Assembly (NCBI RefSeq): GCF_003397705.1
Contig: NZ_QJVB01000004.1
Coordinates: 1 to 64,000, forward strand
DNA: 64,000 nucleotides
Direction of reading: 5' to 3'
Origin: Gardnerella swidsinskii
GTDB lineage: Bacteria; Actinomycetota; Actinomycetes; Actinomycetales; Bifidobacteriaceae
The notes below the pieces were generated by a model. That model saw only the letters and a program-made list of their open reading frames with translations, was not told the DNA's origin and searched no databases. This document shows, one piece after another, positions 1-64,000 of this stretch. The first letter of the stretch is position 1. Each line of letters starts with the position of its first letter. Both the position numbers and the translations under genes were made by a program.

Positions 1-115
1 TAAGCGCTCACTGCTGAGCTTGCACGGAAAGTCCACTGGACTTTCCGTCTGAGCAAGCTCACGCTCCGAATTGCTTTCGCGCGCGCAATGCTGCGCTCAA
101 GCAGGTCGTCGCGCA
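1..115 (-). repeat. Dispersed hairpin repeat, copy 1
   Basis: On the minus strand this stretch matches 43690-43868 and 51508-51723: the elements GACCTGCTTGAG, GCGCGCGAAAGCAA and CGGAG follow in the same order. The centre is a perfect 11-bp stem with a 3-nt loop at 24-48 (ACGGAAAGTCC / ACT / GGACTTTCCGT). The minus-strand end matches the far end of copy 3 at 51706-51723. The copy may be cut by the window edge. No protein is encoded. The rest of the region up to 413 holds no gene; around 310-360 there are several short CAATTG-containing inverted repeats. Confidence 0.75.
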
Positions 116-413
116 AACGCGAGGAAAACTTACGGCAAATGTAGTTAAAAACAGACAACAGAGACATGCGCGCAGAAACCGTACTGCACCAGTAACGAAA
201 AATCCCCGGCAAACGTTTTGTAGCATCATTTGCCGCAAGGTAGTGATTAAATGATGATAGTCGGTGCAGAAGCAAGTGAGCTTTGAGTATTCTTTGAATA
301 TTAAGGTATTGCGCCGATTGCAATTGGGCCAGCAATTGAGTTGATAATTGGGCTATCAATTGAAATAAAATCAAGCAATTAAGAATGCGGAATATTGTAA
401 CTAAAGCGATTAT

Positions 414-472
414 GCTATTGCAGTAGAGCTATTTGCAATAATGCTGTTAGCAGTAATGCTATTTGCGATTAT
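414..472 (+). repeat. Degenerate 15-bp tandem repeat
   Basis: Four imperfect units (414-427, 428-442, 443-457, 458-472) follow the pattern GCTATTTGCARTAAT. They end just before the ribosome binding site of the nicotinamidase-like gene, so they lie in its 5' leader or promoter. Whether the copy number affects expression is unknown. Confidence 0.6.
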
Positions 473-499
473 TCTGTAAATTTCATACAAGGAGTAGGT

Positions 500-1054
500 A
501 TGAATAAAGCCCTTATTAACATTGATTATACGAATGATTTTGTGACAAGCGATGGCTCTCTGACTGTAGGTGAGCCTGCGCAAAAGCTTGAGAAGCGTAT
601 TACTGAGATTTCGCAGGAATTTCTTGACGCTGGAGAGTTCGTGGTTTTTGCGATTGATACGCATCATTTGAACGATCCGTATCATCCTGAAACTAAACTT
701 TTCCCACCTCACAATATCGCCGGAACTCACGGTCAGAAGCTGTACGGCGCGCTTGGTGATTTTTACGAGGAAAATAAAGATAAAAGCAATGTGTATTACA
801 TTCATAAAACTCGCTACTCGTCGTTTAATGGCACGGATTTGCTGATTAAGCTGCGCGAACGTCATATTGAGGAGTTGCACTTGGTGGGTGTTTGCACGGA
901 TATTTGCGTGCTTCACACTGCTGTTGATGCGTATAATCTTGGCTTCAAAATCGTAGTTCACAAAGATGCAGTCGCAAGCTTTGATCCGCAAGGTCACGAA
1001 TGGGCTTTGCGCCACTTTAAGACTTGCCTTAATGCGGATATTGTAGAAGGCTGA
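500..1054 (+). CDS. Nicotinamidase / isochorismatase-family cysteine hydrolase
   Basis: This 184-residue cytosolic hydrolase has the isochorismatase fold. The catalytic triad of the nicotinamidase group is visible as Asp9 (INIDYTNDF), Lys103 (IHKTRYSSF) and Cys136 (GVCTDICV). Asp53, His55 and His71 fit the metal site of PncA enzymes. The likely reaction is nicotinamide to nicotinate plus ammonia for NAD salvage, but related members act on other amides, so no gene symbol is given. The length is normal for the family. The start has a good ribosome binding site (AAGGAG, about 489-494). It is a single-gene unit closed by the terminator at 1109-1139. Confidence 0.85.
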   Translation: MNKALINIDYTNDFVTSDGSLTVGEPAQKLEKRITEISQEFLDAGEFVVFAIDTHHLNDPYHPETKLFPPHNIAGTHGQKLYGALGDFYEENKDKSNVYYIHKTRYSSFNGTDLLIKLRERHIEELHLVGVCTDICVLHTAVDAYNLGFKIVVHKDAVASFDPQGHEWALRHFKTCLNADIVEG

Positions 1055-1108
1055 GAATTTTAGCTAAAAATATTTAAATAAGTATTCAATAGTTATTGAG
1101 AATAATAG

Positions 1109-1139
1109 ACGCTGGTTGCTTTAAGCTACCAGCGTTTTT
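1109..1139 (+). terminator. Rho-independent terminator after the nicotinamidase-like gene
   Basis: ACGCTGGT (1109-1116) pairs with ACCAGCGT (1128-1135) and is followed by a T run. It separates the hydrolase gene from the metal-uptake locus. Confidence 0.85.
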
Positions 1140-1158
1140 GTTTATTCGGAGTGTCGAC

Positions 1159-1187
1159 TTGCTATTAATGAGAATCATTATTATTAT
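1159..1187 (+). promoter_or_regulatory. Promoter with an internal Fur/Zur-type box for the anchored-repeat metal locus
   Basis: A -35 box TTGCTA (1159-1164) and a -10 box TATTAT (1182-1187) stand 17 bp apart. The spacer holds TAATGAGAATCATTA (1166-1180), a 7-1-7 inverted repeat with one mismatch, the layout of Fur-family operators (Fur, Zur, Mur). A wider inverted repeat CTATTAAT / ATTAATAG (1162-1169, 1186-1193) encloses it. Repressor binding here would block RNA polymerase. Which metal is sensed cannot be told from the box alone. Confidence 0.75.
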
Positions 1188-1282
1188 TAATAGACGTTGT
1201 TAAAAATCTTCCATAATTATTTGCGAAAAGAAGAGCGCATATAACGATAAGAAGATGAAGTGTAGAGAGCGAAATAGTAATT

Positions 1283-3598
1283 ATGACTCAGGTCATTAGG
1301 GATATTGTGAAACGTGCTTTTGCAATGGCAAGTGTTGCAATACTTGCCATTGCCGTGCTCGCATCAGGATTTAGTGCAGCTTTACCGGCAGTTGCATTAG
1401 AAAATAGTAATCCTGGCGAAAAATACGATCCTACAAAAAAGGAAGTGCTAAGTCACGGCCATACGGACGTATTTTACCCAATTCAATACAACGGTAAATT
1501 CATTATGGCCGTCGAAAAAGACGGTGCCACTTTCTTAAAGCCTGAAAACACTACTTTGCGTGTAGCAAAAAACACGTATACTACAAAATCGCAGCTTCCT
1601 GCGCTCGCTACTGAATACTACTATCTCGATGGTTCCGGAAATCAAAAAGGAAACCCCCTCTTCCCGGGTTGGGACACAGGTTATGCTGCAACTTTAGTTG
1701 GCGCACCTCATGCAGATGACGCAACAGCAGATATTGCAATTCAGCAAGTTACTGGACCAATGAACGGGCGCATTCTGCTTTGGACTACCGATGGTGCTGG
1801 TAAAAATTCGAAGAAATTATCGTTTGAAGAGAACGATTTAGACGACGAACCTGATACTGATGGCAGTCGATTTATGCTACCTGGCGTAATTCACCAACAT
1901 ACTGCTGGCCACGTGCATGCAAACTGGGGATTTACGCAGCCTGGCGTTTACAAACTAAAAGTAGCAGCAACTATTACAAATAAGAACACTAAGAAGCAGA
2001 TTACAACCGAACCTGCAGAATACACTTTTGAAGTAGAAGATACATATTCAGGCGAAGTACCTGCTGGCATTACGGAAACGCTTGATTTGCACCGTCGCGG
2101 TGATTCTATTAATCCTGACGATGATGAAGAAGCACACGAAGCTTCCAAAGATCATAAAGACACGGATAAAGACGATGGCGGCGATATGCGCATCGGCAAT
2201 ATTCGTGATTCCGGACCTCATCCGCATTATCATTCATACGAAGGTTATGGTGGTTTAGACTTAAAAGTAGTTAACAAACCAAAGGGTGCTCGTATTGAGT
2301 GGAGATATGTGCGTGCTGACGAAGGTCCTGACGCGTATGGAACCACTCTTTTTGCTGAGAGATTGCAGCTTCCAGCTGAGCCTGCAATGAACAAGATGAA
2401 AGTGTATGCTCACGCAACTGAAGGTGAAACGCAAGTTGGCAAAGATACTGCGTCTGCAACCATCGCCGTTGAAGATCACGGTGCTGACGGACATCCTGTA
2501 GTAAAAGCAATTGCTCCTTATAAGCGTTTCAAACCAGGGGATACTTTACACGCGAAAACAGTATTGCTTAACCCTCATGTTGCAACCGACGGTGTTACCG
2601 GTGTGCCAATTGACGATCCGACAAGTCCAGTAACTTCCATAGTCAAAGATTATGTTTGGTTGATAAAAAAGGAAGGAGAAAGCGAATTTAAGCGCATTTC
2701 TGGTGCCGTGAACAGCAAGTTGGAGCTAAAACTTGATGCGTCAATGCAAGGTGCAACGATTCGTCCTTCCTTAGTTTTAAAGAACGGTGAACTTTACCGT
2801 AATAAAATGTTTGATGAGTTTTGCGATTATGTTATTGAGATGAAAGGTGTTCCTCACTCTCATAACCATGATGGCGATGATGATCAAAGTGGTTCTGATT
2901 CTGAAGATGATGAGAACTCTCACGGGAAAAAGCACCATGAGAAGCGTCGTAATAAGCGCAAAAATAAGACTAAGCATTTTGTTGGTGGAAAGAACTTTTT
3001 GAAAGGTGTATTCGGCGGCACTGCAAATTCGGGACTATTTGGATCTAGTTCTAATGGTGGATTCCAATTCGAATCTAATTTCTTTAAGAAATCCAACAGA
3101 AAATTCAAGCGCACAAAGAAGAATCGCAATAAGACTAACCGCACTAATCGTAAGAATAATTCTAAAAATAATACGCAAAGTGGTGCTAGTTCTGGTTCTA
3201 GTTCTTTTACAAGAACAGAAAATTCAAGCGGAACATCGTTACATAATTCATCGCGACGAACTTCTGGCGGAACTCATACTAAGAACAAGAGCTCTAAGAA
3301 AAGTGGACAGACTATTCGTAATTTCGTAAGAACAGATAATAATTCTGGCAATAAGTCTAAAAATAGTTCTGTCAATAACTCTGATTTTGTTAAGAATACT
3401 GAACGTCATGCTTTGCAAGGTGCAAGGCAATACAACGAAGAATCTGATGAAGCGTATGAAGATGATTCAGATGATACAAAAGGTGATGGTTCCTCGACTA
3501 AGTGGGTTGCGGTTGCAGCTTCAGGTGCGAGCGTCGGCTTATGCACAATAACTGGCGCATGCGGAGCATTGATACGTTCTAAATTGAAATTGTTGTAA
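1283..3598 (+). CDS. Anchored-repeat surface protein, His/Asp-rich, first gene of metal locus
   Basis: This 771-residue exported protein starts with a basic n-region and a long hydrophobic signal segment (about 11-38). One actinobacterial surface-anchored repeat domain (TIGR03769 type) spans roughly 55-240. It opens with SHGHTD and closes with the hallmark HVHANWGFTQPGVYKL. Two Ig-like stretches follow. His/Asp-rich segments lie near 311-320 (PHPHYHSYEG) and 525-565, suited to binding Zn or similar metals. A Lys/Asn/Ser-rich stalk (about 565-735) leads to a C-terminal hydrophobic segment with a short basic tail; there is no LPXTG motif. The role is inferred: a cell-surface metal-capture protein serving the ABC transporter encoded downstream. 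Confidence 0.75.
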   Translation: MTQVIRDIVKRAFAMASVAILAIAVLASGFSAALPAVALENSNPGEKYDPTKKEVLSHGHTDVFYPIQYNGKFIMAVEKDGATFLKPENTTLRVAKNTYTTKSQLPALATEYYYLDGSGNQKGNPLFPGWDTGYAATLVGAPHADDATADIAIQQVTGPMNGRILLWTTDGAGKNSKKLSFEENDLDDEPDTDGSRFMLPGVIHQHTAGHVHANWGFTQPGVYKLKVAATITNKNTKKQITTEPAEYTFEVEDTYSGEVPAGITETLDLHRRGDSINPDDDEEAHEASKDHKDTDKDDGGDMRIGNIRDSGPHPHYHSYEGYGGLDLKVVNKPKGARIEWRYVRADEGPDAYGTTLFAERLQLPAEPAMNKMKVYAHATEGETQVGKDTASATIAVEDHGADGHPVVKAIAPYKRFKPGDTLHAKTVLLNPHVATDGVTGVPIDDPTSPVTSIVKDYVWLIKKEGESEFKRISGAVNSKLELKLDASMQGATIRPSLVLKNGELYRNKMFDEFCDYVIEMKGVPHSHNHDGDDDQSGSDSEDDENSHGKKHHEKRRNKRKNKTKHFVGGKNFLKGVFGGTANSGLFGSSSNGGFQFESNFFKKSNRKFKRTKKNRNKTNRTNRKNNSKNNTQSGASSGSSSFTRTENSSGTSLHNSSRRTSGGTHTKNKSSKKSGQTIRNFVRTDNNSGNKSKNSSVNNSDFVKNTERHALQGARQYNEESDEAYEDDSDDTKGDGSSTKWVAVAASGASVGLCTITGACGALIRSKLKLL

Positions 3599-3632
3599 AT
3601 GGTATTCGTATTATTACTAGAAAGTTTAAATA

Positions 3633-4832
3633 ATGAATTACAAACAAAATGAAACATTGCAAGTAAAACGAAAGCATGTATATTCTACTGCGCTGCTTGC
3701 GCTCATATTTTCTTTAGTAACTTTGGTTGCATCTTTATGTGCACCAAATCCAATGCAGGAAACTGCTTATGCTAATGAAGGCAATCAGCCAGTTATGATT
3801 CAAGCAGGTCATGCTGATTTTGGACCAACGCTAATCGACGGCAAATGGAAATTGAAGATTCGTGATGATACTGGTGACGAACCAGTGTGGCGAGACCCAG
3901 AAAATGTGGTATTTAAATTAGGTGGCAATTCAATAATTCCTATGCCTGATGATGCTGCCTACAGTTTTATTGGCGAAAAGCCTGGAACCAAGCTTTACGT
4001 AATTCCACAAACTCAAAATCCTGATGTGCCGTGGCTTGGTTGGAATACGCAGGAAGGTGGCGTGCTTAACGAGCTCGATCGCGGTGCAAACCTTTCTCTT
4101 GAAGGAGTAAGCGGCCCGGGTAAACTGCATGTTTACTTAGAAAATGGCAACAACAATCCACAGCAACTTTGGGATAGTACTAAAGGATATCCGCAAAACA
4201 GCTGGATTGAAGCCAACGCTCATACTCACGTGAATTGGGTGTTTTCTAAGCCTGGAATTTATCATGTGAAGCTTACTTTTTCAGGAAAGCTTAAAAATGG
4301 ACGCGCAGTAAGCGATACGCGTGTTCTTAATTTTGCAGTTGGAGATAATACCGATCCTAATGCTGCTTTAGGTGCGGGTGCTGCTGGAGCAAGTGGCAAC
4401 GAGGGCGACGAAGAGGGTCAAGATGAAGAAGATAACGATGAATCCGAAAAAGATGAAGCTAATCATCATCACGAACTCCTTCACAACAAGCATAAGCATT
4501 CTCACAAAGTATCTGAAAAAAGTGACGATACAGCTTTAGTTCTTCAAATTGTAGGTATTTTTGTGGCTATTATTGCCGTAATTATTGTGATTTTTGTACT
4601 AATAGCTGTAGTTAAAAGCAAGAAAGCACGAAATCTTGCGCTTGCTAAGCAAGTTTCTGCACAAGCTAATCAACAGTATGCAAATAATGCAAATTCTGTG
4701 AATAATGCAAATGGTGACAATACCTTGCCAAATCTAGTGCGTGATCAAGAAACGACAGTAATGTCACCAATTAATAATTCTCAATATTCTCAATCAGACA
4801 ATGTGCAATCTGATGGCACTCAGTGGAAATAA
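3633..4832 (+). CDS. Anchored-repeat surface protein with His-rich linker and membrane anchor
   Basis: This 399-residue protein has an N-terminal signal segment (about 14-47). A single anchored-repeat domain (about 57-220) contains GHADFGPTLIDGKWKL, LYVIPQTQ, VPWLGWNT, LSLEGVSGPG and HTHVNWVFSKPGIY. Next come an acidic stretch and a His-rich linker (HHHELLHNKHKHSH, about 275-293), one transmembrane helix (about 302-328), and a cytoplasmic Asn/Gln-rich tail of about 70 residues. It lies 34 bp after the first surface gene. Having a cytoplasmic tail rather than a sortase motif, it is probably held in the membrane. The His cluster just outside the membrane could pass metal to the transporter; this is inference. 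Confidence 0.75.
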   Translation: MNYKQNETLQVKRKHVYSTALLALIFSLVTLVASLCAPNPMQETAYANEGNQPVMIQAGHADFGPTLIDGKWKLKIRDDTGDEPVWRDPENVVFKLGGNSIIPMPDDAAYSFIGEKPGTKLYVIPQTQNPDVPWLGWNTQEGGVLNELDRGANLSLEGVSGPGKLHVYLENGNNNPQQLWDSTKGYPQNSWIEANAHTHVNWVFSKPGIYHVKLTFSGKLKNGRAVSDTRVLNFAVGDNTDPNAALGAGAAGASGNEGDEEGQDEEDNDESEKDEANHHHELLHNKHKHSHKVSEKSDDTALVLQIVGIFVAIIAVIIVIFVLIAVVKSKKARNLALAKQVSAQANQQYANNANSVNNANGDNTLPNLVRDQETTVMSPINNSQYSQSDNVQSDGTQWK

Positions 4833-4845
4833 TGGTGTGACGAAA

Positions 4846-6993
4846 ATGGTTCGTAATAGTATAAAGAAATTATCTCGCGCTTTGTTGGTGGGCGTGTGCT
4901 TGTGTGGCATGATGATGGGAACTCCCACGGCTTTTGCTGACAATGGCAGTGACGCAACTGTTGTAAGCGGAAAGAAATCTTCTAAAGATTTTACTGCCAT
5001 AAAAAAAGCCAATTTTGCAGCGTGTACTGCTGCTAGATTAGATAAAACTGCTTCACAACCTGCGGCTGATAGTAAAGTTGCAATGTGCCACGCATATAAA
5101 GGTCATGCTGATGTTTTTGCAACTTTCTTTGATAGTGCAAGCAGGCGCATGGTATTAGGAACCTTGGGAGATGCGTTTGAAAGTGAAGATCATAATGGCA
5201 CTCGTTACGATACGAATCGGCTTATTTTTGAAGTCGGTTCTAAAAATATCATGCAGTTTTCCAAAGATGAGAACGATCCGATAATAAAAGAAATCTACGC
5301 AACAACTCGCGAAGGTGTAGTCTGGTTCTTTGATCAATCTGGAGCTGGAAATACTGGTGCATTATGGCCTGGTTTAGATACTAGACCGTTATATAAGGGA
5401 GCTGGTTCTACAACAAAAGTTAATCCAACAGTTAAATTGTCGCTAACTGGTATCGAAGCACCCCACAACGGCGAAGTTTTTATGTACACTCGCAGCGGTG
5501 ACGATTATGAGAAAATGCTTGGTTCTGTTGACGGATGGCCGAAAGATGTTGACATCACTGAGACTGGTGGCAAGCATTCGCACATGTATTGGTCTTTTAA
5601 CCGTCCTGGTGTGTACAAGTTAAAAATGAAGGCTACTACTACCGTTGGTGACGAGGAGCAAAGTTCTGAGCAAGTCTATACATTCCACGTCACTAATCAT
5701 GATGTAACAGCTGGGGATTTTGCTGATTATGATGGCGTATCTTTTGACGGTGATGACGGTGATGAAGATGGTGAAGATGACGAAGAAGATTCAGATGATA
5801 ATGATGATTCTCAAGGTGAGGATCACAGCATTAATGTGCAACAAAGTAACGGATCTTTCTTCATTAACGGTAACAACAACACTGTGTATGTGACTCCATG
5901 GTCTGGAGCAAAAATGCAACAACAAGGACTTTTTGGGAGTAATAACGGTGGTCTTATTCATGGGGAACATAACGCGAAAAGCGGAAAGCAAGATTCTCAA
6001 AGTCAGCAATCTGCTGCGACAAAGTTCAAAGACATCAAGGGTGACAAACTCGTTATAGACCACGGTCATGTTGATATTGCTGTATATACTGGCGATTCAA
6101 ATAAAGTTGATATGGCTGTGCAAGAAGATGTGACAGGAAGTCACGTATTTAGAGACACAGATACAGTTGTGTTCGCAGTTGGTGATGCTGGCAAAACTAA
6201 CGGCGTGTATCGTATACCTCAAACTCAAATTGATGGTGTGCCATGGATGGGTTGGAATAATCAGTCTATGAATCCGCATAAGCCAACTCAATTGAGCCTA
6301 ACAGGAGTTGAAGGTCCTGGAAACGTACGCGTTTGGATGTTCGGCGGCTTGGGCGGTGGAGATCAAGAGATTTTCTCCACTCAAGGAGCAACAGATTATA
6401 CGATACCTGCGAATACGCATGCTCATGCGAATTGGGATTTCGACGAACCGGGATATTACACATTGCAATTCCAAGCTTCTGACGGAAATTCTACAGTAAC
6501 TCGCAATATTCATGTTGCTGTTGGTGTTGATCCACAAGAAACGCCAATGGGGTATGCTGGCGGCCGCGAAGATAATGTAAAAAAGGATCCACGAGGCAGA
6601 AAAGGTGATCCTTTTGTACCTTATAATCCACCAAAACCTGCTGATTTGTCTCGTTTTGGCGGAAATCCTTTTGTTGGTGGTCGTGGTTTAGGATTGAACA
6701 ATTCACACTCTGGAAAACAATTGCCAAGAAAAGCTAAAAAGCATAAAGGTCTTGTTTCAAAAATTAGTAACAAGAGGCTCGCTAAAAGTTTGTACCGACA
6801 GAAATTGAACGATAATGACGATGTTGCGAAGTCTGAAGCAAAAGGTGTAACAGGATTATTTAAGCGAAATCCTTTACTTGCTTATTCGCTTCTTGCTGGT
6901 GGAATTATTGCTGTGCTTGGCGTTTTGGGTGCAGGAATTTGGTATCTGTACAAGCGCGGACTTATTAACTTCAACTGGCTGTTGCGCTATTAG
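4846..6993 (+). CDS. Anchored-repeat surface protein with two repeat domains
   Basis: This protein of about 715 residues has a signal peptide (MVRNSIKKLSRALLVG...TAFA) and two anchored-repeat domains. The first (about 80-300) ends in SHMYWSFNRPGVYKLKM. The second (about 404-545) has GHVDIAVY, YRIPQTQ, VPWMGWNN, LSLTGVEGPG and HAHANWDFDEPGYYTL. A very acidic linker (about 305-330) joins them. A basic Lys/Gly-rich stalk and one transmembrane helix (about 678-702) end the protein. The start is uncertain: ATG 4846 gives the cleanest signal peptide, but in-frame GTG 4837 is better spaced from the weak GTGGA upstream. An ATG at 4801 would overlap the previous gene and is unlikely. Confidence 0.75.
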   Translation: MVRNSIKKLSRALLVGVCLCGMMMGTPTAFADNGSDATVVSGKKSSKDFTAIKKANFAACTAARLDKTASQPAADSKVAMCHAYKGHADVFATFFDSASRRMVLGTLGDAFESEDHNGTRYDTNRLIFEVGSKNIMQFSKDENDPIIKEIYATTREGVVWFFDQSGAGNTGALWPGLDTRPLYKGAGSTTKVNPTVKLSLTGIEAPHNGEVFMYTRSGDDYEKMLGSVDGWPKDVDITETGGKHSHMYWSFNRPGVYKLKMKATTTVGDEEQSSEQVYTFHVTNHDVTAGDFADYDGVSFDGDDGDEDGEDDEEDSDDNDDSQGEDHSINVQQSNGSFFINGNNNTVYVTPWSGAKMQQQGLFGSNNGGLIHGEHNAKSGKQDSQSQQSAATKFKDIKGDKLVIDHGHVDIAVYTGDSNKVDMAVQEDVTGSHVFRDTDTVVFAVGDAGKTNGVYRIPQTQIDGVPWMGWNNQSMNPHKPTQLSLTGVEGPGNVRVWMFGGLGGGDQEIFSTQGATDYTIPANTHAHANWDFDEPGYYTLQFQASDGNSTVTRNIHVAVGVDPQETPMGYAGGREDNVKKDPRGRKGDPFVPYNPPKPADLSRFGGNPFVGGRGLGLNNSHSGKQLPRKAKKHKGLVSKISNKRLAKSLYRQKLNDNDDVAKSEAKGVTGLFKRNPLLAYSLLAGGIIAVLGVLGAGIWYLYKRGLINFNWLLRY

Positions 6994-7011
6994 TAGTAGG
7001 AGTGTGTAAGG

Positions 7012-8760
7012 GTGATTCATAAGCCCAGAAAAGTAAAGCAAACTTTATTTTCTTCGATTGGTGCAATTGCAGTCGTCGCGTTTATTTTGCCGCTTTCTGC
7101 TTGTGGTAGTGCTAACGGGAATCGTGCAGGACATCGCGATGGTCGCATTAATGTAGTTACAACTACAGGCGTTTTGCGCGATATGGTGGCGAATGTAGCA
7201 GGGGATGCCGCAAATGTGAGTTCAATCGTACCTGATAATGCAGATCCGCACTCTTACGAGCCGCGATTGCGTTCAATTCGAGACGTTGTGTATGCGGATG
7301 TGGCTTTTAGTAATTACATGATGCTTGAGGAGCATGGTGTTATTACTGCTTTAGACGCAAATTTGCGAAAAGGCGTGCCAAATGTGCAACTTGCTGAAGA
7401 AAGCGTGAAACATGCGGCGGATATTATTCCAATGATCGAAGATGTGTCGTTGGACACTATTTGGCTTGGTCTTGCTACAGAACGTCAAACTTTGCAGCAG
7501 GTTGAGGAAACTAAAGGTGCTAGAGAGCAACAAAAATCTCAAGAGAAATCTGATAAGTCGCAGTCTTCTCAGGTTTCTCAATCTTCACAATCAAACGCGC
7601 CTTCAACTGTAACGAAAGAAGGACGCGCTACTGTAATAAAGCCAAAAGCATACAACATGAAGCGTTCGGACAGGATCCGCTTAACTGCAACTAAAGTAAC
7701 CGGTCCTGGTTCGCTTTTTGCTTACCTTACTGGCACTTTTGGAAGCGTAGAAACTTACGTTAATTCAGCAAACGGAATTAACGATGAAGATCATGTGGAT
7801 TTGCCTGCGGACGCGCACACGCATTTAAGTTGGGCTTTTAGTAAGCCAGGAGAATATACCCTCGGTTTTCACGCAGATATGCTCAATGCTCAAAACGAAA
7901 GAGTTGCAAGTTTAGGAAACGCAACTATGCGTTTTGCTGTTGGCATTAACGCGCAGAAATTAGCGAAAAAGCGTGGAGCTAGCGTAGTTTTGAATCAAGG
8001 TCATGCAGATTTGGCTTACGATTTAGCTAAACGCGGATTTTTGTACAGAGTTGACACTTTGCAAGAAAAGCGGTCAGTTGCGCCAAAGCGCGTATACTAT
8101 GAGCCGCGAGACGTAGTAGTAGAAGTGCCGACTAATGCTTTAAAAGAAATTCCAGCTGAACAAGGCTATAGATTCCTTGGATTTGCAAGGCAGAAAATTT
8201 ATCAACTTCCTCAAGCTGTTCTTGGAAAACATGTTCATGGAGATATTGATCCGCATTTATGGCAGTCAGTGAAAAACGGAATTGCTTATGTGCGCACAAT
8301 AGCTGACCGCTTGTGCGAAGTTGATCCTAAAAATGCTCGCAAATATCGCGCAAATGCGGATCGATATATTAATAAACTTCTCGACGTAGACGCTTATATG
8401 CGTAAAAAAGTTGCGTCAATTCCAAAAGAGCGTCGCAACTTGGTTACAACGCATGACGCTTTTGCATACTTAGGTAAAGCTTATGGCGTAAATATAGCAG
8501 GATTTGTAACAATCAACCCTTCAAGCGAGCCAAGCGTGCAAGATAGGCGCAGACTTTCGCAAATTTTGCGCGACTTGGAAATCCCTGCAGTGTTTTTGGA
8601 GCCGAATTTGATTTCTCGCTCGTCTGTGCTTAAAGAGCTTGCGTCTGAAGCACATGTGAAAGTTTGTCCAATTTATGGTGACGCTTTCGACGCGAATGTG
8701 CGAACTTACGCGGATATGATGCGAGCTAACGCGGATTCTTTAGCGAAATGTTTGAAGTGA
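7012..8760 (+). CDS. Metal ABC transporter substrate-binding lipoprotein with inserted anchored-repeat domain
   Basis: This 582-residue cluster A-I (ZnuA/MntC/PsaA) binding protein starts at GTG with AGGAG at 6998-7002. The lipobox LSAC puts the lipidated cysteine at residue 31. The four metal ligands of the family are visible as His80 (NADPHSYEP), His415 (DPHLW), His481 (TTHDAF) and Asp557 (IYGDAFD). Between them, about residues 150-404 are not part of the family fold. They hold a Ser/Gln-rich linker and both halves of the anchored-repeat domain in swapped order: WLG, GPG and HTHLSWAFSKPGEY first, then GHADLAY and KIYQLPQ. Three His and one Asp fit Zn or Mn. It matches the family described as anchored-repeat ABC transporter substrate-binding protein. 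Confidence 0.88.
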   Translation: MIHKPRKVKQTLFSSIGAIAVVAFILPLSACGSANGNRAGHRDGRINVVTTTGVLRDMVANVAGDAANVSSIVPDNADPHSYEPRLRSIRDVVYADVAFSNYMMLEEHGVITALDANLRKGVPNVQLAEESVKHAADIIPMIEDVSLDTIWLGLATERQTLQQVEETKGAREQQKSQEKSDKSQSSQVSQSSQSNAPSTVTKEGRATVIKPKAYNMKRSDRIRLTATKVTGPGSLFAYLTGTFGSVETYVNSANGINDEDHVDLPADAHTHLSWAFSKPGEYTLGFHADMLNAQNERVASLGNATMRFAVGINAQKLAKKRGASVVLNQGHADLAYDLAKRGFLYRVDTLQEKRSVAPKRVYYEPRDVVVEVPTNALKEIPAEQGYRFLGFARQKIYQLPQAVLGKHVHGDIDPHLWQSVKNGIAYVRTIADRLCEVDPKNARKYRANADRYINKLLDVDAYMRKKVASIPKERRNLVTTHDAFAYLGKAYGVNIAGFVTINPSSEPSVQDRRRLSQILRDLEIPAVFLEPNLISRSSVLKELASEAHVKVCPIYGDAFDANVRTYADMMRANADSLAKCLK

Positions 8761-8780
8761 AAGTGTTAAAGGTAATAAAT

Positions 8781-9569
8781 ATGGAAGAAAATGCAGTAAT
8801 TTGCGCACAAAATTTGAATATTTCGTACGGGAATCGCGCTGTTGTAAAAGATGTTTCTTTTACCATTAATAGTGGCGAATTCGTGGGATTACTTGGCGCA
8901 AACGGTGCCGGTAAAACAACGCTATTTCGTGCAATTATGGGTTTGATTCCGCATACTGGAAAACTCGAAGTGCGTGCTCCTCATATGGAAGGTGCGAAAC
9001 TTAATTCTCGCGTATCTTACGTTGGATACGTGCCTCAACGTCACGATATTGCGTGGGATTTCCCACTTTCTGTTTTAGATGTAGTGATGATGGGTAGGAT
9101 TCGTCATATTGGTTACGTTCGTCGCGCTAAAAAAGAAGATTACGAGATCGCATTAAACTCGCTTGAACGCACAGGAATGGCTGATTTCCAAGATCGCACG
9201 ATTGGTGAACTTTCTGGAGGTCAGCGGCAACGCGTTCTTGTTGCGCGAGCATTGGCTGGAGAGCCGCGTTTACTTTTGCTAGACGAACCGTTTACTGGAC
9301 TTGATATGCCTACTCAGGAACTGCTTACCGATTTGTTCTTAAAATTGTCTGCTTCTGGTGAAGCAATTCTCATGAGCTCGCACGATATTATTGGTTCAAT
9401 TAACTCATGCTCGAGAATAATGCTATTTGATGGCACTATTGTGGGCGACGATGAGCCGCAACATTTGCAAACAGAACAGTGGGTACGAACCTTCCACGTA
9501 GCTCCGCAAAATCCGCTTATTAAAGCAGTTGAGCGCGTAATTGGTAAGGAAAGTGTGGTGAAAGAGTAA
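8781..9569 (+). CDS. Metal ABC transporter ATP-binding protein (anchored-repeat type)
   Basis: This ATPase of 262 residues has Walker A GANGAGKTT, signature LSGGQRQR and Walker B LLLLDEP followed by the switch His (SSHD). It belongs to the ZnuC/MntA group of metal importers and would power the permease encoded next. The start at 8781 is chosen because AAAGG (8768-8772) sits at proper distance; an upstream ATG at 8748 overlaps the lipoprotein gene and adds residues with no family match. Its stop overlaps the permease start, a sign of coupled translation. Confidence 0.9.
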   Translation: MEENAVICAQNLNISYGNRAVVKDVSFTINSGEFVGLLGANGAGKTTLFRAIMGLIPHTGKLEVRAPHMEGAKLNSRVSYVGYVPQRHDIAWDFPLSVLDVVMMGRIRHIGYVRRAKKEDYEIALNSLERTGMADFQDRTIGELSGGQRQRVLVARALAGEPRLLLLDEPFTGLDMPTQELLTDLFLKLSASGEAILMSSHDIIGSINSCSRIMLFDGTIVGDDEPQHLQTEQWVRTFHVAPQNPLIKAVERVIGKESVVKE

Positions 9570-10432
9570 TGTTATCTCCAATAGAATTTATACAAGATTT
9601 AACAAATCCAGACCTTTGGTTTTTGCTAAAAGCGCTTATTGTAGCGTGCCTTTCTAGCGTAATTTGCGGTGTAGTTGGATGCTACGTAGTACTTAGAGGA
9701 ATGGCGTTTATTGGAGATGCTGTAGCTCACTCAGTATTCCCAGGACTTGCTATAGCCTTCGTATTGCAAGGAAATCTGCTATTTGGAGGAGCGCTCGCAG
9801 GAGTTGCAACTGCGCTAATCGTATCTATTTTTAGCCAAAATCGCAGGCTTCGCGAAGACTCATTTATTGGCGTATTTTTCGTATCTGCTTTCGCTCTTGG
9901 AATTGTGATTATTTCTAAAGCATCTGGCTACGCCGGCTCTTTGGAATCCTTCTTGTTTGGCTCGATTACAGGTATTCCTGATTCAGATATTGCTGTTGTT
10001 GCTTTTACTGGTTTGATTATTTTGGCTATATTATGCATGTTCCACAAAGAGCTTGTGTGCGTATCGATGGATCGAGAAACTTCGCGCGCAATGGGATTGC
10101 CAGTTGCATGGTTAGATGGAATGTTGTACGTGTTAGTGGCTATCGCTGTAGTTGTTTCCGTGCAAATTATTGGAAACGTGCTTGTGCTTGCTCTGCTTGT
10201 GACTCCTGCTGCAACTGCGCGACTGCTTACCGATCGGCTATCTAGGATGATGATTTTAGCTCCTGTTATTGGTTGCGTTTCTTCGATTATTGGAATGTAT
10301 ATTTCGTGGAGCTTTGATACAGCAACAGGCGGAACAATTGTGCTCGTAGCAACCGCTCTATTCGTGCTCGCTTGGGCGTGCTCTCCTAAACATGGGTTGA
10401 TTGCAAAAGTAGGTCGTAGCGTAGGTTTATAG
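9569..10432 (+). CDS. Metal ABC transporter permease (ABC-3 family)
   Basis: This 287-residue membrane protein of the ZnuB/MntB family has about eight hydrophobic helices and the family segments YVVLRGMAFIGDAVAHSVFPG and GNVLVLALLVTPAATARL. It forms the channel with the ATPase and the lipoprotein. Start and stop overlap with the ATPase gene (TAATG). No terminator is seen before plsC 21 bp downstream, so read-through is possible. Confidence 0.9.
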   Translation: MLSPIEFIQDLTNPDLWFLLKALIVACLSSVICGVVGCYVVLRGMAFIGDAVAHSVFPGLAIAFVLQGNLLFGGALAGVATALIVSIFSQNRRLREDSFIGVFFVSAFALGIVIISKASGYAGSLESFLFGSITGIPDSDIAVVAFTGLIILAILCMFHKELVCVSMDRETSRAMGLPVAWLDGMLYVLVAIAVVVSVQIIGNVLVLALLVTPAATARLLTDRLSRMMILAPVIGCVSSIIGMYISWSFDTATGGTIVLVATALFVLAWACSPKHGLIAKVGRSVGL

Positions 10433-10452
10433 CATGCTGCACAATAGAAAGC

Positions 10453-11337
10453 ATGGTATCAAAAGGAAAACCTTCGCCAAGAAGTGCAGTAAAACCACTC
10501 AGTGATGAGCAAGTAAAGCTTTTAGCAAGTAAACACAATTTAGTTGATCCAACGTATTACTATCCAACAGGAAAACGTAAGCCAAATCAGGCAGAAATTG
10601 ACGCGCAAAATCCTAAAGCCGCAGAAAGGTTGCTCGAAGGAACGTCGCGCGTATTGCGTTCGCGTTGCAAAGTAAAGGCGTGGGGATTAGAAAACGTGCC
10701 AGAAGAAGGCGTGTTTATTACCGCTTGCACACACGTGACGATGTTTGATGTTTTCATACCTATGACTGCACTATTCCACCAAGGTCGTCGTCCGCGCTAC
10801 ATGGCAAAAGCGGAACTCGCTCACTGGCCAATCTTAGGCAAATGGTTCCAGCTTGTAGGCATGCAGCCGGTTCCTCGCAGAAGCGGAAAAGCGCGAGAAA
10901 TAGAAGAAGAATCTATTAAAATCCTCACCAATGGCAGACCTTTAAGTGTATGGCCTGAAGGAACAGTTACGCGCGATCCTAAAAAATGGCCTATGAGCAT
11001 GAAGCCCGGAATTGGTATAATTGCTCTCGAAGCATCGCGCAGACTCGGACATCAGATTCCGCTATTTTGCGCGGTTACATGGGGCGCGGCAAGCATTAAC
11101 CACTGGTGGCCATGGCCAAAGAAAAATGTTGTAATGTGCTACGATACTCAACTTGATTATGCTGACTTGCTAAAGGGGAGTGAAAATTGGGGAGAGCTAC
11201 CTCCTCTTGAATCTGCTGAAGAGTTGGCTCGTCGCGTGCGTGTGCGTATGACGCAGATTATGGAAGAAATTCGTGGAGAAAAATCTCCTGCAGGATACTT
11301 TGATTACAGGCAGATGAAACGCGTTACGGAAGAATAA
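10453..11337 (+). CDS. plsC: 1-acyl-sn-glycerol-3-phosphate acyltransferase
   Basis: This 294-residue protein acylates lysophosphatidate to phosphatidate in phospholipid synthesis at the membrane. The catalytic HX4D motif is HVTMFD, followed by the acceptor-site motifs RYMAKAEL and VWPEGTVTR. There is a 60-residue N-terminal extension ahead of the catalytic domain. It is followed by gpsA, which makes the glycerol-3-phosphate backbone, and the two plausibly form one phospholipid unit. Confidence 0.85.
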   Translation: MVSKGKPSPRSAVKPLSDEQVKLLASKHNLVDPTYYYPTGKRKPNQAEIDAQNPKAAERLLEGTSRVLRSRCKVKAWGLENVPEEGVFITACTHVTMFDVFIPMTALFHQGRRPRYMAKAELAHWPILGKWFQLVGMQPVPRRSGKAREIEEESIKILTNGRPLSVWPEGTVTRDPKKWPMSMKPGIGIIALEASRRLGHQIPLFCAVTWGAASINHWWPWPKKNVVMCYDTQLDYADLLKGSENWGELPPLESAEELARRVRVRMTQIMEEIRGEKSPAGYFDYRQMKRVTEE

Positions 11338-11478
11338 AAAATATACAGAAGAATAAAATAAAGTATCTTTTAAAAATCCCGTAAAGCGGCATGTGTAGAA
11401 TTATGTAATAGTGTGATTACAAATAAATAGCTATACAGTAGCTTATAAAACTCACAACCGAAAGGCAGGACGTAAAAC

Positions 11479-12474
11479 ATGAACATTACGGTGTTGGGTG
11501 CTGGTGCTTGGGGAACTGCGTTTGGACAAGTACTTGCGGATGCAGGAAATCAAGTGACAATGTGGGCAATAGAGCCAGAAATTGTTGAAGGAATTCGCGA
11601 TCATCATCATAATGGCGTGCGTCTGCCTAGCGTAGAAAAACTTCCAGAAAACATGACTGCAACTGGGGACCGAGCAGAGGCTGTTGCAAATGCGGATATT
11701 GTAGTCGTGGCGATTGCGGCACAGTTTGCTCGCGTTGCGTTGGAAGGTTTTGTGGGTTTGATTCCACAAAATGCGATCGTTGTTTCGCTGATGAAAGGCA
11801 TTGAGCGCACAACCGGCAAACGTATGGATGAAGTTGTGTGCGAAGCTTTGAACTTACCGCGTAACCGTTTTGCTGCACTTTCCGGACCAAACTTGAGCAA
11901 GGAAGTTGCATCTCGCCACCCGGCTGCAGCAGTAGTTGCTTGCGCAGAAAAATCTCAGGCAGAAGTAGTTGCAAAAGCATGCTCAAACAGCTACTTTAAA
12001 GCATTTGTGTCAACAGACGTAATCGGCGTAGAAATGTGTGGCTCGCTTAAAAACGTGGTTGCGCTCGCAGTTGGTATGGCTCGAGGTGCAGGATATGGCG
12101 AAAACACGGCGGCTATGATTGAAACGCGCGGTTTGGCAGAATTGACGGCATTGGGCGTAGCAGAAGGCGCGGATTCGCGCACTTTTGCAGGTCTTGCTGG
12201 CTTTGGTGATTTAGTTGCAACTTGTGGATCTCCTCTAAGCCGCAACTATACTTTCGGTGCAAATCTTGGAAAAGGCATGAGCGTTGAAGAAGCAACTGCC
12301 GTGAGCAATGGTGTTGCAGAAGGCGTGCCAACCACAAGCGCAGTAGTTGCAATGGGCAAGCGTTTGGGTGTTGCAACTCCGCTTGCAAGTGCAATGGCTC
12401 GCGTGCTTGAAGAAGGAATTTCCTGCCAAGAAATGCTCGCAATGCTTTTCGACGACGACGTTTGCGAAGAGTAA
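11479..12474 (+). CDS. gpsA: Glycerol-3-phosphate dehydrogenase [NAD(P)+]
   Basis: This 331-residue cytosolic enzyme reduces dihydroxyacetone phosphate to sn-glycerol-3-phosphate. It shows the dinucleotide motif GAGAWGTAFGQVLADAG at the N-terminus, SGPNLSKE, and the catalytic Lys in CGSLKNVVALAVGM. The C-terminal domain has the family's GFGDLVATC and SRNYTFG. AAAGGCAGG precedes the start. It is full length. Confidence 0.93.
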   Translation: MNITVLGAGAWGTAFGQVLADAGNQVTMWAIEPEIVEGIRDHHHNGVRLPSVEKLPENMTATGDRAEAVANADIVVVAIAAQFARVALEGFVGLIPQNAIVVSLMKGIERTTGKRMDEVVCEALNLPRNRFAALSGPNLSKEVASRHPAAAVVACAEKSQAEVVAKACSNSYFKAFVSTDVIGVEMCGSLKNVVALAVGMARGAGYGENTAAMIETRGLAELTALGVAEGADSRTFAGLAGFGDLVATCGSPLSRNYTFGANLGKGMSVEEATAVSNGVAEGVPTTSAVVAMGKRLGVATPLASAMARVLEEGISCQEMLAMLFDDDVCEE

Positions 12475-12545
12475 GTAGCGTTTGCGAAAATAATCAAAAC
12501 TAGTCCAAAATAATTAGAATAATTCAAAATATATAAAGGAAAAAA

Positions 12546-13688
12546 ATGACGAAAAAGCGTGTAGTGTTCTTGTATGGCGGTAAGGCAGACGAACATTCGA
12601 TTTCTTGCATATCTGCTGCTGGAGTGCTCAGTGCTGTAGACGAAAATCGTTTTGACATTGTGCGGATCGCAATCACAAAACAAGGCGAATGGATTGTTGG
12701 CGGCGAAGATCCGCGAAACTTCCGTATGGAAGAAGGAGAGCTTCCGGTAATAACAAAAACTGCTGGAACGCGCGATGTTGTGCTAGACCCTGCCAAAGGC
12801 GCAGACGGATTTTTAGCCCGCGAAAATGACGGTACACTTACAAGTTTGGGTCATATTGACGCTGTTTTCCCAGTTCTTCACGGTCCGAACGGTGAAGATG
12901 GCACTTTGCAAGGCTTGCTAGAAATGATGCAAGTTCCATACGTTGGTTGTGGAGTATTGGCTTCGGCTGCGTGCATGGATAAATACTATGCAAAGCAACT
13001 GTTTAAAGCTGCTGGAATTAATGTTGCTCCTGGAATTGCACTTGATGCGCGCAAGTTTGCAAGCGACGCGGAAAATCGCTTTGATGCATACGCAGAAGAA
13101 ATTCTTACTCAAGTTGAAGCAGCAAAACTCGAGTATCCGCTTTTTGTAAAGCCAAGCCGCGCAGGTTCCAGTTTTGGAGTTACAAAAGTTGAATCGCGCG
13201 ATGCTAAAGCCTTAGCAGAAGCTATTTTTGAGGCTTCAGAGCACGATTGGCGAGTGTTGGTAGAGCAGGGAATTGATGCACGAGAAATTGAGTGCGCGGT
13301 TCTTGCAGCTCGCGACGGCGAAGAACCGAAAGCAAGCTGGCCTGGAGAAGTTGTGCTAGACAAGCGCGAGGCTGGTGAAGACCAGTTCTACGATTTTGAC
13401 AGCAAATACATGGATTCCGCAGCTTCGCACGTTGAAGTTCCAGCAAACTTGCCAGCGGAAACTTTAGAGCGCGTTCGCAAAACGGCGCTTGCAGCGTTCA
13501 AAGCGGCAGATGGGCGGGGACTAAGTCGCGTAGATTCTTTTGTAACTAAAGATGGTCGCGTAATTCTTAACGAAATCAACACGATGCCTGGATTTACGCC
13601 AATCTCCATGTATCCAAAAGCTTGGGAAGCAACTGGAATAAGCTACAACGATTTAATCACAAAGCTTATTGAAGGCGTTTTGAAATAA
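12546..13688 (+). CDS. ddl: D-alanine--D-alanine ligase
   Basis: This 380-residue ATP-grasp enzyme joins two D-alanines for peptidoglycan precursors. Visible are the N-terminal LYGGKADEHSIS, HGPNGEDGTLQGLLEM, the ATP-binding VKPSRAGSSFGVTKV and the metal site INEINTMPGFTPISMYP. It starts at ATG after AAAGGAAAAA. It lies 71 bp after gpsA on the same strand. Confidence 0.95.
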   Translation: MTKKRVVFLYGGKADEHSISCISAAGVLSAVDENRFDIVRIAITKQGEWIVGGEDPRNFRMEEGELPVITKTAGTRDVVLDPAKGADGFLARENDGTLTSLGHIDAVFPVLHGPNGEDGTLQGLLEMMQVPYVGCGVLASAACMDKYYAKQLFKAAGINVAPGIALDARKFASDAENRFDAYAEEILTQVEAAKLEYPLFVKPSRAGSSFGVTKVESRDAKALAEAIFEASEHDWRVLVEQGIDAREIECAVLAARDGEEPKASWPGEVVLDKREAGEDQFYDFDSKYMDSAASHVEVPANLPAETLERVRKTALAAFKAADGRGLSRVDSFVTKDGRVILNEINTMPGFTPISMYPKAWEATGISYNDLITKLIEGVLK

Positions 13689-13739
13689 TTTAATCAACTG
13701 TAAAGCAGAAACAAAAAGCAGCAATAAAAAGGAATAAGT

Positions 13740-14741
13740 ATGCAAGATTTGCAAAATTCATGGCGCGACGACACTTATTTGTTAGCGCGCAAACGTCAAG
13801 GAACTATTGGCATGTCTTTATGCGTATTCCTCGTAGTTTGGATTGCTGTTGCCTATGTTCTTGGAGTTCTTTCTTCACAGTTTGTGCCTAAGAGCATGCT
13901 AAGCGACTCTCTTAACACATTACTTGTGTCGGATATTTCGCAGTGTTTAGTCGCTTTACCAATCGCAATGCTTATTATGCGCACTGTTCCTGCGGCAAAA
14001 ACCCGACAATTCTCTATGAAATTTAGCCAATTTGGCGGATTCTTTGCTGTGTGCATACCGATTATGTACATTGGTAATATAGTTGGCGTTTTCCTAGCAA
14101 CAGTTCTTAGCGGTGGCAAAGCAGAAAATCGCGTATCAGACACTATTGCAGCGGGAAATATGTGGGAAACCTTCATATTCGTGGTAATTCTTGCGCCAAT
14201 TGTGGAAGAATGGCTTTTTAGAAAACAGCTGCTTTCTCGTTTGCGCGCGTACGGAGAAAAGCGAGCTATTGTATTTTCTGCACTTGCTTTCGCGCTTTTC
14301 CATATGAACATTTTCCAATTCTTCTACGCATTTGGACTTGGACTTGTTTTTGGCTACATTTATATTCGTACGTCCAAGTTGAGCTACAGCATATTTCTCC
14401 ATATGATTGTGAATTTCCAAGGAAGCATAGTTGCAATGTGGTTGGAAAAGCAGCTGGTTGATGCAAGCGGAAATATGATTGACGTAGAAAAGATGTCTCG
14501 TCAGGAATTAACTAGACTGCCAACCGGTTTTATTCTAGCTGGAATTTATGGGATGTTTATGATTGCCATGCTTATAGTAGGCGTGGTTTTGCTAGTTCGC
14601 CGCCGCAAGTATCTTGTATTCTTCAATGCTCCGCAAGAACTTCCGAATAAAGCTGGCAACAAAGCATTGTACGGAACTGTTGGAGTAATAGCATTTTTGA
14701 TTATTTCAATACTTCTTAATTTGCTAATGTTATTTGTGTAA
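13740..14741 (+). CDS. CPBP-family intramembrane metalloprotease
   Basis: This 333-residue protein has about eight membrane helices and the CPBP (Abi/CAAX protease-like) motifs: Glu156-Glu157 with Arg161 (VEEWLFRKQ), His188 (FALFHMN) and His221 (FLHMIVNF). All predicted metal ligands are present, so it is probably active. The substrate is unknown; bacterial members act in peptide maturation, bacteriocin immunity or surface-protein handling. It is 51 bp after ddl and may share its transcript. Confidence 0.85.
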   Translation: MQDLQNSWRDDTYLLARKRQGTIGMSLCVFLVVWIAVAYVLGVLSSQFVPKSMLSDSLNTLLVSDISQCLVALPIAMLIMRTVPAAKTRQFSMKFSQFGGFFAVCIPIMYIGNIVGVFLATVLSGGKAENRVSDTIAAGNMWETFIFVVILAPIVEEWLFRKQLLSRLRAYGEKRAIVFSALAFALFHMNIFQFFYAFGLGLVFGYIYIRTSKLSYSIFLHMIVNFQGSIVAMWLEKQLVDASGNMIDVEKMSRQELTRLPTGFILAGIYGMFMIAMLIVGVVLLVRRRKYLVFFNAPQELPNKAGNKALYGTVGVIAFLIISILLNLLMLFV

Positions 14742-14806
14742 AAGCGAGTAAAAAATAATCGCATAAAAATAAAATATAAAATAAATCAACGAAGGAGGCG
14801 AAAGTT

Positions 14807-16177
14807 ATGCAAAGCAATCAGTCGACTAAAACTATTCGCGTAGGCCTACTTGGGGCTGGAACTGTTGGGTCTCAAACAGCGCGACTAATAGTTGAACAGT
14901 TCAATGAGCTTAAGAAGCGAACTGACGCTGAAATTGAGCTTGCAGCAGTTGCATGCTTACGCCCGGAAGAAGTTGATGCGCCTTGGATTAAGCGTGATTT
15001 GCTAACTACAGACACTGCCTCTTTGTGCGCTCGCGAAGACATTGATATTATAGTCGAGCTTATTGGCGGACTTGAGCCAGCTCATACTTTTGTAAAAAGT
15101 GCGTTATGCCACGGAAAATCTGTTGTTACTGCAAATAAAGCGTTGCTTGCGAAGTTTGGTCCGGAATTATACGAGTGTGCAGAAAGTCATGGAGTTGACT
15201 TGTACTTTGAGGCGGCTGTAGCAGGAGCGATTCCTATTGTTCGACCGCTTCGAGAGTCACTTATTGGCGACGAAATTACGCAAATTTTCGGGATTGTAAA
15301 CGGAACTACCAACTATATTCTTGACGAAATGACTGTGCGCGGACTTGATTTTGATTTGGCTTTGCACGCGGCTCAAGAAAAGGGTTATGCTGAGGCAGAT
15401 CCGACCGGAGATGTTGAAGGTTTCGATGCTGCAAATAAAGCTGCGATTCTTGCAACTCTTGCATTCCAAATGCCAGTAAGTATTGACGACGTATCCGTTG
15501 AAGGAATTAGCGCGATTACTGCTGAAGATATTGCTGCAGCGAGCGCGGAAAAGCGTGTAATTAAGCTACTTGCAGCAGTCGAAAGGCATTGCGACGGTAA
15601 GTCAAAATCGGATGGCGGAGTAAGCGTTAATGTGTATCCGGCGCTTGTTAGTGCGGAGCACCCTTTGGCGTCGGTTCACGGCAGTTTTAATGCTGTGTTT
15701 GTGAAGGCGCAGGCTGCAGACGATTTGATGTTCTACGGACGCGGTGCCGGCGGCGCTCCAACTGCAAGTGCTGTTGTTGGAGATGTTGTTAGTGCTGCTC
15801 GAAATCTTGTGCGTGGATGCGCAGGTTTTGGCGTGCCAATGTACAACAAGTATGTGCCGGCTTCTAGCGAGCAGACTAGAGCGGATTTTGTGATTCGTTG
15901 CAATATGGAAGATACTTCTTTGGCTTTGTGCAGCGAAGTTATGGATGTTTTTGTAGATCATGGCGTTGCGGCTGAACGTTTGGCTTCGGCGTGCCAAGCT
16001 AAGTATGCGCAAACTGAAGCTGATTCGGATTGCCCACAGTGCGGTCTTGGTGGACCTGGCAGTGTGCGCGTGCTTGTGCGCGAATGTTCGGAAGCTGCAG
16101 TTCAAGCTATTTGTGAGGATTTGCAGAAGTTGGATGTTGTGTGTGGAAAGCCGCTAGTTTTGCGCGTTATAAAGTAG
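14807..16177 (+). CDS. hom: Homoserine dehydrogenase
   Basis: This 456-residue enzyme reduces aspartate semialdehyde to homoserine for threonine and methionine. The N-terminal motif GLLGAGTVGSQTARL binds NAD(P), and NGTTNYILDEM and EADPTGDVEGFDAANK belong to the catalytic domain. The C-terminus (about 355-456) is an ACT-like regulatory region ending in GGPGSVRVLVRE. A strong GAAGGAGG precedes the start. It is followed 19 bp later by thrB, the next threonine step; no thrC is in the window. Confidence 0.95.
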   Translation: MQSNQSTKTIRVGLLGAGTVGSQTARLIVEQFNELKKRTDAEIELAAVACLRPEEVDAPWIKRDLLTTDTASLCAREDIDIIVELIGGLEPAHTFVKSALCHGKSVVTANKALLAKFGPELYECAESHGVDLYFEAAVAGAIPIVRPLRESLIGDEITQIFGIVNGTTNYILDEMTVRGLDFDLALHAAQEKGYAEADPTGDVEGFDAANKAAILATLAFQMPVSIDDVSVEGISAITAEDIAAASAEKRVIKLLAAVERHCDGKSKSDGGVSVNVYPALVSAEHPLASVHGSFNAVFVKAQAADDLMFYGRGAGGAPTASAVVGDVVSAARNLVRGCAGFGVPMYNKYVPASSEQTRADFVIRCNMEDTSLALCSEVMDVFVDHGVAAERLASACQAKYAQTEADSDCPQCGLGGPGSVRVLVRECSEAAVQAICEDLQKLDVVCGKPLVLRVIK

Positions 16178-16196
16178 AGAAGCTGCAGGTGGTCGT

Positions 16197-17264
16197 ATGA
16201 AGCCAGTGTGTAACAGTGTTTCCGTGCGCGTGCCAGCGACTAGCGCAAATCTTGGTTCTGGTTTTGATACAGCCGGTATTGCGCTTGATTATGCGGATTC
16301 TTTAGTTTTTACTCTGGATGATAATCATTCTAAAAATTCGCTTGATTATGCTGGAAACGTGCGCGTAATTATTCACGGCGAAGGCGAGGATACGCTTCCA
16401 AAAGATGAAACGCATCTAGTTGTAGCGACTTTTCGCAAAGCTTGCAAAATATTTGGTCTGCCAAACTTGCGATTTACGTTAGAAGCGCATAATCGGATTC
16501 CGCAAGCGCGCGGTATGGGCTCTTCTGCAGAAGCGATTGTTGCTGCAGTTGCTGCTGCTTGGGCTTTTGCGCACGAAGGTGAGCTTAATCGCGAAGCAAT
16601 TTTCGAAATCGCGGCCGCAATTGAAGGCCATCCAGACAATGTTGCTCCTGCAGTTTTTGGCGGTTTAACGATGAGCTGGAAGCTTGATGCTGGGGAAGGC
16701 AAAGGTTCTGTGCGCGTGGCTGGAGATTGTGAAACTCCGCTTTCTACCGGTTTTCATACTGTGCGATACAAAGTTTCGCAAGATATTTCCGTGTCTGTAT
16801 TTGTTCCTGATTTCGAGCTTTCTACAGAGCTTGCTAGGCGCGCGCTTCCAGCAAAAGTGCCGTATGGTGACGCAATATTTAACGTGTCGCGAGTTGCAAT
16901 GCTACCGGTTGCTTTTGGTGAGTTAAATAGCGATTCTGAAAATGAATTAGGCACAATAAAATCTGATATTTCGAGAAATGCGTTACTTTTTGCAGCAACT
17001 CAAGATGCTCTTCATCAACCGTATCGTGCAAATCTTATGAAAGATTCATGGAAGCTAGTGGAAACGTTGCGCGAGCATGGTTTTGCTGCAGCGATTTCGG
17101 GAGCAGGATCGTGCGTTGCTGTATTTTATGCAGGAGACGCTGAGTGCAATAAGAGTGCGGTTCAAAAAATCGACGCGATTGCTGAGCCGTGGCTTTCGCG
17201 TGCTGGCTGGCGTGTTTTGCATGTGCAGGTTGATTCTATTGGCGTTGCAATAACTCGCGAATAA
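16197..17264 (+). CDS. thrB: Homoserine kinase
   Basis: This 355-residue GHMP kinase phosphorylates homoserine. The N-terminal VRVPATSANLGSGFDTAG, the ATP loop ARGMGSSAEAIVAAV and EGHPDNVAPAVFGG are all present, and the C-terminal ISGAGSCVAVF is the third GHMP motif. It forms an operon with hom. Confidence 0.95.
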   Translation: MKPVCNSVSVRVPATSANLGSGFDTAGIALDYADSLVFTLDDNHSKNSLDYAGNVRVIIHGEGEDTLPKDETHLVVATFRKACKIFGLPNLRFTLEAHNRIPQARGMGSSAEAIVAAVAAAWAFAHEGELNREAIFEIAAAIEGHPDNVAPAVFGGLTMSWKLDAGEGKGSVRVAGDCETPLSTGFHTVRYKVSQDISVSVFVPDFELSTELARRALPAKVPYGDAIFNVSRVAMLPVAFGELNSDSENELGTIKSDISRNALLFAATQDALHQPYRANLMKDSWKLVETLREHGFAAAISGAGSCVAVFYAGDAECNKSAVQKIDAIAEPWLSRAGWRVLHVQVDSIGVAITRE

Positions 17265-17297
17265 CCTATGTGAAGTTGTAAAAGGGAAGGGTAAGGT

Positions 17298-18725
17298 ATG
17301 ACAGTTTCGTTGATTTTGGCCTCACAGTCTCCAGCGCGTAGGGCTGTTTTGGCGGCCGCTGGCGTGATTCCGGTAATTCACGTAAGCGAAGTGGATGAGC
17401 CGGCGGCTTTGCGTGATGCCGCTAGTGAGCGAGGTACGAGCGTTGAGCAGTTGAACGTTGAGCAGCGAGTTTCTATTTTGGCTCGTGCAAAAGCTCAAGC
17501 TGTGTACCATGCGTGGAAGTGTGTGGCGGATGCGGCTGCTTCGGCTAGTGGCGATTTAGTTGTGGGGTATCCGCTGGAAGCTGAACCTGCGGGATCTGAA
17601 TCTTCTGAATCTGCTGGTAATGCTTTAGCAAGCGATTCGCAATCAGACGTAACGCATAACGTAGATACGGCGCAAACTCGCGATTTTTCAGGCGTTACTG
17701 TTCCTACAAAAACTTTCGATATTCACGATTTTGCATATACGAGTAAATCTTCTCATGATTGTAGCGGTGTGCTGATTGTTGGCTGCGATTCCATGTTCTT
17801 ACTCGATGGTGAGTGCTACGGAAAGCCGCATACTCCTGAAGTGGCATTTGAGAGAATCAAGCAGATGAGTGGAAAAACAGGACAATTGTGGACTGGTCAC
17901 TGCTTAATCGACGCAAAAACCGGCAAAACTATTTGCAAAACAAGTCATGCAAGCGTAACTTTTGCGCAAATGAATGACGCGGAAATTCGCGCGTATGTAG
18001 CAACTGGTGAGCCTCTGGAAGTGGCAGGATCCTTTACGCTAGAAGGTTTTGGCGGAGCTTTTATTGAAAGCATTAATGGAGATCCTCACGGTGTTCTTGG
18101 AATCAGCTTGCCGCTGCTGAGACAAATGGTTTCGGAGCTTGGATACGCTTGGCCGGATTTGTGGAATAAGGAAAGCTTGGAAGAAACTGGCGAAAAGAAT
18201 GATCCGACTTCCACGGAAGTGCCTAAAGAAAATGTGCATCAGCCGGGAGATGGCTGGGTGCATTGCGATTGTGGCCGCAGACATTGGGGTCATAACGGAG
18301 CTGCTGGAGTGCTGCTTGCTAGGCGAGATGCTGAAACTGGTCGCGTGACGCACGTTGTGATGCAACATCGTGCTCTTTGGAGCGCTGAAGGTGGCACTTG
18401 GGGCATCCCTGGTGGCGCAATTTCCGACGGAGAAAGCGCGATTGAGGGCGCGCTGCGTGAGTCTTTCGAGGAAGCAAATATCACTTCGGGAGATATTGAA
18501 GTTGTTGGAGCTTACCGCGAAGATCATGGAAATTGGTGTTATACAACGGTTTTTGCGTTTGAAAAGCTGGGGCATAGTGTGAATCCTTGCGCGCACGACG
18601 ACGAGAGTATGGAAATTAAGTGGGTGCCGATTGACGACGTGCCTAAGCTGAAGCTGCTTACGGCAATGCGCACGGATTGGCCGTCATTCCGCGCTCGTCT
18701 CGATTCTCTTGCCTCGATTCGCTAG
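17298..18725 (+). CDS. Maf-like nucleotide pyrophosphatase fused to a Nudix hydrolase domain
   Basis: This 475-residue two-domain protein has an N-terminal Maf domain (about 1-275) with LILASQSPARRAVLAAAGV, VGCDSMFLLDG and VAGSFTLEGFGGAFIESINGDPHGVLG. The domain is interrupted at about 90-150 by a Ser/Ala/Thr-rich insert with no family match. The C-terminal Nudix domain (about 320-470) has the box GGAISDGE plus RESFEEANI, in which the usual Gly near the end is Asn. Both domains are house-cleaning pyrophosphatases for non-canonical nucleotides, so the fusion is functionally coherent. It is 33 bp after thrB. Its last 39 bp are duplicated at 20067-20105. Confidence 0.85.
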   Translation: MTVSLILASQSPARRAVLAAAGVIPVIHVSEVDEPAALRDAASERGTSVEQLNVEQRVSILARAKAQAVYHAWKCVADAAASASGDLVVGYPLEAEPAGSESSESAGNALASDSQSDVTHNVDTAQTRDFSGVTVPTKTFDIHDFAYTSKSSHDCSGVLIVGCDSMFLLDGECYGKPHTPEVAFERIKQMSGKTGQLWTGHCLIDAKTGKTICKTSHASVTFAQMNDAEIRAYVATGEPLEVAGSFTLEGFGGAFIESINGDPHGVLGISLPLLRQMVSELGYAWPDLWNKESLEETGEKNDPTSTEVPKENVHQPGDGWVHCDCGRRHWGHNGAAGVLLARRDAETGRVTHVVMQHRALWSAEGGTWGIPGGAISDGESAIEGALRESFEEANITSGDIEVVGAYREDHGNWCYTTVFAFEKLGHSVNPCAHDDESMEIKWVPIDDVPKLKLLTAMRTDWPSFRARLDSLASIR

Positions 18726-18839
18726 TTGAGCAAAGGTAGTTGCGCAAAGTTAGCTTCAATTTGGAAGTAGACTTCCAAGTATGAGTTAGTTTTGCGGAAT
18801 TTGGAAGTAGACTTCCAACTTTTGCCATTTTGCACTAAA
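18687..18839 (+). repeat. Direct repeat, left copy (flanks the KilA-N gene)
   Basis: This segment covers the 3' end of the Maf-Nudix gene and the start of the intergenic region. It recurs exactly 1380 bp downstream at 20067-20219, with 14 differences in about 153 positions by eye and a 70-bp core (18731-18800) that is identical. Confidence 0.9.
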
Positions 18840-18858
18840 CTTGGAAGTAGATTTCCAA
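18761..18858 (+). repeat. Three palindromes at exact 40-bp spacing
   Basis: The 18-bp palindrome TTGGAAGTAGACTTCCAA lies at 18761-18778 and 18801-18818, and with one change at 18841-18858. The sequences between are unrelated. Further copies occur at 20141-20158, 20181-20198 (degenerate) and 41078-41095. Perfect dyad symmetry and regular spacing suggest protein-binding sites. Confidence 0.8.
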
Positions 18859-18937
18859 CTTGCGAAATTTTATTTAGAGTATTGTTTTGGGAATTAACTT
18901 TTTTATTTTATCTACGTGTTTGCGTTGCTTTTAATCT

Positions 18938-19057
18938 ATGAAATCTTATAAAATACTACTTATGCGCTGATGCATGCTAGTTTTCTGCTAGTTGTTAGAT
19001 GTTTTGTGGCTTGTGCTTGATTTTGTAATTTTGCTTGTGATTCATGGGTTTTGTGTC
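18938..19057 (+). repeat. Leader segment shared with the ORF6N gene
   Basis: About 120 bp here match 39837-39961 upstream of the ORF6N gene, including TTATGCGCTGATGCATGCTA, GCTAGTTGTTAGATGTTTT and GATTCATGGGTTTTGTGT in the same order. The copies differ by small indels. Each lies 60-80 bp before a phage-type DNA-binding gene, so it probably holds their promoter or marks a shared module. Confidence 0.8.
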
Positions 19058-19134
19058 AAGCGCATAGAAATAAAGTAAACAAATCAAATAAAGCAACTAA
19101 TTGCGTAAATTTGCGTAAATATTAGGGGGCAATT

Positions 19135-19995
19135 ATGTCTAATGCATCAAATATTAAAAAAGATATTATTACGGCAAAAGGCTTTACAATTCAGGTTTAT
19201 ACGGAAGATTTTAGGAATGATTACGTTAGTTTAACCGATATTGCGAGATATAAAAACAAAGAAGAGCCTAAAGATGTTGTTAAAAACTGGCTGAGAGTAA
19301 AGAATACTATTGAATTCTTGGGATTGTGGGAGAGTATTAACAATCCGAATTTTAAAGGGGTCGAATTCGATTCCTTTAAGAATGAGGCTGGTTCTAATGC
19401 TTTTACTTTATCTCCTAAAAGATGGGTAGAATCAACAAATGCTATTGGCATAGTTTCCAAATCTGGTAAGAATGGCGGAACTTACGCTCATAAAGATATA
19501 GCATTTAAGTTTGCGGCTTGGATCTCAGCAGAATTTGAACTATATATTATCAAAGATTATCAAAGACTTAAATCTGATGAGGGTTCCAGGCTTTCGTTGA
19601 ATTGGAATTTGAACCGTGAGATTTCGAAGATTAATTACAAGATTCATACGGATGCTATTAAAGAATATTTGTTGAAGGATTTGACTTCTGAGCAGTTGAT
19701 GTATAAGTATGCAAATGAAGCAGATTTGTTAAATGTTGCATTGTTTAATAAGACTGCTAAGCAATGGAGAGACGCAAATCCTAAGTCAAAAGGAAACATT
19801 CGAGACGAGGCGAGTATTAATGAACTTCTGGTATTGGCGAATATGGAAAGCTATAACGCTGTTTTGATCTCTAAGGGTTTGCCACAGGCTGATCGAATGG
19901 CGGAACTTAGAAATTTGGCGCGAACGCAGATTTTATCTCTTGAGAATTTGAATAATCCTGGAATAAAGAGTTTGGATTCCGTGCTAAAAAATTGA
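19135..19995 (+). CDS. KilA-N domain protein
   Basis: This 286-residue protein carries a KilA-N DNA-binding domain at the N-terminus (about 10-145): YVSLTDIARY, VKNWLRVKNTIEFLGLWE, then SPKRWVESTNAIGI and GTYAHKDIAFKFAAWISAEF. A C-terminal helical region (about 150-280) has no family I recognise. KilA-N proteins occur in phages and mobile elements as regulators or antirepressors. AGGGGGC precedes the ATG. The gene lies between two copies of a direct repeat, which points to insertion. No phage structural gene is nearby. Confidence 0.9.
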   Translation: MSNASNIKKDIITAKGFTIQVYTEDFRNDYVSLTDIARYKNKEEPKDVVKNWLRVKNTIEFLGLWESINNPNFKGVEFDSFKNEAGSNAFTLSPKRWVESTNAIGIVSKSGKNGGTYAHKDIAFKFAAWISAEFELYIIKDYQRLKSDEGSRLSLNWNLNREISKINYKIHTDAIKEYLLKDLTSEQLMYKYANEADLLNVALFNKTAKQWRDANPKSKGNIRDEASINELLVLANMESYNAVLISKGLPQADRMAELRNLARTQILSLENLNNPGIKSLDSVLKN

Positions 19996-20066
19996 GTCTA
20001 ATCACTTTTTAATTCTGCACTTAATGCTGATATTTACCTCGTCTTCTGGTACGTGTGCAGTACAGT

Positions 20067-20219
20067 TTCCGCGCGTGTCTTGATTCTCTTGCCTCGACTC
20101 GTTAGCTGTGCAAAGGTAGTTGCGCAAAGTTAGCTTCAATTTGGAAGTAGACTTCCAAGTATGAGTTAGTTTTGCGGAATCTGAAAGCAGACTTCCAACT
20201 TTTGCCAATTTGCATTAGG
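20067..20219 (+). repeat. Direct repeat, right copy
   Basis: This is the partner of 18687-18839. It contains a decayed copy of the last codons of the Maf-Nudix gene, now with no reading frame attached, and two of the TTGGAAGT palindromes (20141-20158 and a degenerate one at 20181-20198). Confidence 0.9.
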
Positions 20220-20256
20220 CTTTTTGCATGCTTTTATTAGTTCGATTAGCCATATT

Positions 20257-20299
20257 TTGATAATCTCTGGCACAATGTGATAATATTTCGTATACGAAA
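20257..20299 (+). promoter_or_regulatory. Promoter and palindromic operator of the toxin-antitoxin-like pair
   Basis: TTGATA (20257-20262) and GATAAT/TAATAT (20279-20286) form a promoter with a 16-18 bp spacer. The perfect 14-bp palindrome TTTCGTATACGAAA (20286-20299) overlaps or abuts the -10 box, as expected for an operator bound by a ribbon-helix-helix repressor. Confidence 0.65.
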
Positions 20300-20325
20300 G
20301 TATTGAGAGTTGGGAGATAATATTT

Positions 20326-20619
20326 ATGAAGGTTTTAGTGCATCCTAGAGTTATTCGAAAACGACCTTGGTTCAGCGAAACTGAAGTAATAAATATGTGG
20401 AACTCATCTTGTAGAGAGCTTCCCAGGCAAGGTGAATATGAGCCTAGTCAGATGCTTTCATTTGCTTGGGATTCTCGCGGAGTTATTACGGAACTTATTG
20501 CATATAAGGGCGAAGATGGGGAATGGATTATTTTTCATGTAGTGCCTGCAACTAAAAAGTTTCTTGCTGAAATGGGATTTAGTCAAGAAGAAATTAGACA
20601 AATTTTTGGTAGAAGATAG
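20326..20619 (+). CDS. Small protein paired with RHH antitoxin-like gene
   Basis: This 97-residue protein is of no family I can name with confidence. It is compact, basic at the N-terminus (VHPRVIRKRPWF), with an alternating strand-like centre (MLSFAWDSRGVITELIAY, EWIIFHVV) and a C-terminal helix. Size, position 12 bp before a ribbon-helix-helix-type gene, and the palindromic operator suggest the toxin of a type II pair. No catalytic residues can be assigned. GGGAG precedes the ATG. Confidence 0.6.
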   Translation: MKVLVHPRVIRKRPWFSETEVINMWNSSCRELPRQGEYEPSQMLSFAWDSRGVITELIAYKGEDGEWIIFHVVPATKKFLAEMGFSQEEIRQIFGRR

Positions 20620-20631
20620 GTAGGAGTGATT

Positions 20632-20919
20632 ATGGCTAATTTTCGTGGTGAAGGTGGCATTGATGTCACTGATGAAATGCTTGATAAATGGGAAAGTGAT
20701 GCTGAAAAAGGCAAATATCACGGTAAAGCTGGTAATTTGCGTATTAAAAAGCCGCTCGGCAGACCGCCTCTTTACAAAGAAGCTATGTTGCCTATAACTT
20801 TTCGTATATCTGCTGAAGATGCTGATGCTCTAAAGGCTTCTGCCGATAAGCAGGGTGTGAAAGTTGGGGACGTTGTGCGCGAAGCATGCAAACTGCTTCT
20901 TGCTCAAAAAGCAAGATGA
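20632..20919 (+). CDS. Ribbon-helix-helix antitoxin-like protein
   Basis: This protein of 95 residues has an N-terminal part (IDVTDEMLDKWESDAEKG) that resembles that of the protein at 41773. The C-terminal part has an RHH pattern: LPITFRISAEDADALKASADKQGVKVGDVVREA. AT-hook-like KKPLGRPP lies between. ATG 20632 is chosen because TAGGAG (20621-20626) precedes it; GTG 20626 overlaps that site. It probably binds the operator at 20286-20299 and its own partner. Confidence 0.7.
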   Translation: MANFRGEGGIDVTDEMLDKWESDAEKGKYHGKAGNLRIKKPLGRPPLYKEAMLPITFRISAEDADALKASADKQGVKVGDVVREACKLLLAQKAR

Positions 20920-20966
20920 TTACAAAGTGTTGTGATTACAAAGTTCTACGATTGCGCGCGGATTAA

Positions 20967-21908
20967 TCACCCCAAAATAGCGGCGATTACTGCTATGCAA
21001 ATTGGGCTAGTGACAGTAGAAAACAGTATGCCGTCGCGCGCAAAACTTAAGCCGACGTTGTAGCGCGCAGCATAATTGTAAACGTTTTGACCGGTTGGAA
21101 GCGCAGCCAGCACAACGCACGCGTACAAAGTTGCCCCGCGAAAACCCATAACAAAATAAGCTAGCAAAAATGCAATTGCAGGCATAATAAGATTTTTTAG
21201 CACAGCAACAGTGGCAATAGCAGCGCGATTGGAATCTTTTCGTAAAGGTTTGCTTCCGTAAAGCGACATTCCAAAAGCCATTAAAATCATTGGAACTGCA
21301 GAATCGCCAATCATCTTAATTGGATCGTAAAGAAAATTAGGAACAGGGAAGTAGCCAACTTTTGCGGAAATTGCAGAAATAATAATTCCACCAAGCGAAC
21401 CAATTAAAAGTGGCTGTTTTAAAGGCTGCTGAGCGATGCGTTTAAGCGAACATTTTCCAGTAGTTGTAATGTCGAGAACCGTCAAACCAACAGGAGTAAA
21501 TACAGCCTGTTGCATAACTAAAATCGGAGCAACAAGCGCAGGATTTCCCAAAATATAAGTCGCAACCGGCAAGCCAATATTGTTTGAATTTAAATAAAGA
21601 GAATTGAGAGCACCTATAGTGCAGTCGGCTGCAGGAAGATGGAAGCAAAAGCGATTAAGCAGCACGAACGCAACTCCAACAATCATTGCAGAAAAGAATG
21701 CAACAAAAATCGAAGAGTGAAAAATCTCAAAAATAGGCTCTTTAGAAAGTATTGCAAACATTAAGCAAGGGCTGGAAACGAAAAAACTTACGCGATTTAG
21801 GACCATTTGAGCCTGTGAACCGCCAACGTGCATGCGAGCAGTAACGTAGCCTGCAGCAATAACAATGCCAATTACGCAAAAGCCTTGCATTGCGCTGATT
21901 AAGCCCAT
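20967..21908 (-). CDS. AEC-family transporter (auxin efflux carrier / malate permease type)
   Basis: This protein of 313 residues has about ten hydrophobic helices and the two-fold pattern of the AEC family, with LNSNNIGLPVATYILGNPALV and ALPTGQNVYNYAARY near the helix-break motifs. Substrates in the family are organic acids or amino acids; none can be assigned here. The start is set at 21908 because GGAGG lies just before MGLISAMQG; an upstream ATG at 21941 adds a non-hydrophobic tail. It is on the strand opposite to its neighbours. Confidence 0.85.
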   Translation of the reverse strand: MGLISAMQGFCVIGIVIAAGYVTARMHVGGSQAQMVLNRVSFFVSSPCLMFAILSKEPIFEIFHSSIFVAFFSAMIVGVAFVLLNRFCFHLPAADCTIGALNSLYLNSNNIGLPVATYILGNPALVAPILVMQQAVFTPVGLTVLDITTTGKCSLKRIAQQPLKQPLLIGSLGGIIISAISAKVGYFPVPNFLYDPIKMIGDSAVPMILMAFGMSLYGSKPLRKDSNRAAIATVAVLKNLIMPAIAFLLAYFVMGFRGATLYACVVLAALPTGQNVYNYAARYNVGLSFARDGILFSTVTSPICIAVIAAILG

Positions 21909-21941
21909 TTCTTGCCTCCAAAATTCGTTAATTGCACGCAA

Positions 21942-22277
21942 ATTGCATGCGTGCGAACCTATGTTGTAACTATAGGAGAGATACGCAACTTTTATGTGCG
22001 TTATGGATGAGTTTGAAATTATTGGAATTTTTAGTAACTGCTAATTGGCTTAAAACAGCGATGCAAATTTTAATATTCAACGAGTCATATATTTGACTCG
22101 GCAATATGGCATACTAGAGAGCGGTGGCACTGCAAGCCGCCAGGCAATCGATGGCGTCGATCCCCTCGTGAGCGTTTTCCGAGGCTGGCGTCCGCTGTCG
22201 CGCAGCTAGACTTTGTAAAGAGCTTTGGGGTGGCTCGCGCACGTGCGTGCTCAACTTAAAGCCAGGGATGCGAGACG
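21942..22277 (+). promoter_or_regulatory. rne upstream region and structured leader
   Basis: No gene is present in these 336 bp. A perfect inverted repeat CGAGTCA / TGACTCG (22081-22087, 22094-22100) lies before a GC-rich stretch of about 150 bp (22125-22270) able to form several hairpins, for example GCGG (22121-22124) with CCGC (22137-22140). This contrasts with the AT-rich DNA before it. RNase E leaders commonly mediate autoregulation by cleavage of their own mRNA; that this one does is inference. Confidence 0.4.
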
Positions 22278-25200
22278 ATGCAGCGTCTCGTGAGGAGCAT
22301 AGTGCCCAGAATAATAAGAGAACGCTTCAATGAATTTGAAGCTGAAAATAGTAGAACTGTGTCTAAAACCGCTACTTCTGCGGAAATGTCCGGAATAATG
22401 CAATCTACAGATTTTGCGAAAAGTAATATAGCTGCCGGCGATACTTTGCAGCAAAGCTCTGGCGTTACGCGTCGCCGTCGCGGTCGACGAGTTACTCGTG
22501 GTGCCGGTGCGGCTGGAGAAGCAATGGAACTAAAAGTTGAGGATTCTAGTACGAAGGATTCTGAGCCGCATGTTGTTAAATCGCGCCCGATAACTTCGCT
22601 CCTATTCCAGGAGCCAGTTCTTCCTAAGGTAGTGAACAATCGTAGTGAAGAAAGCAGCAGTTCTCGTAATGACTTGCGTGACAACTCGCGTGATGTCTTG
22701 AATGATGATTTGCGTGATGATTTACGTGATATTTCTCGCGGAAGGCGCAACAGCCGCAACGGCCGCGATAGCCGTGATAGTCGCGATAGTCGCGATAGTC
22801 ATGATAGCCGTGATAGTAGCGAACGCAAGTCACGTTCTGAAAGACGTGAGAATTCAAGCGAAATAAAGCGTGATAGTGGCAGAGGGAATAGTCGTGAAAC
22901 ATCGCGTGAAACAAGTCATTCTATGTATTCTCAAGATTCTGGGTACGCTAAGAATTTTCAGGATTCGCAAGATGATCGCGATGAAAAAACTCGCAAAAGC
23001 CAGCGTTCTCGCCGTTCTCGCAGATTGAATGCTGTTGAGCGACGTGCTGCAGCTGAAGTTGAGCAAATTGAAGAGGATCTTGCATACGACAATATTGTTT
23101 ATGCTCCCATTGATACGCGCATCGATGAAACTCTTGATATTAGCGATATTTTATCTGCGGAAAATGCTTCAAATAGGCGTTCTAATCGTCGCAATATGTC
23201 GAATAACATCTCTAATGATGATGACGCTCGAAATGAAAATGGTGCAGTAGGCAGCAGAGATGGTAGCAATATCAGAGATAACAGAGATAGCCGCAATAGC
23301 AGTGACGAAGGCGATAACAGAGGTATAAACGACGATTATAATGCGAATAATGGCAACGATGACGATGAAATAATGATTACGCGTCGCCGTCGTCGCCGTC
23401 GTAGCTCTCGCGCTGATCGCAACGAAAGTCGCAACGAAAGCCGCGATTTTGACATCGATATTTCTAATGATATTGACGATGACGCGAATTCTCGCACAAA
23501 ACGCGCAAGAATAGATGAAGTTTCTCAAGAAGATCGCGATTTAATTCCAGATCCAGAAGAACTTCGTGAGCAAGATGAGGAAGAAACTCTTTATACGCGT
23601 CGCCGTCGTCGCCGCCGTTCTAAATCCTCCGATGACGCAAATTCCGCGTCTTCTCAGGAAGAGTCATCCGACTACACTAATGCGAACGAGGATGACTTAA
23701 CTTCTCGCCGCTCGCGCAAGCAGCAGTATATAGACGAAATTACGGATATTGAAGGCTCTACGCGACTTGAGGCAAAGCGCCAACGACGTAGAGATAATAG
23801 ACGTGAGCGTAGCCGTCAGAACCTTCTTATGGAGCAAGATTTCCTTGCTCGTCGCGAAAATGTTGAACGATTAATGGTTGTTCGTGAGCGCGATCGCCAC
23901 ACGCAAATTTCCGTTATTGAAGACAATATTCTTGTAGAACATTATGTTTCTGATATTCAAGAAGTTGCTACTGTTGGAAATATTTATCTTGGGCGCATTC
24001 AAAACGTGCTTCCAAGCATGGAAGCGGCATTCGTAGATATTGGTCAAGCCAGGAATGGCGTGCTTTATGCAGGCGAAGTTAATTGGGATATGGCTCGTCT
24101 TGAAGGTCAGCCTCGTAGGATTGAGCTTGCGTTTAAGTCTGGTGATCCTGTGCTTGTGCAGGTTACTAAGGATCCAATTGGGCATAAGGGTGCTCGATTG
24201 ACTTCGCAAGTAACTCTTGCAGGGCGTTTCTTAGTGCTTGTGCCATCTGGCGGCATGACCGGTGTGAGTCGCAAGCTTTCGGATCGAGAGCGCTCGCGTT
24301 TGCGTGCTATTGTGTCGAAGATTGCACCAAAAGATATGGGCGTTATTATTCGTACTGCTGCTGACGGCGCAAGCGAGGAGTCGATTGAAAAAGATTTAGA
24401 TTCGCTTGTTAAGCAGTGGGAGCGCATTGAAGCTAAGCGCGAAGAATACTTGCATGGAAAGCGCCCTAAGCTGTTACAGGGTGAGCCTGATGTGGCAATT
24501 CGTGTCGTGCGCGATATTTTCAACGATGACTTCCAAAAGCTTATTGTTGAAGGCGAGGGAGTGCGTCAGCGAATTGATGAATATCTTGAGATGATGGCTC
24601 CAGATTTGCGCAGCAAGGTTGAATATTGGGATCCTGCTGAGCATGAAGGCAAGGACGTTTTCGATAAGTGGCAGATTGATAGTCAACTTCGTAAGGGTAT
24701 GGAGCGTCAGGTTTATTTGCCGGCTGGTGGCTCTATCGTGATTGACCGTACGGAAGCAATGACTACGATCGATGTGAATACTGGACGATTTATTGGGCGT
24801 GGTAAGTCTTTGGAAGAAACGGTTACTCGTTGTAATTTGGAGGCTTCTGAAGAGATTGCGCGCCAGCTTCGTTTGCGCGATATTGGTGGCATGGTCATGA
24901 TCGATTATGTCGATATGGTTATGCCAGCGAACCGCGATTTAGTTTTGCGTAGGCTTTTGGAATGCTTGGCTAGGGATCGCACGAAGCATCAAGTTGCTGA
25001 AGTTACGTCTCTTGGTCTTGTGCAAATGACGCGTAAACGCGTTGGTCAAGGCTTAGTTGAAGCGTTCTCTGAAGAGTGTCCAACGTGCAAGGGACGTGGG
25101 TTTATTTTGCACGATGAGCCTACTGTTTCTTCGGAATATGCAGATCCTTACGCGCTTAAGGGCGGAGATCCTTTTGTTAAAACAAACAAGTATGGTCACG

Positions 25201-25592
25201 GAAGCGCAACGGAACAGCCTGCGCCTGTTAAGCAGCAGGGTTCTAGTGCGGAAGTGAGAGCTAAGTTAGCGCGTATAGCTGCCGCGTCTGTAATTACTGA
25301 CGCAGCTCATAAATCTGAAGAAGAAACGCAGTATAGCAATTTTTTGAATTCTGATGAAGAGTCTGTATCTTCTAAGGCGGATGAAACTAGCGAAGTTGCG
25401 GATGCTGGCGAAACCGCGGAAACTAGTGAAGTGGATAAAACTTCTGAAGACTTAGTTGAAAATAATTTAGAGGATACTACGCAAGAGATTGCTGAGTATA
25501 CTGCGGAGCAACCTACGCAAGAAACTATGCAGGAAACTGCGCAAGATAATACGCAGGAAATTATGCAAGAAACTACAGAAAGTGATGATTGA
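22278..25592 (+). CDS. rne: Ribonuclease E/G family protein
   Basis: This 1104-residue endoribonuclease acts in mRNA decay and rRNA processing. The first 540 residues are disordered and rich in Arg, Asp, Ser and Asn. They include three Arg blocks (TRRRRGRR, TRRRRRRRSSR, TRRRRRRRSKS) and a run of RDS repeats encoded by 9-bp tandem units at 22764-22817. The catalytic half starts near 542 with an S1 domain. The Mg-binding aspartates are Asp832 (TIDVNTGRF) and Asp876 (MVMIDYVDM). The Zn-link CPTC is Cys934/Cys937. A Glu/Thr-rich tail ends the protein. In actinobacteria the catalytic core sits between disordered ends, as here. Confidence 0.93.
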   Translation: MQRLVRSIVPRIIRERFNEFEAENSRTVSKTATSAEMSGIMQSTDFAKSNIAAGDTLQQSSGVTRRRRGRRVTRGAGAAGEAMELKVEDSSTKDSEPHVVKSRPITSLLFQEPVLPKVVNNRSEESSSSRNDLRDNSRDVLNDDLRDDLRDISRGRRNSRNGRDSRDSRDSRDSHDSRDSSERKSRSERRENSSEIKRDSGRGNSRETSRETSHSMYSQDSGYAKNFQDSQDDRDEKTRKSQRSRRSRRLNAVERRAAAEVEQIEEDLAYDNIVYAPIDTRIDETLDISDILSAENASNRRSNRRNMSNNISNDDDARNENGAVGSRDGSNIRDNRDSRNSSDEGDNRGINDDYNANNGNDDDEIMITRRRRRRRSSRADRNESRNESRDFDIDISNDIDDDANSRTKRARIDEVSQEDRDLIPDPEELREQDEEETLYTRRRRRRRSKSSDDANSASSQEESSDYTNANEDDLTSRRSRKQQYIDEITDIEGSTRLEAKRQRRRDNRRERSRQNLLMEQDFLARRENVERLMVVRERDRHTQISVIEDNILVEHYVSDIQEVATVGNIYLGRIQNVLPSMEAAFVDIGQARNGVLYAGEVNWDMARLEGQPRRIELAFKSGDPVLVQVTKDPIGHKGARLTSQVTLAGRFLVLVPSGGMTGVSRKLSDRERSRLRAIVSKIAPKDMGVIIRTAADGASEESIEKDLDSLVKQWERIEAKREEYLHGKRPKLLQGEPDVAIRVVRDIFNDDFQKLIVEGEGVRQRIDEYLEMMAPDLRSKVEYWDPAEHEGKDVFDKWQIDSQLRKGMERQVYLPAGGSIVIDRTEAMTTIDVNTGRFIGRGKSLEETVTRCNLEASEEIARQLRLRDIGGMVMIDYVDMVMPANRDLVLRRLLECLARDRTKHQVAEVTSLGLVQMTRKRVGQGLVEAFSEECPTCKGRGFILHDEPTVSSEYADPYALKGGDPFVKTNKYGHGSATEQPAPVKQQGSSAEVRAKLARIAAASVITDAAHKSEEETQYSNFLNSDEESVSSKADETSEVADAGETAETSEVDKTSEDLVENNLEDTTQEIAEYTAEQPTQETMQETAQDNTQEIMQETTESDD

Positions 25593-25669
25593 GCCTCTGA
25601 ATAGTGACTAAGTATATGCCTTGAGTACAATATTGAATATTGTCTGCATTGACTCATGAATCTAGCGAC

Positions 25670-25699
25670 TTGACGTTAGTACATGGGTAGGTGTATTTT
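25670..25699 (+). promoter_or_regulatory. Possible promoter of rplU-rpmA
   Basis: TTGACG (25670-25675) with TATTTT (25694-25699) at 18 bp. The leader that follows contains an imperfect GC-rich hairpin (about 25712-25745) that could serve ribosomal-protein feedback. Both calls rest on pattern only. Confidence 0.4.
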
Positions 25700-25778
25700 T
25701 GATAGTCGGTGTCTTGCCGCGCGTGTTTTGCTGTGCGCAAGGCAAAAGTAAGCTTTCAATTGAGCTAAGGAACGAATT

Positions 25779-26087
25779 ATGTACGCGATTGTGAAGGCCG
25801 GTGGCCATCAAGAGAAGGTCGAGGTTGGCGACGCCATTCTCGTGAACCGTCTCGATGCAAAGAAGGGCGATACCGTGGAATTCCCGGTCGCGCTCGTTGT
25901 TGACGGTGCTAAGGTAACCTTGAGTGCCAAGGATCTTGCTAAGATCACGGTGAAGGCAGAAGTCTTGAACGACGAAGCCAAAGGTCCAAAGATTAGCATT
26001 ATGAAGTATAAGAACAAGACTGGTGTGGCTCGTCGCAAGGGTCATCGTCAGAAGTTGACTCTCGTCAAGATCACGGCCATCGCCTGA
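25779..26087 (+). CDS. rplU: 50S ribosomal protein L21
   Basis: This 102-residue 23S rRNA-binding protein opens with [18 protein letters not shown] and ends with [16 protein letters not shown], both diagnostic for L21. It is translated from ATG after AAGGA. It forms the usual rplU-rpmA pair, 33 bp apart. Confidence 0.97.
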
Positions 26088-26120
26088 TTGACGGTGTTAT
26101 AAACCTGAAAGGACAGTGAG

Positions 26121-26372
26121 ATGGCACATAAGAAGGGTGCGTCTAGCTCGCGCAACGGTCGCGACTCACAAGCGCAATATCTTGGTGTTAAGAAGTTTGG
26201 CGGTGAAGCTGTAGTGGCTGGCAACATTATCGTTCGTCAGCGCGGCACTAAGTTCCACGCAGGTCAGAACGTTGCTTTGGGCAAGGATCACACGCTGTAC
26301 GCTTTGGTGGACGGCAATGTGAAGTTCGGTATTCGTCGCGACCGCAAGGTTGTTGACGTTGTTACCGCCTGA
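26121..26372 (+). CDS. rpmA: 50S ribosomal protein L27
   Basis: This 83-residue protein has the L27 start [16 protein letters not shown] and the family core [18 protein letters not shown]. Its N-terminus reaches the peptidyl-transferase centre. There is no N-terminal propeptide as in Firmicutes. A clear terminator follows at 26424. Confidence 0.97.
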
Positions 26373-26423
26373 ATCTTAGCTAAGCCTAAACAGATTCGAC
26401 AATAAGTCGACAATAAAACGTTT

Positions 26424-26455
26424 AAGCCGCACCCCCGTTCGGTGCGGCTTTTTTG
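26424..26455 (+). terminator. Terminator of rplU-rpmA
   Basis: AAGCCGCACC (26424-26433) pairs perfectly with GGTGCGGCTT (26441-26450), followed by TTTT. Confidence 0.93.
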
Positions 26456-26507
26456 TTCTCGCATGTTCCCGAGAATTTAAGTGTTTATCTTCGAGTAAGG
26501 TAGCAGT

Positions 26508-28190
26508 ATGAGTGATTTTGTAGACCGAGTAACAGTGCATGTAAAAGGCGGAGATGGTGGAAACGGATCTGCCGGAGTTCGTCGCGAAAAGTACAAGCCA
26601 TTAGCAGGTCCAAATGGCGGTAATGGCGGTGACGGTGGTTCCGTTATTTTTGTAGCTGATCGTAACGCAAACAGCTTACTTGACTACCGCTTCATGCCTC
26701 ACCGTACTGCAGAAAACGGTACGATGGGCTTAGGTGACACTAAAGACGGTTCAAAAGGTGCAGACTTAGTGCTTCCGGTGCCTGTTGGAACTGTTGTTTT
26801 TACAGCACGCGGTGCCGCAGGCTCTCAAAAGCGACCTGGCGAAGTTTTGGCGGATTTGCAACATGTTGGAGACAAATTCGTTGTGGCGCAGGGGGGTGCC
26901 GGCGGTCTTGGCAACGCAGCACTCGCAAACAAAACTCGTCGTGCCCCAGGATTCGCGCTTTTAGGCGAGCCTGGCGAAGAACGCGATGTAATTTTGGAAC
27001 TCAAGTCTATCGCAGACGTAGCTTTAGTTGGATTCCCTTCTGCAGGAAAATCAAGCTTAGTTGCTTCAATTAGTGCAGCTAAGCCGAAAATTGCTGACTA
27101 TCCGTTTACTACTTTGGTGCCAAACCTAGGTGTTGTAAGCTTCGGCAACTATCGCTACACAATTGCAGACGTTCCAGGCTTAATTCCAGGAGCTTCCGAA
27201 GGAAAAGGCTTAGGTCTTGAGTTTTTGCGTCATATTGAGCGCACAGAAATTATTGCGCATGTAATCGATTGCGCAACGCTGGAGCCAAATCGCGATCCAA
27301 TTAGCGATTACCACGCTCTTGAGCATGAGCTTGCGCAATACGCTGATAAGCTTGAGCTTCCGTTGGGTGCAATCCCAATTCCAGAGCGTCCGCGCATTAT
27401 TGTGCTAAATAAAGTCGATGTGCCTGAAGCTAAAGAATTGGCTGATTTTGTACGCGGTGAATTTGAAAAAATGGGATTGACTGTATTTGAGATTTCTACC
27501 GCGTCTCACGAAGGCTTGAAAGAGCTCGGTTTTGCGCTTGGACGATTGGTTGAAAAGATGCGCGAGAAGCTCGCTGCCGAGGAAGCAGCGCGTGAAGAAG
27601 AGCGTGTTGTCATTCAGCCTCTTGAGCAGCAGACTTCAGCTTTGCGTCGTCGCCGCGATGATGGACGTGGAAATAGTGCAGACTTTGAAATTAAGCGCGA
27701 GGAAGACAGGAATGGTGATTTTTGGTTCACTGTTACTGGCGCAAAACCTGAGCGCTGGGTTATACAAACGAATTTCGACAACGACGAAGCCGTTGGTTAT
27801 TTGGCGGATCGCTTGGCAAAGCTTGGCGTTGAGGATGAATTGCGCAAGAAGGGCGCGCGTCCAGGAGACGAAATTCGTATTGGCACTAGGAATCATATGG
27901 TTTGCTTCGACTGGGATCCAAGTATCGCTGCCGGTGCAGAAGGATTGGACGGCGCTAACTTGGGTGCGCGTGGCAAGGATTTGCGAATCGAAGCGAACGA
28001 TCCTCGCGGAGCAAGGCGCACGAATGCTGAGCGTAGACGAGATTATCACAGCATGATGGATGCAAAGAGCGCAGTTCGAGACGCGATGATGGCTGAGCGA
28101 AAGTCGGGTCACTGGGCGGATCCTTCTGTGGATGACGATCGCCATGATGAAAATAGTTTGTTTGGTCGTGGAGAAGAGCAGAAAAACTAG
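26508..28190 (+). CDS. obgE: GTPase Obg/CgtA
   Basis: This 560-residue ribosome-associated GTPase acts in 50S assembly and stress control. The Gly-rich Obg fold is at 1-160 ([17 protein letters not shown]). The G domain has [12 protein letters not shown] (G1), YPFTTLVPN (G2), DVPGLIPGA (G3) and LNKVDV (G4). A C-terminal OCT domain (about 385-465) is followed by a charged tail of about 95 residues, an extension seen in actinobacterial members. Position after rplU-rpmA is the classical arrangement. Confidence 0.96.
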
Positions 28191-28215
28191 AAAAATCAAG
28201 GTCAAGGGGAATCTT

Positions 28216-29361
28216 ATGAATAATCCAGAAATTGAGCTTACCGAAGATGGGGTTCGGTGTTCAATTCGTGAGGCGCGCACAATCGTTGTAAAAGTTGGCT
28301 CAAGCTCACTTACGAGCGCGTCTGGGCAGCTGGATGTGCAAAAGTTGCGCGCTCTTGTGACTGCAATAAGTCACGCGCAAATGCAAGGTGCTCGCATTGT
28401 GCTTGTGTCTTCTGGTGCAATTGCAGCTGGATTTGGTTTGCTCGGCTTTAATGAGCGTCCTAAAGATGTGCCAACTCAGCAGGCAACAGCTTCAGTTGGT
28501 CAAGGATTGCTTATGGCTCAATACGAAGCAGCATTTTCGCAATTTGGTTTCAGAGTCGGGCAAATGCTTCTTACTGCGGACGTTACTATTTCGCCGTCTC
28601 GCTACCGTAACGCTCAGCGCACAATGCTGCGGCTTCTTGAACTTGGCGTAATTCCAATCGTAAACGAAAATGATGCGCTTTCTAGCAACGAAATTCGATT
28701 CGGTGACAACGACAGACTTGCAGCATTAGTTGCGAATATTGTGCGTGCAGAAGCGCTTGTGCTGCTTACAGATGTGGATTCGCTTTATACTGCGCCGCCT
28801 AGCGAACCTGGCGCAAAACGAGTGAGCTTTGTGCCAGATGTGACGCGTGCTTTAGAAGAAGTGAAAGTTGGCGCAAGCGTTTCGGGTGTAGGTACTGGGG
28901 GTATGGTGACGAAGCTGGAAGCCGCGCATGTGGCGGCAGTTTCGGGTATTCCAACCGTGCTTACTTGCGCTGGAAATGCTGGTCCGGCACTGGCTGGAGA
29001 TGCTGTTGGCACTGTGTTTGCGCCGGTGCATACGCGCGATTCTTCTAGGCGACTTTGGATTGGGTTTGCGTCTAATCCGCACGGAACTTTGGTGGTTGAT
29101 TCTGGTGCTGCTAAAGCTGTGCGCGGCGGACGTGCGAGCCTTCTTGCGGCTGGTATTGTTGGTGTGCGCGGCGAGTTTTCGGCGACGGATCCTGTGTGGA
29201 TTGACGATGAGCAGGGTAACCATTTGGCTAAGGGTTTAGTGGCTTTTGATGCGGAGGAAATTCCGGAGATTATGGGGCGTACGAGCGATGAGCTTGAAGA
29301 ATCACTCGGCCGTCAGTATGCGCATCCGGTGGTTCATCGCGATAATCTCGTGCTTGTGTAA
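28216..29361 (+). CDS. proB: Glutamate 5-kinase
   Basis: This protein of 381 residues phosphorylates glutamate, the first step of proline synthesis. The amino-acid kinase domain shows VVKVGSSSLT, VSSGAIAAGFGLLGF, NENDALSSNEIRFGDNDRLAA and GTGGMVTKLEAAHVA. A C-terminal PUA domain (about 285-375) is present. ATG 28216 is chosen after AAGGGGA; a start inside obgE at 28132 lacks a binding site. The gap to obgE is 25 bp, so they are probably co-transcribed. Confidence 0.95.
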   Translation: MNNPEIELTEDGVRCSIREARTIVVKVGSSSLTSASGQLDVQKLRALVTAISHAQMQGARIVLVSSGAIAAGFGLLGFNERPKDVPTQQATASVGQGLLMAQYEAAFSQFGFRVGQMLLTADVTISPSRYRNAQRTMLRLLELGVIPIVNENDALSSNEIRFGDNDRLAALVANIVRAEALVLLTDVDSLYTAPPSEPGAKRVSFVPDVTRALEEVKVGASVSGVGTGGMVTKLEAAHVAAVSGIPTVLTCAGNAGPALAGDAVGTVFAPVHTRDSSRRLWIGFASNPHGTLVVDSGAAKAVRGGRASLLAAGIVGVRGEFSATDPVWIDDEQGNHLAKGLVAFDAEEIPEIMGRTSDELEESLGRQYAHPVVHRDNLVLV

Positions 29362-29463
29362 TTGCTAGCGGCTTGTGTTTTGTCGATTTCATCGGTTGGT
29401 TTGGTGTTTTCGACAGTTTCGCTTGTTTCGCCCGTTTCGCGGCTTAAGGTTACACTGTAAATC

Positions 29464-30702
29464 ATGGCAGAGAATATTGCAGAAACTTCATCCTCAGAAA
29501 ATTGGCGCGTATTAAGCGAGCGTATTAACCGAGTCGCTCCGAGCGCAACTTTGGCAGTAGACGGCAAGGCAAAAGCTATGAAAGCTGACGGAATTGACGT
29601 CGTAAGCTTTGGTGCAGGAGAGCCAGATTTTCCTACTCCTTCTTACATTGTTGATGCTGCAACACAAGCGTGTAAAGATCCGCGCAACTATCGTTATACT
29701 GCTACTGCAGGTTTATCTGAGCTTAGAGAAGCAATTGCTCGTAAAGTGCAGCGAGATTCCGGATACGAAGTTTCCTCAAATCAAGTCGTAGTTACAAACG
29801 GCGGAAAGCAAGCTGTGTACGAAGCTTGCCAAATTCTTTTAAATGATGGCGACGAAGTTATTATTCCAGCTCCGTATTGGACGAGTTATCCGGAAGCAGT
29901 AAAGCTTGCAGGCGGCGTGCCTGTGCCGGTTTTGGCAGGTGCAGATCGCGGTTTTGAGCCAGATGTTGAGACAGTTGAGTCCGCTCGCACTTCACGCACG
30001 CGCGCAATTATCGTAACTTCGCCTTCGAATCCTACAGGTGCTATTTGGAGCGCGCAAACTATTCGCGCAATCGGCGAGTGGGCTGTAAAACACCATATTT
30101 GGGTTATTTCTGATGAGATTTACGAGCACTTGCATTACGACGGCATTTCGACTTCGTATATTGGCGTCGAGGTGCCGGAAATTCGCGAGCAGCTGCTGAT
30201 TTTGAATGGTGTTGCTAAAACTTACGCAATGCCTGGCTGGCGTGTTGGCTGGATGGTGGCGCCGGAAGATGTTGCTAAAGCTGCAATTAAGCTTCAAAGC
30301 CATATGACTTCTAATGTTTCTAATATTTCACAGCGCGCAGCAATTGCTGCAGTCGGCGGTTCGCTGGATGTGGTCGCCACTATGCGTGAGGCTTTTGATG
30401 CTAGACGCAAAGCAATTGTGGAAGCGTTGAACAATATTGACGGCGTTACTTGCCCTCTTCCTCACGGCGCTTTTTATGCGTTTGCTAACATTGAGGCGTT
30501 GCTTGAGCGTCCGCTTGGCGAGAAGCGCGAACTGCCGCATACTTCTTCTCGATTTGCTGAAATGTTGCTTGACGAAGCGCATGTTGCTGCGGTTCCGGGA
30601 GAAGCTTTTGGTGCTCCTGGCTATTTGCGATTCTCTTGCGCTCTTGCTGACGACCAGCTTGCTGAGGGCATGCGTCGCATGAAGAAGTGGGTTGAAGCTT
30701 AA
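29464..30702 (+). CDS. Class I pyridoxal phosphate aminotransferase (aspartate aminotransferase type)
   Basis: This 412-residue fold-type I aminotransferase has the substrate-side FGAGEPDFPTPSYIVDAA, the cofactor region SPSNPTGAIWS, SDEIYEHLHYDG and the Schiff-base lysine in NGVAKTYAMPGWRVGW. C-terminal LRFSCA carries the carboxylate-binding Arg. It most resembles AspC/AspB aspartate aminotransferases, though specificity cannot be fixed. No Shine-Dalgarno is seen; TACACT about 10 bp before the ATG could be a -10 box, so the mRNA may be leaderless. Confidence 0.88.
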   Translation: MAENIAETSSSENWRVLSERINRVAPSATLAVDGKAKAMKADGIDVVSFGAGEPDFPTPSYIVDAATQACKDPRNYRYTATAGLSELREAIARKVQRDSGYEVSSNQVVVTNGGKQAVYEACQILLNDGDEVIIPAPYWTSYPEAVKLAGGVPVPVLAGADRGFEPDVETVESARTSRTRAIIVTSPSNPTGAIWSAQTIRAIGEWAVKHHIWVISDEIYEHLHYDGISTSYIGVEVPEIREQLLILNGVAKTYAMPGWRVGWMVAPEDVAKAAIKLQSHMTSNVSNISQRAAIAAVGGSLDVVATMREAFDARRKAIVEALNNIDGVTCPLPHGAFYAFANIEALLERPLGEKRELPHTSSRFAEMLLDEAHVAAVPGEAFGAPGYLRFSCALADDQLAEGMRRMKKWVEA

Positions 30703-30816
30703 GCAAGTATGTATTGCAAAATAAGAACTTGCTTGCCGTTGCACAATGCGACACTCGCTTTTTGTGCGACGATATAACGAAATCATGCCCATGAGATAGT
30801 ATGTCTATCTGGCGGT

Positions 30817-30845
30817 TTGCTATTTCGTTCCTTTTGGGGTATGAT
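30817..30845 (+). promoter_or_regulatory. Promoter of tRNA-Trp-secE-nusG
   Basis: TTGCTA (30817-30822) and TATGAT (30840-30845) at 17 bp, placed 15 bp before the mature tRNA. Confidence 0.75.
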
Positions 30846-30860
30846 GAGCAAGTTCACCTT

Positions 30861-30936
30861 AGGGATGTGGCGCAATTGGTAGCGCAACGGTCTCCAAAAC
30901 CGTAGGTTGTGGGTTCGAGTCCCGCCGTCCCTGCCA
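30861..30936 (+). tRNA. trnW: tRNA-Trp (anticodon CCA)
   Basis: This 76-nt cloverleaf has acceptor AGGGATG pairing with CGTCCCT, the anticodon loop CTCCAAA, the T-loop GGTTCGAGTCC and an encoded 3' CCA. tRNA-Trp directly before secE is common in bacteria. Confidence 0.97.
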
Positions 30937-30972
30937 GTTTTTTGTTCAAGTTTTTACACGAAGGATTCAAGC

Positions 30973-31200
30973 ATGGCGCAGGCACGCAGTACTAAGAAAG
31001 CAGTAAAGCATAACTTGTTCGTGCGTATTGGCATGTTCGTTAAGCAAACTATTGACGAGACGCGCAAGGTTATTGCACCTCATGGCAAAGAGTTGTTTGC
31101 TTGGTCGTCTGCAGTTTTCATATTTGTTGTGTTTTTGATGGCTTTCGTCACCTGCATGGACTTCGGTTTGGGTAAGTCCGTAATGTGGCTGTTCGGCTGA
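30973..31200 (+). CDS. secE: Preprotein translocase subunit SecE
   Basis: This short SecE of 75 residues has the conserved amphipathic part (RIGMFVKQTIDETRKVIAPHGKELFAWS) and one membrane helix (AVFIFVVFLMAFVTCMDFGLG). It clamps SecY in the Sec translocon. The start is 30973; an earlier in-frame ATG lies inside the tRNA and is ignored. nusG follows as usual. Confidence 0.95.
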   Translation: MAQARSTKKAVKHNLFVRIGMFVKQTIDETRKVIAPHGKELFAWSSAVFIFVVFLMAFVTCMDFGLGKSVMWLFG

Positions 31201-31241
31201 GTTGAAATTGGCTGAGTTGAAATTTTGAAGGTGTATGCAAG

Positions 31242-32138
31242 ATGACTGATGAATTCAATTTCGAAGAAGCGAGTGAAGCTGATGAGGCTTTTGCTTCTCA
31301 TGATGCTGACGAAGCAAACGAATCAGCTGTGAATAATGAAGTTGCTGCTTCTAGCGAGTCCGTTGAAGCTGATGTGGATGAGGAATCTGCTGATGTTGCA
31401 GCTGATGTAGCTGATGGCGCTGCTGCTGACAGTGTTGCTGATGCTTCTAACGAAACTGGCGAAACTAGCGATGCTGATGAAACTACTGATGCTGACGATG
31501 CGAACGAAGCCGACCCAACTGATGCCGGCGCAATCGCTGTAGCAGAGTTTTCTAAGAAACTTCGCACTTTGGAAGGCAAGTGGTACGTTCTTCACACGTA
31601 TTCTGGTTACGAAAAGCGCGTAAAAACTAACGTTGAATCCCGCGTGCAGAACTTTGGTTTGGAAGATAAGATTTTCCAGATTGAAGTTCCTATGGAAGAA
31701 GTCGAGAAGCATACGGAAAAGGGTAAGAAGGTTATTACTCGCGTGCGTGTGCCAGGCTATGTGTTGATTCGCATGTGGCCGGATGAGAACGCTCGCCGTA
31801 TTGTGCGCGAGACTGAGGGCGTGACTGGTTTCGTTGGTCCTTCTAGAGAGCCTGCACCATTGAGCCGCAAAGAAGTTGTGTCAATGATGGCTCCGATGAT
31901 TGCTTCTGAAGCTTTGAAGAATGCTGGCGATAAGCCGGCTGCAGCACGTAAGCGTAAGGTTGAGGTTGCTTACAAGGTTGGCGATCAGGTAACAGTTACC
32001 GACGGTCCATTCTCAACGATGGCAGCTGTGGTTTCGGATGTGGAGCCTACAACTCAGAAGCTTACGGTGTTGGTTTCCATCTTTGGACGTGAAACTCCTG
32101 TGGAGCTTGGATTCAACCAAGTGGAGCCGATTGTTTGA
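31242..32138 (+). CDS. nusG: Transcription termination/antitermination protein NusG
   Basis: This 298-residue elongation factor binds RNA polymerase. The first 110 residues are a highly acidic Ala/Asp/Glu/Ser region, longer than in E. coli but typical of actinobacteria. The NGN domain starts at [21 protein letters not shown] and includes [29 protein letters not shown]. The C-terminal KOW domain is [20 protein letters not shown] terminator follows. Confidence 0.96.
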
Positions 32139-32181
32139 GCTGAAAGCCTAGGCTTTTGTAGCTAGCTTTTGTAGATTTTAC

Positions 32182-32213
32182 AAACCGGGGTGCGTATTGC
32201 ACTCCGGTTTTTT
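32182..32213 (+). terminator. Terminator of secE-nusG
   Basis: AAACCGGGGTGC (32182-32193) pairs with GCACTCCGGTTT (32199-32210), with one G-T pair, and is followed by T's. The 320 bp from here to the pilus gene hold no gene, only the pilus promoter. Confidence 0.92.
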
Positions 32214-32384
32214 GTTTAGTTTTTGTTTAGTTTAGTTTTTTTGGTTTTGCTTGGTTTTTCGTTTTAGTTAGTTCGCTTATTTACTACGACACGCCATAAA
32301 ATGGGGAAATAATCCTAAATTTTCTTGCAATTACAGTGCTTTTATCAATGTAAATAATAAATATTTCCAAATATTTAGTTTGGC

Positions 32385-32415
32385 TTGCAAATAGGCGTGG
32401 GGGGGGGGGTATAGT
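32385..32415 (+). promoter_or_regulatory. Pilus promoter with 11-G tract against the -10 box
   Basis: TTGCAA (32385-32390) and TATAGT (32410-32415) are separated by 19 bp, of which the last 11 (32399-32409) are all G. Gain or loss of G changes the spacer; 9 G would give 17 bp. The design is that of phase-variable promoters. The leader to the ATG is about 110 nt. Confidence 0.75.
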
Positions 32416-32532
32416 GCTGAGTGTTTGGGAAGAGCGTTTTTAGCAGAGAATTTTAGCGAGAATTCGAGTTTTTCAGTGCCGTTGTAATAACGACATTATG
32501 ATATAAGAGGGCGAATTAGAAGGTAGGTGTAT

Positions 32533-34842
32533 ATGTTTAATTCGCATATATTTAGCCGTTTCCTTCGACTAGTGCGCTCAATTCGCCGTTCGTTATTTGC
32601 TTTTTTTGTGGCGATTGCAATATTGCTTGCTACTTTTGTGATTGCTCCAACTTATGCGTTGAGTGCTGGCGAAAGTGCTACTTCTACTGAGAAGGCTGAG
32701 GGTGCGAAGGCTGGTTCTACTAAGTCTGAGGGGGAGAAGCAACCTCAAAATGGATCTAGTAATACTGAGCCTAATAAGAAAAATACTGATACTTCAAGTA
32801 CTTTAAATAAAGATAATAAGGAATCGCAGTATGTTGAAAAGCGGCAGAAGTCTGATAGTAACAATGGTGTTGATAAGGCTAAGTTAGCTGAGACTGCTGT
32901 AAAGAAAAGCGTTAAAAAGAAAGACATTGATTCTGCGGAAGCTGTTAACGGCACTGACAGAAGCCCTAATGAAGAGACGCAGCTTCCTCCAGCTTGCAAG
33001 GGTAAGAAAAACTATAATACTCCTGAAAGATGCTACAGCATTACTTATAGTAAGGAGTTAATTATTAAAGGTACTGATAGTGAGCCTTATAATAGGGTTC
33101 CTCAGATTCTTACTCCAACAATAAAAGTTGCAGGTAAAGTGCAGCAAACATTACCTGATGGCGTTTGGCTTGGGTTGGAAAAGTATGTTAAAAGTGATGA
33201 TTCTGTAAAGTATGCTTTTTTCAAGGATAATAGTGGCAGTTATACTGTTAAATCTACGTATAGTGTATCTAATAGCGATGGTTCTATACGTTTTTTTGTA
33301 AGCAAATGGATGGCAGCTAAGACGTATAAGTTTAAGTTTGTAATACATTATCCAGATGGTTCTAAATCCAGACCTAAGAGCATTAGCGAGAAACTTGATG
33401 AAAAGGATTTACCTAAGGCTCAGCCCGGTGATTTGTCGCTTAGCTTATACGATTTTGGGAATGCGCAGGATGGTGTTGCGGTAAGTGGTAATAAAATTAT
33501 TATAAAACCAAAGTCTAAAGGTTCAGCTCCTAGCGGAGGTGCTGACGGCAGTACTACTGACAGTACTGATAAGAAAGATACTTACGATTCTATTAATAAG
33601 CTTTTTATTGAATCGAAATCGAAAGATAAGCTTGGTTTTATTTATCACCATATGATTTGCCATAAAGAGGGTAGTGGTGATAATGCTGATAGTTATGAGT
33701 TAGACAGAGTTAATGGTTTGAGCTTTAGTACGCAGCAGTTCAAGCATATGGAAAATCAGAATCGACCTGATAAAAATGCAGAGAATTCTGCTGTGTATGA
33801 GAATGATGATTATACTGAGCGCTCTCAAAGCTGGATTAGTGGCACGCCTAAAGAGGCTGGCACTTTTGAGTGCAAAGTGTTTGCTATTAAGGATGTTGAC
33901 TTAAAACAAGACTTATCAACTCATAAAAAGCCACAATCGTTTAAATTGGCAGAAGAGTTTGGCAAAAGAGTCAAAACTAATACAGATATGAAGTTATTGT
34001 TCGATAATCCAGAACGAAACATTGTTGAAGATAAGTGGGACAATAAAATATCTATTGCGAAAGGCGTTGACTGGGATTATAAGACTGTAATAATCCAGTT
34101 TGGAGATAAGCCAAAGCCAAAAATTAGTGATAATGATCTTACGCTGAAAGTGTATCCGTTTAAAACCAGCGATGGTTCGTTGCCGGCGGCATTGTCTAGC
34201 AGCAATAACAATATTTCTGCGATACTCGGCATGAGTCTTAAGCCGTTTGTTGATGCTACTTCTGCGGCGGATAGCACGAATAAGATTACGTTGCGCGTGC
34301 TGTGCTCGAAGGGCGAGAAGAAGAATAAGTCTCTTGAATACAATACTTGGAGCAGAAATCTTGACGAGCTTGGGTTGAGTGTGCCTGGGGATAAGGATCA
34401 AACTAGATGCAATAAAGCAGGAAAAGGCGATAACGAATGTACTGCGGATAAGATTGCGTCTCAAGCTTCTATGGAAGTGAGCATAAAGCCGACTAAGGTT
34501 GGCGATTACAGTTGTGTTGTATACGCGCTGAAGCCTGAAGCTCTAAATAAGTTTGATGCTTTAACAGGTACCTTAACTCCTGATTCAATAAAATCTGCGC
34601 TAACTTCTGCAACTCCTACTGCTTTTAAAGAAAAGAAGGAGTTTGCTGCTTTTACGTTCAATATTCACTTGGCGAGTAATTTTACTTTGCCGAATACGGG
34701 CGGTCAGAGTTGGAATTTGCAGTTTGGTATTCTTTCTGCTCTGTTGGTAAATCTGCTGGCGGCTGGCTTCGTGGTAAGTCAAAGTGAGTGCGCTCGCAAA
34801 TTAATTTTTGGAAGGCGGCGAGGCTTATGCAATCACGTATGA
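32533..34842 (+). CDS. LPXTG surface protein of the pilus cluster (probable tip or ancillary subunit)
   Basis: This protein of 769 residues has a long signal peptide (about 1-45, RSIRRSLFAFFVAIAILLATFV), a Lys/Ser/Thr-rich linker (45-150), a large region of repeated beta-rich segments without a named family, and the sorting signal LPNTG at 719-723, with a hydrophobic helix and basic tail. Two related modules (about 355-460 and 580-690) share the pattern of Cys, KAGTFECKVFAIKDV / KVGDYSCVVYALKPE. ATG 32533 is chosen after AGAAGGTAGG; GTG 32527 overlaps that site. Being first in a pilin-sortase cluster suggests a tip adhesin or minor pilin. Confidence 0.8.
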   Translation: MFNSHIFSRFLRLVRSIRRSLFAFFVAIAILLATFVIAPTYALSAGESATSTEKAEGAKAGSTKSEGEKQPQNGSSNTEPNKKNTDTSSTLNKDNKESQYVEKRQKSDSNNGVDKAKLAETAVKKSVKKKDIDSAEAVNGTDRSPNEETQLPPACKGKKNYNTPERCYSITYSKELIIKGTDSEPYNRVPQILTPTIKVAGKVQQTLPDGVWLGLEKYVKSDDSVKYAFFKDNSGSYTVKSTYSVSNSDGSIRFFVSKWMAAKTYKFKFVIHYPDGSKSRPKSISEKLDEKDLPKAQPGDLSLSLYDFGNAQDGVAVSGNKIIIKPKSKGSAPSGGADGSTTDSTDKKDTYDSINKLFIESKSKDKLGFIYHHMICHKEGSGDNADSYELDRVNGLSFSTQQFKHMENQNRPDKNAENSAVYENDDYTERSQSWISGTPKEAGTFECKVFAIKDVDLKQDLSTHKKPQSFKLAEEFGKRVKTNTDMKLLFDNPERNIVEDKWDNKISIAKGVDWDYKTVIIQFGDKPKPKISDNDLTLKVYPFKTSDGSLPAALSSSNNNISAILGMSLKPFVDATSAADSTNKITLRVLCSKGEKKNKSLEYNTWSRNLDELGLSVPGDKDQTRCNKAGKGDNECTADKIASQASMEVSIKPTKVGDYSCVVYALKPEALNKFDALTGTLTPDSIKSALTSATPTAFKEKKEFAAFTFNIHLASNFTLPNTGGQSWNLQFGILSALLVNLLAAGFVVSQSECARKLIFGRRRGLCNHV

Positions 34843-35087
34843 AGCAGTTGTATATGCATTTACTCGCCGTGCTTCGCATAAGGCGACTACGTACGCATTT
34901 GCGCATCAAGCCTTCCTGTTTCGCGCATTGTTTTATTGCGTATTGTTTTATTGCGCAGTCTTTCGGGATTCGGGAGCGTGATAACACAAGGTAAATGCCA
35001 AAAATTTTAAAACTCTACTCGTCAAGAGCATTATCAATGCAAACTAATTCTCTACTTGCCGTAAAACGGCATACGAAAGGAGTGAAC

Positions 35088-36929
35088 ATGAAAAAGTTCA
35101 CTAATAAATTCGTGGCGGCGGTTGCGTCGCTTGCGATGGCTGGCACGCTGTGCGTCGCCGGCGCTGTAACTGTGGCTGGAGTTGCGTGGGCTAGTAAGCC
35201 GGGTGTTCCACAACCTTCTGTTAAAATGGGTCCTAAGGCTCCATGGGAGAGTGAAGCTCCGACAACCGGTAGTTTAACTATTGTTAAGTGCAAGAAAAAG
35301 GATGTCTCTACAACTACTACTACCGTTGCTTCGTCTAGTACTGCTAATGCGTCCGCATCTAATGAGATAGGCAAAACGCAAGATACATCTTGCCCTGCTG
35401 GTTTTGAACCTCTTAAAGATGTTAGTTTCACTGTAACTAAAGTTGCATCCATTAAGGAAGGAACTAATGATGTTACTTTGAATCTTGCGGAGTATGTTTC
35501 TTGGCAGAAGATTGCTGGTATTGTTTCTAAGTTAAATGCTCATCCGGAAGAAGCTGGAGTTGTAACTCTTGGAACTGGAACTGATGTGCACAATATGACT
35601 GCTACAGACAAGGATGGTAAGTCTACACTTAATAATCTTGCTGTTGGTTTGTATAAGATTGTTGAGAAGGTTCCTGATGGTTATGGTGCTTACGATTTTA
35701 GTAGTTTCTACATGACTTTGCCTTTGATTGAACAGAAGACTGATAATGGCAAGACCACAACTGTGTATGAGTATAATCCTGTAGTTAAGCCAAAGAATAT
35801 TGATCTTTCTTCTGCAATTAAGAAGAATGTTGATAAATCTCACATTTTTGCTGGTGTAAAAGATAAAATTTACTACACAATTACCGCGAAGGTGAACAAG
35901 ACTAAGATTGACAAGGATTTGACTGAGAAGAATCTTAAGGATTACGCGGTATTCGATGATGCTCCAACCTCAGCGTTTACAGAACCTAATAATCAGGGAC
36001 TTGATGCTGCTGTGCAGTCTGTAAAGTTCGGTACAGGTAGTGATTCTACCTTTACTAAGGGTGAGAACAACGACTACACCGTTACTGCAATGGCTAATTC
36101 TGATAATGCTGAGATTACTACAGCTGGAGATACTAAAGGTCTTGCTGCTGGTCACACTCGCATTCTTGTGAAGTTCACTGAAGCAGGTTTGAAGAAAATT
36201 GCTTCTAAGTTGAATAACGTTGCTGCTGGATCTGAGGCTCCTCAAGTTGAGGTTGAGCTTGCGTTTGACATAAGTAAAGCCTTCAAGGATTCTACTACAG
36301 ATAAGACTATTACTAATAAGTCTGGCTTCTTCCCAGCTCATGATGAGGGTACTACTGCACCGAATCCTATAATTCCTAATGTTGATGGCAGTAAGCCTAC
36401 AGTCAAGTTTGGTTATTTGCAGGTTGATAAGTACAATTCTGAAGATGAGAGTAAAAAGCTTTCTGGTGCTGAATTCAAGATATTTACCGACAAAAATAAA
36501 GCAGATTTGTGCACCAAGTCTCTTAAGGAAAATACAGCAGTAGATGCGGAAGATAGTCCTTGCAAGGCCGCTTCTGCATTTGATGAAACTACTGTTGAAG
36601 GCGGTAAATTCTCTAATCCTTACAAGGCTGAAGCTGGTTCAACGCTGTATGTTGTTGAGGTTAAGGCTCCTGAAGGATTTGCTTTGTCTCCTGTGGTTAA
36701 GGAAATAACTGTTAAGGATACAACTACCAACGATAATCCTGATACTTTGGAATTCCCTAACATTCCATTGCATGGTGAAAAAGGCGGTAACAAGTTCTGG
36801 TTCAATCTTCCTGCAACTGGTGCTGCTGGCGTGATTCTGTTTGCGCTTGCTGGCATAGGCTTGATTGCAGCAAGCGTGTTCCTCTACATGCGCAATCGCA
36901 AAGAAGAGGAACAGCAGCAGAACGCCTGA
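35088..36929 (+). CDS. Major pilin (SpaA/FimA-type, LPXTG)
   Basis: This 613-residue pilin backbone starts at ATG 35088 after GAAAGGAG and has a signal peptide ending near AWA. The pilin motif is NPVVKPKN (Lys236 is the likely linkage residue). An E-box (LYVVEVKAPEGF) lies in the last CnaB-type domain, where the opening LQVDKYNSEDESKKLSGAEFKI is typical. The sorting signal LPATG is at 574-578, with a helix and RNRKEEEQQQ tail. The sortase encoded next would polymerise it through LPATG and the pilin Lys. Adhesive pili are the expected product. Confidence 0.9.
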   Translation: MKKFTNKFVAAVASLAMAGTLCVAGAVTVAGVAWASKPGVPQPSVKMGPKAPWESEAPTTGSLTIVKCKKKDVSTTTTTVASSSTANASASNEIGKTQDTSCPAGFEPLKDVSFTVTKVASIKEGTNDVTLNLAEYVSWQKIAGIVSKLNAHPEEAGVVTLGTGTDVHNMTATDKDGKSTLNNLAVGLYKIVEKVPDGYGAYDFSSFYMTLPLIEQKTDNGKTTTVYEYNPVVKPKNIDLSSAIKKNVDKSHIFAGVKDKIYYTITAKVNKTKIDKDLTEKNLKDYAVFDDAPTSAFTEPNNQGLDAAVQSVKFGTGSDSTFTKGENNDYTVTAMANSDNAEITTAGDTKGLAAGHTRILVKFTEAGLKKIASKLNNVAAGSEAPQVEVELAFDISKAFKDSTTDKTITNKSGFFPAHDEGTTAPNPIIPNVDGSKPTVKFGYLQVDKYNSEDESKKLSGAEFKIFTDKNKADLCTKSLKENTAVDAEDSPCKAASAFDETTVEGGKFSNPYKAEAGSTLYVVEVKAPEGFALSPVVKEITVKDTTTNDNPDTLEFPNIPLHGEKGGNKFWFNLPATGAAGVILFALAGIGLIAASVFLYMRNRKEEEQQQNA

Positions 36930-36969
36930 TCCGCTTTCTAAAGCTGGTCTTGTAGTCTAATAGCAAAGT

Positions 36970-37008
36970 GTGAGTCTAGGGTTTACTGAACTAAAATCCT
37001 AGACTCAC
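36970..37008 (+). terminator. Hairpin between pilin and sortase genes
   Basis: GTGAGTCTAGG (36970-36980) pairs perfectly with CCTAGACTCAC (36998-37008) across a 17-nt loop. There is no long T run, so it may be a partial terminator or a 3' stabiliser that lowers sortase relative to pilin expression. Confidence 0.6.
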
Positions 37009-37082
37009 TTGCTCTAAAAACGTGTGTTTTCACGCGTAATTTGAAACAAAATTTACGTGTATAAACGTTACAAGGAAGAAGC

Positions 37083-38120
37083 ATGAAATTAAACGACGCT
37101 GTTGTTAAAGTATATGCTTTCTTCAAGCAACTCAAAGCAAAACCCGTCGCTCAAGCAAAACCCGTCGCTTCCGCAACCGAAACAACACCAGCCTCCACAG
37201 CAGCGCAAACCGCAGCCTCCGCAACTGCAACAAAACCCGCTAAAAAACCCAAATCCAAACTCCGCCGCACTCTCGAGCCAATTGCCCTCGCACTTGCAGC
37301 AATTTTGTGCTTCACGTACCCGGTTGCGTCAACGTTGTGGAATAACAAGGTGTCGAAGGAGATTTCTACCGCGTATGATCGTTTGAATCGTAAGCAGATT
37401 GCGAGTGCTCGCGAGAAGATTTTGAACGCGGCTCGTCGTTATAATGCGCGCCACAAGTCGATTATTACGGCTGATCCGTACAATGGCACGACGGATTATA
37501 TGAAGACGCCGGAGTATAAGGAGTATGCGAAGCAGCTGGATGAGCCGATGGGGATTATGGGTATTGTGAAAATCCCGAAGATTGGCGTTAAGCTGCCGAT
37601 TTACCACGGTAGTTCGCAGGAGGTTTTGGCGTATGGCGCTGGACACTTGTATGGCACAGATTTGCCGGTTGGGGGTAAAACGCGTCACGCTGTTGTGACG
37701 GCGCATACGGGTTTGCCAAATGCGACCATGTTTGATGATTTAGTGGAGTTGAAGAAGGGTGATTTCTTCTACTTTGACGTGCAGGGGGAGACGCTGCGTT
37801 ACAGGGTATTCCGCATTAGCGTGGTCGATCCGCATGATATTAGGTTACTTCAACGCGAGAATGGGCGTGATCTGGCGACGCTGCTTACCTGTACGCCGTA
37901 TGGTGTTAATACGCAGAGATTGCTGGTGACAGGCTATCGCGTGCTGCCGGATCCTGTTTCCGTGCCGGGCGATAAGTTGCAGTGGCCGCTTTGGATGACG
38001 ATGTTTGTGCTCGCGCTTATTGGTTGCGCTGTGATTCTTACGACGATGATTATTGCCGCGGTTCGCAAGCGCCACCGCCGTGCTGCTTCACTTGCTCATG
38101 CCAAACATATAACTGCTTAG
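37083..38120 (+). CDS. Class C (pilin-polymerising) sortase
   Basis: This 345-residue membrane enzyme has an N-terminal Pro/Ala/Lys-rich cytoplasmic part, a first helix near 70-88, the catalytic domain, and a C-terminal helix (LWMTMFVLALIGCAVILTTMI). The active site is His208 (TAHTGL), Cys270 (LLTCTPYG) and Arg279 (NTQRLLVTG). The lid motif DPY (ITADPYNG) before the core is typical of class C. It would link pilin subunits and the LPNTG protein. Confidence 0.93.
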   Translation: MKLNDAVVKVYAFFKQLKAKPVAQAKPVASATETTPASTAAQTAASATATKPAKKPKSKLRRTLEPIALALAAILCFTYPVASTLWNNKVSKEISTAYDRLNRKQIASAREKILNAARRYNARHKSIITADPYNGTTDYMKTPEYKEYAKQLDEPMGIMGIVKIPKIGVKLPIYHGSSQEVLAYGAGHLYGTDLPVGGKTRHAVVTAHTGLPNATMFDDLVELKKGDFFYFDVQGETLRYRVFRISVVDPHDIRLLQRENGRDLATLLTCTPYGVNTQRLLVTGYRVLPDPVSVPGDKLQWPLWMTMFVLALIGCAVILTTMIIAAVRKRHRRAASLAHAKHITA

Positions 38121-38169
38121 AATTGCTGTAATGCAGCGTGTCGCGAAGATTTAGAGAAATAACACCTTG

Positions 38170-38255
38170 ATTTTCGTGAAAATTCGGCATATATTTACCC
38201 CTGATTTCGTGAAAATTTAGCATAAATTGACATTGATTTTCGTGAAATATATACT
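38170..38255 (+). promoter_or_regulatory. Promoter with three operator-like repeats for the DUF4143 ATPase
   Basis: ATTTTCGTGAAAAT, a near-palindrome, occurs at 38170-38183 and, slightly shortened, at 38204-38216 and 38236-38248, i.e. every 32-34 bp. A consensus-like promoter TTGACA (38227-38232), 17 bp, TATACT (38250-38255) encloses the third copy. Helical phasing of about three turns suggests cooperative repressor binding. Confidence 0.75.
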
Positions 38256-38306
38256 ATAAAACAATAGTATTTTCAACGGTTTTGTGGTAATTAAGAGTGG
38301 TGTTAT

Positions 38307-39674
38307 ATGTTAAGGCGAAAATTTTATCAAAAAATGCTCGATTGGAAGAATGCTGATCGCGGTTCAACAGCGCTTTTAGTAACAGGTGCTCGAAGAGTTG
38401 GGAAAAGTACTATAGTTGAAGAGTTTGCAAGAAACGAATACAAGTCTTATATTCTTATTGATTTTTCGCAAGCATCAAAAGATGCGCTTCGGCTATTTGA
38501 AGATTATCGTTCAGATTTAAGCACTTTCTTTACATACATATCTGCACTATATGGTGTGAAACTTTATAACCGTGAATCGGTAATGGTTTTTGACGAAGTG
38601 CAATTTTTCCCACAGGCTAGAGAATTTGTAAAACAACTAGTTGCAGATGGCAGATACGACTATATAGAGACTGGCTCGTTATTGTCTATTAAACACAATG
38701 TTGAAACAATATTGATTCCATCTGAAGAACAAGAAGAACGCATGTATCCTCTTGATTTTGAAGAATTTTTGTGGGCTTTTGGAGAAGAAAATCTATCGAA
38801 AGTTATTAAAGATTCATTTGATGAGTTAAATCCTTTGCCAGATGTTTTACATAAAAAAGCGATGCGACTTTTTAGAGAATATATGCTAGTTGGTGGCATG
38901 CCGCAGTCTGTAAATGAATATGTTGATTCGAGAGATTTTGCTCGAGTAGATAGGGTTAAGCGTCGTATTCTTTCGCTCTATAGGCAGGATGCTGCAAAGT
39001 TTGCAAAAGGTTATGAAATGAAAGTTATGTCTGTGTTTGATGGAATACCAGCACAGCTTTCCAGACATGAAAAAAGATATAGGATTACTTCCTTAGGTAA
39101 GAATGCTCGTATGCGTGACTATAAGGATGCGTTTTTTTGGCTTTCGGATGCGAGTATTACAAATAATTGCTACAAATCTACAGATCCAAATGTGGGATTG
39201 AATCTTAATGCAGATGATGCGTTAGTAAAATGTTATATGGCTGATACCGGTTTGTTGACTTCTATGATACTTTCAGATAGTAGTATTGCGTCTAATGATC
39301 TGTATAAAGAAATTTTATTTGGAAAAATCTCAATTAATGAAGGAATGCTAGTTGAAAACGTTGTTGCGCAACAGCTAATAGCATCTGGACATCGCCTATT
39401 CTTCTATTCAAATAGAGACAAAGAAAATTCGGAAAATACTATGGAAATAGATTTTTTGATTTCTAAAGCTTTTCAGGATTCTGCTGGCAAAATGCGTATA
39501 TCTCCTATTGAAGTTAAATCTGGGAATGTGTTTAAAACAGTTTCTCTTGATAAATTTAAGAACAAGTTTTCAAAAAGAATTGGAACTAGTTATGTATTTG
39601 CTCCTAAACAGCTTAGCGTTAGAAAAGATTTGAATCTCGTAATATTACCACTTTATATGTGTGGATTGGTGTAG
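38307..39674 (+). CDS. AAA ATPase with DUF4143 domain
   Basis: This 455-residue protein has the N-terminal AAA_14 domain with Walker A TGARRVGKST, Walker B VMVFDEVQF, the sensor ETGSLLS, and the C-terminal DUF4143 part with LVENVVAQQLIASG and MEIDFLISK (nuclease-like core E/D-x-D), followed by IEVKSG. The family is widespread in host-associated bacteria and of unknown role. It is monocistronic and under its own triple-site promoter. It lies at the edge of an accessory stretch. Confidence 0.88.
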   Translation: MLRRKFYQKMLDWKNADRGSTALLVTGARRVGKSTIVEEFARNEYKSYILIDFSQASKDALRLFEDYRSDLSTFFTYISALYGVKLYNRESVMVFDEVQFFPQAREFVKQLVADGRYDYIETGSLLSIKHNVETILIPSEEQEERMYPLDFEEFLWAFGEENLSKVIKDSFDELNPLPDVLHKKAMRLFREYMLVGGMPQSVNEYVDSRDFARVDRVKRRILSLYRQDAAKFAKGYEMKVMSVFDGIPAQLSRHEKRYRITSLGKNARMRDYKDAFFWLSDASITNNCYKSTDPNVGLNLNADDALVKCYMADTGLLTSMILSDSSIASNDLYKEILFGKISINEGMLVENVVAQQLIASGHRLFFYSNRDKENSENTMEIDFLISKAFQDSAGKMRISPIEVKSGNVFKTVSLDKFKNKFSKRIGTSYVFAPKQLSVRKDLNLVILPLYMCGLV

Positions 39675-39698
39675 CGTTCCGACCTGCCTTCGCGCTGC

Positions 39699-39783
39699 TA
39701 TGTAGTGCACTTATTCCTCACGGCTTAGCCGTTTGGCTGATTTGGCATGACATGCCGTAAATCAGGTACAAGCGCACTACATA
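39699..39783. other. 85-bp nested palindrome able to form a three-way junction
   Basis: Outer arms TATGTAGTGC (39699-39708) and GCACTACATA (39774-39783) pair perfectly. Inside are ACGGC-TTA-GCCGT (39720-39732) and a longer arm with CTGATTT / AAATCAG (39737-39743, 39759-39765) capped by GGCATG / CATGCC (39744-39749, 39751-39756). It could be an RNA structure, a terminator or a palindromic mobile element. Between it and 40022 lies only the shared leader. Confidence 0.7.
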
Positions 39784-39836
39784 AATGTGCTGTGCGTTTG
39801 TATTAAAACCGATTTTTTTTGTTGCTTTTTATTTGT

Positions 39837-39961
39837 GGAATCTTATAGAATTATATTTATGCGCTGATGCATGCTAGTTTTGCTAGTTGTTAGATGTTTT
39901 ATGGCTTGTGATTGATTTTTGGGAATAACCCTGATTGCTTGCGATTCATGGGTTTTGTGTT
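39837..39961 (+). repeat. Leader segment shared with the KilA-N gene
   Basis: This is a second copy of the 18938-19057 segment, upstream of the ORF6N gene. It is identical over TTATGCGCTGATGCATGCTA and has small indels elsewhere. Confidence 0.8.
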
Positions 39962-40021
39962 AGAAATGTAGTTTTTGTTGTACAGCGCTAGGTTTTACGC
40001 ACATTTTTTAGGAGTGATCTT

Positions 40022-41044
40022 ATGGTAGAGGGGAATAAAAATCTAATTATCGCTGACTCTAAAAACGCGTCTGTTGGAATGATAATAGACGCTGAAACAA
40101 TAAAAGAGAAAATCTACAACATTCGTAATCAAAAAGTCATGCTTGATTTTGAGCTTGCTGAAATATATGGGTATGAAACGAAAAATTTCAATAGACAGAT
40201 TAAGAATAATATTGAAAAGTTTGAGGGCGAAGATTTTATGTTTCGGCTAACTGCTGACGAGTTCAAAAACTTGAGGTGCAAAAATTTCACCTCAAGTTGG
40301 GGTGGCTCTCGATATTTGCCTTATGCTTTTACGGAGCAGGGTATTTATATGCTCATGACTGTGTTAAGAGGTGATCTTGCTGTTAAACAGAGTAGGGCAT
40401 TAGTTAGAACCTTTAAGCAAATGAAGGATTATATTGTTGAAAATAAGGATTTTATTGGCGCGAAGGAATTAGCTAAGCTTGCGATTCAAACGAATCAGAA
40501 TACTAATGATATAGCGGAAATAAAATCTCAAATGGCAACGAAGGAAGATTTTAATAAGGTAATGGATAATTTTATTAATCCAGATTCGTATAAACATTTT
40601 CTTCTTATGGACGGCAATAAAATAGAAGCGGATCTTGCGTATTGCAAAATATATAAGTCAGCTAAGAAAAGCATTTACGTTGTTGATAATTATATTGGTC
40701 TTAAAACATTGGAACTATTACGGTTTGCTGGTGAAGGGGTTGAAATCGTAGTTTTTAGTGATAACGCTAGGAGCAAGAATATGCTTACGGAAAGCATGTT
40801 GGGTGATTTTGTAAGCGATTGTCCTGGTGTTGATTTGAAGTTTAAGACTGCTGGCAGAAAGTATCACGATAGGTATGTGGTTATAGATTATGGAACGGAT
40901 GATGAGGCTGTTTACGTTTGTGGCGCTTCGTCGAAAGATGCTGGCGGCAAAATTTCGACTATTACGCGAATAGAGTCTTTGAATTTGCGCTTGTATCATG
41001 CGATGTTTGATGAGTTGTTAAAGAATCCTGAGTTAGAGTTTTAA
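40022..41044 (+). CDS. ORF6N DNA-binding protein with PLD-like C-terminal domain
   Basis: This 340-residue protein has an ORF6N domain at about 25-115 (IYNIRNQKVMLDFELAEIYG, NFNRQIKNNIEKF, YLPYAFTEQGIYMLMTVL), typical of phage antirepressor-like proteins. A helical linker (130-180) joins it to a C-terminal domain resembling phospholipase D-like folds: His282, Arg284 and Asp289 in YHDRYVVID follow the HxKx4D spacing with Arg for Lys, and GASSKDAG follows. Whether the altered motif is active is unknown. AGGAGTGATCTT precedes the ATG. It shares its upstream leader with the KilA-N gene at 19135. Confidence 0.85.
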   Translation: MVEGNKNLIIADSKNASVGMIIDAETIKEKIYNIRNQKVMLDFELAEIYGYETKNFNRQIKNNIEKFEGEDFMFRLTADEFKNLRCKNFTSSWGGSRYLPYAFTEQGIYMLMTVLRGDLAVKQSRALVRTFKQMKDYIVENKDFIGAKELAKLAIQTNQNTNDIAEIKSQMATKEDFNKVMDNFINPDSYKHFLLMDGNKIEADLAYCKIYKSAKKSIYVVDNYIGLKTLELLRFAGEGVEIVVFSDNARSKNMLTESMLGDFVSDCPGVDLKFKTAGRKYHDRYVVIDYGTDDEAVYVCGASSKDAGGKISTITRIESLNLRLYHAMFDELLKNPELEF

Positions 41045-41077
41045 CATTTTATAATGTTCTAGTGTTTTGCGCTCAAC

Positions 41078-41095
41078 TTGGAAGTAGACTTCCAA
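41078..41095 (+). repeat. TTGGAAGT palindrome, distant copy
   Basis: This is a perfect copy of TTGGAAGTAGACTTCCAA, between the ORF6N gene and the broken Panacea gene. Nearby TTGCGCAAA repeats also match those next to the 18761 cluster. Confidence 0.85.
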
Positions 41096-41138
41096 CTTTT
41101 GCTGTTGCGCAAATGTAGTTGCGCAAAGGGAGGTGCGT

Positions 41139-41590
41139 ATGACAACAATCTTTAACGTGGCATCGTACATCCTTGATATTGCTGGAACTATTACTACTAT
41201 GAAGCTTCAGAAGTTAGCTTACTATTCGCAAGCGTATTTACTGGATATCCATTATTTAACGAGGATTTTCAGGCATGGAGAAATGGTCCTGTTTGCCCAG
41301 AATTATTTGCATTGCATCGCGGTAAGTTTTTGATTCGTAAAGGGGAGCTTGTGCTTCCTAGCACTGATAAGTTGAATGATGATTCTTTAACAGATGGTCA
41401 AAAGCTTCTTGTGGAAAAAGTGTGCAAAAAGTTTGCTGAGTGTTCTGGTAGTGATTTGAGTGCTATGACACATCGTGAGGATCCATGGAAGAATGCTTAT
41501 GATGCTACTAATAGTTCGGCAATATGCGTTCAAAAAATTACTAAGGATTCTTTGAAAGAGTACTGTTCAGTTCATAATTTGCTTAAGTAA
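41139..41590 (+). pseudogene. Broken Panacea/SocA-type antitoxin-like gene (frameshifted)
   Basis: The DNA aligns along its length with the intact gene at 46458-46919. After the shared MTTIFNVA...MKLQKLAYYSQAY the broken copy lacks 10 bp (after about 41237), which shifts the frame. The original frame resumes with LHRGKFLIRKGELVLP and continues to the normal stop. Both parts remain highly similar to the intact paralogue, so the break looks recent. GGGAGGTGCGT precedes the ATG as in the paralogue. Confidence 0.85.
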
Positions 41591-41772
41591 ATGTGATATT
41601 CTCTTGTTCTCTTATTTGCTCTGAGTTAGTTATAGCGTTGCTCGAGATTTGTGGAGTTTGTATTAAGAGCATAGAAGTAAAGCATGATATGGTAGCTTGA
41701 AAACAACGCAATACTTATAATTCATGCAAATCGTCTTACAAAGGGATTTTTACAAGAGATAAGGGATGCGAG

Positions 41773-42063
41773 ATGACTAGGGATACGTATACTGCGGAAA
41801 ACGGATTCGTTATTACGGACGATATTGTTGATAAGTGGGCTGAGGAAGCAGAAGATAATTTTTCTGGTGCCACTATTACACAGTTTGCCGGAAGAGCTTG
41901 GGAAGATGAAACTCAGCCGTTGAAACCGCGTACTGTTAGGTTAAGTGATACCGTTTGGCATTTAATCGAAGCCGATGCGAAGCGTAGAAAGATGACTGTA
42001 AGTGCGTGGACTAGAAACGCTATACTTAACGAATTATCTAGTGAGATAGTTACGCAAAAATAG
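41773..42063 (+). CDS. Ribbon-helix-helix-type small protein
   Basis: This 96-residue protein is a relative of the protein at 20632: N-terminal ENGFVITDDIVDKWAEEAE aligns with its IDVTDEMLDKWESDAE. The C-terminal RTVRLSDTVWHLIEADAKRRKMTVSAWTRNAIL has the RHH pattern. No toxin-like partner is adjacent: 182 bp upstream hold no gene and rplK follows. It may be an orphan antitoxin or a regulator. Confidence 0.7.
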   Translation: MTRDTYTAENGFVITDDIVDKWAEEAEDNFSGATITQFAGRAWEDETQPLKPRTVRLSDTVWHLIEADAKRRKMTVSAWTRNAILNELSSEIVTQK

Positions 42064-42259
42064 CTATGTAAAAATAGCCGCAGTTTTCGTAATGATGCGT
42101 GTCGCGAAGATGTGGCATAATAGGAAGGCTTGTGACTGGAGGAGGAATCCGCTAGCACAGCACAGCAATACAAGATGCGGGAGGAAGCTGCAAAACGGCT
42201 TTATACCAGCGTTTGCAACAACCGTTTGAACCGCTTGTACAAGAAAGAAGAACCATATT

Positions 42260-42691
42260 ATGGCTCCGAAAAAGAAAGTCTCCGCGCTTATTAAGCTCGA
42301 GATTCAGGCTGGTAAGGCAAATCCAGCCCCACCACTGGGTCCAGCATTAGGCTCCCACGGCGTGAACATCATGGACTTCTGCAAGGCGTATAACGACCAG
42401 ACGAAGGACAAGATAGGCCAGATCGTCCCAGTTGAGATCACCGTTTACGAAGATCGTTCCTTCACCTTCATTTTGAAGACCCCACCAGCCGCTGCTTTGT
42501 TGCTTAAGGCTGCTGGCATTCAGAAGGGCACCGAGAATCCATTGACTCACAAGGTTGGTTCTGTGACCAAGGCTCAGGTGCGCGAGATCGCCGAAATTAA
42601 GATGCCTGACCTCTCCGCACGTGACGTCGAGGCCGGTATGAAGATCATCGCGGGCACCGCTCGCTCGATGGGTATTACCGTTACCGACTGA
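42260..42691 (+). CDS. rplK: 50S ribosomal protein L11
   Basis: This 143-residue protein of the GTPase-associated centre has the L11 signature [25 protein letters not shown] and C-terminal ARSMGITV. It is followed by rplA 14 bp later. The 196-bp leader (42064-42259) contains GGAGGAGG and GC-rich stretches but no gene. Codon use is more GC-rich than the neighbours, as expected for highly expressed genes. Confidence 0.97.
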
Positions 42692-42705
42692 AAGGGAGTG
42701 TAGAA

Positions 42706-43401
42706 ATGGCTAAGCGTTCTAAGAAGTATCGTGAAGCGGCTGAGAAGATCGACCGCAATAACCTGTACACCCCAGCTGAAGCTATCGCTTTGTTGCAGAG
42801 CATGCCAAAGCACGCTTTCGACGAGTCCGTTGAGGCTGTTATGCGCCTTAACGTGGATCCTCGCAAGGCTGATCAGTTGGTTCGTGGCGTAGTTAACTTG
42901 CCAAACGGCACCGGTAAAACCGCTAAGGTTTTGGTGTTCGCTCGTGGCCCAAAGGCTACTGAGGCCCAGGAAGCTGGCGCCGACATTGTTGGTGATGACG
43001 AGCTTATCGAAAAGGTTGCCGGTGGCTTCCTTGACTTCGATGCAGTCGTTGCAACCCCAGACATGATGGGTAAGGTTGGTCGCTTGGGTCGTGTTCTCGG
43101 TCCTCGTAGCTTGATGCCAAACCCAAAGACTGGCACCGTGACTATGGATGTAGCCAAGGCTGTTGCTGATATTAAGGGCGGTAAGATTGAGTTCCGCGTG
43201 GATCGCCAGGGCAACCTGTCCTTCCTCTTCGGCAAGCTCTCCTTCGATGCTAAGGCTCTTGAAGAGAACTTCAAGGCTGTCGCAGACGAAATCCGCCGCT
43301 TGAAGCCAAGCACCATCAAGGGTCGTTACATTACTAAGGTAACTGTGACTTCTACGATGGCTCCTGGTGTTCCAGTGGATATTGCAAGCATCGCTGCCTG
43401 A
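42706..43401 (+). CDS. rplA: 50S ribosomal protein L1
   Basis: This 231-residue L1-stalk protein has [21 protein letters not shown] at the start, the central [16 protein letters not shown] signature and MAPGVPVD near the end. L1 represses its own operon in many bacteria; no leader site is assigned here. A terminator follows. Confidence 0.97.
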
Positions 43402-43467
43402 TTTATTGCCTGCGTAGCTTATGCGAAAGCATGGCTGGTAAGTAGTAAATTAAGTTTAGAACTTATA

Positions 43468-43512
43468 AACGCTGAAAATGTACTCTTTTGAGTCATGTTT
43501 TCAGCGTTTTTG
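43468..43512 (+). terminator. Terminator of rplK-rplA
   Basis: AACGCTGAAAA (43468-43478) pairs with TTTTCAGCGTT (43498-43508), then T's. Confidence 0.88.
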
Positions 43513-43514
43513 TT

Positions 43515-43930
43515 ACTTGCGTTACTGCATTTCTGCGTTAATAACGAATAATTGATGTTTTGCGTTACTGGCGCAGTACGCTATCTGCATTAATAACGAA
43601 TAGGTGATGGGAGAGGTTACGCCTCTAGAGAGTTCGCGGCGCATGTAGGCGCGCGGCGTGTCGTCCAGGAATGGCTGTTTTGCAACGTTTTGCGGCGCGA
43701 CGGCCTGCTTGAGTGTAGCATTGCGCGCACGAAAGCAATTCGGAGTGCCGAGCTTGCTCAAAGTTGAAAGTCCAGTGGACTTTCAACGCAAGCGAGGACT
43801 GCCTGAGTCAGTAAAGACGAAGGCAGGGTAGATTTGTGTGGTATTGCATTGGGAATTCGGTCGCGCTTACGCAAATGTAGTTTCGGCGTGTCGCACAAGA
43901 GTGGCTATATTGCAACGGTTTTGCGGCTGG
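43515..43930. repeat. Repeat-rich intergenic region with dispersed hairpin repeat, copy 2
   Basis: No gene is seen between 43402 and 44258. Two imperfect copies of a segment with TTGCGTTACTG and TTAATAACGAATA lie at about 43518-43610. A second pair (CGGCGTGTCG...TGGCT...TTGCAACG) lies at about 43660-43695 and 43883-43925. The dispersed hairpin repeat occupies 43690-43868, with its stem at 43763-43787 (GTTGAAAGTCC / AGT / GGACTTTCAAC). Confidence 0.75.
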
Positions 43931-44110
43931 TTGGGGGAGTATTCAGGAGTTTTCTGAGAGTTTTCTGGGAAAAATCTTTAAAAACCTTGAAATTGATATT
44001 TTTACGAAAAGTAACGCATAATACTGTATTTTTTATTCTTAAAAATAGTTTGACTGAAATATTTCCGTAAAAATATAAATGTTTTCTGTTAATGAGTTGT
44101 GCGTCTGCTC

Positions 44111-44140
44111 TTGACTTTTTCGAACGGGGGGGGGTATGTT
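44111..44140 (+). promoter_or_regulatory. Promoter with 9-G tract against the -10 box
   Basis: TTGACT (44111-44116) and TATGTT (44135-44140) are 18 bp apart; the last nine spacer bases (44126-44134) are G. It is the same layout as the pilus promoter at 32385 and drives the LAKTG surface-protein gene 120 bp downstream. Confidence 0.75.
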
Positions 44141-44258
44141 AATAACAGCTTTCAGCTAGATGCTCTATCTGAAAGTTATCCACAAGAGATTGATTTTGTG
44201 GGTTTATGTTTTTCACCATGTGTTTTAAGCGTGGTGGAGAAGAAGAAAGGAAAATATT

Positions 44259-44825
44259 ATGTTGAATAAGAAGGCTATCGCCGCATTCGCTGCTGGCGCA
44301 ACTTTGCTTTCCGGTCTCGCTTTCGCGGCTCCAGCTTTCGCTGAGGGTGCCGGTGATCAGACTACTCCAAAGACTGATCAGACTACTCCAAAGAATGATC
44401 AGACTGCTCCAAAGAATGATCAGACTGCTAACGATGATGATAATTGGCTCTATGAGACTGAGGACCCTGGTGCTCTTGCTGATCGTTTGAATGCTGAGAA
44501 GGCTGCTAAGGTTGCGGCTGACGAGAAAGATAAGTATGAGCATACTCCATTTGGCAATATGGACACGGATTACAAGAAGTGTGTGAAGCTTTACGGTGAA
44601 GATGCTCTCGAGTGCAAAGCTGTCGCTGACTACCTCAAGCGTCATGGTCAGAAGGTTGATGACAAGGCTAACGACAAGAAGTCTGATAAGAAGTCTGAAG
44701 CTAAGAAGTCTTCCGAGAAGAAGGCTGCTCCATTGGCTAAGACCGGTGCTGCTGTAGCTTTGGCTGCTGTTGCTGCTTCTGTGCTTGCTGGCATGGGTGT
44801 TGCTCTTCGCAAGATCCGTCACTAA
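44259..44825 (+). CDS. Small exported protein with LPXTG-like (LAKTG) anchor
   Basis: This 188-residue protein has a signal peptide (KKAIAAFAAGATLLSGLAFAAPAFA), a short repeat region DQTTPKT/DQTTPKN/DQTAPKN made by 21-bp tandem units at 44355-44417, a charged helical middle with two Cys, a Lys/Ser-rich stalk, and LAKTG followed by a helix and RKIRH tail. LAKTG departs from LPXTG at position 2, so sortase anchoring is probable but not certain. No named family was recognised. Codon use suggests high expression. GAAAGGAAAA precedes the ATG. Confidence 0.8.
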   Translation: MLNKKAIAAFAAGATLLSGLAFAAPAFAEGAGDQTTPKTDQTTPKNDQTAPKNDQTANDDDNWLYETEDPGALADRLNAEKAAKVAADEKDKYEHTPFGNMDTDYKKCVKLYGEDALECKAVADYLKRHGQKVDDKANDKKSDKKSEAKKSSEKKAAPLAKTGAAVALAAVAASVLAGMGVALRKIRH

Positions 44826-44864
44826 GCTTTTAGCACATTAAGTGTGTTGATTGTTTAATGATTT

Positions 44865-44898
44865 GTGAGCGCACTGTATGTGAGTATGGTGCGCTCAC
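44865..44898 (+). terminator. Hairpin after the LAKTG gene
   Basis: GTGAGCGCAC (44865-44874) pairs perfectly with GTGCGCTCAC (44889-44898). The T run is weak. Confidence 0.65.
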
Positions 44899-45091
44899 TT
44901 GTTAAATCTTTCACTCAACGTGCTGCGAATGCTGTTTAGTGTTTTGTGGCGGGTTTGCTTTCGGGCTTTTGCATGATTCTACTGTTTTGCCAAATCTCTT
45001 TCTTCACGGTAGTGTTGTGCGCTGGTTTTCGGGGGCGTGACTGTTGAGTGTTTGGCTGGCTTGTTTGTTAGGGAAACGAGTCGGTTTTGTT

Positions 45092-45140
45092 AAAGGGCTT
45101 GGGTTTGGTGCTACTAGGGGCATCAGTCTCCAAGCCCTTT
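45092..45140 (+). other. Strong hairpin in a 625-bp gene-free stretch
   Basis: AAAGGGCTTGG (45092-45102) pairs perfectly with CCAAGCCCTTT (45130-45140) and is followed by C/T-rich DNA. No reading frame is seen between 44826 and 45450. It may end a non-coding transcript or a long 3' UTR; there is no direct evidence for either. Confidence 0.5.
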
Positions 45141-45194
45141 CTTCGTATGTGTCTGCTTGCTGACTGTACTATTGCTAGATGTTGTTGTTGCGAT

Positions 45195-45232
45195 GCGACC
45201 AAAACGACTCAGCTGTGAGTAGTTTATGTCGC
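45195..45232 (+). repeat. GCGACC...GTCGC palindromic element, copy 1
   Basis: A segment of about 38 bp starts with GCGACCAAAAC and ends with GTGAGTAGTTTATGTCGC. Two more copies lie at 46996-47033 and 47048-47088. Confidence 0.7.
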
Positions 45233-45450
45233 CTGCGCTTTTAGTGACCAACTTGTCTAGCGGTTCACTTGCTTACTCATCTGCTCACTAATCTACACAT
45301 CTATCTACTTATATAATTAACCATCCTCCAACAAGCATATTTACTCTTCCTGCTTCTCATGTTCTTTTTTATACTTGAATCATTAAATAAAAAATAAATA
45401 GTTTTGTTAAATTTGTGTTGGGCTATTTTGGTTGTGGATGGGGGTGTTTT

Positions 45451-46341
45451 ATGTTAAAGACAGAGCAACTTATAGATAAACTAAAAAGTAAGGGTGTTGC
45501 TTTTCAAGAATGTACAGTTGAGGATGCTGTTTCATTTTTGAATGAGCATAATTATTATGTTAAAGTTACTGCCTATAAGGCAAATTTTCATAAGCATAAT
45601 GGTAAATATGTGGGTCTTGATTTTATGGCTCTAAAAGATTTATCTACTATTGATATGTATTTACGACGTTGGATTATTAGTGCAAGTCTTAGCATGGAAC
45701 ATTCTTTAAAAGTCAATATATTAAAAGATATACAAGAAAAAAATATTGATGAATTCAATATAGTAAGTGAATATATTGCAAAATATCCTCGTATTATAAC
45801 AGAGCTTGATAATAGACGATCTACTGCGTATGTGAAAACCCTATTGGGTAAGTATAATCACCCTAATTATCCTATATATGTTTTTCTAGAAGTGATTCCA
45901 TTTGGAGAATTCGTTAATTTTTATAAGTATTACTGTGCAAAGTATGAATATGATGGATTTAATTGTACATTGCTGGACAATATAAGAAATATACGGAATG
46001 CTGCAGCTCATAGCAATTGTGTTATTCATGATTTAACAAATAAAGCTGGGTTTTACAATAATTATTTAGTTTCTCGAGTTGTTAAGTTGTTGGCAGGTGT
46101 GAAAAAGAGAACTATTCAAGACAGGTTGAAAAATAAATGCGTGCAAGATTTTATTTCGCTGCTTATTGCGGTGGATGATGTTATAAAGAGTGAGGATTTA
46201 AAGAATCATTGTTTACAGGAAATCAAGGAATTGTTTGACGGTAGGATGGTTAGGAATAAGGATTTGTACAAGTCGTCTACGTCATTGCAGCAGATGTATA
46301 TTTTTTGTAAAGAGATTGTACATAATGTACAGCCATCATAG
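45451..46341 (+). CDS. Abi-family (HEPN-type) protein
   Basis: This protein of 296 residues belongs to the Abi_2 (AbiD/AbiF-like) group: N-terminal LKTEQLIDKLKSKGVAF and NYYVKVTAYKANF, and the HEPN RNase motif R-x4-H as Arg182-His187 (IRNAAAHSN). Such proteins act in abortive infection or as toxins cleaving RNA. ATG 45451 is chosen over one 36 bp upstream whose added residues have no match. The DNA is very AT-rich, which suggests transfer. It is closed by the terminator at 46378. Confidence 0.82.
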   Translation: MLKTEQLIDKLKSKGVAFQECTVEDAVSFLNEHNYYVKVTAYKANFHKHNGKYVGLDFMALKDLSTIDMYLRRWIISASLSMEHSLKVNILKDIQEKNIDEFNIVSEYIAKYPRIITELDNRRSTAYVKTLLGKYNHPNYPIYVFLEVIPFGEFVNFYKYYCAKYEYDGFNCTLLDNIRNIRNAAAHSNCVIHDLTNKAGFYNNYLVSRVVKLLAGVKKRTIQDRLKNKCVQDFISLLIAVDDVIKSEDLKNHCLQEIKELFDGRMVRNKDLYKSSTSLQQMYIFCKEIVHNVQPS

Positions 46342-46377
46342 TAATTTATTAAATACGATTTGAAAACGAAAGTTTTG

Positions 46378-46411
46378 CGGGCGATGCATTTATGCGTCGC
46401 CCGATTTTTTT
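46378..46411 (+). terminator. Terminator between the Abi and Panacea genes
   Basis: CGGGCGATGCAT (46378-46389) pairs with ATGCGTCGCCCG (46392-46403) with one G-T pair, then seven T's. Confidence 0.85.
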
Positions 46412-46457
46412 CTGATTACATCTGAATTAGTTAGTGGTATTTTTGCTGGAGGTGCGT

Positions 46458-46919
46458 ATGACAACAATCTTTAATGTGGCAGCGTACATCCTTGATATTA
46501 CTGGAACTATTACCACTATGAAGCTGCAGAAGCTAGCTTACTATTCGCAAGCGTATTCTTTGGCTGCTACTGGGCATCCGTTATTTAACGAGGATTTTCA
46601 GGCATGGAGGAATGGTCCTGTTTGCCCAGAATTATTTGCATTGCATCGCGGTAAGTTTTTGATTCGTAAAGGTGAGCTTGTACTTCCCAATACTGAGAAA
46701 CTTCAGGATAATTCTTTAACAGATGTCCAAAAGATTCTTGTGGAAAAGGTATGCGAAAAGTTTGCTGGATATTCTGGTAGTGATTTGAGTGCTATGACAC
46801 ATAGTGAAGATCCATGGAAGAATGCTTATGATGCTACTAATAGTTCGGCAATATGCGTTCAAAAAATTACTAAAGATTCTTTGAAAGATTACTATTCAAC
46901 TCATAATTTTTTGCGGTAA
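46458..46919 (+). CDS. Panacea (SocA/DUF4065-type) antitoxin-like protein
   Basis: This protein of 153 residues has the family pattern FNVAAYILDITGTITTMKLQKLAYYSQAYSLAATGHPLFNEDFQAW with RNGPVCPELFALHRGKF. Panacea-domain proteins neutralise many unrelated toxins, usually encoded next to them. Here the neighbour is the HEPN-type Abi gene, but a terminator lies between the two. It is the intact paralogue of 41139-41590. The start is set at ATG 46458 after GGAGGTGCGT. Confidence 0.82.
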   Translation: MTTIFNVAAYILDITGTITTMKLQKLAYYSQAYSLAATGHPLFNEDFQAWRNGPVCPELFALHRGKFLIRKGELVLPNTEKLQDNSLTDVQKILVEKVCEKFAGYSGSDLSAMTHSEDPWKNAYDATNSSAICVQKITKDSLKDYYSTHNFLR

Positions 46920-46995
46920 GCGCTGCGTAGTAGGAGATGTGCAGTAAGAGCTGCATTTTCGATATGTAATACACTTCTACTTATGTGTTGTCTAA

Positions 46996-47088
46996 GCGAC
47001 CAAAACAGCACGTGCGTGAGTAGTTTAGGTCGCCTACGCAAGAAAATCCGGTCTAAACATCACGCGCGCGAGTAGTTTAGGCCGCGCG
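46996..47088 (+). repeat. GCGACC...GTCGC palindromic elements, copies 2 and 3
   Basis: Copies at 46996-47033 and 47048-47088 share GTGAGTAGTTTAGGTCGC (or CGAGTAGTTTAGGCCGC) with 45195-45232. Each half-matches its own reverse complement. They sit just before the convergent end of the regulator gene. Confidence 0.65.
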
Positions 47089-47111
47089 TCTTTATTGTCG
47101 TGCACTTCGTC

Positions 47112-48473
47112 TTAGTGCGAATCACGAATTCTGCCAATTGTTATAGCTGTTTGCAGCACATAAGCGGCGCGCGGATCCGTAGCATCCCATCCTGTAGTTT
47201 GCGCAACTTTACGTAAACGGTAACGAACAGTATTTGGATGCACATTAAGTTCGTGTGCTGTTTGGTCAAGAGCTCCACCAAAGCGTAAGAACATGTCAAT
47301 AGTTTCCAGAGTCGGATCGTCATGATTGTAAGGAGCCAAACTTTGATACACCTTGTTGTAAAGAGTATCAAAAGCTGTGGCATCGCCAATAAGCGCTCGT
47401 TCTGGAAGCAAATCATCTGTGTGAATGATTTGCGGCAAATGCTTTACTGCTGGAGCAACAGCAATCGCGGCAAGAGTAGCAGTAAGAGCGGAAGAAATCT
47501 GCTCAACGCCTTCAACCATGCTGCTAACACAAATCGTCTTATGAGAATTCTCAAAAACTTTGCACAGCTTCTCTAAAGCCTGATCGCTAGGATTTTCGCG
47601 CACAGCAAGCAGAATAATATGAGAAGGCGCTGCAAAAGTAGAAGAATTTTTCGTAGATGCTGATATCAGTGCTTGCGTTTTTTGCCAAGCTCCCGTAATG
47701 CGCTGCAAAGCACTACTTTGTGTGCGCTCAACTATTGCATCATACGCATTGCAACTACCAAGCTGTGGCCAAATATTTCGACGCAAAGTGTCAGTGTTAT
47801 CAGGTGGAATATCTGGTGCTGGCTTGCGATTTGGTCCGTCATCTGGCTTAATTGCAGTGCCGAAAGTTCCTGCAATAACAATAACTTTTGGCGAATCTGA
47901 CCATTGAAGTAAATGCATGAAAGCGTCAATACGAGCGTCTGCAATACCATTCATTAAACACGTGGCAATAATCGAGTGTAATTGCAAGCGCATCGCCGCG
48001 TCAAAAACTTGGCCATCACGATTGTCGAAAATTCTAAGCGGTTCCGAGCTAGTTGATTTTTGCGCGCTGGGCAATGGAGTAAAACTCGGTGAATTATTAC
48101 CTTTAGTATTTTCAGAAGATTGACTTGAATGACTCGAACGACTTTGATTTGATGAAAGACGATGCCACAAGTGGTGTTTGTGCTTTTCTTCGTTTTCTTG
48201 CTCTGCTTTAGATTGCTTTGCTGTAGAAGAGCTTTCTTGATCATTTGATACAGCGTTTACTTGCGTTTTGTTTAACTGTTGATTTTCAAGAGAATTGGCA
48301 ATATTAGAATCCTCCGCGTGCTTTTCTGCTGCCTGTACGCTTGCTAGTATCGAAAGAAAATCGTTACTAAGTAAGCTGTTTCCTGCAAGTTTATCTTCAT
48401 AATTTTCTTCGGACATAACAGAAGAAGCAGCGCTGCTATCTTGCGCAAACTGAGGTGTATTCTTCTCGTCCAT
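47112..48473 (-). CDS. PucR/CdaR-type transcriptional regulator (FasR-like)
   Basis: This 453-residue protein has the C-terminal PucR helix-turn-helix (NVHPNTVRYRLRKVAQTTGWD, about 410-432) preceded by the family's helical DTLYNKVYQSLAPYNHDDPTLETIDMFLRFGGALDQTA. The middle (150-350) is a sensor-like region without ligand assignment. The first 140 residues are Ser/Gln/Glu-rich and probably disordered. In Streptomyces a PucR-type protein, FasR, activates fatty-acid synthesis genes. The proximity to birA, bioY, the carboxylase and fas makes the same role plausible. AAAGG precedes the ATG. Confidence 0.82.
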   Translation of the reverse strand: MDEKNTPQFAQDSSAASSVMSEENYEDKLAGNSLLSNDFLSILASVQAAEKHAEDSNIANSLENQQLNKTQVNAVSNDQESSSTAKQSKAEQENEEKHKHHLWHRLSSNQSRSSHSSQSSENTKGNNSPSFTPLPSAQKSTSSEPLRIFDNRDGQVFDAAMRLQLHSIIATCLMNGIADARIDAFMHLLQWSDSPKVIVIAGTFGTAIKPDDGPNRKPAPDIPPDNTDTLRRNIWPQLGSCNAYDAIVERTQSSALQRITGAWQKTQALISASTKNSSTFAAPSHIILLAVRENPSDQALEKLCKVFENSHKTICVSSMVEGVEQISSALTATLAAIAVAPAVKHLPQIIHTDDLLPERALIGDATAFDTLYNKVYQSLAPYNHDDPTLETIDMFLRFGGALDQTAHELNVHPNTVRYRLRKVAQTTGWDATDPRAAYVLQTAITIGRIRDSH

Positions 48474-48488
48474 CTTATGCCTTTGATC

Positions 48489-50519
48489 CTAACATTCTCT
48501 ACTATTATAGCGCGATTGAGTAAAAGTATCTCGCCAAAAAGTAAGTGCTACAAAGCAGAAAACAAAAGCTAACGGTAGCATGTGTCGCTCAAAATTATTA
48601 GCTGGAGCAAGAATCATAACTCCAACCAGCAAGGCAAGTGGAATGTGCCATAACAATGTGCGCCAACGGCGAAGAATAATTTCTGCAACACCAATAAGTA
48701 GTGTAAAAATAACGAAAGTATTTCCGTGAATTGGCCAACTTAAAACAGGAATATCACTAAACGTGCTAATATCTTCTGCAAATTTAGTTCGCCACTTAGG
48801 ATTCCAATATTTAATCCAATCAGATTTGTGTATGCTGTCAGTGTCTATGTAATATTCTGGCCCAACATACGGGCGGTCAAAAATATCAAAGTATCCGTAA
48901 GTCTTCGCAAGAAAAGCGTCAGTTGCAACGAGTGGACTATGCGTAATCATTTGCCACCAAGCGAAATCTAATTTACGAATATTATCTTTAGTAACGTATC
49001 GCCAACGATAACTCACTTTTTTAGACTGCAATCCGGAAGATTTCACAGGGTCTGCGTCATAAGGTTTGTATGCTTCTGCAGTTTGATCCAGATTAAAAAT
49101 TGGTGCAATAATGCGCTTTGCACTACGCGGTATGCTATGCGGATCGAGCTTAGCTATACGTGCAATTTGTTGTAACTGAATGCCGCGACTCTCAATAGGA
49201 TCGCCGCTAATAATAGCACCGCTCGAAATAAGCATAATTAACGAGCCGTGAATCACAACGATTGGAAGCAAAATTCCGCAAACCCACAAACGCCAGCGTT
49301 TGCGCTCAAAAATAATCAAAAGCACGAATTGAACAACCAGAATATACCAAGCGTATTTTGCAGCAATAAGCATTACGCACACTGAAACAATTAATTCCAA
49401 AACAGTGTGAAGTCTAGGCTTTTGCGCATTTGGCTTTGTGCTAGGTGTATTTTTAGTGTCCTTCGCATGATAGCAATTAGTTAACTCGTAATTTATACCA
49501 AACCACCAAACAAAAGCGAACGCAAAAAGCGGAGATTTTGTAAGCGCAATAGTTGAGCACAACACAAGCGGATTAAGTAAAAACATAAGCAGAATAACGA
49601 ATCTTGCAAAAGTTGTTGTGCTGCAATTTGTTGAGCTAGATTCTGCATCAAGCCAAGGTTTGTTTAAGAAGCGGTGTGCTGTTGCAGAAACGCACCATGC
49701 TGCAAATACAAATTGTGCAAAGGCAAGAAGTGCAATTCCAGCGTCGTTTGAGTCGGTAAAGTATCTGGAGACTGCTGTTGTTGCGCCATAAATAACAGTT
49801 AGAACAATGTTGTGCTGATCTGTTAAATAAGTTGGATAAGTTGGCCACAAGTAGTGCGCAGTTGGGTAAATATCCATTGGGACAAAGCTAAAGAAGCCGA
49901 TATAAGGCTGATCTAAGCCTGTAATTTTATTCCAAGTCCAACTGTACTCGCGAATTTGCGAGCATATATCTGCACCGTATGCGGCAAGTAACGTAGCTGG
50001 AACCCAAATCCAGCCCACGAAAAAAGTAAGAAGTAGGTTTCTTCTGTTGCGAGTGGAGTGGTTAATGAACCATTTAGCGCAATTAAAAAATAGTTTTGCA
50101 AATTTTAAAAGAAAATGCGAAATATTGCGGAAAATAGTGTGTTTAGTAGTAAATTTTTGTAATTTTGACTGTTTTTTATTTTCGCTATTTTTTCTTAACG
50201 CAATTGATTTTATTAATTTCGTAAAACGTTGATATTTAGGCAAAAACTTTTTATTTTTACCGTAGTAAATAAGCGCAGTCAGTATTAATGCGTATATTAT
50301 GAAGGCAGCAACGAAAATAAAAGCATTAACCAACGAAAAATCAGCGATTGATCCTAAATGAACTTTAATATCTTGACTGCGGAAAATTGGTCCCAAGCTA
50401 GTGCAAAAAGCAAGTACAAAGCATAGCAAAGCAGCAAGAGTGTAATCTAAAAAACGTGCTACAACTGCACGCAATTTGCGCGGCTTTTCGTACTGCGTTT
50501 TGCGACGTATGCGCTCCAT
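48489..50519 (-). CDS. Large polytopic membrane protein (DUF6020-like)
   Basis: This 676-residue protein has about a dozen membrane helices, a Lys/Asn-rich cytoplasmic loop near 90-165 and a long extracytoplasmic region (about 430-580) with many aromatic residues. The architecture resembles membrane glycosyltransferases of the GT-C type. I associate it with the uncharacterised DUF6020 family from memory, not from a search. Its start lies 102 bp from the divergent birA start. It is 15 bp upstream of the PucR-type gene, so the two are probably co-transcribed. Confidence 0.7.
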   Translation of the reverse strand: MERIRRKTQYEKPRKLRAVVARFLDYTLAALLCFVLAFCTSLGPIFRSQDIKVHLGSIADFSLVNAFIFVAAFIIYALILTALIYYGKNKKFLPKYQRFTKLIKSIALRKNSENKKQSKLQKFTTKHTIFRNISHFLLKFAKLFFNCAKWFINHSTRNRRNLLLTFFVGWIWVPATLLAAYGADICSQIREYSWTWNKITGLDQPYIGFFSFVPMDIYPTAHYLWPTYPTYLTDQHNIVLTVIYGATTAVSRYFTDSNDAGIALLAFAQFVFAAWCVSATAHRFLNKPWLDAESSSTNCSTTTFARFVILLMFLLNPLVLCSTIALTKSPLFAFAFVWWFGINYELTNCYHAKDTKNTPSTKPNAQKPRLHTVLELIVSVCVMLIAAKYAWYILVVQFVLLIIFERKRWRLWVCGILLPIVVIHGSLIMLISSGAIISGDPIESRGIQLQQIARIAKLDPHSIPRSAKRIIAPIFNLDQTAEAYKPYDADPVKSSGLQSKKVSYRWRYVTKDNIRKLDFAWWQMITHSPLVATDAFLAKTYGYFDIFDRPYVGPEYYIDTDSIHKSDWIKYWNPKWRTKFAEDISTFSDIPVLSWPIHGNTFVIFTLLIGVAEIILRRWRTLLWHIPLALLVGVMILAPANNFERHMLPLAFVFCFVALTFWRDTFTQSRYNSREC

Positions 50520-50597
50520 GTGTTAACACCTGCTTAATTGATGCTCAGCTACTTTGTTTGCTATTGCGCGCAAAACATGCAATGACGCGCGCAAAAA

Positions 50598-50603
50598 TAT
50601 AAT
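50598..50603 (+). promoter_or_regulatory. Possible -10 box of birA
   Basis: TATAAT lies 18 bp before the birA ATG, and no Shine-Dalgarno sequence is visible, so the mRNA leader is very short or absent. Confidence 0.5.
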
Positions 50604-50621
50604 CTGATGTAAATTATACAT

Positions 50622-51524
50622 ATGACTATTTTTTCTTCGCAAAGTGTGGCATTGATGCCGCAGACCTCAGAAGTAGCAGATCTGGTAAAATATTTCGCAA
50701 TTACAGATTCTACGCAAAATATTGCGCGAGAAATGATACAAAAAGGCGAAATAATCGCGCGAGATGACGGAAAGCCAGCAATAGTTGCGATTGTGGCAGA
50801 CGAGCAAACAGCAGGAAGAGGACGATTAGGGCGTGCGTGGGTAAGCCGTGCGGGAGAAAGCTTTTTAGTTTCATTCGTAACGTTGCTGCCGAAGTCAATT
50901 GTTATGGACGCAAGTCACAATGGGTGGCTGCCTATTATTGCAGGGCTTGCAGCGCGTGACGCACTTCTAGAAACGTTTAAAGAGTGCGGAAGCTCGCCGA
51001 TGCACGGTGATGCTTGCGCGATAAAACTTAAATGGCCTAACGACGTGTTTTTGCACGATTGTAAAGAAGGCGGAATATTAACAGAAATTGTAGCTGATCC
51101 AAGCAAAGATGATGTTGTTGGAGTAATTTTTGGAATCGGATTGAACTTGTGTGTGCCTAAAGAAGTGCTGCCAATTAAAATGGCAACTTCGCTGCAAATG
51201 CATATGACTGATTTGCCGGAAGCTAAAGAATTGCGTGATACGATTGCTGCGAAAATCGTTACTGGATTGCGTTCTAGACTTGGTGATTTTATGCGCGATT
51301 ATCCAAGCAACGCTGCAGATTTGCTTCAAGAAGTAAATGGTGTGTGTTGGACTCTTGGGCGCGAAGTTAACGTGCATCCAGTTGACGGAAGCGTGGTGAC
51401 AGGAACTGCTGTGCGGCTTGGAGAAGATGCGTCGCTTACGATTCGTGAGGCATCTGGCGAGGAAATTGTGGTAAAAAGTGGCGATGTGCACGCGGTTGCG
51501 TATGAAGCGCGACGACATGCTTGA
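50622..51524 (+). CDS. birA: Biotin--[acetyl-CoA-carboxylase] ligase
   Basis: This 300-residue enzyme attaches biotin to the carboxylase alpha subunit. The catalytic domain shows DEQTAGRGRLGRAWVS (biotin-AMP loop), KLKWPNDVFL, GGILTEIV and FGIGLNL. It lacks the N-terminal DNA-binding domain of E. coli BirA, so it is the mono-functional class. The last codons (ARRHA and stop) come from the dispersed repeat that starts near 51508, so the repeat has probably replaced the original end. Confidence 0.93.
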   Translation: MTIFSSQSVALMPQTSEVADLVKYFAITDSTQNIAREMIQKGEIIARDDGKPAIVAIVADEQTAGRGRLGRAWVSRAGESFLVSFVTLLPKSIVMDASHNGWLPIIAGLAARDALLETFKECGSSPMHGDACAIKLKWPNDVFLHDCKEGGILTEIVADPSKDDVVGVIFGIGLNLCVPKEVLPIKMATSLQMHMTDLPEAKELRDTIAAKIVTGLRSRLGDFMRDYPSNAADLLQEVNGVCWTLGREVNVHPVDGSVVTGTAVRLGEDASLTIREASGEEIVVKSGDVHAVAYEARRHA

Positions 51525-51723
51525 GCGCTGCGATTTAGCGCGCGAAAGCAACTCGGAGCGCCGAGCTTGCTTAGAGTTGAAAGCACGGTGTGCTTTCAAC
51601 GCAAGCGAGGTCTGCCTTCGTCTCGATTGACGAAGGCAGGGCAGATTCGCGTGGTAGTTCATTAGTAATTCGGCTGTGATTGGCGTGCGCTGACGACATG
51701 CTTGAGCTCAGCAGCGAGCGCTT
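51508..51723 (+). repeat. Dispersed hairpin repeat, copy 3
   Basis: Starting inside birA, this copy carries the central stem at 51576-51600 (GTTGAAAGCAC / GGT / GTGCTTTCAAC), a second perfect stem at 51612-51639 (CTGCCTTCGTC / GACGAAGGCAG), and the terminal CAGCAGCGAGCGCTTA (about 51708-51723) that matches the end of copy 1. Compared with copy 2, both sides of the central stem have changed together. Confidence 0.8.
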
Positions 51724-51789
51724 AAAGCGCAAGCGTCAGCTGTTTGCTAGTTATCTCAGTCAAAGAGCAAGTGCGCGGCAATCTTATAC

Positions 51790-51833
51790 AAAACGGCATT
51801 CCTTTTACAGTCGTGTAAAGGAAATGCCGTTTT
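51790..51833. terminator. Bidirectional terminator between birA and bioY
   Basis: AAAACGGCATT plus CCTTTTACA pair with TGTAAAGGAAATGCCGTTTT. T runs are present on both strands, so it can serve both convergent genes. Confidence 0.9.
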
Positions 51834-51853
51834 TCTGCAATATAACGTTTCTG

Positions 51854-52504
51854 TTACGCGCGCTTTTTGTTAAGTGCGTTGTACAAGCCGGAGCAAGCTG
51901 CGCTCGCAACAAAAGCCTTAATCAAATCGCCAATCATGAAGATAATCAAGGTTGCGGCGGCAGTTGAAAGTGGCATGCCAGTTAGGTAGCTTTGACCGAA
52001 AATGCCGAATGCGTAAATCACGATCGTGCCGATTATAGAAGCTACAGAGTAAGTGCAGAAGCGTGCGAAAGTCTTCTTAAAGGAGTTTTCTGGCATCATT
52101 GCGTCAAGAGCTACGTCAAATACGCGCTTCAAAGCTGCGGTTGCAGCAACGCCAAAAATGAAACCAGCTAAGAATCCTGCAGTAGGGCCAACAAAAACAG
52201 CCCAGCCGCCCTTAAAGCCAGCAAACACAGGCAAACCTGCTGCGCCAACAGCAAGATACATAACCACAGAAGCTACGCCTTCGCGCCAGCTCAACGTTAA
52301 ACCAATAATGCACAAAACAAGAGTTTGCAACGTAATAGGCACAGGAGTAATAGGAAGATAAATTGCGCCTGCCATAGTAGAAAGAGCCAAAAGCACAGTG
52401 AGAAGCGCTGGCTTTGCAAGCCATGCTGCAGCTACTTTCAACTTATTCGCAACGTTTGAATTTGCTGATGCTGTTGTTGCATTATTTTGATTTATGTTAG
52501 TCAT
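51854..52504 (-). CDS. bioY: Biotin transporter BioY
   Basis: This 216-residue substrate-binding membrane subunit of an ECF-type biotin importer has six helices and the family segments LPITPVPITLQTLVLCIIGLTLSWREG and GPTAGFLAGFIFG. No EcfA/EcfT genes are in the window, so it either uses a shared module elsewhere or works alone. The setting next to birA and the biotin-dependent carboxylase supports the call; biotin synthesis genes are absent here. Confidence 0.94.
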   Translation of the reverse strand: MTNINQNNATTASANSNVANKLKVAAAWLAKPALLTVLLALSTMAGAIYLPITPVPITLQTLVLCIIGLTLSWREGVASVVMYLAVGAAGLPVFAGFKGGWAVFVGPTAGFLAGFIFGVAATAALKRVFDVALDAMMPENSFKKTFARFCTYSVASIIGTIVIYAFGIFGQSYLTGMPLSTAAATLIIFMIGDLIKAFVASAACSGLYNALNKKRA

Positions 52505-52709
52505 GAAAACCTTCTTTTGGTTATTTCCGGTTCGCCGTTTGCAGCTAATAGGTTGTCAATTAAACGGTTTTGCCGGTTGTTTTCCGTTTCGCTAATCACA
52601 TTACGTGTTATAAAAATCATGTGCATTGGAGAAGTGTACAAAATTTTGCTCTAGCTTTTGTGTATGTCGACTCATCCGTAAACGCAACTTTTCTAATATC
52701 TTGTAACGT
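52505..52709. promoter_or_regulatory. Divergent promoter region bioY / acyl-CoA carboxylase
   Basis: This 205-bp gap holds both promoters. For the carboxylase, TAATAT (52694-52699) lies 10 bp before the ATG at 52710 and no Shine-Dalgarno is visible, which points to a leaderless mRNA. Short AACCGG/CCGGTT-like repeats occur at about 52525-52590; no known biotin-regulator box was recognised. Confidence 0.5.
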
Positions 52710-54623
52710 ATGGTTACGAATATCAAAAAAATCCTCATCGCAAACCGCGGTGAAATTGCCTTGCGAGTTATTCGCACGGCTCACGAAATGGGCATTTCTA
52801 CCGTTGCTATTTACGCACCGACTGATCGCAACGCGCAGTTTGTAGAAATGGCAGACGAAGCGTACGCACTTTCCGGAGACACATATCGCGATACTTATTT
52901 AAACGAAGATGCGATTCTTGACATTATTAAAAGAAGCGGCACGGATGCTGTGCATCCGGGTTACGGTTTCCTTTCGGAAGTTGCGTCTTTTGCGAAAAAA
53001 GTTAACGATGCTGGAGTTATTTGGATTGGTCCTCGTCCGGAAGCGCTTATTGATTTGGGAGATAAGATTACGGCTCGTCGCGTGGCAGTTCGCGCGAAAG
53101 TGCCGCCAGTTCCAGGAATTTCGGAGCCTGTGAAAGATATTCGAGAACTTTTAACTTTTGCGCAAACTCACGGCTATCCAGTGATGATGAAGCGCACGGA
53201 TGGCGGCGGCGGACGCGGAATTACAGTCGTTCGTAACGATGACGAGTTGCGAGGCTTTTATATGAATCACGACGCTCTTCAGGGCGGCGACTTAGACGAA
53301 TATTTTATTGAGCGTTTTATTGATAAAGCTCGCCACGTAGAAACGCAGTGCGGCCGCGACGCTCACGGAAATTTCACCGTATATTCCACGCGCGATTGCT
53401 CGGTGCAGCGCCGAAACCAAAAGCTGGTTGAGGAAGCTCCTGCACCGTTCTTGACTGACGATGAAAAGGATCAGCTTTACAGATATTCTCGTAACCTATT
53501 TGAAGCTGTTGATTACGTTGGTCTTGGCACGTGCGAATATATGGTGACTTCTCAGCATAAAGTCTACTTCTTGGAAGTTAATCCGCGATTGCAAGTTGAG
53601 CACACGGTTAGTGAGGAAGTTAGTGGACTTGATTTAGTGCGAGAACAGCTCAATATTGCTGACGGCGGCGAGTTGATTAAGGATCCAGAACCTCGCGGAC
53701 ACAGCTTCGAGCTTCGCATTACTTCGGAAGATCCTGCTACGAATTTGACTCCAAGTTCCGGCACTTTGACGAAAATAAAGTGGCCTTCCGGTCCTGGTAT
53801 TCGCGTCGATTTTGGTGTTGAAGTTGGCGATAATATTTCGCCAAAATTCGATTCGATGATGGGCAAGCTTATTATTACTGCGCAAAGTCGTGAAACTGCT
53901 GTCGCTCGTGTGCGTCGCGCTTTGAAGGAACTTTGTATTGAGGGCGTGCCAACTCCAGCAAAACTTTTTGAGCAGATTTTTAACGACCCTGAGTTTACTG
54001 CGGAAAATCACAGTTTTGACGTGTCTACTAAGTGGATGGAACGCAAGTATTTGAACCGCGTTCCTGCAGCTTCTTTGGGTGGCCAGCCGGCTTCGCTTGT
54101 TTCTGGAAAGTCTGCGGATGAATCCGAAAATAAGCAGCCTGCAATGGAATCCTTCATTATTGAGGTTGATAATAAGCGCGTAAAGCTTACGATTCCGCAA
54201 GATATTGTTGACAATTTGACCGGCTCTGCGCGAGTTCGTAGCGTTTCTAGAGCTTCGCAGCCTTTGCGTGGACGTTCGCTTCGCGGAAGTACTCATAAAT
54301 CTGAAGAACAAAAGCAGATTCCTGGCGTAATCGCAGCGCCTATGCAAGCTGTTATTACGCGCGTGAATGTGGCTGAAGGTCAGCAGGTTGCCAAGGGTGA
54401 TTTGCTTGTGGTGCTTGAGTCTATGAAAATGGAAAATTACGTTTACGCTCCTGCAGCTGGTACTGTTACTGGAATTTTTGTGGGTCCTGGTGACGGCGTG
54501 GAATCGGGTGCAAAGCTTGTGACGATTGATCTTGCTGGAGATAAAAGCGCGGATAAGAGCGCAGATAAGTCTTCTGAATCTTCTGAAAAGTCTTCTGAAA
54601 AGCCGGAAGGAGAGCAGAAATGA
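52710..54623 (+). CDS. accC: Acyl-CoA carboxylase alpha subunit (biotin carboxylase + BCCP)
   Basis: This 637-residue protein carboxylates biotin and carries it. The biotin carboxylase part (1-450) has KILIANRGEIALRVIRTAHEMG, HPGYGFLSE, the ATP loop MKRTDGGGGRGI and EVNPRLQVEHTVSEE. After a linker, the biotinyl domain (about 535-612) has ESMKMEN with the biotin on Lys573. A Lys/Ser-rich tail ends it. Actinobacterial subunits of this shape serve acetyl- and propionyl-CoA carboxylases. The stop overlaps the beta-subunit start. Confidence 0.95.
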   Translation: MVTNIKKILIANRGEIALRVIRTAHEMGISTVAIYAPTDRNAQFVEMADEAYALSGDTYRDTYLNEDAILDIIKRSGTDAVHPGYGFLSEVASFAKKVNDAGVIWIGPRPEALIDLGDKITARRVAVRAKVPPVPGISEPVKDIRELLTFAQTHGYPVMMKRTDGGGGRGITVVRNDDELRGFYMNHDALQGGDLDEYFIERFIDKARHVETQCGRDAHGNFTVYSTRDCSVQRRNQKLVEEAPAPFLTDDEKDQLYRYSRNLFEAVDYVGLGTCEYMVTSQHKVYFLEVNPRLQVEHTVSEEVSGLDLVREQLNIADGGELIKDPEPRGHSFELRITSEDPATNLTPSSGTLTKIKWPSGPGIRVDFGVEVGDNISPKFDSMMGKLIITAQSRETAVARVRRALKELCIEGVPTPAKLFEQIFNDPEFTAENHSFDVSTKWMERKYLNRVPAASLGGQPASLVSGKSADESENKQPAMESFIIEVDNKRVKLTIPQDIVDNLTGSARVRSVSRASQPLRGRSLRGSTHKSEEQKQIPGVIAAPMQAVITRVNVAEGQQVAKGDLLVVLESMKMENYVYAPAAGTVTGIFVGPGDGVESGAKLVTIDLAGDKSADKSADKSSESSEKSSEKPEGEQK

Positions 54624-56266
54624 GTACTTTAGCAAAAGAAAAGTCTGAAATCTCTGAAACTTCAGCGAAAACAGTTAATAACTCTTCTGTTAATAGCTCT
54701 GCTGACGATACAAACTTGCAGCCTCGTCGCGGGAAAGCTGCAGTTCAGCACGCAGCACAACTTGCTCGTGACGCAGAACAAAAAGCTTTAGAGCGTCAGC
54801 ACGCAAAAGGTAAAAGCACTGCTCGCGAGCGTCTTGACTTGCTTTTTGACACCGGCTCATTCGTGGAAATCGGACGTTTTAACGGCGGTGACATAAATAA
54901 CGACGTTGCCGGATGCGCTGTAATCACCGGCTTTGGCGAAGTTTATGGCAGAAAAGTTGCAGTTTACGCACAAGACTTTTCCGTGCGCGGCGGAACTTTA
55001 GGCAAAGCTGAGGGCGAGAAAATCTGCCATCTTTTAGATATGGCTGTTGAACTTCGCGTGCCAGTTGTTGCCGTAATTGATTCCGGCGGCGCTCGCATTC
55101 AAGAAGGCGTGAGCGCGCTTATGCAATACGGGCGTATCTTCAAAAAAACTTGCGAAGCGAGCGGCTTGATTCCGCAAATCTCAATTATTCTAGGTCCTTG
55201 CGCTGGTGGTGCTGTGTATTGCCCTGCATTGACAGATTTGATTATTATGACTCGCGAGCACTCAAATATGTTCGTAACTGGTCCGGATGTTGTTAAAGCT
55301 GCAACCGGCGAGGCTATTAGCATGGACGATTTGGGCGGCGGTCTTGTGCATAACGCAACTTCCGGCGTCGCTCACTATTTGGGAGAGGATGAAGCTGACG
55401 CAATCGACTACGCGCGCACAGTTTTGGCTTATTTGCCATCTAGCTGTGAGGTAGAGCCTCCAACTTTTGCCTACGCTGCAACGCGCGCGGATCGCGAAAC
55501 TGCGCGCGAGTTGGTGAATATTGTGCCGGATAACGACCGTCAGCCTTACGATGTGCTCGACGTGATTCGCAGAATAGTTGACTACGGTGAGTTCGTGCAA
55601 GTGCAGGAATTGTATGCTGCTTCTGCAGTGGTTGGTTTTGCTTGCATTGAGGGTCATCCTGTTGGAATCGTAGCAAATCAGCCGAAGGTGAACGCTGGTA
55701 TTTTGGATGTAAATTCTTCCGAAAAAGTCGCGCGATTTGTGCGATTGTGCGACGCGTTTAATTTGCCTGTGGTGACTCTAGTAGATACTCCTGGTTATAA
55801 GCCTGGTTCAGATCAAGAGCACGCAGGAATTATTCGCCGAGGTGCGAAAGTGATTTATGCGTACGCGAACGCGCAAGTTCCGCTGGTTACGGTGATTTTG
55901 CGCAAAGCTTTCGGTGGAGCTTATATCGTTATGGGTTCCAAGTCGATGGGTGCGGACGTAAATTACGCGTGGCCAACCAGCCAGATTGCAGTTTTGGGTG
56001 CGCAAGGTGCCGTAAATATTATTCACCGCAAGGATTTGCAAAAAGCTAAAGAGCGTGGGCAAGACGTTGCAGCTCTTAGAAAGCAGCTGGTTGACGAGTA
56101 TGAGGCGACTACTGTGAACGCAAATCTTTCGTTGGAAACTGGTCAGATTGACGCAATGATTGACCCGGAGCAGACTCGCGATATGATTGCCGGCTCATTG
56201 AAGCTTTTGCGCAGTAAAAAGCGGGTTTCCAGAACTGGAAAGCATCACGGAAATCAGCCAATGTAA
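54620..56266 (+). CDS. accD: Acyl-CoA carboxylase beta subunit (carboxyltransferase)
   Basis: This 548-residue carboxyltransferase transfers CO2 from biotin to acetyl-CoA (or propionyl-CoA), giving malonyl-CoA for the synthase encoded next. The first half has GGTLGKAEGEKI and DSGGARIQEGV, and the second half has VDTPGYKPGSDQEHAGIIRRGAK and RKAFGGAYIVMGSKSMGADV. An ATGA overlap couples it to the alpha subunit. It is of full PccB length. Confidence 0.95.
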   Translation: MSTLAKEKSEISETSAKTVNNSSVNSSADDTNLQPRRGKAAVQHAAQLARDAEQKALERQHAKGKSTARERLDLLFDTGSFVEIGRFNGGDINNDVAGCAVITGFGEVYGRKVAVYAQDFSVRGGTLGKAEGEKICHLLDMAVELRVPVVAVIDSGGARIQEGVSALMQYGRIFKKTCEASGLIPQISIILGPCAGGAVYCPALTDLIIMTREHSNMFVTGPDVVKAATGEAISMDDLGGGLVHNATSGVAHYLGEDEADAIDYARTVLAYLPSSCEVEPPTFAYAATRADRETARELVNIVPDNDRQPYDVLDVIRRIVDYGEFVQVQELYAASAVVGFACIEGHPVGIVANQPKVNAGILDVNSSEKVARFVRLCDAFNLPVVTLVDTPGYKPGSDQEHAGIIRRGAKVIYAYANAQVPLVTVILRKAFGGAYIVMGSKSMGADVNYAWPTSQIAVLGAQGAVNIIHRKDLQKAKERGQDVAALRKQLVDEYEATTVNANLSLETGQIDAMIDPEQTRDMIAGSLKLLRSKKRVSRTGKHHGNQPM

Positions 56267-56317
56267 GTGATTTATAAAAATTATAGGGGTTATCAAACTT
56301 ATAACTAAAAACTATAG

Positions 56318-56371
56318 AACTTACAAAACTTATAAACCTTACAAAACTTACAGAATTTATAAAACTTATCC
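56318..56371 (+). repeat. Six 9-bp tandem repeats before the fatty acid synthase gene
   Basis: Units AACTTACAA, AACTTATAA, ACCTTACAA, AACTTACAG, AATTTATAA, AACTTATCC run head to tail from 56318 to 56371. Looser relatives occur from 56290. They end 22 bp before the fas ATG, just ahead of the GAAGGAAAC binding site. Confidence 0.85.
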
Positions 56372-56393
56372 AAATCAACGAGAAGGAAACATC

Positions 56394-59300
56394 ATGACAA
56401 CATACTTTTTCGACCAACTCGCTAATAATCCGCACGCACTCGTGTTTGCAGGTCAGTCGACTCCGTGGGTTGAAGCTTTGCGCGAGCTTGGTTCAGACGA
56501 AGAATTAAACGCAGAACTTCACGAGTACGAAGTAGGCGCAAAAGCTTTGCTATCGCCAATTTATTCTGAGCTTTTAGCAAATGCAGGCGGCGACATAAAC
56601 GTGTTTGACGCGCTAGAAAATAAGCATATTAACGCTGCAAACGCGCTTCTTAGTGTGCCTGGAATTACGCTTGCACAGTTCGGTGCAGTGCGCGACTTAA
56701 CAAATCTTGGATACAACTTTGAAGTAAACAAGCCGTGCGCAGTTTTGGGTCATTCTCAAGGCGTAATCGCAGCAGAAATGGTAAAAGCTCGCATAAAAGC
56801 AAAGTCTTGGCAAAAAGCTCGCGCGCAAATCGAAGAATTACTTGCAATTGCCTACTTAATTGGAGCTGCAGGAGATCGTGAATCTCGAATGCTTGAAATT
56901 ACTGGTGACGGCGAGCACACGCCAATGCTGTCACTTAAAGGAGTTACTAAAAAGCAGGCAGAAGCGTTAATTTCACGCGTAGAGCGCACGCGCGGTGAAG
57001 TGTCAATTGCTGTTAAAAACGCTTACAATCACGTGGTTATTGCAGGATACCCGGAAGATATGGAAGCTGTTGCAAACGAAGCGCAAAAAGAAACAAAGCG
57101 TTCGAAAAAATTGCGCGAAATGAAAGTTCGCGGTGGAGCTGTATTTGCGCCAGTTGCTGAATATTTGGATGTTACAGTGCCATTCCATTCGCCAATGCTT
57201 CAATCTGCAGTTGAGCAGGTAGTAGAGTGGGCGAGCGAGGCTGGCTTGAACACTACAGTTGCTCGCGAATTGGCGGATGCAGTGCTTGTAACTCCTGTTG
57301 ATTGGGCTACGCAAATTGGTGAAGTTTTGGAGCAAAACGACGCGCGCTCTCTTTGGATTTTAGACATGGGTCCTAGCGAAGTGCTCGGAAAGCTTACTGG
57401 AGTGCTTGTGCAAGGAACCAGTGCTGGAATAGTAGAGGCTGCTACCTTGCGCTCTCGCGCTGAGCTTTCAACAGCTGACTCTGCTTCTGAGCCAGAGCGT
57501 ATGGGCTGCTGGGCTGATTTTGCTCCTCGAGTAATCGACACGCCTGCAGGACGCAAAGTGCTTACCAAATTTAGCAAGCTTACAGGCAAAGCTCCTGTGC
57601 TTCTTGCAGGAATGACACCAACGACAGTAGAGCCGGAAATCGTTGCTGCAGCAGCAAATGCGGGCTACTGGGCTGAGCTTGCTGGCGGTGGTCAAGTAAC
57701 TGCAGAAGTTTTCGATCGTCATATGAAGTCGCTTGAAAATCAGCTTCGCGAAGGCGCAACTATTGAATTTAACGCCATGTTTATGGATCGCTACCTGTGG
57801 AATTTGCAATTTGGTTCGAAGCGAATCGTGCCAAAAAAGAGGCAGTCGGGAGCTCCTATTGATGGTGTAGTTATTTCTGCAGGCATTCCAGAACTTGACG
57901 AAGCCAAGGAATTAGTAGCATCTTTGCAAGCTGATGGATTCCCTTACGTAACGTTTAAGCCTGGAACAGTTGACCAAATTCGTCAAGTTGTGCGAATTGC
58001 TAAGGCTGTTGCTCCAGCCACGATTATTGTACAGGTTGAGGGCGGTGCTGCAGGTGGTCACCATTCGTGGGAATCTCTTGACGATTTGCTTATGACAACT
58101 TACGCGCAAGTGCGCGAGTGCGAAAATTTGGTGCTTGTTGCAGGCGGTGGTATTGGCACTCCTGAGCGTGCTGCAGACTACATTTCTGGCGAATGGGCGA
58201 ATGAATACGGTTTGCCAAATATGCCAGTTGATGCTGTAATGATTGGCACAGCTGCAATGACAGCTAAGGAAGCACATACAAGTCCTGAAGTAAAGCGTAT
58301 GCTTGTGGAAACTCCGGGTATTGCGATGCCGAAATCTTCTAGCATTGAAGGTTTTGATGAGGATCCGTTCGCACCTTTGGGTGAGCGTTGGGTGCCTTCT
58401 GGCAAAGTGATTGGCGGTGTGACGAGTGGTTTAAGCCATTTGCACGCAGATATTTACGAGTTAGAAAACGCTTCTGCTCGCTGCGGTCGATTGCTCGTTC
58501 ATATGATGAAACATCCTGAAGAGCTTGAAGTGCGTCGCGATGAAGTAATCGAAGCACTTAACTCTACTGCAAAACCATATTTTGGTGACGTAGAAAGCAT
58601 GACTTACGCACAATTTGCTCAACGTTTCCTAGATTTGGCATACCCTTGGGTGGATCCGACTTACGTAGATCGCTACATGCATTTGTTGCAGCGTATTGAA
58701 GCGCGTTTAATTAATCAAGATTCAGGCGAATTTACTTCTATTCTGCCTTCTATCGAAGAAGTTTCTAAGCACCCTCAAGCTGCTTTATATACGCTGATTG
58801 ACGTGTTGCCTCAAGCTCGCGAGATGAACGTTGTGCCAATGGATGCCGCTTGGTTCCCAACTTTGGTGCGCGAATATCCTAAGCCAATGCCATTCGTGCC
58901 AGTTATTGACAACGATTTGTTGCGTTGGTGGGGTCAAGATCAGCTTTGGCAGTCGGAAGATTCGCGTTACTCAGCAGACGCTGTGCGCGTAATTCCAGGA
59001 CCGATTTCCGTGGCTGGAATTACGACTATGGATGAGCCGATTGCCGATATTCTGGGACGTTTTGAAGCAGCTATGCTCAATCGTGCAGAATTTGGCTCGG
59101 AAACTGGAGTAGAAGCAGAAAATAAGGAAAATGCTGCAAGCAAGTCTTCAAAATCTGCTTTTAGTCAGATTGCTGATGCTAAAAACGTTGAAGCTTACGT
59201 GCGCGCATGCCCGAATATTTCTTGGGTTGGTCATGTAACTGCAAACCCTGCTTACGGAACGTCTTTAGGAGACGAAAATTACGTAATTACAGTAACTTCT

Positions 59301-62300
59301 AGTAATAATGACGTAATTTCGCTTGATTTAGATATTAAGCTAGATACATTCTGGGATAATCAAGAAAATCAGGAAGCACAGAATGCTGCTAAACACTCTA
59401 CAAAAAACGCTGCAAACTCGCTAAAACGCAAGCACGCGGTACGAGATATTGTAATTCCGCTAACTGTTGATGCAAGTCAAGCTGGAATCATACCAGTAGT
59501 TGACCGCGAACGTTTGCCAAAGCACGTGTACGAAATGCTTGCAGCAACCGCAGGTATTGGAAATACTGCGATTACTGGCGATGTGCTTGATGCTATGCCT
59601 AAGGTTGAAACAGTAAAAGAAGATGGCAGTTTGGCAAAATTGCCGGAAGATTTGCTTGCAGAAGGTTATAGAGATTTCCCGTTTGGATTGGTTCATTCTT
59701 CCTATACTTTCTCAAGAAATCTTGGAATTGACCACGAGTCTGCTACTGCTGGAAGACTTCCAGATGGATTGCTTGCTTCTCGCATTGTGCCAGACGCGTT
59801 AGTAGGTCCTGCTTGGCCAACTATTTACTCAGCTTTGGGTTCCGTAATGGTTGATGGCTACCCGATTATTGAGGGTCTGCTTAACGCTGTTCACCTAGAT
59901 CATTTAGTAGAGCTTGACGTCGATGCTGAAGATTTTAAAAAGTACGTCGACAAGCGAATTAATTTGCTCGGCTGGGCTGAGCCGTATGCAGAATCTGCTT
60001 CCGGACGCGTGGTAACTATTCACGTTGTGCACACTGCAGCTGACGGCACGCGACTTGCGCACGAAACTGAGCGTTTCGCTATTCGTGGACGAAGCTTCAG
60101 CAACGCGCTTCCTGCTCCAGCTGCGCAATATGGCGAAGCTGCAGGATTGCATGGATATGAAATTGAAGACACGCCTCGCAGAGCTTTGCGCAGAGTAGTA
60201 GTTCGCGCTCCTCACGATATGACCGCTTTTGCGCGTACTTCTGGAGATTTCAACCCAATCCACACTTCTAAGCGAGGTGCTGCAATTTCCGGTCTTTCTG
60301 CTCCTTTGGTACACGGTATGTGGCTTTCTGCAACAGCTCAACATGTGGCTCAAGCAGTTGATGAAAAAGGTGCTCGCTACGAGCTCATTGGCTGGTCCTA
60401 CAACATGTACGGCATGGTTCAGCTTGATGACGAAGTAGAAATCACAGTTGAGCGCGTTGGAAAAGTTCGTCGCGGCGGACTTGCTTTGGAAGTTACGTGC
60501 AGAGTTGATGGGCAAATCGTGTCTAAAGCAAGCGCGCTTACACGCGCTCCACGTGCAGCATTCGTATACCCAGGTCAGGGTATCCAAAAGCAAGGAATGT
60601 CGCTGGATGAGCGCGCAAAGTCGCCTGCTGTGCGCGATACTTGGGAGCGAGCAGACAAGCTTACTCGCGAAAAGCTTGGATTCTCAATCCTCGCAGTCGT
60701 GCGCGATAATCCAAAGGAGCTTACTGCTCACGGCGTAACTTATCACCATCCTGAAGGATTGCTTAACTTAACACAATTTACGCAAGTTGCGCTCGCAACA
60801 GTTGCCTTTGCGCAAACCGCGCGTTTGCGTGAAGCAGGATGCGATATTTGGCCTGCTTACTTTGCAGGACACTCGCTTGGCGAATACAATGCTTTGAGCT
60901 CCTTCGCGCAAATTATTCCACTCGAAACTGTGCTTGAATTGGTGTTCCACCGCGGATCTACAATGCATCACTTGATTGAGCGCGATGCACAAGGTCGCTC
61001 GAACTACCGCATGGGTGCGCTTCGACCAAACCAGTTTGGAGTGTCAGACGAAGGCGTGAATGCTTACGTTGAGGGCATTTCCAAGGCTACTGGCGAATTC
61101 TTGCAAATTGTAAACTACAACTTGGCAGGTCAGCAGTACGCAATTGCTGGAACTATTAAAGGTTTGAAGGCATTGGCTGCAGACGCTTCTAAGCGCGCTA
61201 AGGAGTATGGCGGCAAGCCTCCATTCATGTTTGTTCCAGGAATTGACGTGCCGTTCCACTCTCGAATTCTTCGAAAGGGAGTGCCGGAATTCCGCGACAA
61301 GCTCGATTCGCTGCTGCCGAAGCATATTGATTACTCTGTGCTTATAGACCGTTACATTCCAAACCTCGTGGCTTGCCCGTTTGAGCTTACGCGAGAATTT
61401 GCGCAAAAGATTTTGGATGTTGTGCCATCTGAGCGCATTGAAGCAGCTTTGGAAGATGAAACTACATGGAAATCTTATGCAGAGGATGAGCAGAAGCTCG
61501 GTAGATTGCTTCTTACGGAGCTTCTTTCATGGCAATTTGCTTCTCCAGTTCGCTGGATTGAAACGCAGGCTCTTATGTTTGCCGATCGCGCTCGCGGCGG
61601 TCTTGGCGTTGAAGAGTACGTTGAAGTTGGTTTAGGAAACGCGCCAACTTTGGCAAATCTTGGCGCTAAAACTCTTGCTTTGCCGGAGTTTAGTGGCGAA
61701 AAAGTGACTGTTTACAACGTTGGTCGTGACGAAGGTCGCGTTTATATGACTGACACGGATTCGCTTGTGCCTGAAGTGTTTACTGAGGAAGATAGTCAAG
61801 AAGCAAGTAGCACTGCTGATGCGACTGCTGATCCTGCAGCTCCTGCAGCAAATGTTGTTTCTGCTGCTCCTGCGGCTGCTCCTTCTGCTCAAGTTGCTAA
61901 CGCAGCAGCAAGCGGACCTGTAGCAGACTTGCCGTTCAAAGCATCCGACGCAATCTCAATGCTGATTGCGTATAGTGCAAAAATCCGTCTTGACCAAATC
62001 GGCGACACTGACACAACTGATACGCTTACAAACGGCGTATCTTCGCGCAGAAATCAGCTTCTTATGGATATTAGTTCCGAGCTTGGCGTGGCTAGCGTGG
62101 ACGGTGCTGCAGAAGCTCCAATGAGTGCGCTTAAAAAGTTAGTTGATTCGGTTGCTCCACGCTACAAGGCTTTTGGTGCAGTGCTTTCCGATATTGTGCG
62201 CGAACGTTTGCGTGCACTTTTCGGTGCAGCCGGTGTGAAACCAGCGCAAATTGACAAGCGTATTTCGGAAGTCTGGCAGCTTGGCGAAGGCTGGCGTGCG

Positions 62301-64000
62301 CACGTGCTTGCGGCTTTGGTTTTGCAAACGCGTGAAGGTGCTAGCGTGCGCGGTGAAAATCTTGCGCAACTTTCAACTGATCCTGCAAAGAATACTGCTG
62401 CAGCTGACGCTTTAATCGACGCAGCAATTCAGCAAGTTGCACAAGCTCACGGCGTTAGCGTTTCTCAGCCTGGTGCTGCTGGCGCAGCCGGTGGTGCTGT
62501 TGTTGATTCTGCAGCTCTTGACGCTTTTGCGCAGCAAGTTGTTGGCGCAGACGGCGTACTTGCTGCAACTGCTAAGTTTGTGCTAGCAAAGCTTGGTGTT
62601 GAAGCTCCTAAAGCAGAAACTGAAAGTGACGAAAATGCTGCTGTTGTAGCTGCTGTTGAAGCAGAATTAGGTGCGGATTGGCCAAAGCAAGTGGCTCCTC
62701 GATTTGATGAGCGAAAAGCGATTCTTTTCGACGACCGCTGGGCTTCGGCTCGCGAAGACGTTGCTCGCTTGTACTACAAGTATGCCGGAAAGAATGTTGA
62801 TATTCAGGTAAATGAAGTTTCTGAAATCTTAAATGATTTTGGTAGTTTCCTCGGTGCCGGGGAAGCAGTAGCTTCGGAAGCTGAGTGGTTTGCAAGTCTT
62901 TCTAAATCTCGCGAATTAAACAATCTTGCAACAATATTTAATGGTATTGCTCGCGATTCTCGCACTAAACTTGCACAAAACAACGCCGATACTGCTCAAG
63001 CAACTCGTTTTGCAGGAGAAGTTGCAGTAGTTACAGGCGTTGCTCCTAACTCGATTGCTGCTCGCGTAGTAACGGGTTTGCTTAAGGGTGGAGCTACGGT
63101 TATTGCAACTTCGCACAGTTTCAAGCCGAGCGTTAAGTCTTGGGCGAAGAAAGCGTATCGCGAAAACGCTCAAATGGGCGCAAAGTTGTGGCTTGTGCCA
63201 GCAAACTTGTCTAGTTATCGCGATGTCGATGCGCTTGTAAAGTGGGTTGGCACGGTTTCAAAGAAAGTAAGTGGCGCAACTACTACTATTTTGAAGCCTG
63301 CTTATGAGCCGAGCATGTTCTTCCCGTTTGCAGCTCCTCCAGTTCACGGTACTTTGTCTGATTCTGGTTCGCTTTTTGAATCGCAATCGCGCTTAATGCT
63401 GTGGGGAGTGGAGCGTGCAATCGCTGGATTTGCGCAGATTGGAGCAGATACAGATGTACAACATCGTATGCACGTTGTGTTACCTGGCTCTCCAAACCGC
63501 GGTATGTTCGGCGGCGACGGTGCTTACGGCGAAGTCAAGAGTGCTTTCGACGCGATTGTGAACCGTGCGCATGCGGAAAGCGTGTGGTCGGATCGCGTGA
63601 CTTTCGCGCATCCTAAGATTGGATGGGTGCGTGGAACCGGCTTAATGGGCGGAAATGATCCGCTTGTGGCTGTAGTTGAGCGTCACGGATTAACTACCTA
63701 CTCTACGCAAGAAATGGCAGATCGTTTGCTCGATTTGTGCACGAAGGAAGCGCGAGAGCAGGCAGCAATTGCGCCTTTGGATGTTGATTTTACGGGCGGA
63801 TTAGGCAAGGAGCCTCTTGATTTGAACGCGCTTCGTGCAGAAGCGTTGGAAGATCAGAAGCGTGCTGAAGTTGCGGAAGAAGCGGTGGAAGCTGTAGAAG
63901 AAGCTGCAGAATCTTCTGCTAAATCAACCAACAAAGCACTTCCAACTCCTTACGTGCCAACTCAGCCGCGAGTCAACTTGGCTGATTGGAAGAACGTAAC
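56394..64000 (+). CDS. fas: Type I fatty acid synthase (partial, runs off the right edge)
   Basis: At least 2535 codons are open from ATG 56394 (after GAAGGAAAC) with no stop to the window end. Domain order follows the fused fungal/actinobacterial FAS: acetyltransferase with GHSQG (Ser121), enoyl reductase (about 400-750, AGGGIGTPERAADY), dehydratase of MaoC type (about 1285, DFNPIHTS and APLVHGM), malonyl/palmitoyl transferase with GHSLG (Ser1494), carrier domain with the phosphopantetheine serine at 1883 or 1884 (NGVSSRRNQ), and ketoreductase (from about 2205, VVTGVAPNSIAARVV). The ketosynthase should follow beyond the edge. It uses malonyl-CoA from the carboxylase just upstream. Confidence 0.95.
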   Translation, partial: MTTYFFDQLANNPHALVFAGQSTPWVEALRELGSDEELNAELHEYEVGAKALLSPIYSELLANAGGDINVFDALENKHINAANALLSVPGITLAQFGAVRDLTNLGYNFEVNKPCAVLGHSQGVIAAEMVKARIKAKSWQKARAQIEELLAIAYLIGAAGDRESRMLEITGDGEHTPMLSLKGVTKKQAEALISRVERTRGEVSIAVKNAYNHVVIAGYPEDMEAVANEAQKETKRSKKLREMKVRGGAVFAPVAEYLDVTVPFHSPMLQSAVEQVVEWASEAGLNTTVARELADAVLVTPVDWATQIGEVLEQNDARSLWILDMGPSEVLGKLTGVLVQGTSAGIVEAATLRSRAELSTADSASEPERMGCWADFAPRVIDTPAGRKVLTKFSKLTGKAPVLLAGMTPTTVEPEIVAAAANAGYWAELAGGGQVTAEVFDRHMKSLENQLREGATIEFNAMFMDRYLWNLQFGSKRIVPKKRQSGAPIDGVVISAGIPELDEAKELVASLQADGFPYVTFKPGTVDQIRQVVRIAKAVAPATIIVQVEGGAAGGHHSWESLDDLLMTTYAQVRECENLVLVAGGGIGTPERAADYISGEWANEYGLPNMPVDAVMIGTAAMTAKEAHTSPEVKRMLVETPGIAMPKSSSIEGFDEDPFAPLGERWVPSGKVIGGVTSGLSHLHADIYELENASARCGRLLVHMMKHPEELEVRRDEVIEALNSTAKPYFGDVESMTYAQFAQRFLDLAYPWVDPTYVDRYMHLLQRIEARLINQDSGEFTSILPSIEEVSKHPQAALYTLIDVLPQAREMNVVPMDAAWFPTLVREYPKPMPFVPVIDNDLLRWWGQDQLWQSEDSRYSADAVRVIPGPISVAGITTMDEPIADILGRFEAAMLNRAEFGSETGVEAENKENAASKSSKSAFSQIADAKNVEAYVRACPNISWVGHVTANPAYGTSLGDENYVITVTSSNNDVISLDLDIKLDTFWDNQENQEAQNAAKHSTKNAANSLKRKHAVRDIVIPLTVDASQAGIIPVVDRERLPKHVYEMLAATAGIGNTAITGDVLDAMPKVETVKEDGSLAKLPEDLLAEGYRDFPFGLVHSSYTFSRNLGIDHESATAGRLPDGLLASRIVPDALVGPAWPTIYSALGSVMVDGYPIIEGLLNAVHLDHLVELDVDAEDFKKYVDKRINLLGWAEPYAESASGRVVTIHVVHTAADGTRLAHETERFAIRGRSFSNALPAPAAQYGEAAGLHGYEIEDTPRRALRRVVVRAPHDMTAFARTSGDFNPIHTSKRGAAISGLSAPLVHGMWLSATAQHVAQAVDEKGARYELIGWSYNMYGMVQLDDEVEITVERVGKVRRGGLALEVTCRVDGQIVSKASALTRAPRAAFVYPGQGIQKQGMSLDERAKSPAVRDTWERADKLTREKLGFSILAVVRDNPKELTAHGVTYHHPEGLLNLTQFTQVALATVAFAQTARLREAGCDIWPAYFAGHSLGEYNALSSFAQIIPLETVLELVFHRGSTMHHLIERDAQGRSNYRMGALRPNQFGVSDEGVNAYVEGISKATGEFLQIVNYNLAGQQYAIAGTIKGLKALAADASKRAKEYGGKPPFMFVPGIDVPFHSRILRKGVPEFRDKLDSLLPKHIDYSVLIDRYIPNLVACPFELTREFAQKILDVVPSERIEAALEDETTWKSYAEDEQKLGRLLLTELLSWQFASPVRWIETQALMFADRARGGLGVEEYVEVGLGNAPTLANLGAKTLALPEFSGEKVTVYNVGRDEGRVYMTDTDSLVPEVFTEEDSQEASSTADATADPAAPAANVVSAAPAAAPSAQVANAAASGPVADLPFKASDAISMLIAYSAKIRLDQIGDTDTTDTLTNGVSSRRNQLLMDISSELGVASVDGAAEAPMSALKKLVDSVAPRYKAFGAVLSDIVRERLRALFGAAGVKPAQIDKRISEVWQLGEGWRAHVLAALVLQTREGASVRGENLAQLSTDPAKNTAAADALIDAAIQQVAQAHGVSVSQPGAAGAAGGAVVDSAALDAFAQQVVGADGVLAATAKFVLAKLGVEAPKAETESDENAAVVAAVEAELGADWPKQVAPRFDERKAILFDDRWASAREDVARLYYKYAGKNVDIQVNEVSEILNDFGSFLGAGEAVASEAEWFASLSKSRELNNLATIFNGIARDSRTKLAQNNADTAQATRFAGEVAVVTGVAPNSIAARVVTGLLKGGATVIATSHSFKPSVKSWAKKAYRENAQMGAKLWLVPANLSSYRDVDALVKWVGTVSKKVSGATTTILKPAYEPSMFFPFAAPPVHGTLSDSGSLFESQSRLMLWGVERAIAGFAQIGADTDVQHRMHVVLPGSPNRGMFGGDGAYGEVKSAFDAIVNRAHAESVWSDRVTFAHPKIGWVRGTGLMGGNDPLVAVVERHGLTTYSTQEMADRLLDLCTKEAREQAAIAPLDVDFTGGLGKEPLDLNALRAEALEDQKRAEVAEEAVEAVEEAAESSAKSTNKALPTPYVPTQPRVNLADWKNV

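What the first reader, a model, noticed from the sequence alone, without database searches (positions are those of the whole stretch)
32385..32415. Pilus promoter looks phase variable: 11-G tract inside the -35/-10 spacer
The sequence shows TTGCAA, 19 bp, TATAGT, and the last 11 spacer bases are G. Homopolymer tracts in promoter spacers switch fimbrial and outer-membrane genes in Haemophilus and Neisseria by slipped-strand mispairing. Loss of two G would give the favoured 17-bp spacer. The pilus (LPNTG protein, pilin, sortase) would then be on in some cells and off in others.
Basis: partly seen in the sequence, partly recalled or inferred. Interest (0 to 1): 0.85.

Follow-up and report, generated by a model that had tools for sequence, protein, structure and literature searches.

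The report
Pilus promoter with slippable G-run
In a close relative of the vaginal bacterium Gardnerella, a pilus operon starts just behind a predicted promoter that holds a run of 11 Gs; related species carry the same run before this operon at lengths of 9 to 12, so it likely slips during DNA copying and would turn this hair-like adhesion fibre up or down from cell to cell.

Summary
The run is far beyond chance for this window. Of 12 Gardnerella-group genomes searched, 11 (the window's own included) carry this pilus, and 11 of 11 have a G-run followed by TAT 2.6-4.9 kb upstream of the pilin. Nine of those promoters are fully readable (G9-G12); 8 of 9 have TTGNNN in place, with spacers of 17 (2), 18 (3) and 19 (3). 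The promoter belongs to a class: 63 of 100 readable G-run/TAT sites in these genomes have TTGNNN 7-9 nt before the run (background 13.5%), mostly ahead of proteins that look secreted; the rest of the genus shows about the background rate. MutS is absent from 12 of 12 and NucS, which does not repair small indels in mycobacteria, is present. Slipped-strand mispairing therefore likely tunes pilus transcription, as at Neisseria porA. Length variation within a population, the transcription start and length-dependent expression were not testable here. Gardnerella homopolymers and bifidobacterial pilus G-tracts are in print; my searches found no paper on this promoter class.

The parts
31242..32138 (+). 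nusG, upstream neighbour
   Evidence: PF02357
32182..32210 (+). predicted intrinsic terminator of nusG, which would isolate the pilus operon from nusG read-through
   Evidence: 13-pair stem followed by a T-run; kept in the alignment of five relatives
32385..32390 (+). predicted -35 hexamer TTGCAA
   Evidence: sequence; TTGNNN at the same place in 8 of 9 fully readable orthologous promoters
32399..32409 (+). G11 tract, last 11 bases of the 19-nt spacer 32391-32409
   Evidence: sequence; G9-G12 in the fully readable orthologues
32410..32415 (+). predicted -10 hexamer TATAGT
   Evidence: sequence; TATNNT in the orthologues
32527..34842 (+). 771-aa secreted LPNTG protein, first gene of the operon (start GTG 32527 or ATG 32533)
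   Evidence: ORF; no Pfam or NCBIfam family at E 0.001
34995..36929 (+). SpaH/EbpB-family LPXTG major pilin
   Evidence: NF033902, 388 bits against a cut-off of 95; PF17802 and PF00746
37083..38120 (+). class C (pilus) sortase
   Evidence: NF033745, 262 bits against a cut-off of 160; PF04203
44111..44140 (+). second promoter of the class in the window: TTGACT, 9 nt + G9, TATGTT (spacer 18)
44259..44825 (+). 188-aa protein with a signal-peptide-like start and a C-terminal LAKTG, behind that second promoter

Best explanation
The G11 run is likely the slippable part of the spacer of a predicted sigma-70-type promoter for a sortase-assembled pilus operon, and gain or loss of G by slipped-strand mispairing would change pilus transcription from cell to cell. 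Shown: the tract lies between TTGNNN and TATNNT hexamers that related species keep, behind the predicted nusG terminator and ahead of three pilus genes; its length differs between species (spacers 17, 18, 19); MutS was not found. Inferred: these hexamers are the promoter in use; the tract is unstable within a clone; spacer length sets promoter strength, with 17 or 18 probably stronger than 19. On that reading the genome as assembled (G11, spacer 19) would be in a low state. The same arrangement recurs ahead of other secreted proteins, so the pilus is probably one output of a larger set of independently switching surface genes.
For: Exact architecture and improbability of the run. Pilus operon identity. 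11 of 11 genomes with the pilus have the run plus TAT upstream. In three genomes the 22-mer made of the last four G and the next 18 bases is identical while the run is 11, 10 and 9. TTGNNN 7-9 nt before the run in 63 of 100 sites, 18 of 41 similarity clusters (background 13.5% and 10.8%); T at -10 position 6 in 50 of 63 sites with TTG against 5 of 37 without. 57 of 63 have an ORF of 120 aa or more downstream, 49 of 57 look secreted against 31 of 93 background ORFs. MutS 0 of 12, NucS 12 of 12; NucS does not repair 1-2 bp indels in M. smegmatis (PMC11551767, passage). A 9-bp homopolymer in another Gardnerella gene differed in 1 of 10 and 2 of 9 colonies (PMC11287997, section 11).
Against: No reads, no mapped start, no same-species strain: variation within a population is not shown. 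G075 has the run (G12) but no TTG at 7-9 nt. 23 of 41 clusters lack the TTG, and per cluster the -10 contrast is weak (11 of 18 against 5 of 23, p 0.02). G8TAT also exceeds its mirror control in other bifidobacteria that lack the TTG (139 against 37), so TAT after the run is not by itself proof of a -10. Two weak promoter-like sites on the + strand lie upstream of the tract. Paralogous pilus operons have such a run upstream in only 10 of 17. NR021's copy of this operon looks broken although its tract is intact.
Confidence: 0.72

Rival explanations
1. The tract is in a real promoter spacer, but length changes only tune expression a little or over evolutionary time; there is no meaningful switching within a population.
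For: Lengths cluster narrowly (G9-G12 at this promoter; spacers 17-19 in 57 of 63 sites of the class). Only between-species differences could be seen here.
Against: No MutS; frameshifts in runs of 7-9 nt reach 1 in 10^5 to 1 in 10^2 in mycobacteria, which also lack MutS (PMC10159617, passage); colony-level variation is published for another Gardnerella tract.
Confidence: 0.17
2. The promoter in use lies elsewhere and the G-run is only part of the leader or of upstream DNA.
For: Two weak consensus matches on the + strand upstream of the tract, 32286-32313 and 32330-32358; three in all on both strands against 1.0 expected.
Against: By eye in the five-way alignment the -35 half of the nearer one is not kept, while TTGNNN before the run is kept in all five. 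The genus-wide TTG/run/TAT spacing is not explained.
Confidence: 0.08
3. The reported length differences are sequencing or assembly errors in poly-G.
For: 8 of 108 runs sit exactly at a contig end or N gap, so such runs are hard to sequence; published B. breve work found that the annotated tract length differed from the commonest true length (PMC9187656, passages).
Against: Mixed true lengths would cause the same breaks; the runs themselves recur in 11 of 11 genomes; colony Sanger sequencing found real variation at another Gardnerella tract.
Confidence: 0.05

Closest known systems
Neisseria meningitidis porA promoter (poly-G between -35 and -10) and H. influenzae hifA/hifB (TA repeats); review PMC3899988, passage
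   Same: repeat in the promoter spacer, length sets transcription of a surface protein
   Different: Gram-negative; here a Gram-positive sortase pilus in a MutS-less actinobacterium, with many copies of the arrangement per genome; the effect of length is untested here
Bifidobacterium breve sortase-pilus G-tracts (PMC9187656, passages)
   Same: G-tract that varies and switches a sortase pilus in the same bacterial family
   Different: there the tract is inside the first gene and changes the reading frame; here it is upstream and no ORF of 80 aa or more covers it. The paper mentions other G-tracts in promoter spacers without giving data
Gardnerella homopolymer tracts (PMC11287997, abstract, sections 11-12 and passages)
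   Same: same genus; about 70% of G/C tracts lie upstream of ORFs, many of surface proteins; one tract varies between colonies
   Different: in the main text 'promoter', 'pilus' and 'pili' occur only in reference titles; its supplements were not readable here and may list this locus
Streptococcus gallolyticus Pil1 phase variation (PMC3894217, abstract and passages)
   Same: repeat-number switch of a Gram-positive sortase pilus
   Different: GCAGA repeats in a leader peptide with an attenuator; here a promoter spacer, and the only terminator found lies upstream of the promoter

Membership tests
Promoter-spacer simple-repeat contingency locus (porA/hif type) | simple repeat between -35 and -10 of the promoter in use | tested here: inconclusive
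   repeat lies between conserved hexamers; the transcription start is not mapped
Promoter-spacer simple-repeat contingency locus (porA/hif type) | repeat length differs between related genomes | tested here: met
   G9 to G12 in nine fully readable orthologous promoters of different species
Promoter-spacer simple-repeat contingency locus (porA/hif type) | repeat length varies reversibly within one clone | not testable with these tools
   no read data; one genome per species
Promoter-spacer simple-repeat contingency locus (porA/hif type) | transcription follows repeat length | not testable with these tools
   needs expression data
[quoted passage not shown]
   tract ends 117 nt before the first ORF; no ORF of 80 aa or more covers it
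S. gallolyticus Pil1-type leader-peptide attenuation | terminator between promoter and first pilus gene | tested here: not met
   the only terminator found in 32100-32560 is at 32182-32210, upstream of the promoter
SpaA-type sortase-dependent pilus operon | LPXTG major pilin followed by a class C sortase | tested here: met
   NF033902 and NF033745 above cut-off

The most novel reading that the evidence does not exclude
Gardnerella carries a lineage-specific class of stereotyped promoters (TTGNNN, 7-9 nt, G8-G13, TATNNT), 1 to 11 pattern matches in each of the 12 genomes, that switch pili, Rib/GA-domain proteins, a subtilase and LAKTG proteins independently. A clonal population is then a mosaic of surface types, which explains why piliation comes and goes on subculture.
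Probability: 0.5. Interest if true: 0.75.

Novelty: new member of a known kind. Interest (0 to 1): 0.62.

Why it matters
Pili were seen on some Gardnerella strains by electron microscopy in 1984 and 1987, with an extent that depended on cultivation and frequency of subculturing; later work found pilus genes but no pili (as stated in PMC12095359, passages), and a review says that the genes do not always give pili in vitro (PMC10187134, passage). A slippable promoter would be a direct, testable reason for that old inconsistency. It also gives a marker, tract length, that can be counted in clinical and metagenomic reads to ask which surface genes are on. If the wider class works the same way, surface expression in this genus cannot be read from gene content alone.

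Tried and rejected
Rejected: coding-frame switch at this tract; leader-peptide attenuation; chance run; a feature shared by all bifidobacteria. For the last: with a direct pattern, 64 of 110 G8TAT runs in 12 Gardnerella-group genomes carry TTG at the right distance, against 20 matches (19 distinct tracts) of 139 in 100 other genomes of the GTDB genus; the other 77 family genomes gave 5 matches. In 30 loci, one per genome, 0 of 30 have TTG at 7-9 nt; 29 of them are from outside the group and one, L126, is from G075.

Counting only those eight: G8TAT 66 against 4 for the mirror control, 36 of 66 with TTG. G000, G009, G109 and G111 are placed by inference.

Dropped before counting: two of 110 G8TAT sites (own-genome sites outside the loci that I fetched), leaving 108; eight of 108 without 60 readable bases upstream, leaving 100. 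The 41 clusters are greedy at 70% identity over 38 nt; one cluster holds 33 sites. The secretion test is my own hydrophobicity rule; its 93 background ORFs come from the window and seven Gardnerella-group loci.

Led nowhere: viral contigs for another copy of the promoter, 0 matches; no family for the 771-aa protein; the porA primary paper is not held; no same-species comparison, as the collections hold one genome per species.

Full report
OBSERVATION. The sequence is as described: TTGCAA 32385-32390, eight bases, G11 at 32399-32409, TATAGT 32410-32415; the spacer is 19. G/C runs in the window fall off to one run of six, then one of 9 (44126-44134) and this one of 11; a first-order model expects 0.0008 G-runs of 11 or more. 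The consensus scanner, limited to spacers of 16-18, does not list the site, so as assembled it is a sub-optimal promoter by that rule.

SURROUNDINGS. Upstream is nusG (31242-32138) with a predicted 13-pair terminator at 32182-32210. Downstream are a 771-aa secreted LPNTG protein, a SpaH/EbpB-family major pilin and a class C sortase, then a DUF4143 ATPase and an ORF6N protein, and at 42260 an ORF that I take for rplK (L11) from its sequence and place (recalled, not tested). No ORF of 80 aa or more covers the tract. The best nusG relatives among named records are isolates NR021 and NR047 (titled Bifidobacteriaceae) and Gardnerella strains, so I call the organism Gardnerella-like.

ORTHOLOGOUS PROMOTERS. 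The pilin was searched in 12 Gardnerella-group genomes. Besides the window's own, 10 have a pilin at 48-55% identity (in G043 in pieces, 51-68%); G109 has only paralogues at 39-40%. All 11 carriers have a run of at least eight G followed by TAT 2.6-4.9 kb upstream on the same strand. Nine promoters are fully readable. Run and spacer: G000 G11/19, G043 G10/18, G045 G9/17, G009 G11/19, G111 G10/18, G014 G10/17, G090 G11/19, G110 G11/18; G075 has G12 but no TTG 7-9 nt before it. In G022 and G060 the assembly breaks in the tract; the upstream side reads TTGAAT, eight bases, then G in both. In G000, G043 and G045 the 22-mer of the last four G and the next 18 bases is identical while the run is 11, 10 and 9. 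The region 5' of the tract is well conserved in a five-way alignment.

A CLASS OF PROMOTERS. The own genome has 13 G/C runs of 9 or more; 8 of 13 are followed directly by TAT and 6 of these 8 have TTG ending 7-9 nt before. Two of 13 lie inside long ORFs; 11 of 13 have an ORF of at least 60 aa starting within 420 nt, nine of which look secreted or surface-bound by eye. Pfam names behind such runs are Rib and GA domains, a subtilase, another pilin and an ACP synthase. In the 12 genomes G8TAT occurs 110 times against 12 for the mirror pattern; in 100 other genomes of the GTDB genus 139 against 37. Of 100 readable sites, 63 carry TTGNNN ending 7-9 nt before the run, against 13.5% in equal-width bins further upstream (p 3e-30); with one site per similarity cluster, 18 of 41 against 10.8% (p 7e-8). 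One near-identical family makes up 33 of the 100. Sites with TTG have T at -10 position 6 in 50 of 63, those without in 5 of 37; per cluster 11 of 18 against 5 of 23. Spacers of the 63: 16 (2), 17 (9), 18 (18), 19 (30), 20 (3), 21 (1). With a direct pattern, 64 of 110 runs in the group and 19 of 139 in the rest of the genus match, so in this sample the class belongs to the Gardnerella lineage. Downstream of the 63, 57 have an ORF of 120 aa or more at +20 to +420 and 49 of 57 look secreted, against 31 of 93 background ORFs; 3 of 63 lie inside an ORF of 120 aa or more. Of the 37 sites without TTG, 13 lie inside such ORFs. Paralogous pilins have such a run within 8 kb upstream in 10 of 17; two of the seven misses lie within 5 kb of a contig start (my reading of the coordinates).

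WHY IT SHOULD SLIP. MutS_V is found in 0 of 12 genomes while the control search rings in 11 of 14 known genomes; NucS is found in 12 of 12. NucS does not repair 1-2 bp indels in M. smegmatis (PMC11551767, passage), and frameshifts in 7-9 nt runs reach 1 in 10^5 to 1 in 10^2 in mycobacteria (PMC10159617, passage). In Gardnerella a 9-bp homopolymer tract differed in 1 of 10 and 2 of 9 colonies (PMC11287997, section 11). Eight of 108 runs coincide to the base with a contig end or N gap, as mixed lengths would cause, though poly-G sequencing trouble would too.

MECHANISM. I commit to slippage in the spacer of the pilus promoter. Shown: position, conservation of the hexamers, length change between species, operon identity, absence of MutS. 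Inferred: promoter use, variation within a clone, length-dependent transcription. The direction is open: 17 is the textbook optimum (recalled), but 18-19 is commonest in this class, and whether poly-G DNA shifts the optimum I did not test.

KNOWN OR NEW. It works like the porA and hif promoters; I file it there provisionally, because within-clone variation and effect on transcription could not be tested. It is not the intragenic B. breve switch nor the S. gallolyticus attenuator. My searches (openly licensed PMC papers only) brought up no paper on promoter-spacer tracts or a switching pilus promoter in Gardnerella; I saw listings, and passages of those cited. PMC9187656 mentions promoter-spacer G-tracts in B. 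breve without data, and PMC11287997 reports tracts upstream of surface genes in general, so the idea is close to print.

Noticed in passing
window 44111-44140 and 44259-44825; L095: A second promoter of the class (TTGACT, spacer 18 with G9, TATGTT) precedes a small secreted LAKTG protein; a near-identical promoter family with G9-G11 makes up 33 of the 100 readable sites in the group.
   Followed up: partly
L166, L186, L219, L222, L235, L244, L250, L263: G9-G11 run inside the signal-peptide coding region of a long secreted protein in several genomes, which looks like a translational on/off switch.
   Followed up: no
L098 and L100 (own genome): G10 inside a 939-aa ORF that looks like a restriction-modification enzyme by eye, and G9 inside a 1137-aa surface-like ORF.
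   Followed up: no
window 32416-32526; L015 and L018 downstream of the tract: The predicted 5' leader differs between species by copies of a repeat of about 12 bp (several TTTAGACAGTATG-like copies in NR047, extra copies in NR021), so a second variable element may lie in the leader.
   Followed up: no
window 32182-42260; L016, L017: The pilus operon and a few other genes sit between nusG and the ORF that I take for rplK; in L016 and L017 the two are adjacent, so the pilus looks like an insertion at this place or a loss there.
   Followed up: partly
L175 and L146 (G043 = NR021): The orthologous pilus genes look broken (first ORF 429 aa, pilin in pieces) while promoter and tract are intact.
   Followed up: no
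L105 (own genome C5:116953): A third pilin gene (GramPos_pilinD1) lies behind a G10 run that is followed by TAG and not TAT.
   Followed up: no
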